IMG/VR virus record: IMGVR_UViG_3300042397_000605 | Location: 1 to 22,212 of that record | Source of the DNA: a virus | DNA: 22,212 bases | Strand: one strand, 5' to 3' | Shown: positions 1 through 22,212 of the stretch, one piece after another | Layout of the letters: each line of letters begins with the position of its first letter | How positions within the stretch are numbered: position 1 is the stretch's first letter | Translations under genes and position numbers: made by a program | Notes under the pieces: model-generated | What the model saw: only the letters and a program-made list of their open reading frames with translations | The model's database searches: none | What the model was told of the DNA's origin: nothing

Positions 1-783
1 AATTGCACGACTATCTAGTACTTCTCCTGCTCTAGAGCCAATGACATTTCGTATGCGTATGTGTAGTTGAATTAATGGTTCTGGACCGCTAGCAACCCCA
101 CCAAAGCCTTTAATGGCTGATCCTAGAGGACGAATAAGGTCATAGTTAAATTCTTGAATAGATTGATTTTGACGTAAAAATGAATTAATTAAAAGACGAA
201 CAGACTCAACCCATCCTTCACGAGTATCTGGAATTTCATAGGTAGAAACTGGCTCTGTAGGGGCATAGATAGGCATTTGCTTGTCTTGTCCCAAGGTGTC
301 AAACCCTACTCCAATTCCTAACATTAAGGCATCCATTACCCAAGCAAAAAGGGCACCTGGATCATTACGATCAATATCACGGGTAGAAACCATCGCACAA
401 TTTTGCAGTGAGGCTGAGTTTCTTTTCTCCATAGTCATTGGAGTTCCAAAAGCCCAAAGACCTCTGCCTGGAGGTGTCCATTTTAATTCAAACATTCTTT
501 GGAAAGCTTCTTGTGCTGACTTCTGTGACTTATTATCATTCCAAGGTAGTCTATTATCTTTAGCATGATTCTTTTGAACTGAGTACATACCCTCAATTAC
601 ACGGCGACATACTTCGTGCCAACGTTCTTTTGTTCCATCTTCTTTAACACGAGAATATGTTCTGATAAAAGTAATTTCTCCTAAAGAGTTGCTACCCGCA
701 TCTGAAAATCCAAACGGTGCTGGAGTATTACTATATTTATTTACAAAATCCTCTGATAAGCGAAACGAAAAAACATCTGACAT
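1..783 (-). CDS. nrdJ: Adenosylcobalamin-dependent (class II) ribonucleotide reductase, N-terminal part
   Basis: Class II reductases make deoxyribonucleotides using adenosylcobalamin, supplying DNA precursors for phage replication. The frame is open from the ATG at 783 to the window edge (261 codons), so only the N-terminal third or so is visible. Family features are SYSRVKEDG-like RTYSRVKEDG (residues 41-50), FELKWTPPGRGLWAFGT (98-113) and SLQNCAMVST (125-134). Cys129 lies where the family has the N-terminal cysteine of the redox pair (Cys119 in the Lactobacillus leichmannii enzyme, from memory). The start has a good ribosome site (GAAAGGTGG, about 8 bases upstream). The gene is headed by its own promoter (843-851) and a leader of about 53 bases with a stem-loop. 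Radical-site cysteine and B12-binding parts lie outside the window. The assignment is confident from these motifs; the monomeric RTPR subtype is likely. Confidence 0.92.
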   Translation of the reverse strand, partial: MSDVFSFRLSEDFVNKYSNTPAPFGFSDAGSNSLGEITFIRTYSRVKEDGTKERWHEVCRRVIEGMYSVQKNHAKDNRLPWNDNKSQKSAQEAFQRMFELKWTPPGRGLWAFGTPMTMEKRNSASLQNCAMVSTRDIDRNDPGALFAWVMDALMLGIGVGFDTLGQDKQMPIYAPTEPVSTYEIPDTREGWVESVRLLINSFLRQNQSIQEFNYDLIRPLGSAIKGFGGVASGPEPLIQLHIRIRNVIGSRAGEVLDSRAI

Positions 784-815
784 TTAAGTATGCCACCTTT
801 CTAATATTGGTTGAG

Positions 816-836
816 TACTTCGTAGAATCGGAAGTA
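816..836 (-). promoter_or_regulatory. Stem-loop at predicted 5' end of the nrdJ transcript
   Basis: On the minus strand TACTTC and GAAGTA form a 6 bp stem with a 9-base loop. The stem begins at 836, the base expected to be +1 of the transcript from the -10 box at 843-848. A 5'-terminal stem-loop can protect mRNA from 5'-end-dependent decay; that role is inferred. Confidence 0.4.
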
Positions 837-840
837 GTCC

Positions 841-852
841 TAAGTATAGCAT
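841..852 (-). promoter_or_regulatory. Extended -10 promoter for nrdJ, motif ATGCTATACTTA
   Basis: The minus strand reads ATGCTATACTTA, an extended -10 (TGC-TATACT) with no clear -35. The same 12-mer, with Y at one position, recurs before the lysozyme-like gene at 15902-15913 and at 20498-20509. The predicted leader is about 53 bases and contains a ribosome site. Confidence 0.6.
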
Positions 853-918
853 AGAATTAAAAACAATTCCACGCTCAGTTTTAATGTATAAAGTTATTGT
901 TTATAGTTAGTACTTTTA

Positions 919-936
919 TATAACAAAAGTGTTATA
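919..936 (-). terminator. Weak hairpin after the oxygenase operon
   Basis: TATAAC and GTTATA flank a 6-base loop just past the stop of the dehydrogenase gene. The stem is AT-rich and no strong T-run follows, so this is a weak terminator candidate. The rest of 784-945 holds the nrdJ leader and promoter and no gene. Confidence 0.25.
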
Positions 937-945
937 AATAAAAAA

Positions 946-1656
946 CTAATTATACTTGCTACTGTTGATATGACAAATTTCAATTTCATTTATATTAACA
1001 TGACTTGGTAATGATCCTACCCAGTAAATAGCTTCTGCTAAATCTTCTGCAGTTAATGCATGCTCCCGTTTTTGTTCTTGGGTATCAATAGTTGCTGGAC
1101 AGATTTCTGTAATTTTAATACCAAATTGAGGAAACTCAAGTCTCATTGTATCAATTAAGCCACGTTCACCTCTTTTAGCATTTGTATAATTTCCTCCACC
1201 ACGATATGGGACCTTGCCACCAAAAGAAGTAATAAATATAATAGTTGGAGATTGTGATTTCTCCATACAAGGAACAAATAGTTGAGATAAATACATAGGG
1301 CCAGTAACGTTTATGTCATAGGCTTTTCTAAAATTTTCTGGAGTTTCATTAATAATATGAGTTGGACCTGATCCTCCTCCAGCATTATTAACTAGAAGAT
1401 CTAAAGTAATATCTTTGTATTTTTCAAAGAATATTTCTATTGCTTTAGAGTCTGTTATGTCTAGGTTATATACCTCAACGTTATCAGATATAATCTTAGA
1501 CACTTTTGAAAGATTTCTTGAAACAGCAATAACTTTGTATCCATTTTCAGACAAACGTTTAACTGTTGCTAACCCTACACCCTTGCTTGCTCCAGTTACT
1601 ATAGCTGTTTTAATATTAATGAATCCAATGTTGTGGAACCATAATCTTAAAGCCAC
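946..1656 (-). CDS. Short-chain dehydrogenase/reductase (SDR)
   Basis: This is a classical SDR: an NAD(P)H-dependent oxidoreductase with a Rossmann fold. Visible motifs are the nucleotide-binding TGASKGVG (near residues 21-28 of the long form), NNAGGG, a serine region FITSFGG, and the catalytic YTNAK (YxxxK). The substrate is not predictable. It is the last gene of the oxygenase operon. The start is uncertain: the given GTG start overlaps the upstream gene by 41 bases and has no good ribosome site. The family would be expected to begin near I-K-T-A-I-V-T-G, where only ATT codons (1620-1618 or 1614-1612) are available, right at the upstream stop codon. A rare ATT start with translational coupling is therefore possible. 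The extra 12-14 residues of the long form do not look like SDR sequence. Confidence 0.85.
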   Translation of the reverse strand: MALRLWFHNIGFINIKTAIVTGASKGVGLATVKRLSENGYKVIAVSRNLSKVSKIISDNVEVYNLDITDSKAIEIFFEKYKDITLDLLVNNAGGGSGPTHIINETPENFRKAYDINVTGPMYLSQLFVPCMEKSQSPTIIFITSFGGKVPYRGGGNYTNAKRGERGLIDTMRLEFPQFGIKITEICPATIDTQEQKREHALTAEDLAEAIYWVGSLPSHVNINEIEICHINSSKYN

Positions 1657-2245
1657 TCTTAACTAGGTGTGCTGTATGGTGATATGGAGGTGATGGTGGG
1701 AATACAATGATGCTTCCTGCTTTTGGCTTTATAGCAAATGTATAGTTTAATCCTTTTTCGGCTTCTGCAAAATCTGCTGGAGGTCTTGCCTCTGTTAATA
1801 TTCCTCCTGGAGAAGCAATAGTAAAAGATATTTCCCCACCTTCATAATCATCATTTAGGTACATAACAAAAGAAACTTTTAGTCTTTCGTCTCCCTCTTG
1901 TTGATCAAAGTGTGCTCCCATAAATGTACCAGCTTGATATTTTTTAATTGGATACATTGGAAATAGTTTAGGCTCTTCTGTAATACCTTGGGCTGCTGCA
2001 TAGTCTCTTGCTACATCGTCAAAAGCCTTTTGTAGTGTGGAATAAATATAAGTATTCTTTTCATCTGATGGGTCTGCCTGGGAAATACTTTTATCTGTTC
2101 CATAGACATACTCTTGTCCACTACACGCCATCCATTCGCCCCAAGGATCTTGATTGTCATTCTCAATTGCTTCAACAAGTCTTTTTGGGTCTTCAATTAC
2201 ATTTGTGTAATAGTAAACCTTTTCTTCAAGTATTTCTCTATCCAT
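1616..2245 (-). CDS. 2OG-Fe(II) oxygenase, prolyl-hydroxylase-like (paralogue 1)
   Basis: These enzymes couple decarboxylation of 2-oxoglutarate to hydroxylation of a substrate, often protein side chains in the P4H-like branch. The double-stranded beta-helix core carries the iron triad H112-F-D114 and H190, with K200 exactly ten residues later in the position that binds 2-oxoglutarate. The family-wide block YLNDDYEGGEI is at 130-139. I chose the ATG at 2245 rather than an upstream in-frame ATG because AGGAGG lies 7 bases before it and the longer form would run deep into the upstream gene. The protein is 209 residues. It overlaps or abuts genes on both sides in the operon. The substrate is unknown. 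Confidence 0.9.
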   Translation of the reverse strand: MDREILEEKVYYYTNVIEDPKRLVEAIENDNQDPWGEWMACSGQEYVYGTDKSISQADPSDEKNTYIYSTLQKAFDDVARDYAAAQGITEEPKLFPMYPIKKYQAGTFMGAHFDQQEGDERLKVSFVMYLNDDYEGGEISFTIASPGGILTEARPPADFAEAEKGLNYTFAIKPKAGSIIVFPPSPPYHHTAHLVKSGFKIMVPQHWIH

Positions 2246-2255
2246 TTGGTGCCTC

Positions 2256-2915
2256 CTAGTACCTATTCTTTTGATAGTGATCTTTTTCTTTAATGAATCC
2301 AACAAGAACATATCTTACTGGTCCATCTCCTACATGCTTGACTCCATGTTCATACTTTTCATCGCCTGGAAAAAATAACATAGTTCCTGGTTTAGGCCTT
2401 AACTGGATATCAAGGTTTGGGAAAAATAACTCACCATCTACATAGTCATCATTAATATATACAATTGTAGCATATTTTATAGATGGATCTGTTCTTTGAT
2501 CTGTGTGAGATTTTAATTCTACCCCCGCTTGCATTCTTTGAATTGTTGCAAAACCACTTAAAATTAACTCTGGATCAGATTTTACTACCATTGAGTTTAA
2601 ACCATCATATAATGGTCTGTATATCTCATGGTGTAATATATTAAAATTTTTATCTTTCCAATTTTGAGTAACTTCAAACTTACCTTCAGCAACCAGATTA
2701 TCTACATCATCTCTACCAAATTTTTGCATGCAAAAGTTTTTTAAGTTTGCGTGATATTCTACTTCCCAGTCTTCTTGAGATGTACTATTTATAATATCCC
2801 AAAAAGTATCTATTTGATCTTGTGATAAAAAGTTTTCAACAGAAAATAGTTTTGAGGTAATATCTTCAACTACATAGCCAGCATCTGTCAACTGTTTTTT
2901 TAAGGACTCAATCAT
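2256..2915 (-). CDS. 2OG-Fe(II) oxygenase, prolyl-hydroxylase-like (paralogue 2)
   Basis: A 219-residue enzyme of the same fold. The iron ligands are H137-T-D139 and H190; R201 is the likely 2-oxoglutarate-binding residue, one residue further along than in its neighbours because of a D-G-P insertion. The core block reads YINDDYVDGEL, where a D replaces the usual second-last G of the EGG motif. An N-terminal region of about 110 residues differs from the other paralogues and probably sets substrate choice. It overlaps the upstream gene by 8 bases (ATGATTGA), suggesting translational coupling. Iron and 2-oxoglutarate dependence follows from the family; the target is unknown. Confidence 0.9.
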   Translation of the reverse strand: MIESLKKQLTDAGYVVEDITSKLFSVENFLSQDQIDTFWDIINSTSQEDWEVEYHANLKNFCMQKFGRDDVDNLVAEGKFEVTQNWKDKNFNILHHEIYRPLYDGLNSMVVKSDPELILSGFATIQRMQAGVELKSHTDQRTDPSIKYATIVYINDDYVDGELFFPNLDIQLRPKPGTMLFFPGDEKYEHGVKHVGDGPVRYVLVGFIKEKDHYQKNRY

Positions 2916-3663
2916 TTAGAATATCTTCTACCTTGTACTTATTTCCATTTGCATCCAACTTCCAACCTTGCTTTAAAAGCTCTTGCCACTCTGCTCTTTC
3001 AATTTCTTGATTGGCTCTAGTCTCTTTCATTTCTACAGCCCAGGCATCTCTTAGTTCTTGCGGATAATCTGATTCTTCTCTGTCATCCCAGAAAGATCCG
3101 ATGGTATATCTTACTCCACTTGTAATAAGGGATACTTCGTGCATGTTGTTAAATCCTCCGTCAAATACGGCAAGCATTCCAACCTTTGGTTGAATCTCTA
3201 CGTCTTGTGCTGGAAACTTAAGCAGTCCTCCCTCAAAGTCGTCATTAAGGTATAAAAAGCCTGCATACCTACTTCTCGTAAATGCCCCAGATTTTCCATG
3301 CTCATCTGTATTGTCAGAGTGAATTCTTGCGTATGCTCCTGGCTCCCACTTTTGTGTATGGTATCCAATTTTTGATATTACCTTTGGATCTAAGTCGTGT
3401 ACGGAAGCAATTGCTTCTGGCATCATCTTTTCAATATCTGAAAAAATAGTTGGAGATAGTCCAACGTCAAGAACTTCTTGGTCATTGTCTTGTGGAAGTA
3501 CAGAAGAGTATGACTCATAAAATGAGATAGGCATCCATGATAACTTTCCACCCTCTGCTTGAGCATCAAGTGCTTGAACCATTTTTTGGCACTCTTCATC
3601 AGTAACAAAGTTTTCATAAATAACTATGTCCTTTGTAATTCTTTTTTTATTGTTTAGATTCAT
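2908..3663 (-). CDS. 2OG-Fe(II) oxygenase, prolyl-hydroxylase-like (paralogue 3)
   Basis: This 251-residue paralogue has the iron ligands H115-S-D117 and H175 with R185 ten residues on. The block YLNDDFEGGLLKF (138-150) matches the sister genes. The N-terminus starts with an IVIYENFVTDEEC segment typical of P4H-like oxygenases. A charged, helix-prone C-terminal extension of about 60 residues after the core is not seen in the sisters and is rich in E, K, W and Q. It overlaps the upstream gene by four bases (ATGA). The substrate is unknown; a protein or peptide target would fit the subfamily. Confidence 0.9.
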   Translation of the reverse strand: MNLNNKKRITKDIVIYENFVTDEECQKMVQALDAQAEGGKLSWMPISFYESYSSVLPQDNDQEVLDVGLSPTIFSDIEKMMPEAIASVHDLDPKVISKIGYHTQKWEPGAYARIHSDNTDEHGKSGAFTRSRYAGFLYLNDDFEGGLLKFPAQDVEIQPKVGMLAVFDGGFNNMHEVSLITSGVRYTIGSFWDDREESDYPQELRDAWAVEMKETRANQEIERAEWQELLKQGWKLDANGNKYKVEDILND

Positions 3664-4526
3664 TTTATCCTTCTTTCTTTGTCTGCATTAATTTTATTGG
3701 GATGTTCATCTCTAAACTTTTGCATTATATCTGGCTGCATTGATTCCCAAACATCTTTTCCAAATTCTTTCTCTTTTTCAAACCATTCATCATCTCCAAG
3801 AGAATACTTCATCCAATACATTCTGGATAGGTATTTACTTGTCTTTTTTGCTGGCATAACTCCGTGAATATAGACTGAGCCGTTCTTTGTTAGTATGTCT
3901 GGATGACCTGATGGAAATACTAAAAAGTCTCCTGCTTCTGGCTTATACTTATAGGCTTCTCCATCAACAATAAAGTCAATCTCTCCACCATCATAGTCAT
4001 CATTAAAATACACTAGAGCAGTTATTACAAACTTGTACCCTGGGCTAACAATTGGTTGGCGTATATAGTCAGAATGATATGTCATGGCTATTGGGTCTAC
4101 AATGTCTGTTCTATATCTTGCTATAGATGGTCCAGACCTGTTCCACTCTTTTACCTGTTCTCCATAATGATTTGTTATCTCTTTATCTTGATCAAGATCT
4201 ATATTATTTTTAATAGCGTAGTCTTTTGTTACTGCATAAAAGTTATTAAATAATTCTAGAAGTGCAAGTTTTTGAACTTCCTGTTTATCTGTTTTAGTTT
4301 CTATCTGCTGCAAATACTCTGTGCTAAATCCGTGTGGATGATCTTTAAATGTAGGGTTTAAATACTCTCCAAAGTCAGACCATTTTGTCCACTCATTTAG
4401 CAGTTCGTCTTCGTGACCTGAAGAATTTTTTAACTCGGAGTGCGTCTTTGTTATATCCTTAAACATATTTTTATAAACAAATATTTGTGGATATATTTCT
4501 ATTGGGTTAAGCGCTGGCTCTGTCAT
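3660..4526 (-). CDS. 2OG-Fe(II) oxygenase (paralogue 4)
   Basis: At 288 residues this is the longest oxygenase of the operon. The iron ligands are H151-S-D153 and H221; K231 occupies the 2-oxoglutarate position ten residues later. The block YFNDDYDGGEIDF (173-185) is present. The N-terminal 130 residues are mostly helical-looking and unlike the neighbours. The C-terminal 50 residues (from about 240) are highly charged. The use of Lys in place of Arg at the 2-oxoglutarate site is shared with paralogues 1, 6 and 7, so two subgroups can be told apart within the cluster. It overlaps the upstream gene by four bases (ATGA). Confidence 0.88.
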   Translation of the reverse strand: MTEPALNPIEIYPQIFVYKNMFKDITKTHSELKNSSGHEDELLNEWTKWSDFGEYLNPTFKDHPHGFSTEYLQQIETKTDKQEVQKLALLELFNNFYAVTKDYAIKNNIDLDQDKEITNHYGEQVKEWNRSGPSIARYRTDIVDPIAMTYHSDYIRQPIVSPGYKFVITALVYFNDDYDGGEIDFIVDGEAYKYKPEAGDFLVFPSGHPDILTKNGSVYIHGVMPAKKTSKYLSRMYWMKYSLGDDEWFEKEKEFGKDVWESMQPDIMQKFRDEHPNKINADKERRIK

Positions 4527-5203
4527 GGTTGTCTCTCCCCCGTATGTTTTTTAATCTCCCAAAAAAATGGACATGTAAATCTTATGCCACTCTTAATCTC
4601 AGTAACTCCATGAATATAATTTTTATCCCCTGGGAAAAAGTAAGCAGCACCTTTTTTAGGTTTAAACTGCACACCTTGTAGTGGGAAGTATAGTTCTCCA
4701 CCTTCGTAGTCGTCATTTAAATAAAACAAACTAGAAAGATCATAGTTGGGAAAATCGTTTGGAGTTCCAGCATCTGGGCCTTCATGTAATTCTTTATCTG
4801 CATGAGGTTTTTGAAATTGTCCAGGAAGCCACTTAACAATGGTTGTTCCAGTTGGGTGAACTTCTACTTTATAAAACTCTTCTACAATTGGTTTTAATCT
4901 TTGAAATAGGCCAGCAACTATTGGTGATATTTTAGGATCATTCTTGTCTAAGGTTGGCTGAGTTGCAACTCTATCCTTCCAATAATCTGAATCATAGGTA
5001 ACAGTTCCATTTTCATTTACATGGCTTTCGGTTACATCCCAAATTGTTAAAGATTTGGCAGCTTTTTCTAAAAACTCTATCTCTTCCTGCGTCATAAAGT
5101 TTTCTAGCTCAACAATCATGTCTTTGCTATCCCCAAACCACCCAGATGGAGTTATAGACGGTGTTCTTTTAACTACTGTATATGAGTCTTTATTTTGTTC
5201 CAT
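4523..5203 (-). CDS. 2OG-Fe(II) oxygenase, prolyl-hydroxylase-like (paralogue 5)
   Basis: A 226-residue enzyme and the most typical P4H-like member here: H134-A-D136 and H198 bind iron, and R208 ten residues on binds 2-oxoglutarate. YLNDDYEGGELYF (161-173) is the shared core block. Between the first and second strands it carries an acidic, proline-containing loop (139-155). The start ATG at 5203 is only six bases from a TGA-TATAAT box embedded in the end of the upstream gene, so besides operon read-through it may have its own leaderless transcript. There is no strong Shine-Dalgarno. The substrate is unknown. Confidence 0.92.
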   Translation of the reverse strand: MEQNKDSYTVVKRTPSITPSGWFGDSKDMIVELENFMTQEEIEFLEKAAKSLTIWDVTESHVNENGTVTYDSDYWKDRVATQPTLDKNDPKISPIVAGLFQRLKPIVEEFYKVEVHPTGTTIVKWLPGQFQKPHADKELHEGPDAGTPNDFPNYDLSSLFYLNDDYEGGELYFPLQGVQFKPKKGAAYFFPGDKNYIHGVTEIKSGIRFTCPFFWEIKKHTGERQP

Positions 5204-5205
5204 AT

Positions 5206-5922
5206 TTATATTATATCACCCTTCGTATTGTCTGTTACGCTTAGTTTTAATGTTTTTACCTCATGTGAACCTTGAGATTCTTTGTTTTCATTTACCGCAT
5301 CTCTATACCAGTCTGTCCATTTCCCAGTTTTATTTATTTCTTGTGCAGCATTTCCATAGGACATATTGGCTTCTAATCTTGTTCTATCATTGTCTTGGTA
5401 TTTAACAATTTCAATATTTGTACCGTTTAAATTTGACAAAGATATAGGAATTATTGTAGCAACTGGGGTTCCAGCTTTGATAACCACTCTTTTGTTTGCT
5501 ACTTTTGCTTTAATAGCTAAAGGCAGAGGATTGTCATAAAAAGATGTGCTCATTAATGATGACATTGTTTCAAACTCATTGCTAAAATAATTTACTGGAT
5601 TAATAGTAAAAATACTTACATCTTTGTCTGTTCTAAAAACTAAACCCGTATTTAAACTTATAGAAGATTGACCTCTTCCAGAATATGCTCCCGATGGGCT
5701 GAATATTTCAACACGATCTGGAGTTTGATCATTAACTCCATCCCAAATAAACTCAATATCTTCTACACAAGAAAGACTCCAGCCAATTACGTTTGATTGG
5801 GTTACTGGAAAACATCTATAAGCATGGCCTTCTGATGTTACATCCATCCAGTCTCTTTTAATTGACATGGGCTGAATATCAAACAAAGCCCCCTGTGTTT
5901 TTTCAACTGAGATATTAAACAT
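5206..5922 (-). CDS. Protein of unknown function, DUF6065-like (paralogue A)
   Basis: I do not recognise a reaction for this 238-residue protein. It looks like a DUF6065-type family known mainly from viral and marine sequences (family name from memory). Visible features are YRCFPVTQSNVIGW (35-48), a beta-rich middle with LNTGLVFRTDKDV, and GTPVATIIPI (151-160). These align with the second copy at 6589-7359 (STGYVFKTPCDL and GTPYLQVLPF), so the two are paralogues. The all-beta pattern would fit a cupin-like fold, but no metal-binding motif is clear. It sits between two oxygenase genes, overlapping the upstream gene in TAATG, so it may act with the oxygenases. Confidence 0.75.
   Translation of the reverse strand: MFNISVEKTQGALFDIQPMSIKRDWMDVTSEGHAYRCFPVTQSNVIGWSLSCVEDIEFIWDGVNDQTPDRVEIFSPSGAYSGRGQSSISLNTGLVFRTDKDVSIFTINPVNYFSNEFETMSSLMSTSFYDNPLPLAIKAKVANKRVVIKAGTPVATIIPISLSNLNGTNIEIVKYQDNDRTRLEANMSYGNAAQEINKTGKWTDWYRDAVNENKESQGSHEVKTLKLSVTDNTKGDII
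5210..5218 (-). promoter_or_regulatory. Possible internal extended -10 (TGATATAAT)
   Basis: TGA-TATAAT lies inside the last codons of the upstream gene, and six bases separate it from the ATG at 5203. That distance would put +1 on the start codon, giving a leaderless mRNA. Because it overlaps coding sequence, chance is harder to exclude than for the intergenic boxes. Confidence 0.4.
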
Positions 5923-6578
5923 TAGTCTGCCTCTGCACTATACATTTCTGGAGTGTGAAACTTTTTACTGTAATCAAGCATTGTTACAATAGAATATTTA
6001 GTTCCAGAAGTTACTGGCATGGCTTGATGTGGATACATAAAGTTTGATGGGAAAATAAACAAATCCCCAGCCTCTGCTTTGACTTTTAGGTTCTGTAGTC
6101 TAAAGAAAAGTTCTCCGCCCTCATAGTCATCATTAACATATGAAACTAAAGAAACAGTACAATTATAAGAAAACCCATGATCGTGATGTTCCATAAAGTG
6201 TTGACCTTGACCATATTTAATAAAATTAAAAGCTTCCCAATATTTCAAATTATGAATATTGTACATTCTGCAATAATCTTCTACTGCTGGTAATTTTACA
6301 TCATAAAGATCTTGCCAAAGTGATTGAAGGTTTAGACTGACTTGACTTTTATCATTTTCAATATCTGTTTTCTTAAACTTAAAATCATTACAATCTCTAT
6401 AGTCTGGCATTAGTTGTTTGTATCCTACATACGCAGGTTGCCAGCTGTACCCAGTGGTATCTCCTTCTGGCTTAAGATTATCTTCAAGTCTTTTTATTAC
6501 ATCAATTTCTTTTTTAATTACACCCTTGTAACAAAAGATTCCATTACCAAGGTCTATTTTTTCTGTCCATGTTTCCAT
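5922..6578 (-). CDS. 2OG-Fe(II) oxygenase (paralogue 6)
   Basis: A 218-residue oxygenase closest to paralogue 7. Both share YxEAFNFxKY, a H-F-x-x-H-x-D-H-G iron site and YNCTVS. The iron ligands are H131-H-D133 and H184, with K194 ten residues on as the 2-oxoglutarate residue. The core block is YVNDDYEGGELFF. The ATG at 6578 is chosen over an earlier in-frame ATG (6638) because AAGGAG lies 7 bases upstream and the longer version would overlap the neighbouring gene by 50 bases. The two similar genes, 6 and 7, flank a DUF6065-like gene, which suggests duplication of an oxygenase-DUF6065 pair. Confidence 0.9.
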   Translation of the reverse strand: METWTEKIDLGNGIFCYKGVIKKEIDVIKRLEDNLKPEGDTTGYSWQPAYVGYKQLMPDYRDCNDFKFKKTDIENDKSQVSLNLQSLWQDLYDVKLPAVEDYCRMYNIHNLKYWEAFNFIKYGQGQHFMEHHDHGFSYNCTVSLVSYVNDDYEGGELFFRLQNLKVKAEAGDLFIFPSNFMYPHQAMPVTSGTKYSIVTMLDYSKKFHTPEMYSAEAD

Positions 6579-6588
6579 TCTATTCTCC

Positions 6589-7359
6589 TTATTTGTATTC
6601 TCTTCTTGACCAAACTTTATTTTTATATACTCCGCCATCAGGCTGTCTATAAAACTTCATGTTGTTAAACATTTTATCATAAATCTCAGCCTGTCCTAAT
6701 ATCTCTACTTCACTTTTCCAGTTTTCTCTTTTAAATGGTAAGACTTGTAGGTATGGAGTGCCTGCTAGAATTGTTCCTTCCCAACCTTCTGCAATAAAGA
6801 ATGGAAAGCTTCCAAGCAAATGAACCTTATCTGAGTCAACAATTCCTGTTGTGTTTAAAAATGGCAGATCAAATCTATTCATTGGTGTCATAAACAAAGC
6901 ACTATATCCTTCTGGTAACTCTAGCCCCCAATCAGAAGACCAAGCAAAATGGTGCTCATAGAATCCTTTTGGATGCTCAAACTGTGGCATCGGTGGTCTT
7001 TGAGTACAGAAATCTTGATATCTACTATCTTCAATCTTTACACCAATAACTCCTTGTACGTTTTTAGAAAATATTAAATCGCAAGGAGTTTTAAAAACAT
7101 ATCCAGTTGAAAATGCATCCATGATTGCAGGACATGCTTTCCATGTAGGAATTTTTCCATAGTCATCTACTGTACCGTCTTTTGGAAAAGGGCAAGTTTC
7201 TTTTGGTGCATTATAATATTCATTGTTCATTGGATTTTTTGCAAATCTGTCTGCATCCTTATACCATTGAGGAATAACATTCTGTGTTGGTGCTGGAACA
7301 GAAACACTATCCTTATTTAGCCAAGGCCTAAAAGATCTAAAGATTGCCAACTTATTCAT
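6589..7359 (-). CDS. Protein of unknown function, DUF6065-like (paralogue B)
   Basis: A 256-residue protein of unknown role, paralogous to 5206-5922. It has a W-rich N-terminus (FRPWLNKD), CPAIMDAFSTGYVFKTPCD (76-94), PMNRFDLPF (159-167), FFIAEGWEGTILAGTPYLQV (187-206) and a YRQPDGGVYK tail. The pattern resembles proteins annotated DUF6065 in viruses. I take the ATG at 7359, which overlaps the upstream stop codon in TAATG; an earlier in-frame ATG at 7401 would overlap the upstream coding sequence by 43 bases. It follows oxygenase 7 directly, mirroring the order oxygenase 6 then DUF6065-like A. A shared substrate or complex with the oxygenases is only an inference. Confidence 0.78.
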   Translation of the reverse strand: MNKLAIFRSFRPWLNKDSVSVPAPTQNVIPQWYKDADRFAKNPMNNEYYNAPKETCPFPKDGTVDDYGKIPTWKACPAIMDAFSTGYVFKTPCDLIFSKNVQGVIGVKIEDSRYQDFCTQRPPMPQFEHPKGFYEHHFAWSSDWGLELPEGYSALFMTPMNRFDLPFLNTTGIVDSDKVHLLGSFPFFIAEGWEGTILAGTPYLQVLPFKRENWKSEVEILGQAEIYDKMFNNMKFYRQPDGGVYKNKVWSRREYK

Positions 7360-8069
7360 TAATGGCTCAGCTCGTTTATGTCTGTCATAATAACAACACA
7401 ATATTTTGTTCCTGTTTTCATTGGCAAAGAAGCATGTTCATAAATATAGTTTGAAGGGAATATAGCTATATCTCCAACTTTTGGAGTATGAACAAAATTA
7501 TCTAATCTTGGAAACTTAATCTCTCCGCCTTCATAATCATCATTAATATAGATAACAGCAGAGACTGTACAATTATAAGCAGGGCCATGATCAGCATGAA
7601 TATTAAAGTGAGTTCCTTCACCCTCATACTTTACAAAGTTAAATGCTTCGTAATATGTAACATTAATTCCCCAATAATGAGCATAGTCGTCTACACACAT
7701 TTTTAGCTTTTGGTAAATCTCTTCATGAAGATCAATTAAGTCTTGATTAGATTCATCTCTTGGCCCAAGATTTTCTTGCTTATATTTAAAGTCTACACAA
7801 TCTCTTGCTTTTTTAATTGGGGCATCAGAGTTTGTAACTTTAGCTTCTGACCACTTATATTTTTTATCTCCTGAAAGATTGTGCTCAAGCGTATTAATAT
7901 ATCTTTCTGAATCATCTTTAGAAAAAACATTATGATAAATGTTTAGTCCTAATCCTGGATTACTAATAGAAATATTGATTTGAGGCATTAATCTTTCAAC
8001 TCTACCTGAAACTGTTTCAGACCTGTCTTTTGTAAACCAATGATTTTCATTTTCATCATAAATATCCAT
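7359..8069 (-). CDS. 2OG-Fe(II) oxygenase (paralogue 7), first gene of the operon
   Basis: A 236-residue oxygenase opening the ten-gene operon. The iron triad is H158-A-D160 and H212, and K222, ten residues later, is the 2-oxoglutarate residue. The core block is YINDDYEGGEIKF. The region YEAFNFVKYEGEGTHF (140-155) closely matches paralogue 6. A leader of about 23 bases carries a GATGGGG ribosome site, and an extended -10 (TGC-TATAAT) lies at 8099-8107, so transcription of the cluster is expected to start here. No signal peptide is visible, so the enzyme should act in the cytoplasm of the infected cell. The substrate is unknown. Confidence 0.92.
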   Translation of the reverse strand: MDIYDENENHWFTKDRSETVSGRVERLMPQINISISNPGLGLNIYHNVFSKDDSERYINTLEHNLSGDKKYKWSEAKVTNSDAPIKKARDCVDFKYKQENLGPRDESNQDLIDLHEEIYQKLKMCVDDYAHYWGINVTYYEAFNFVKYEGEGTHFNIHADHGPAYNCTVSAVIYINDDYEGGEIKFPRLDNFVHTPKVGDIAIFPSNYIYEHASLPMKTGTKYCVVIMTDINELSH

Positions 8070-8098
8070 AAGATCCCCATCTTTTAAGGTTATAATTT

Positions 8099-8107
8099 AT
8101 TATAGCA
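8099..8107 (-). promoter_or_regulatory. Extended -10 promoter of the oxygenase operon
   Basis: TGC-TATAAT on the minus strand, with 29 bases between the box and the ATG at 8069. The predicted transcript has a leader of about 23 bases with a purine-rich ribosome site. No convincing -35 is seen. Confidence 0.6.
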
Positions 8108-8141
8108 TGAAAAAGCTATTTAAAGCAAAATAAGGCTAGTG

Positions 8142-8402
8142 CTACCACTTATCTAAAGGACAAGTAGCGCTAAGAAGTTTAGTTTTAGCTGCCATAAAAC
8201 AACCACATTTTTTACATTGTTTAGTTAACTTAATTAACTCTGGGCATGATTTACAAATATCATACCTTTTATTTGATAAAGATTCATCTGCTCTTTCAGC
8301 ATTAGGATTAATCATATCCCAAGGTTTTACAGTTTTAGATAGGTGTTCAACCATATCTTTGTTTTTTTCTTTATATATTTCCCAAGGAGTTTTTTCAGAC
8401 AT
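8142..8402 (-). CDS. Small zinc-ribbon-like protein, DUF6171 type (copy 1)
   Basis: An 86-residue protein with six cysteines in two knuckles (C50-x2-C53 and C63-x2-C66-x-C68) and a last C81 before the terminal PLDKW. The segment CKKCGCFMAAKTKLL is typical of the DUF6171 family seen in phages (family name from memory). Zinc binding is expected from the cysteine pattern; the function is unknown. The start ATG at 8402 is two bases past the stop of the upstream gene; an earlier in-frame start would overlap it by 37 bases. A second copy at 21679-21873 shares the last 40 residues closely, and it too lies next to a 2OG oxygenase gene. Confidence 0.82.
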   Translation of the reverse strand: MSEKTPWEIYKEKNKDMVEHLSKTVKPWDMINPNAERADESLSNKRYDICKSCPELIKLTKQCKKCGCFMAAKTKLLSATCPLDKW

Positions 8403-8404
8403 GT

Positions 8405-8737
8405 TTAATCTTGAGAGAAGACAGAATCTTGGTATTTCCAACCCATTCTAACTTCTAATCCTTCTGGAACTTCTACTGCCAAAAGATTGCTTTTTAAAAC
8501 AGAATAAGTAGCTTCATCTGATAAAATTGGCAAAACTATGCCTTCTGTGCTAGTTAATTCAATTTTAAACTTACCTAAAGGTAAGTCTGGGTAGTCTTGT
8601 GTATTATCTACAAAAGTGTATCCTTGAGCAAGAATTTCTGGCAAAGGTGGTACAGAATGTAATACATATTCTACAATGCCATCAGAAATAAAAGCTATTA
8701 CTTTACCCTTTTTTACAAGTCCTTCAGTTATTAACAT
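8405..8737 (-). CDS. Unknown small protein
   Basis: I do not recognise this 110-residue protein. It starts MLITEGLVKKGKVIAFIS, then GIVEYVLHSVPPLPEILAQG, with a mixed alpha/beta appearance, no signal peptide, no membrane segment and no cysteines. It is the first gene of a two-gene unit with the zinc-ribbon protein downstream. A GGAG ribosome site lies about 6 bases before the ATG, and an extended -10-like box (TGA-TATAGT) is at 8767-8775. Short proteins like this sit among tail genes in phages, but nothing in the sequence fixes a structural role. Confidence 0.75.
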   Translation of the reverse strand: MLITEGLVKKGKVIAFISDGIVEYVLHSVPPLPEILAQGYTFVDNTQDYPDLPLGKFKIELTSTEGIVLPILSDEATYSVLKSNLLAVEVPEGLEVRMGWKYQDSVFSQD

Positions 8738-8766
8738 ATCAACTCCATATTCTATTTAATGTATTA

Positions 8767-8775
8767 ACTATATCA
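8767..8775 (-). promoter_or_regulatory. Extended -10 (TGATATAGT) before the 8737 gene
   Basis: The minus strand carries TGA-TATAGT with 29 bases to the start codon at 8737. The leader contains a GGAG ribosome site. It departs from the usual TATAAT by one base. Confidence 0.45.
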
Positions 8776-8797
8776 TAGTTATTACTTTTTAACAATT

Positions 8798-9757
8798 TTA
8801 ACAGAAATTATTGCCACCGCAAGCATAACCTGTTATTCCAAAACAAGAAAAGAAATCACATGAGCCTGCTCCTCCACAGCATGGGGCACCACCTGCGTCG
8901 GCTCCACAATAGTTACCAGCTGTTGAACAACTTGAGAAGCTTGGGAAGAATGGTGGGAAGAATGGTGGGAAGAACGGTGGGAAGAACGGGAAGAAAGGTG
9001 GGAAGAACGGGAAGAAAGGTGGGAAGAATGGAGGGAAGAATGGTGGGAAGAACGGGAAGAATGGTGGGAAAAACGGTGGGAAGAACGGGAAGAAAGGAAA
9101 AAACGGTGGGAAGAAAGGTGGGAAGAACGGAAAGAATGGGGGAAAGAAAGGAGGAAAGAATGGAGATAATGTAGTAACTGATCCAGACGCAGCAGAAGCA
9201 ACGCTTGTACCATTAGCATTAGTTGCTGTGACTGTATAAGTTTGAGCTGTTCCAGCGGTATCATTAATAAGAATTGGAGAAGTAGCACCTGTTCCAGAAG
9301 TACCGTCAGATCCTGTTACAGTAAACCCAGTAATTGCGCTACCACCAGTTGCGGGGGCTGAGAAGGCAATAGAGTTTTGATTAACACCAGCAGTAGGTGT
9401 TGGGGCAGACATGGTTGCAGGAACTGTTGTAGCTGTAATTGAACTTGAAGCAGATGAGGCTGCAGATGTTCCAGCAGCATTAGTCGCTGTTGCAGTAAAC
9501 GTGTAGGCCGTGTTAGATTGCAAACCTGTGACTGTAATTGGAGAAGATGACCCAGTTCCAGTATATCCGCCAGGAGACGAGGTTACAGTAAATGATGTAG
9601 CAGCAGGGGATAGCGCAGGCAAAGAAAATGTAACTGTGGCTGCGCCATTGTTAAACGCTCTGCCTGTTCCTACGTTTGTTGCAGTTACGCTTGTTGGCGC
9701 TAATGGCTCTAAAAAGTCATTTGATGCAGATGAACGTTTACCCGTCTTCTTAGCCAT
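8798..9757 (-). CDS. FN3-FN3-(Pro-Phe-Phe-Pro) rod-cysteine-knot-like protein, putative tail adhesin
   Basis: This 319-residue protein has four parts. After a basic N-terminus (MAKKTGKRSS) come two fibronectin type III-like beta domains (about 20-111 and 112-196) with the usual NTAYTFTATATN and AQTYTVTATN strands. Residues 199-272 are an almost pure run of P-F-F-P and P-P-F-F units. The C-terminal 43 residues hold eight cysteines (277, 284, 293, 294, 300, 305, 313, 319), with the first six spaced C-x6-C-x8-CC-x5-C-x4-C. FN3 domains on phage tails often bind carbohydrate. The position directly after a tail-fibre gene (14-base gap) suggests a virion surface protein. The Pro-Phe run is strongly hydrophobic without being a normal membrane helix. 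No signal peptide is seen. A second, smaller protein of this type is at 16582-17265. Confidence 0.85.
   Translation of the reverse strand: MAKKTGKRSSASNDFLEPLAPTSVTATNVGTGRAFNNGAATVTFSLPALSPAATSFTVTSSPGGYTGTGSSSPITVTGLQSNTAYTFTATATNAAGTSAASSASSSITATTVPATMSAPTPTAGVNQNSIAFSAPATGGSAITGFTVTGSDGTSGTGATSPILINDTAGTAQTYTVTATNANGTSVASAASGSVTTLSPFFPPFFPPFFPFFPPFFPPFFPFFPFFPPFFPPFFPFFPPFFPPFFPPFFPFFPPFFPFFPPFFPPFFPPFFPSFSSCSTAGNYCGADAGGAPCCGGAGSCDFFSCFGITGYACGGNNFC
8942..9163 (-). repeat. Tandem Pro-Phe-Phe-Pro coding repeat
   Basis: Short tandem units of 9 and 12 bases, such as CCACCATTCTTC on the coding strand, encode F-F-P and P-P-F-F. The plus strand is a purine-rich ladder of GGGAAGAA blocks. The unit lengths vary, as expected if copy number changes by slippage or recombination. 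Confidence 0.9.
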
Positions 9758-9771
9758 TTATATTCCCCTTA

Positions 9772-11844
9772 TTACGCTGTTAGATCGCCGTAAACAACCC
9801 AAGTGTTTGTTGCTCTCTTGAAAAGAGTTGCAGTTGACCATTGTGTTCTTAGTTTTAATCCTGGTGTTGAGTTTACTGTTACTCCAGCATCTCCTGCAAT
9901 TGTTACCTGACCTGTTGAGGTTTGAAGGACATCAATTGAGGTTCCAACTGGAAAGGCTACTGCTGAGTTTAGTGGAATTGTAATTGTTGCTGCAGATCCT
10001 TTTGCAACTTCAATTAGTGAATCTCTTTCAGTTAATGCTGACAGTGTATAAGAGTCTGTCTTTTGAATAATTGGTGTACGAGAAGGAGTTCCTTCTTTTG
10101 TCTGTGTGCCATCAGTAAATATAAATCCACCAGCAGTTGAGCTAATAACTGCAGTTCCATTTACCTTTAGGTCTTTTCCTGAAGCAAGGTTGATGTGCTC
10201 TGAAGAAGTCCAAGAATCTGTTGCATCTACCCAGTTAAAGGTTTTATCAGTTGCGCCCTTAAGTGTAATTCCGCCACCGTCTGCAGTGGTATCAGTAGGG
10301 GTTCCTGTGTCTCCAAGAACAATATTTTTGTCTTCAATAACAAGGTTAGTTGAGTTAAGGTTTGTTGTAGTTCCGTTAACTGTTAAGTTTCCAGAAAGAG
10401 TAAGGTCTGCTGCGTTTACTGTCCCTGTAAATGTAGGATTTGCAAGATTTGCCTTTAGGTCAAGTGCTGTTTGAGCAGCAGTTGATACTGGCTTGTTAGC
10501 ATCTGTTGTGTTATCAACATTTGCAAGGCCAACATCAGATTTAGTAATTCCAGTAGGTGTGTTAATTACTGGTGATGTAAGAGTTTTATTTGTAAGTGTT
10601 TCAGTCTTAGAAGCAGTTGATTTATCATCTAGCTGTGTTTGAATGCTTGAAGTAACACCATCAAGATATCCAATTTCAACATCTGATACGTTAGCAACAG
10701 TTGCTTGCTTGCCATTTATTTGTGTTTGAATAGCTGAAGTAACGCCATCTAGGTATCCAATTTCAGTATCTGAAACATTAGCGACTACTGCTTGCTTATT
10801 ATTTAACTGTGTTTGAATAGATGAAGTTACACCGTCTACATAGTTAAGTTCAGTTACAGATAGAAGCGCACCGTCAAGAATGTTTAATTCTGCAGCGGTA
10901 GACGTAAGTCCAGCTAAAGTATTAATTTCAGCTGAAGTTGCAGTAACTCCAGCAAGCTTATTTAACTCTGCTGTGGTAGCTGTAACACCATCAAGAATGT
11001 TTAATTCTGTTGCAGATGAAGTCAAAGATGCAAGAACATTTATTTGTGCTGCTGTTGCTGTAACACCATCAAGAATATTTAGCTCAGCTGTAGATGAAGT
11101 AATCCCATCAAGAACATTTAGCTCTGTGGCTGTTGCTGATAAAATAACATCTTCGTTAATTTTTGGAGATGTTAAAGTTTTATTAGTAAGGGTTTCTGAT
11201 CCAGCAAGTGAAGCAACATCGGCATCAGATACCGCTGTATTTAATTGAGCAAGAGTAGTGTTTAATGTATTTGAAGTTAAATTAATTGTCTTATTAGATA
11301 GTGTTTGAGTAGCATCAAGTAAGGCAACTGTTCCAGTAGCATCTGGAAATGTTATGTCTCTGTCTGCTGTTGGATCTACAACCTTAAGACTTGTCTCAAA
11401 TCCATTTGCTGTAGCGCCTTCAAACTTAACTTCAGTTTGAACTTCAAGAACTGTACTATTAATAATAGTGGTTGTTCCTGATACTGTTAAGTCTCCTGAT
11501 ACTGTTACGTTACCGCTGGCATCGGCAAGAACTACTGTTCCTGTAGCATCTGGCAAAGTAATAGTGCGATCATCTGTTGGATCAGTTACCGAAACCGTAG
11601 TTTCAAAATTATTTGCAGTTGCACCTTCAAATGTAATGCTTGAACCAAATGATGGATTTGCTGTTGAATTAGCATCAATAAAGTAGTCAAGGTTTAGCCA
11701 GTGATTTGTACCATCACCAATTTTAAATTTGTTTGTATCGGTTTCGTACCCGATTTCTCCTGCGTTTAGGATAGGACCGTTGCCACTGTTAGTAGAGATC
11801 CACTGTGCTGCAGTACCCCTACGCTGTTGCATTCTTGTTGCCAT
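9772..11844 (-). CDS. Phage tail fibre protein, repeat-rich (690 residues)
   Basis: The N-terminus (MATRMQQRRGTAAQW, then GEIGYETDTNKFKIGDGTNH at 29-48) matches the fibre attachment domain seen on many phage tail fibres and Mtd-like proteins. Two copies of an F-E-G-A-T-A module end in PDATGTV (about 72-105 and 140-174). Eight consecutive 13-residue repeats of the type TAELNILDGVTAT cover 239-342, followed by longer IQTQLNNKQ...EIGYLDGVTSS repeats; such repeats form elongated trimers. A module at about 483-566 (LTVNGTTT to ASGKD) is shared with the fibre at 12378-14159. The last 90 residues, ending TWVVYGDLTA, match the C-terminus of the protein at 17265-18038 and are probably the receptor-binding tip. 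The ATG at 11844 has a GGGAGG ribosome site and its own promoter. Confidence 0.9.
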   Translation of the reverse strand: MATRMQQRRGTAAQWISTNSGNGPILNAGEIGYETDTNKFKIGDGTNHWLNLDYFIDANSTANPSFGSSITFEGATANNFETTVSVTDPTDDRTITLPDATGTVVLADASGNVTVSGDLTVSGTTTIINSTVLEVQTEVKFEGATANGFETSLKVVDPTADRDITFPDATGTVALLDATQTLSNKTINLTSNTLNTTLAQLNTAVSDADVASLAGSETLTNKTLTSPKINEDVILSATATELNVLDGITSSTAELNILDGVTATAAQINVLASLTSSATELNILDGVTATTAELNKLAGVTATSAEINTLAGLTSTAAELNILDGALLSVTELNYVDGVTSSIQTQLNNKQAVVANVSDTEIGYLDGVTSAIQTQINGKQATVANVSDVEIGYLDGVTSSIQTQLDDKSTASKTETLTNKTLTSPVINTPTGITKSDVGLANVDNTTDANKPVSTAAQTALDLKANLANPTFTGTVNAADLTLSGNLTVNGTTTNLNSTNLVIEDKNIVLGDTGTPTDTTADGGGITLKGATDKTFNWVDATDSWTSSEHINLASGKDLKVNGTAVISSTAGGFIFTDGTQTKEGTPSRTPIIQKTDSYTLSALTERDSLIEVAKGSAATITIPLNSAVAFPVGTSIDVLQTSTGQVTIAGDAGVTVNSTPGLKLRTQWSTATLFKRATNTWVVYGDLTA
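10819..11130 (-). repeat. Eight tandem 13-residue (39-base) repeats in the tail fibre gene
   Basis: These repeats encode residues 239-342 with the consensus x-A-E-L-N-x-L-D-G-V-T-x-x. They are diverged at DNA level, so they are old. They give a regular beta or coiled shaft in trimeric fibres of other phages. Confidence 0.85.
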
Positions 11845-11870
11845 ATTTTTGTCCTCCCAGACCTTTATCT

Positions 11871-11879
11871 ATTATATCA
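11871..11879 (-). promoter_or_regulatory. Extended -10 promoter of the 11844 tail fibre gene
   Basis: TGA-TATAAT on the minus strand, 26 bases before the ATG at 11844. The leader carries GGGAGG. It would drive the fibre gene and the FN3/Pro-Phe gene after it. Confidence 0.6.
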
Positions 11880-11884
11880 GATAA

Positions 11885-12358
11885 TTAACTAAAATTATCT
11901 AATGGACTTCCGCCGTCGTAACTATTATTCCAGTATGCTGAATCATAAAACCCAGCAATTTCTGTAGATGTAAAGATTGAATCATAAAACCCTGCATCTT
12001 GGAATATAGAAACAATTAGTCCAGTTCCATCAATTGCTGTATCGTGAATGTGTTGTCTAAGATCAGCGGTATCAGCAAATGTAGCAATCATAATCCATTC
12101 AGCAGCATCAGTAGAATAAATAGATAGATGTTGTGATACTGTATCAAACCATAGCTGTCCATCTACTGGAGAAACTGGGGCAGATGATTCAGTAGGAACA
12201 ATTGGAGTTGCCGATCCTAGTAAGTTATCTACATATAGTTTTGTTACTGCATGTGTATTTTCAGTAGGAGTGGCAACTGTTACAGTTCCCCCGAAAGTTC
12301 CGCCTTGGGTTACATCTAACCCGTGCTTTACCTTAAAGTCTTTGTTTACAGTTGCCAC
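11885..12358 (-). CDS. Short tail fibre-like structural protein
   Basis: A 157-residue protein beginning with a GTG codon (AGAGG six bases upstream). The N-terminus MATVNKDFKVKHGLDVTQGG is nearly the same as that of the next gene (MATVTKDFRVKAGLVVEG), implying a shared attachment role. Then come a THAVTKLYVDNLLG segment, a beta domain with PVDGQLWFDTVSQHLSIY (63-80), as found in phage fibre proteins, and an aromatic C-terminus with two F-Y-D-S units. It is probably a virion protein that docks with, or replaces, part of the larger fibre. The exact role is unknown. Confidence 0.78.
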   Translation of the reverse strand: MATVNKDFKVKHGLDVTQGGTFGGTVTVATPTENTHAVTKLYVDNLLGSATPIVPTESSAPVSPVDGQLWFDTVSQHLSIYSTDAAEWIMIATFADTADLRQHIHDTAIDGTGLIVSIFQDAGFYDSIFTSTEIAGFYDSAYWNNSYDGGSPLDNFS

Positions 12359-12377
12359 TTCTAGCCTCTTTTCTTAA

Positions 12378-14159
12378 TTATGCTTCGATGTAGGTCTTGC
12401 TTACCTTAACAACAGTATCAGCTGCTGCTCCAGTAACTTGAAGAAGAACATTTCCACCGTCATAAACGGCATTTGTTGTTCCTAGTTGAGCATTGCTGAT
12501 TACATCAGCGTACTCTGTTACATAAACGTTATTTGCTCCATCTACCGCTACAAGCATTTCAATTACTTCAATATCAGTACCCTTTTTCATTTGTACGATA
12601 TATTTAGCAGCTGTATATGTTGTTGCTGAGAATGTATCAATAGTTGTTGCCGAAGTTCCAGCAGTTGCTGTTGCAGATCCTACAAGGGCATCTGGTAGAG
12701 CAATGCTTGTTGCTGCTGCTGCACCAAGAGTTGGTGTAACAAAAGTTGGGCTAGTAGTAAATGCTACTGTTCCAGAACCTGCTTCATCAGTTAATGCTGC
12801 TGCAAGGTTTGCAGATGATGGTGTTCCAAGGAATGTAGCTATGCCAGTTCCAAGACCAGAAACATCATTTGCAATTCGTACTGTAAGTGTGTTGCTTGCA
12901 CCATCAATTGTCTTATTTGTAAGAGTTTGTGTTGCAGCTGTTACTAGTGTACCGTTTAAGTAATAGTCCTTACCAGAAGCAAGGTTAAGGTGTTCAGATG
13001 AGGTCCATGCATCAGTTGCATCTACCCATGAGAAAGTCTTGTCTGTGGCACCCTTAAGAGTAAGACCACCACCGTCAGCACCTGCATCTGTTGGTGTTGC
13101 TACTGAGCCAAGTGTAAGGTTCTTATCATCAATTGTGATTTCTGTTGAATTAATTGTAGTTGTTGTACCATTAACTGTTAGGTCCCCTGAAAGAACCAAA
13201 GATGTACCAGTTGCTGCACCAATGTTTGGTGTTACAAGTGTTGGGGTATTAGCAAAAACAAGTGCTCCAGTACCAGTTTCATCAGAGATGATCCCAGCAA
13301 GTTCTGAAGAAGATGTTGATGCAAGTACATTTAACTTATCTGTTGTTACAACAAGTGTCTTTGTCTCTGGAATGGTTGTTCCATTGATAGATGTAGCAGT
13401 AGCCACACCAAGTGCTGGTGTTGTAAGTGTTGGACTCGTAAGAGTCTTATTTGTAAGAGTCTGAGTGTTTGTTGTTCCAACTACCGCACCAGTTGCACCG
13501 TGTGCTTCTGTTGCTCCTGTGTGAGTTGTAAGGTCTGAAGAAGCAGCCTTGTTATTTAACTGAGTCTGAATTGCTGATGTAACGCCATCTACATAGTTAA
13601 GCTCTGTAGTTGAAAGTGTTGCACCATCAAGAATATTAAGCTCTGTAGAAGTTGCTGACATAACAACATCTTCATTTACCTTTGGTGATGTTAGTGTCTT
13701 GTTGGTAAGTGTTTGTGTATTAGTTGTTCCAACTACCGCACCAGTTGCACCATGTGCTTCTGTAAGGCTTGCGTGTGTTGTAACATCTGAAGTAAGCGCT
13801 ACTGTACCAGTTGCATCTGGGAATGTGATCGTACGGTCTGCTGTTGGATCAGTTACTGCAACAGTTGTTTCATAATCATCTGCTGTAGAACCTTCAAATG
13901 AAATTGAAGAAGCAAAGACACCAACTGCTGCTGGAGCTGCCCACTCAACACCATATGTTGCACCTGATGCTGCCGTAAGTACTTGACCATTTGTGCCAAC
14001 ACCTAAACGAGCTACTGCATCATCTGCACTACCTACAATTAAATCACCCTTAGCATCAACGACACCTGCTGTGATAATATTTTTTCCATTAACGGTCGCA
14101 GTTGATCCCTCAACTACCAGTCCCGCCTTTACTCTAAAGTCTTTTGTTACTGTTGCCAT
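12378..14159 (-). CDS. Phage tail fibre protein (593 residues)
   Basis: The fibre starts MATVTKDFRVKAGLVVEG, then GDLIVGSADDAVARLGVGTN (about 39-58), which is common in phage fibres. It has an F-E-G-S-T-A ... PDATGTV module, TSTELNILDG and TTELNYVDG repeats, and two copies of EAHGATGAVVGTTNTQTLTN. It also has the module LTVNGTTTT...ASGKD shared with the 9772-11844 fibre. The last 85 residues (from about TTYTAAKYIVQMKKG to KTYIEA) resemble the C-terminus of the 148-residue protein directly upstream and C-terminal domains of cyanophage fibres. The ATG has AAGGAGAT seven bases upstream. A trimeric shaft with a receptor-binding tip is likely. Confidence 0.9.
   Translation of the reverse strand: MATVTKDFRVKAGLVVEGSTATVNGKNIITAGVVDAKGDLIVGSADDAVARLGVGTNGQVLTAASGATYGVEWAAPAAVGVFASSISFEGSTADDYETTVAVTDPTADRTITFPDATGTVALTSDVTTHASLTEAHGATGAVVGTTNTQTLTNKTLTSPKVNEDVVMSATSTELNILDGATLSTTELNYVDGVTSAIQTQLNNKAASSDLTTHTGATEAHGATGAVVGTTNTQTLTNKTLTSPTLTTPALGVATATSINGTTIPETKTLVVTTDKLNVLASTSSSELAGIISDETGTGALVFANTPTLVTPNIGAATGTSLVLSGDLTVNGTTTTINSTEITIDDKNLTLGSVATPTDAGADGGGLTLKGATDKTFSWVDATDAWTSSEHLNLASGKDYYLNGTLVTAATQTLTNKTIDGASNTLTVRIANDVSGLGTGIATFLGTPSSANLAAALTDEAGSGTVAFTTSPTFVTPTLGAAAATSIALPDALVGSATATAGTSATTIDTFSATTYTAAKYIVQMKKGTDIEVIEMLVAVDGANNVYVTEYADVISNAQLGTTNAVYDGGNVLLQVTGAAADTVVKVSKTYIEA
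13471..13763 (-). repeat. 41-base near-identical direct repeat pair inside the fibre gene
   Basis: GTTGTTCCAACTACCGCACC (plus strand) begins both copies, at about 13471-13511 and 13723-13763, which differ at one base. They encode the duplicated E-A-H-G-A-T-G-A-V-V-G-T-T-N segment. The near identity points to recent duplication or gene conversion. Confidence 0.75.
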
Positions 14160-14172
14160 TTTATCTCCTTAG

Positions 14173-14619
14173 TTAGGCCTTTAACCCAATACGCAAGTAG
14201 CGTAAGGTTATAGGGGTTTGTCCACCCACAGGTACTACAGAAAGTGAAACTGTATCGCCTGCTCTAGATACGGAGATGGTGCCAATATTCCCATCATTAT
14301 CTACTGTCCCATATTCACTAACGTTTACATCTGTAGCATCAGGGACTATGGTTAATTCTGTGGCCCAATATTTATTTGCACCGCCAGAAGTCTTTTTAAT
14401 TGAGATCATGTATTTTACTGATCTCCACTCGCTTGCTAAAAAGTTATCAAAAATTGTAGTATTTTCAATACCATTAATTGTAGACTCATTGTTGCCATCT
14501 GAACCAAGGTCAGTAGAACGAGCAGAAGCACTGTCAATCAAGTCTTCGTAATTTGTTTGACTTGGACGATCTCCAGTTTGGAATAAAGCCTTTACACTTG
14601 CGATTGATATTTTAGCCAT
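14173..14619 (-). CDS. Small tail fibre-associated protein
   Basis: A 148-residue protein. Its N-terminus (ISIASVKALFQTGDRPSQTN, 4-23) is a recurring phage fibre motif. Its second half (VKYMISIKKTSGG, then NVSEYGTVDN) aligns with the C-terminal domain of the 593-residue fibre downstream (AKYIVQMKKGTDIE, then YVTEYADVIS). It looks like a short two-part structural protein with the same beta-sandwich tip. The ATG at 14619 lies six bases after a TGA-TATAAT box and has no ribosome site, so a leaderless start is likely. It heads a unit with the two fibre genes that follow. Confidence 0.8.
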   Translation of the reverse strand: MAKISIASVKALFQTGDRPSQTNYEDLIDSASARSTDLGSDGNNESTINGIENTTIFDNFLASEWRSVKYMISIKKTSGGANKYWATELTIVPDATDVNVSEYGTVDNDGNIGTISVSRAGDTVSLSVVPVGGQTPITLRYLRIGLKA

Positions 14620-14625
14620 ATGCTG

Positions 14626-14634
14626 ATTATATCA
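14626..14634 (-). promoter_or_regulatory. Extended -10, leaderless promoter of the 14619 gene
   Basis: TGA-TATAAT is followed by six bases (CAGCAT) and the ATG, which puts the expected +1 on the start codon. No Shine-Dalgarno is present. Confidence 0.6.
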
Positions 14635-14642
14635 CATTTATA

Positions 14643-14870
14643 TTAGATAATATAGTTAGAAAAACCAATTATTTGAACACCAATTCCAGGCGGAGCTAAT
14701 GGGTTTACCCCATCTATTCCAATATTTGTAATTCGTAATTTAAAAGGTAAAGTTTCTTTTACTTGAACTTTTTTATAATAACCAATATTTCTTGCTTTTG
14801 AAGCTTTAGGTTTTATATCAAATACAACTTTTGAATAATGGTTTACATCTAAAACTTTTACTTTAGCCAT
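14643..14870 (-). CDS. Small phage structural-type protein, 75 residues
   Basis: This basic, beta-rich 75-residue protein starts MAKVKVLDVNHYSKVVFDIK and ends GVQIIGFSNYII. The pattern, including LRITNIGIDGVNP and PPGIGVQIIG, recalls small proteins encoded among tail genes of uncultured aquatic phages, but I cannot name a family. It begins three bases after the stop of the upstream gene, so it is translated from the same message. A minor virion part is the best guess. Confidence 0.75.
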   Translation of the reverse strand: MAKVKVLDVNHYSKVVFDIKPKASKARNIGYYKKVQVKETLPFKLRITNIGIDGVNPLAPPGIGVQIIGFSNYII

Positions 14871-14873
14871 TTG

Positions 14874-15296
14874 TTATGACTCTTGATCTGTAACTTCGCC
14901 AATCATAACCATTTCTCCTTGGCATACCGTCCAAACTCTGGTAGCATCTGATAGTTGAACATCAAATACATCTGCAGTTAATAATTGCTTAGATTGTGCT
15001 GGTGTCAAAGATAATGTAAATTCTCCAGGCCCGTCAAGATCTGATGGAGTTGGTGTTAGTGTAAATAAAAGATCGTCTCCAACATTGTCAGAGTATCTTC
15101 TAAATTGAGATCTAATTGTCCATAAGTCAACATCAATAGCATCACCAAGATCATCTTGCACATAAATTCTAAATGCTGCACTATCGCCAGTAACAATAGT
15201 CCAATTAATAAGTGGTGGTCTGTTTCCAAGATTATAGGTGGTAGGAGCTTTAACTGATGTTAACGAACTTTCATCTTTATTTCTATAGCTTACCAT
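14874..15296 (-). CDS. Baseplate/tail-associated beta-domain protein (RGDS-type paralogue 1)
   Basis: A 140-residue protein. I use the ATG at 15296, which overlaps the upstream stop in TAATG; an earlier start at 15326 would overlap the neighbouring coding sequence. The core INWTIVTGDSAAFRIYVQDD (34-53), then DLWTIRSQF, aligns with the proteins at 19883-20284 (IKWTVVRGDSANLKI) and 18663-19034 (YYRGDTSEFVIQ). These look like the immunoglobulin-like N-terminal domain of phage baseplate upper proteins (BppU type, by pattern only). It likely forms a small virion component. Confidence 0.75.
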   Translation of the reverse strand: MVSYRNKDESSLTSVKAPTTYNLGNRPPLINWTIVTGDSAAFRIYVQDDLGDAIDVDLWTIRSQFRRYSDNVGDDLLFTLTPTPSDLDGPGEFTLSLTPAQSKQLLTADVFDVQLSDATRVWTVCQGEMVMIGEVTDQES

Positions 15297-15817
15297 TATG
15301 CTAACCCTGCTTTCAATGCTGCCCAAGTTCCATTGCCTGTTGGTTTACCAACAATTATAACACCAGTAGTTGCGTGTGATTTTGCTACAACTCCTACTGC
15401 TGTTCCTCCAGTTGCTGGTTGGGTTGCTGTTAATCCCCCAGAAGTTCCAGTGTAAAGAATATTTCCAGCGGTATAAGAAGAAGTATTAACATTACTAAAA
15501 ATACCAGAAATAACAACTACACCGTCAGTTGCTGTAGCAAAAACATCTTTAGCCAAACCTAACATAGGATAATTCATTGTGTTAGTTAGTTTAGTTACTT
15601 GTGGTTTTCCGCTGTCATTATTAAATCCAGAAACATAAACAGGATCACCCTTGGCAATAGAAACACCACTAACATTTGTAACTTCAATTGTTATGTTTGA
15701 TTCTGCTGCAAAAAGGACCGCTTCTATACTCTCAGCCAAAGACTGAATATCTCCCACAATATCAACTGGGTCGGTTAATTCGGGATAAGGAAAATCGTAA
15801 ATTGAAGTTTCAGCCAT
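15296..15817 (-). CDS. Phage structural protein with a repeated beta domain
   Basis: A 173-residue protein. After YDFPYPELTDPVDIVGDIQS, common at the N-terminus of phage fibre-like proteins, comes a beta domain: VSGVSIAKGDPVYVSGFN (49-66), then YPMLGLAKDVF, DGVVVISGIF, GNILYTGTSGGLT and VGVVAKSHATTGVIIVG. This layout is widespread in head or tail decoration proteins of marine and freshwater phages. No signal peptide or enzyme motif is seen. The ATG lies nine bases after a TGG-TATAAT box with no ribosome site, so the transcript is leaderless or nearly so. It leads a three-gene unit. Confidence 0.78.
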   Translation of the reverse strand: MAETSIYDFPYPELTDPVDIVGDIQSLAESIEAVLFAAESNITIEVTNVSGVSIAKGDPVYVSGFNNDSGKPQVTKLTNTMNYPMLGLAKDVFATATDGVVVISGIFSNVNTSSYTAGNILYTGTSGGLTATQPATGGTAVGVVAKSHATTGVIIVGKPTGNGTWAALKAGLA

Positions 15818-15826
15818 AATCTTATT

Positions 15827-15835
15827 ATTATACCA
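15827..15835 (-). promoter_or_regulatory. Extended -10 promoter of the 15817 gene
   Basis: TGG-TATAAT with nine bases to the ATG at 15817. The predicted leader is about 3 bases and no Shine-Dalgarno is present. Confidence 0.6.
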
Positions 15836-15881
15836 CTTCCTAAGAAAGTTATTGAAAAGTTATAAAAATGTTACCTAAAGT

Positions 15882-15913
15882 TTGCTTTTGAGGTCATTTT
15901 TATGTTATACTTA
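15882..15913 (+). promoter_or_regulatory. Promoter of the secreted lysozyme-like gene
   Basis: The plus strand has ATGTTATACTTA at 15902-15913, an extended -10 (TGT-TATACT at 15903-15911). A possible -35, TTGCTT at 15882-15887, lies 18 bases upstream. The 12-mer matches the nrdJ promoter. The predicted +1 is near 15918. Confidence 0.65.
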
Positions 15914-15917
15914 ATAC

Positions 15918-15937
15918 ATGCTACCAACAGGTAGCAT
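15918..15937 (+). promoter_or_regulatory. Perfect 8-bp stem-loop at the 5' end of the lysozyme mRNA
   Basis: ATGCTACC and GGTAGCAT are perfect inverted repeats around AACA. The stem starts at the predicted +1 and ends upstream of the AGGAGG ribosome site. It may stabilise the mRNA or be bound by a regulator. Confidence 0.6.
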
Positions 15938-15960
15938 TTGTTCTCTAGGAGGTTATTATT

Positions 15961-16506
15961 ATGAGAAGAGACAAGCAAGCTTGGATTGGAATCCTAGCAT
16001 TAGTTGGTGTTATTGCACCTTTTAGTAACTCTGCTAATGCATCAAGTACCGAAAATAATTTACTAATAAATAAGTCTGTAGAAGCTCCTGCCTCCGACAA
16101 GGAGGCATTTGTTGTTTCTAAGGCAAAAATGTTAGCTAAATTTGAAAACAGAACACACTTAACAGATAAAGAACTAAAGCAACTCCTTTCTCTTGTAGGG
16201 TTTGAGGGTAAGGATTTAGTAGTAGCTTGGGCTATTGCTAAAAAAGAATCTAATGGTCGTCCATTGGCATACAATGGCAATCATAAGACTGGAGACTCCT
16301 CTTATGGGATGTTTCAAATTAACATGATCGATAATCTAGGTCCTGATCGTAGAGATAAGTTTGATCTAGATACAAACGCTGAGTTATTCAATCCCGTAAA
16401 AAATGCGGAGATTGCATACTATATGTCCAACGGGGGAAATGACTGGTCTTCTTGGAAAGGTATTACGCCAAAGACTAGGGCTTGGATGCAAAAATTCCCT
16501 AAATAA
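15961..16506 (+). CDS. Secreted lysozyme-like / lytic transglycosylase-type protein
   Basis: A 181-residue protein that probably cleaves peptidoglycan. Residues 1-27 are a signal peptide: basic MRRDK, hydrophobic core IGILALVGVIAP, and an ANA cleavage site. The catalytic domain has the SLT-type AIAKKESNGRPLAYNGN (91-107), with E96 as the likely acid, SSYGMFQIN (113-121), and a C-terminal AEIAYYMSNGG and W-rich DWSSWKGI. The start has AGGAGG eight bases upstream. It is one of two plus-strand units here, set between minus-strand fibre genes, with a private promoter, leader stem-loop and terminator. A secreted lysin or a host-derived cargo gene are both possible. It is not next to the holin-like gene at 21249. 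Confidence 0.85.
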   Translation: MRRDKQAWIGILALVGVIAPFSNSANASSTENNLLINKSVEAPASDKEAFVVSKAKMLAKFENRTHLTDKELKQLLSLVGFEGKDLVVAWAIAKKESNGRPLAYNGNHKTGDSSYGMFQINMIDNLGPDRRDKFDLDTNAELFNPVKNAEIAYYMSNGGNDWSSWKGITPKTRAWMQKFPK

Positions 16507-16523
16507 AACTTTAGGTAATAAAG

Positions 16524-16553
16524 AACCTCTACTGTAAAAAGTAGGGGTTTTTT
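16524..16553. terminator. Rho-independent terminator between convergent genes
   Basis: AACCTCTACT and AGTAGGGGTT form a 10 bp stem (one G-T pair) with a six-base loop, followed by TTTTTT on the plus strand. It follows the lysozyme gene by 17 bases. The minus strand of the same hairpin is followed by a T-rich stretch, so it may also stop the gene ending at 16582. Confidence 0.85.
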
Positions 16554-16581
16554 ATTTTATGCACTTTAAAATAATTGATTA

Positions 16582-17265
16582 TTAGGGGGCAGCTGGCGTT
16601 GTAAAGGTTATTTGAGCAGATGCACTAACTCCAGTCTGGCTTGATCCTGTGTAAACAGTTACTGTAACGGTATATTGTGTTAACTGAGTTCCACCAGTCA
16701 TTGTTCTTGATGTAGCAGTATTTCCAGTTGCTCCATTAAGATTTGAGCTAGGTGAAGTTGTAATCATGTATGAAGCCTGAAGAGTAGAATCCCAACTTAA
16801 GAATCCTCCATTGTATGCTTCAACAATTGAAAGATTAGTAATTGTTGGAGAAGGTGGGAAGTATGGTGGGAAGAACGGGAAGAATGGTGGGAAGAATGGC
16901 GGGAAGAATGGCGGGAAGAATGGCGGGAAGAATGGCGGGAAGAATGGTCCTGGAGCTACTGGAGTAAATGAATTACTAGCAGTAGAACTTAGAGAATCTT
17001 GAACGGTATTATTTAGTTTAACAACTGCGGTATAAGAAGTACCATTAGCTAAACCAGAAATAGTAATTGGAGATGTAGAACTAGTTCCTGTAATTGAATT
17101 TGGAGTTGTTGTTGCAGTATAAAGTAAAGAAGTATTAGGTTTTCCAGTATTTGCTGGAGCAGTAAAAGCTACGGATACACTAGCATTGCCAGCAGTTGCA
17201 GCTCCAATAGTTGGAGTTCCTGGCTGGCGATTATCTGAAGAACCCGTTACTCCTGGAATTGGCAT
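16582..17265 (-). CDS. FN3-(Pro-Phe-Phe-Pro) rod-FN3 protein
   Basis: A 227-residue protein related in layout to 8798-9757. An FN3-like domain (about 15-104) precedes an uninterrupted P-P-F-F run (107-138), and a second FN3-like domain (about 139-225) follows. Here the rod links two folded domains, while in the larger protein it leads to a cysteine-rich tail. The ATG at 17265 overlaps the upstream stop in TAATG; an earlier in-frame ATG at 17295 would lie inside the upstream gene. It is translated with the fibre-like gene before it. FN3 domains and fibre context suggest a surface adhesin or spacer. No cysteine-rich domain is present. Confidence 0.83.
   Translation of the reverse strand: MPIPGVTGSSDNRQPGTPTIGAATAGNASVSVAFTAPANTGKPNTSLLYTATTTPNSITGTSSTSPITISGLANGTSYTAVVKLNNTVQDSLSSTASNSFTPVAPGPFFPPFFPPFFPPFFPPFFPPFFPFFPPYFPPSPTITNLSIVEAYNGGFLSWDSTLQASYMITTSPSSNLNGATGNTATSRTMTGGTQLTQYTVTVTVYTGSSQTGVSASAQITFTTPAAP
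16852..16947 (-). repeat. Tandem Pro-Pro-Phe-Phe coding repeat, second locus
   Basis: 12-base units (GGGAAGAATGGC or GGGAAGAATGGT on the plus strand) include several exact consecutive copies. They are the same orientation and unit as the repeat at 8942-9163, so the two could recombine. Confidence 0.9.
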
Positions 17266-18038
17266 TATGCAATCAAGTCTCCTGCAAGTACCCAAGTATC
17301 TGTATTTAGCTTTATTAATGTTGCCATTGATCCAGCTGCACGTATTTTTGCTCCTGGGGTTGCATATGAAGTAATTCCAACAGTGAAAGCAACTGTAACT
17401 CCTGTTGTAAGTGCAATTAAGTGTATTTGAGTTCCAATAGGATAAGCAACAGTTGCGTTAAGTGGAACGGTAAAGGCATAAGCACCATTCATTTGAACAA
17501 GAGTGCTAGCATCAGATAAAACAAATGTGTATGCTCCAGTTTTAGCAGTTGTATTTACATTAAATGGTTGAAAATTTAAAAGACTTGTTCCATTACCAAC
17601 TTGAATTTGCTTGTTTGTAGTATCCCAGGCAATTTTTGCATCTGTTGTAGAGGATGTTGTAGTTATAGTAGTTGCTGCAGCAGGAGTAGACCATGATAAT
17701 CCAGAAGCAGTTGCGCTGTCTGCAGTTAAGATTGTTCCATTTGCTCCAACAGTGACTACAGATAAAACGTCATTTGCAGAAGCTGAAAGCAAATCTCCTT
17801 TTGCGTTAAAGCTTGAGGCTGAAAGAGATCCTCCTCCTTCAATAGCATCAATTCGTACGTCTAGGCTATTAAGTGTATATGCAATTGATGGGCTAACTAA
17901 GTTTGCTGTATTTGTTTCAGCTGTATTAAAACTTTCAGACCCATAATGATATGTTCTAAGAGCAACCTGAATATCAGCTGCGTCTCCAAGACTTGGAATT
18001 CTTGTTGGTACTAAAGTACCTATGCTTTCACTTGCCAT
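17265..18038 (-). CDS. Tail fibre-like protein
   Basis: A 257-residue protein whose N-terminus (TRIPSLGDAADIQVALRTYH, 12-31) and middle (FNAKGDLLSASANDVLSVVT) are common phage fibre elements. The last 90 residues, ending in ATPGAKIRAAGSMATLIKLN then TWVLAGDLIA, are homologous to the C-terminus of the 690-residue fibre (TWVVYGDLTA), so both probably share a receptor-binding or trimerising tip. The ATG at 18038 has a GAGAGGTG ribosome site. It heads a two-gene unit with the FN3/Pro-Phe gene, matching the order fibre then FN3/Pro-Phe protein at 11844-8798. Confidence 0.85.
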   Translation of the reverse strand: MASESIGTLVPTRIPSLGDAADIQVALRTYHYGSESFNTAETNTANLVSPSIAYTLNSLDVRIDAIEGGGSLSASSFNAKGDLLSASANDVLSVVTVGANGTILTADSATASGLSWSTPAAATTITTTSSTTDAKIAWDTTNKQIQVGNGTSLLNFQPFNVNTTAKTGAYTFVLSDASTLVQMNGAYAFTVPLNATVAYPIGTQIHLIALTTGVTVAFTVGITSYATPGAKIRAAGSMATLIKLNTDTWVLAGDLIA

Positions 18039-18054
18039 GATTCACCTCTCTAGA

Positions 18055-18063
18055 ATTATATCA
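18055..18063 (-). promoter_or_regulatory. Extended -10 promoter of the 18038 fibre gene
   Basis: TGA-TATAAT with 16 bases to the ATG and a GAGAGGTG ribosome site in the short leader. A small inverted repeat TCACA/TGTGA overlaps its upstream side. Confidence 0.6.
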
Positions 18064-18082
18064 CAAAGTGTGACTAAAACTA

Positions 18083-18691
18083 TTATATTCCTTCAACTAT
18101 TGATATAAATAGATGAGTAGTTACATTTCCAGTTAAGTTTGCCCAACTAGTACCGTCATACTCTACTGCGTTAAAATTGATTACAAGGTTTGTTCCAGAC
18201 CCAGCAAGTGCTGGTATGGACATAGATGATGCTACGGGGTCTGAATGTGCAATACTATATTGAATATTAAAATTTTCTGCTGTAAGCGGAGTTCCAGATA
18301 TAGTTACAATGTTTGCAATTGGAATGGTAATTTGTGCTGTTCCAGCAGTATATGTTGTCAAGTGTGTTTGAGAATACAAGACAGGATTCATATCGAGAAC
18401 CTGAATCCATTGGTCGCTTGCGCCAGGAACAGCTAGATACTGATAAAGATAACCATAATCTGCTCCTGGAGATGTATTAATATACATATCGTTTAATATT
18501 AAATTGTTTGAGAGTAAAACACCTTGTACTGTTGCTAAATTTGGATCTCCAGAACCAACAATAAATCTATTTCCACGAGTTCCAGTTGAACCAATATCAA
18601 CTAATACTTCAATAATGTTTGGTGGTCCTACAACCGTTATACTATCAGTTGACACTAATACTTCAGGCACTACCAGCACCCGTAATATCAT
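18083..18691 (-). CDS. Phage structural protein of unknown role
   Basis: About 202 residues. Recognisable phage pieces are VDIGSTGTRGNRFIVGSG (31-48), NDMYINTSPGADYGYLYQYL (67-86) and WIQVLDMNPVLYSQTHLTTY, then a beta-rich C-terminus. This arrangement occurs in tail-region proteins of uncultured aquatic phages; no enzyme motif is seen. The start is uncertain: the ATG at 18691 overlaps the upstream gene by 29 bases and has no well-placed ribosome site, while a GTG at 18655 (starting S-T-D-S-I-T-V) would follow the upstream stop at close range. Confidence 0.75.
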   Translation of the reverse strand: MILRVLVVPEVLVSTDSITVVGPPNIIEVLVDIGSTGTRGNRFIVGSGDPNLATVQGVLLSNNLILNDMYINTSPGADYGYLYQYLAVPGASDQWIQVLDMNPVLYSQTHLTTYTAGTAQITIPIANIVTISGTPLTAENFNIQYSIAHSDPVASSMSIPALAGSGTNLVINFNAVEYDGTSWANLTGNVTTHLFISIVEGI

Positions 18692-19034
18692 TTGTTACTG
18701 TAATTGTTCCTGTTAAAAGTGTAAAAATAACATCTGGTTCAGGTGTTGTATTAGTTATTTGAACATCATATACATGTGTTCCAGCTAGGAGAGTTCTTCC
18801 TAGTGACGGAATAATTTTACAAGTTATAATGTTTGTTACATCATTTACTACTGCGGATGCAGTGTAAGAAAACGCTGGGGCTGCACCAATAGGCCCTCTT
18901 GCACTAGCAATTGTAAAACTTGCAGTATAGCCAGTTAGGTCAAATGCTTCTCCATTAGAATTTTTTGGTTGGATAACAAATTCTGATGTGTCGCCACGAT
19001 AGTAATTAAAATTATAAGTTCCTGGAAATGCCAT
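18663..19034 (-). CDS. Baseplate/tail-associated beta-domain protein (RGDT-type paralogue 2)
   Basis: A 123-residue protein with the core NFNYYRGDTSEFVIQPKNSN (8-27), then AFDLTGYTASFTIASARGP and a C-terminal LLAGTHVYDVQIT. That is the pattern of small immunoglobulin-like N-terminal domains of phage baseplate upper proteins. It is paralogous to the proteins at 14874-15296 and 19883-20284. The ATG at 19034 has AGGAGG five bases upstream and an extended -10 at 19050-19058. It starts a two-gene unit. A minor virion role is likely. Confidence 0.78.
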   Translation of the reverse strand: MAFPGTYNFNYYRGDTSEFVIQPKNSNGEAFDLTGYTASFTIASARGPIGAAPAFSYTASAVVNDVTNIITCKIIPSLGRTLLAGTHVYDVQITNTTPEPDVIFTLLTGTITVTNDITGAGSA

Positions 19035-19049
19035 GATTCCTCCTAATAT

Positions 19050-19058
19050 ATTATACCA
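19050..19058 (-). promoter_or_regulatory. Extended -10 promoter of the 19034 gene
   Basis: TGG-TATAAT with 15 bases to the ATG; the short leader carries AGGAGG. Confidence 0.6.
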
Positions 19059-19799
<741 letters not shown>

Positions 19800-19883
19800 C
19801 TATTTTACCTTAAATGTTTTTTTACCAATTTTTATAACAGGTGGCAAATTAGTTTTTGGAGTAGAAATCTTTACAACAGGCAT
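19800..19883 (-). CDS. 27-residue basic micro-protein
   Basis: A short frame encodes MPVVKISTPKTNLPP followed by VIKIGKKTFKVK. Its ATG overlaps the stop of the upstream gene in TAATG, and its TAG stop is three bases before the collagen-like gene, so it fits the operon spacing exactly. The peptide is basic (six or more Lys), has no cysteine or membrane segment, and contains two T/N-x-P-type turns. I do not recognise it. The tight coupling and sensible composition support it as real. It might be a small virion or chaperone peptide. Confidence 0.6.
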   Translation of the reverse strand: MPVVKISTPKTNLPPVIKIGKKTFKVK

Positions 19884-20284
19884 TAAAGGCTCGTTCCGCT
19901 AACATCACCAAGTACACAAATAGTTCCAATAACTGGAGTCCAAGTTGTATCTTCACCTTCTCCAGAGCCAGCTGGGATTACAACTTGTAAATCAAAAGAA
20001 AGTTCTGCCACTACAGATCTATAGGCTGTTCCCCAATTTGCGGTAGTCCCAGATGATACTTGAATTTCACCATAACCTAATCCAGAAACAACAGGAAGAT
20101 CATCTAATACTTGACCACTTGGATCATAGGCTGTAGCAATGTAAGTCCAGTCCGTAGTATCGTATTCTGTTACTTCATCGTCCTCAAAAAATTCAATTTT
20201 AAGGTTTGCGCTATCCCCACGAACCACTGTCCATTTAATGTTTGCTGGAGTAGCTCCATACTTATCAATTGTAGGGGTGCACAT
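19883..20284 (-). CDS. Baseplate/tail-associated beta-domain protein (RGDS-type paralogue 3)
   Basis: A 133-residue protein with IKWTVVRGDSANLKIEFFED (16-35) then TDWTYIATAYDPSGQVLDD, aligning well with the 140-residue protein at 14874-15296 (INWTIVTGDSAAFRI, DLWTIRSQF). It has an acidic, beta-rich remainder ending in GTICVLGDVSG, matching GEMVMIGEVTD of the paralogue. It is likely a BppU-N-type domain used in the baseplate or fibre. The ATG is eight bases after TGG-TATAAT and has no ribosome site, so the message is nearly leaderless. Confidence 0.78.
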   Translation of the reverse strand: MCTPTIDKYGATPANIKWTVVRGDSANLKIEFFEDDEVTEYDTTDWTYIATAYDPSGQVLDDLPVVSGLGYGEIQVSSGTTANWGTAYRSVVAELSFDLQVVIPAGSGEGEDTTWTPVIGTICVLGDVSGTSL

Positions 20285-20292
20285 AATAATTG

Positions 20293-20301
20293 ATTATACC
20301 A
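20293..20301 (-). promoter_or_regulatory. Extended -10, near-leaderless promoter of the 20284 gene
   Basis: TGG-TATAAT with eight bases to the ATG and no Shine-Dalgarno. It directly abuts the terminator-like hairpin at 20305-20355. Confidence 0.6.
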
Positions 20302-20304
20302 TAA

Positions 20305-20355
20305 AACTAACACCTAAGCTCAGTGGGTGGGGTGGGTAGAACCTAGGTGTTAGCT
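20305..20355 (-). terminator. Strong hairpin with G-rich/C-rich loop, probable terminator
   Basis: CTAACACCTA (20307-20316) pairs perfectly with TAGGTGTTAG (20344-20353), and the stem can reach 14 bp with two wobble pairs. On the minus strand it is followed by TTTTATGG, so it could end the transcript from the holin/glycosyltransferase unit just before the next promoter. The loop holds GGGTGGGGTGGG on the plus strand, which is unusual. Confidence 0.55.
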
Positions 20356-20565
20356 CTTAAATTATATCTTATTTTATTAAAAATCCAGGAATATATAGAG
20401 TTTAATAACAAAAAGTTATAATATGGTATAGATTTATAAATTGTTATAAAAAGTTATAATTCAAAACGGGGTATCGATATAAAAGCCAGTAATGTCTATG
20501 CTATACTTAAAATATATAAAGAAAAGAATATACTATAGTTAAGGTTTTTAAGTATATTATATATA
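20356..20565. other. AT-rich gene-free stretch with short repeats
   Basis: No gene is visible. The 13-mer AAAAAGTTATAAT occurs at 20410-20422 and 20448-20460, with another GTTATAA at 20443-20449. AATATACT (20527-20534) and AGTATATT (20551-20558) form an inverted repeat. The stretch is the most AT-rich of the window and could be a regulatory or replication region, but nothing proves it. Confidence 0.4.
20498..20509 (+). promoter_or_regulatory. ATGCTATACTTA box, possible plus-strand promoter
   Basis: This is identical to the 12-mer of the nrdJ promoter. It faces the 3' end of the minus-strand glycosyltransferase gene, so it could make an antisense or small RNA. No gene follows and no -35 is clear. 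Confidence 0.3.
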
Positions 20566-21243
20566 TTAGTAAATAGGTAAATTAGATTCTTTTACAAATT
20601 CTGAATAACTAGTCAATTTACCATTGTATACAATTTTATAGTCTATGTCAAACTTATCTTTATAGTCTTTTGAATGACTAAAATAGTTATCTATATAGCA
20701 TACACCATATTCATTTTTTATAGCATTTTTAGAAAAACAACCATAAACTGGAAATCCAGGTATAGTGCTCGGGAGTCTGCTCCCACTTGCTAATATTTTT
20801 TCACATTCTTCTATAATGTCATCTAAAATTGATTTCATGGTTTTACTATTTTTTGTAGCAGCAAAGTTTGAGTTATTTATAGACTCAGAATTTGTTTGAA
20901 ATCCTTTTGAGCTGGATATCATATCTTCATTTTTATAGTATTGGGATATAGCATTATTTAGCGGAAACGTACAAATAGAATCCATATCCGCATAAAATCC
21001 ACCATGTGTATAAGTTACTACCATTCTCCACATGTCTGCTCTATTTATTCCGCTGGATATTTGATATACTTTATATAACGTATCGTTATAATCTTTTACG
21101 TCTTGCTCTCTTTGTTTGGAGTCAGCATATCTATGCTCCCAGTCTGGATTTAAGTTTTTCCAAGTTCCTATTATATTTTTCTGAAATGGCAATAGGTTTT
21201 CAAACTCAGATTCTTGGGTCTGCCAAATTATTTTGGGGATCAT
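20566..21243 (-). CDS. GT32-type glycosyltransferase (Gly_transf_sug, DXD motif)
   Basis: A 225-residue protein with the family's opening IPKIIWQT (2-9), NPDWEHRYAD, and the core NRADMWRMVVTYTHGGFYAD (67-86) followed by MDSIC. The DXD motif D86-M-D88 binds the metal and nucleotide sugar. Members such as OCH1-like and toxin-type enzymes transfer a sugar from a nucleotide-sugar donor to glycans or proteins. The length fits a compact catalytic domain; no signal or membrane segment is seen, so it acts in the cytoplasm. It lies five bases after the holin-like gene. Possible acceptors are virion fibres or host surface precursors. Confidence 0.88.
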   Translation of the reverse strand: MIPKIIWQTQESEFENLLPFQKNIIGTWKNLNPDWEHRYADSKQREQDVKDYNDTLYKVYQISSGINRADMWRMVVTYTHGGFYADMDSICTFPLNNAISQYYKNEDMISSSKGFQTNSESINNSNFAATKNSKTMKSILDDIIEECEKILASGSRLPSTIPGFPVYGCFSKNAIKNEYGVCYIDNYFSHSKDYKDKFDIDYKIVYNGKLTSYSEFVKESNLPIY

Positions 21244-21248
21244 AAGAA

Positions 21249-21521
21249 CTACTTAGATTTAGATATATACTCTAAAAGAATATCATACATATGGTCTAGC
21301 TTTTCTTTCATAACCTTATGATCTTCTTTCATCTGCTTACGACTAACATCTGCTTCATTAATGCGAGTTTCTAGCCTTGAAATTTGGTCTTTCATAGATG
21401 AGCCTGAATTGGGTTTAAGTTCACTTAGATAATGTTTTACGAGAAATTTGATTCCGCCAGCCATGATGCCGACTATGGTTAATACGCTTAAAATTAAAGC
21501 AGCCCAGTCTTGTATAGTCAT
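21249..21521 (-). CDS. Holin-like membrane protein with one transmembrane helix and a coiled coil
   Basis: A 90-residue protein with a single hydrophobic helix (about 8-30, WAALILSVLTIVGIMAGGI) and then a long charged helix (about 43-85, DQISRLETRINEADVSRKQM and onward) with coiled-coil character. This shape is typical of actinophage holin candidates (DUF2746-like, from memory) and of small tail-linked membrane proteins. A holin would time lysis by permeabilising the membrane. It is not next to the lysozyme-like gene at 15961. The ATG lies seven bases after TGA-TATAAT and has no ribosome site, so it is probably leaderless. Confidence 0.65.
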   Translation of the reverse strand: MTIQDWAALILSVLTIVGIMAGGIKFLVKHYLSELKPNSGSSMKDQISRLETRINEADVSRKQMKEDHKVMKEKLDHMYDILLEYISKSK

Positions 21522-21528
21522 AAGAGTT

Positions 21529-21537
21529 ATTATATCA
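21529..21537 (-). promoter_or_regulatory. Extended -10, leaderless promoter of the holin-like gene
   Basis: TGA-TATAAT with seven bases to the ATG and no Shine-Dalgarno. It is the minus-strand side of a divergent promoter region. Confidence 0.6.
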
Positions 21538-21605
21538 TTATATAAGATTTTAATTTCGACGGAATATAGAAGTCGCCGAAAATAGAGATAACAAACCCTC
21601 CCCTA

Positions 21606-21637
21606 GACAACATATGGATCAAAGATCCAAACATGTC
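21606..21637. repeat. Imperfect inverted repeat in the divergent intergenic region
   Basis: TGGATC-AAA-GATCCA (21615-21629) is a perfect short palindrome, framed by AGACA and TGTCT, between the two divergent promoters. It is a candidate operator or hairpin. The rest of 21538-21663 shows no gene. Confidence 0.4.
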
Positions 21638-21663
21638 TTAAATCGGCTCCTGTCCTCTCTATA

Positions 21664-21672
21664 GGCTATAAT
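21664..21672 (+). promoter_or_regulatory. -10 box (GGC-TATAAT), leaderless promoter
   Basis: TATAAT at 21667-21672 is six bases before the ATG at 21679, so +1 should coincide with the start codon. The upstream triplet is GGC rather than TGN. No Shine-Dalgarno is present. Confidence 0.5.
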
Positions 21673-21678
21673 AAGTAT

Positions 21679-21873
21679 ATGGATGATGTAACCCCTTTTG
21701 ACTTAATTAATGGTTCGCCAAGAGTTGAAAAAGATATAAAAGAAACTCGACTAGATATTTGCAAAACTTGTGATTGGTTTAGACCAAAGACTCAAACTTG
21801 CAAAAAATGTGGATGTTTTATGGCTGCTAAATCTATGTTGTTAAATGCTAAATGTCCGATTGGTAAGTGGTAA
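21679..21873 (+). CDS. Small zinc-ribbon-like protein, DUF6171 type (copy 2)
   Basis: A 64-residue protein with cysteines at 28, 31, 41, 44, 46 and 59. The block LDICKTCDWF, then CKKCGCFMAAKSMLL and CPIGKW, is nearly the same as in the copy at 8142-8402 (YDICKSCPEL, CKKCGCFMAAKTKLL, CPLDKW). The N-terminus is shorter and unlike the first copy. The start ATG is the first base position expected for a leaderless message. A 2OG oxygenase gene follows with a one-base gap, so the pair is co-transcribed. The function is unknown; zinc binding is expected from the cysteine pattern. Confidence 0.82.
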   Translation: MDDVTPFDLINGSPRVEKDIKETRLDICKTCDWFRPKTQTCKKCGCFMAAKSMLLNAKCPIGKW

Positions 21874-21874
21874 T

Positions 21875-22212
21875 ATGAAAATTAATAGGTTATCCCCAGA
21901 TATTTATGAAGTTGAAGATTTTGTTACCATTGAGCAACAAGAAAAAATACTAAAGTTTTCATCAGAGTTAGATGAAGAGCAATGGTGGTTATCAGTTAAT
22001 GATGATTATAAAAATGGATTTTTCTATGGCAAACAATATAACGGTGAGAAACCAGAAGTATTTAGAGAAATAGAAGATCAAGTCAATAACCTATTTGAAT
22101 CATTGTTATATGTAGGAGGTGTTGCACTTCAACGGTATAGGCAAGGAGCAACAATCCAGGAACATAGGGATTACTGGCTATACGATGAACCATATCACAT
22201 TAGATACGGTAT
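21875..22212 (+). CDS. 2OG-Fe(II) oxygenase (eighth paralogue), 5' part only
   Basis: The frame is open from the ATG at 21875 to the window end (112 codons). The N-terminus (SPDIYEVEDFVTIEQQEKIL, 7-26) resembles other P4H-like oxygenases, and YRQGATIQEHRDYW (88-101) carries the first iron pair H97-R-D99. The second His, the 2-oxoglutarate residue and the NDDY block would lie beyond the window. It follows the zinc-ribbon gene by one base. The partial state limits certainty, but the H-x-D context is typical. Confidence 0.75.
   Translation, partial: MKINRLSPDIYEVEDFVTIEQQEKILKFSSELDEEQWWLSVNDDYKNGFFYGKQYNGEKPEVFREIEDQVNNLFESLLYVGGVALQRYRQGATIQEHRDYWLYDEPYHIRYG

What the first reader, a model, noticed from the sequence alone, without database searches (positions are those of the whole stretch)
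8942..9163. Extreme Pro-Phe-Phe-Pro rod in a phage protein
Residues 199-272 of the 319-residue protein are almost only Phe and Pro, in 3- and 4-residue units. This is neither a transmembrane helix nor a known fibre repeat that I can name. A polyproline-II-like rod with paired Phe could be a stiff hydrophobic spacer, an aggregation or membrane-binding element, or a trimer core. It recurs in a second gene (16852-16947) in a different domain order.
Basis: seen in the sequence. Interest (0 to 1): 0.8.

Follow-up and report, generated by a model that had tools for sequence, protein, structure and literature searches.

The report
Phe-Pro stalk of phage fibre proteins
Many uncultured bacterial viruses carry proteins with a stalk-like middle made almost only of two amino acids, phenylalanine and proline, joining constant domains to variable tips, often beside clusters of genes for proline-modifying enzymes whose use by viruses is unknown.

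Summary
Window 8942-9163 encodes residues 199-272 of a 319-aa protein, all Phe (40) or Pro (34); a shorter array lies at 16852-16947. The unit is P-[F/Y/H/W]-F-P with a near-invariant second Phe. It joins constant domains (two fn3, or a PASTA-like domain) to variable Cys-rich tips, Hint-like domains, an S74 fibre chaperone, or a bare ...xFK end. Of 150 array genes with enough upstream DNA, 121 follow a tail-fibre-like gene ending ...GDxx. Best reading: the interchangeable stalk of a virion fibre. In 80 loci chosen only by the upstream gene, 47 of 47 array loci with 5 kb of room have two or more prolyl-4-hydroxylase-like genes within 6 kb downstream, against 0 of 16 without the array. The stalk is a candidate substrate (inferred; few independent changes on the tree, weaker elsewhere). 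Relatives carry a conserved +1 frameshift site (C|GGA at the rarest codon) before the array, so those arrays are very probably translated. Structure, virion location and hydroxylation are untested.

The parts
8798..9757 (-). 319-aa fn3-fn3-PFFP-Cys-rich protein
   Evidence: ORF; fn3 PF00041 E 1.2e-7, one stretch 38-104; AlphaFold fn3 region pLDDT mostly above 90; Foldseek best match is a titin fn3 tandem, E 5.1e-10
9164..9697 (-). two tandem fn3 domains (residues about 21-198)
   Evidence: (first domain only)
8942..9163 (-). PFFP stalk, residues 199-272, 40 F + 34 P
8801..8941 (-). Cys-rich C-terminal tip, residues 273-319
   Evidence: sequence; tips variable among relatives; pLDDT under 50
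9772..11844 (-). upstream 690-aa fibre-like protein, Mtd_N start, C-terminal '...TPGLKLR...GDLTA' domain
   Evidence: Mtd_N PF18454 E 7.4e-12; tail-protein PHROGs; 14 bases before the array gene
16582..17265 (-). second fn3-PFFP protein (227 aa from the ATG overlapping the upstream stop)
   Evidence: fn3 24.3 bits, just under the 25-bit cut-off
16852..16947 (-). second, shorter PFFP array
17265..18038 (-). 257-aa gene with the same kind of C-terminus (...AGDLIA) before the second array gene
   Evidence: residues about 142-255 similar to Gordonia phage minor tail proteins
1616..8069 (-). cluster with seven 2OG-Fe(II) oxygenases (1616-2311, 2256-2915, 2908-3663, 3660-4526, 4523-5203, 5922-6638, 7359-8069), starting about 0.7 kb downstream of the array gene; candidate stalk-modifying prolyl hydroxylases
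   Evidence: PF13640 above cut-off in all seven; HxD in all seven; best PDB matches of 7359-8069 are prolyl 4-hydroxylases, E 2.5e-5. Link to the stalk is inferred from co-occurrence

Best explanation
The PFFP array is the stalk of a modular fibre (adhesin) protein of the virion. A constant N-terminal part (two fn3 domains here, PASTA-like in relatives) presumably docks on the fibre made by the gene immediately upstream. The F/P array then holds a variable C-terminal tip away from the particle. Inferred structure: extended, PPII-like chains, probably associated as trimers, with the second Phe packed inward and the variable first aromatic (F/Y/H/W) outward. Inferred modification (I give it about 0.4): neighbouring prolyl-4-hydroxylase-like enzymes hydroxylate its prolines. 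Shown: sequence, distribution, gene order, module swapping, S74 in some relatives, hydroxylase co-occurrence. Not shown: virion location, docking, trimer, conformation, hydroxylation, receptor binding.
For: Unit constraint outside the search seeds: of 669 units with F second, the first residue is F 425, Y 197, H 18, S 17, W 7, other 5. Gene order: 121 of 150 distinct array ORFs with at least 250 nt upstream follow a gene ending GDxx, 114 of them within 71 nt and all within 230 nt; starting instead from the upstream domain, 57 of 80 loci have the array in the next ORF and 3 more about 1.2 kb on. Interchangeable stalk: the non-PFFP loci I read keep the same N-part but carry (SPFxVFGF)n, (AFG)n or similar repeats. 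Fusion of the upstream-type domain and array in one ORF: L082. Variable tip: of 202 pairs with N-part at least 80% identical, the tip is under 40% identical in 164 and at least 80% in 3. S74 PF13884 above cut-off in both relatives tested for it that carry it by eye, L225 and L252, starting right after '...FK'; 56 of 182 distinct ORFs end '...FK'. Hydroxylases: 47 of 47 against 0 of 16; 91 of 102 Pro-stalk against 1 of 14 other. Collagen-like genes show no such link: 9 of 21 against 9 of 14 records.
Against: AlphaFold gives the array no regular structure, and the S74-type relative failed altogether (mean pLDDT 41). The window proteins have no S74 domain. On the tree the Pro-stalk trait changes only 6 times; of 2 independent pairs on starred branches the hydroxylases follow in about one (6 pairs if weak branches are used), so shared ancestry can explain the hydroxylase link. 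Of 95 array loci with room downstream, 14 have no hydroxylase hit and 6 have one. Where no GDxx-ending gene was found upstream, 11 of 29 loci have two or more within 6.5 kb, 6 have one and 12 have none, some with short flanks. Some loci without an array have the cluster too: 7 of 46, two of them PPxFFx contigs. No virion proteomics; no cultured phage with the protein found (BLAST's low-complexity filter limits these).
Confidence: 0.6

Rival explanations
1. The hydroxylases act on something else (host surface, another virion protein, a small molecule), and their place beside the array reflects inherited gene order in one phage group. This rivals only the modification step, not the stalk.
For: Few independent changes on the tree. 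Array loci without the GDxx gene often lack the cluster, and 7 of 46 loci without an array have it. Similar oxygenases occur in 127 phage records, mostly marine cyanophages, where I did not look for the array.
Against: Loci with the same upstream fibre domain and N-part but Phe/Gly stalks have none or one nearby. Collagen-like genes do not track the cluster.
Confidence: 0.45
2. The array is a membrane-active or aggregating hydrophobic element used at host entry, not a spacer.
For: Composition: only Phe and Pro in the window's first array.
Against: Proline every 3-4 residues is incompatible with a transmembrane helix (established knowledge). The array lies between folded domains and variable tips, and Gly/Phe or PPxFFx repeats take its place in relatives.
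Confidence: 0.12
3. The array is mainly a DNA-level hinge: a slippage-prone repeat kept because it promotes recombination that swaps tips, with little role as protein.
For: Tips are swapped behind conserved N-parts; array length is highly variable (13-140 residues).
Against: Differences between neighbouring units are mostly synonymous (1981 against 278; inflated because arrays were recognised by their residues). Near-invariant second Phe. Reading frame kept across a frameshift site in relatives.
Confidence: 0.12
4. Assembly artefact or unexpressed ORF.
For: None found.
Against: Identical gene in another record; fn3 domain in frame with the array; at least 120 contig stretches; frame switch conserved in relatives.
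Confidence: 0.01

Closest known systems
Collagen-like phage tail fibres (PF01391; one lies in this window at 19059-19796)
   Same: Pro-rich low-complexity shaft in a phage structural protein; PPII-type chain and trimer plausible
   Different: No Gly-X-Y triplets; F/P only, in 3- and 4-residue units; presence of collagen-like genes is no higher in array records
Peptidase_S74 (PF13884) trimeric tail fibres and spikes (trimer and self-cleavage recalled)
   Same: Six distinct PASTA-type array ORFs carry an S74-like C-terminus by eye, confirmed by Pfam in the two tested, directly after '...FK'
   Different: The window proteins lack S74; most relatives end at '...FK', in a Cys-rich tip, in a Hint-like domain or otherwise
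Ig-like domain proteins of phages, often added by frameshifting (PMC5009743, passages read; Hoc of T4 recalled)
   Same: Ig/fn3-type domains on a phage structural protein; relatives of the window protein use +1 frameshifting
   Different: Here the domains are an N-part holding a stalk and tip, beside a fibre-like gene; the frameshift is before the PASTA-like domain, not before an Ig domain
Hydroxyproline-rich proteins with viral prolyl 4-hydroxylase (PBCV-1, Eriksson et al. 1999, seen only as cited in PMC9301287)
   Same: Virus-encoded P4H-like enzymes next to a proline-rich protein
   Different: Hydroxylation not shown; here several oxygenase genes form a cluster; the repeat contains Phe
+1 frameshifting at UGG_A/CGG_A in glass sponge mitochondria (PMC5009743, passage)
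   Same: An extra base directly 5' of GGA at an extremely rare codon
   Different: In phage fibre-type genes; the extra base is C in 22 of 22 windows; not in the window itself

Membership tests
fn3 domain protein (PF00041) | Pfam gathering score and fn3 fold | tested here: met
   32.2 bits against 25 for one domain of 8798-9757; tandem fn3 by Foldseek. Second gene 24.3 bits, just below cut-off
PASTA domain (PF03793), for the relatives only | Pfam gathering score | tested here: inconclusive
   Met in L032 (24.3 bits against 23.2); L065, L225 and L252 gave no PASTA hit at E 0.05, so for the frameshift branch 'PASTA-like' rests on my reading of the alignment
Collagen-like fibre | Gly-X-Y triplets / PF01391 match in the array protein | tested here: not met
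   No Collagen hit for 8798-9757 or 16582-17295; no Gly in the window arrays
S74 trimeric fibre | PF13884 domain at the C-terminus | tested here: not met
   Absent in both window array proteins; met in relatives L225 and L252
S74 trimeric fibre | Trimeric assembly and autoproteolysis | not testable with these tools
   Only monomer prediction available
Described PHROG family | Match to a PHROGs v4 profile | tested here: not met
   0 families for both array proteins at E 0.01
Prolyl 4-hydroxylase-like 2OG oxygenases (neighbouring genes) | PF13640 above cut-off with HxD...H...K/R motif | tested here: met
   Seven genes above cut-off; HxD in all seven, distal His and Lys/Arg seen by eye in the printed sequences
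Prolyl 4-hydroxylase-like 2OG oxygenases (neighbouring genes) | Hydroxylates peptidyl proline | not testable with these tools
   No biochemistry
Hydroxyproline-rich stalk protein (extensin-like in function) | Hydroxyproline in the mature protein | not testable with these tools
   Needs mass spectrometry

The most novel reading that the evidence does not exclude
A class of phages builds virion fibres on a hydroxyproline-rich, glycine-free Phe-Pro stalk that a phage-encoded cluster of prolyl hydroxylases modifies during infection. This would be a fibrous-protein fold distinct from collagen and the missing substrate of many phage 'P4H' genes. In the PASTA-type branch, synthesis is gated by a programmed +1 frameshift at a C|GGA rare-codon site.
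Probability: 0.33. Interest if true: 0.9.

Novelty: new variant of a known kind. Interest (0 to 1): 0.78.

Why it matters
A survey of Baltic Sea viruses ranks a prolyl 4-hydroxylase gene among the abundant auxiliary genes and says its use by viruses 'remains cryptic' (PMC9301287, passage read). A defined proline-rich stalk encoded next to such genes makes that question directly testable. The repeat is also a candidate new fibrous material (F/P only), and the constant-part/stalk/variable-tip layout points to receptor-binding candidates in uncultured phages. The C|GGA site would be a +1 frameshift signal in phages that hides the true start of these genes from simple ORF calling.

Tried and rejected
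Transmembrane helix: rejected from proline spacing. Collagen: rejected. T4-like or cyanophage identity: gp23 PF07068 and psbA PF00124 gave 0 of 30 records, picked by me for length from the 62 then held; the gp23 control rang nowhere, so that absence is weak. Host: not determined. Cultured relatives: no match of the array proteins or the PASTA-like part in INPHARED, but BLAST's low-complexity filter makes these weak. The two Gordonia phages with a similar upstream gene that I looked at carry unrelated small proteins next. Structure: the array stays unresolved, and the A2 model is too poor to use; no fold search was made with it. The tree test of stalk against hydroxylases was underpowered. The first frame-variability test fixed some positions by its own pattern, so I repeated it on loci chosen by the downstream peptide only and rely on that. 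Papers: searches are search listings, some showing only the top of a longer list; the titles and abstract starts shown did not include a PFFP stalk, hydroxyproline in a phage virion, or a frameshifted phage PASTA gene. Only passages of PMC9301287, PMC10885494 and PMC5009743 were read.

Full report
Observation. One other IMG/VR record holds the identical gene (L025 and L281 are the same contig and count once); L284 differs at 8 of 960 bases, including inside the array. The window is itself a virus record of 22,212 bases.

What surrounds it. The protein is two fn3 domains (Pfam for one; model and fold search for the tandem), the array, and a Cys-rich tip. The gene lies 14 bases after a 690-aa gene with an Mtd_N start and a C-terminal domain '...TPGLKLRTQWSTATLFKRATNTWVVYGDLTA'. 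The second array gene overlaps the stop of a 257-aa gene that ends the same way. Downstream of the first lie seven 2OG-Fe(II) oxygenase genes above the PF13640 cut-off. For one, 7359-8069, the closest PDB chains are prolyl 4-hydroxylases (E 2.5e-5) and then the procollagen lysyl hydroxylase LH3; 2256-2915 matches the same prolyl 4-hydroxylases only weakly (E 0.015); the other five were not compared.

How common. From 216 loci I took 182 distinct array ORFs. Their C-termini...FK end 56, Cys-rich 39, other 33, other short 23, cut by the contig 15, Hint-like 8 and S74-like 8, two of these only S74-start remnants (sorted by simple text rules, and some 'other' rows also look Hint-like). Hint hits in Pfam stay below cut-off. 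In units outside the search seeds the second residue is Phe in 669 of 689; the 20 exceptions are VA, TA, TT or SL, which I read as lying at array edges. Among the 669 the first residue is F 425, Y 197, H 18, S 17, W 7, other 5.

Gene order and module swapping. Of 182 distinct ORFs, 32 were too close to a contig end; of the other 150, 121 follow a gene ending GDxx, 114 of them within 71 nt and all within 230 nt. The reverse test started from the upstream gene's last 110 residues (the search kept the best 80 of 585): 57 have an array in the next ORF, 3 have one about 1.2 kb on, and 20 have none. Of the 20, L312 is cut by its contig before the stalk. I read the middle of 13 others: the N-part is the same kind, but the stalk is (SPFxVFGF)n, (AFG)n or a mix, mostly followed by a Hint-like domain. 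PASTA-type relatives without PFFP that I printed (9) carry (PPxFFx)n, again ending '...FK'. Among 47 fn3-PFFP proteins with a tip of at least 20 residues (one is the window's own gene as locus L121), 202 pairs have N-parts at least 80% identical; the tips are under 40% identical in 164 of these and at least 80% in 3 (identity over the shorter sequence). So N-part and tip evolve apart across the stalk, as in receptor-binding tips; that function is inferred. In L082 an upstream-type domain and an array share one ORF.

Trimer evidence. In L225 and L252 an S74 chaperone domain is above cut-off and begins right after '...FK'. The bare '...FK' ends of other proteins coincide with that border. S74 domains assist trimeric fibres and cut themselves off (recalled). 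This supports a trimer for that branch only; the window proteins have no S74.

Hydroxylase link. Whole-record counts of PF13640, in 35 records of mostly 20 kb or more that I picked from the 80 plus the window (not all that long ones were taken): array-positive 20 of 21 with at least one and 18 of 21 with two or more; array-negative 9 of 14 and 3 of 14. PASTA-type, 27 of 66 picked: 26 of 27 with at least one, whichever stalk. Within 6 kb downstream, by a profile built from the window's seven proteins, in the 63 of 80 loci with at least 5 kb of room: two or more in 47 of 47 array loci; in 16 non-PFFP loci, one in 7 and none in 9. Over 116 distinct upstream-domain sequences: Pro-stalk (PFFP or PPxFFx) two or more in 91, one in 2, none in 9; other stalks 1, 5 and 8. 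Many loci are near-duplicates. The tree shows only 6 changes of stalk type and 2 independent pairs on starred branches (6 on all branches), with the hydroxylases following in about one of the two, so this is association, not proof. Against it: in the first locus sets, 75 of 95 array loci with room have two or more, 6 have one and 14 none; of 46 loci of at least 6 kb without an array, 37 have none, 2 one and 7 two or more, L249 and L250 of these being contigs with a PPxFFx stalk. Where no GDxx gene was found, 11 of 29 loci have two or more, 6 one, 12 none. Collagen-like genes, the textbook substrate, are in 9 of 21 array-positive and 9 of 14 array-negative records, so they do not explain the cluster.

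Frameshift in relatives. These have a domain I call PASTA-like: Pfam's PASTA passes only in L032, and L065, L225 and L252 gave no hit. Fourteen such array ORFs (13 loci) have no ATG near their start because the N-terminus lies in another frame. A pattern with GCN GCN CGG A gave 118 viral stretches; of 120 hits in the loci held, 94 have the array in the +1 frame and none in frame 0. The version without the C gave 33, of which 8 have an array, all in frame. Choosing loci by the downstream peptide only (66; 2 too close to an end): frame-broken with array 43, frame-broken without 1, intact with array 5, intact without 15. The query began with three residues read after the shift, a small bias, and for some frame-broken loci no ATG was found in the upstream frame either. 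In 22 distinct windows of the frame-broken loci the extra base is C in 22 and the next codon GGA in 20, GGG in 2. Codon differences upstream are 49 synonymous to 19 not in frame 0 (5 to 52 in +1); downstream 129 to 57 in +1 (3 to 169 in frame 0). CGG is the rarest sense codon there: 25 of 60,363 codons in 203 ORFs of 28 loci. A second position in the same domain family shows the same CGG A (L020, L063, L066), with intact relatives L015 and L065. The same arrangement, a base inserted 5' of GGA at a very rare codon, is described for glass sponge mitochondria (PMC5009743, passage). The switch of constrained frame at one base makes translation of the downstream array frame very likely, but I have no protein evidence, and I saw no such site in the window's array genes, whose fn3 domains lie in the array's frame.

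Mechanism, with steps marked. Shown: constant part, stalk, variable tip; fibre-like gene upstream; interchangeable stalks; hydroxylase cluster downstream in many. Inferred: the N-part docks on the upstream fibre; the chains are PPII-like (three residues per turn, recalled) and trimeric; the second Phe packs inside; hydroxylation stiffens and solubilises the stalk; the tip binds the host. AlphaFold neither supports nor excludes the stalk conformation.

Verdict. Real and widespread, and not found described in the searches named: two searches for the repeat letters gave nothing relevant (open-licence PMC papers only), and PHROGs has no family for the window's array proteins. I call it a new variant of a known kind (phage fibre shaft), with a credible case for more if the hydroxylation is found.

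Noticed in passing
L091, L101, L111, L225, L230 and others (PASTA-like PFFP genes), e.g. L091:3019-3040: Conserved +1 frameshift site C|GGA at the rarest codon CGG before the array; extra base C in 22 of 22 distinct windows, constrained frame switches there. Frame break goes with the PFFP stalk: 43 of 48 array loci against 1 of 16 without.
   Followed up: yes
L324, L330-L332, L334, L336, L337, L340, L343, L349, L353, L357, L359: Other Phe-rich low-complexity stalks, (SPFxVFGF)n and (AFG)n, take the place of PFFP in homologous fn3 proteins.
   Followed up: partly
L402, L407, L409, L411, L413, L415, L417, L421, L422: A (PPxFFx)n stalk ending '...FK' in intact-frame PASTA-like relatives.
   Followed up: partly
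L350, just after the fibre gene (oriented 6331 on): A Pro-Ala-Ser-Val-Thr low-complexity reading frame with a Cys-rich end lies between the fibre gene and the PFFP gene; it has no ATG at its start. L354 and L355 also have their array about 1.2 kb on.
   Followed up: no
L030, L040, L082, L083, L109: Hint/intein-like domain after the array at the protein's C-terminus (sub-threshold Pfam hits in L030, L040, L082, L083; L109 by sequence); could cleave or activate the stalk end.
   Followed up: partly
window 5206-5922 (-): DUF6065 protein (E 7.7e-25) inside the oxygenase cluster.
   Followed up: no
window 19059-19796 (-): Collagen-like protein (PF01391, E 5.6e-9) elsewhere in the same window.
   Followed up: partly
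window 20566-21243 (-): DXD glycosyltransferase (PF04488, E 4.1e-12); could modify virion or host glycans.
   Followed up: no
window 8142-8441 (-) and 21679-21873 (+): Two small Cys-containing proteins with a similar C-terminal motif; the first matches DUF6171, the second was not searched.
   Followed up: no
L107 (PFFP ORF): Possible single-base frame break inside an fn3 repeat, a lone case; error, mutation or another shift site (seen).
   Followed up: no
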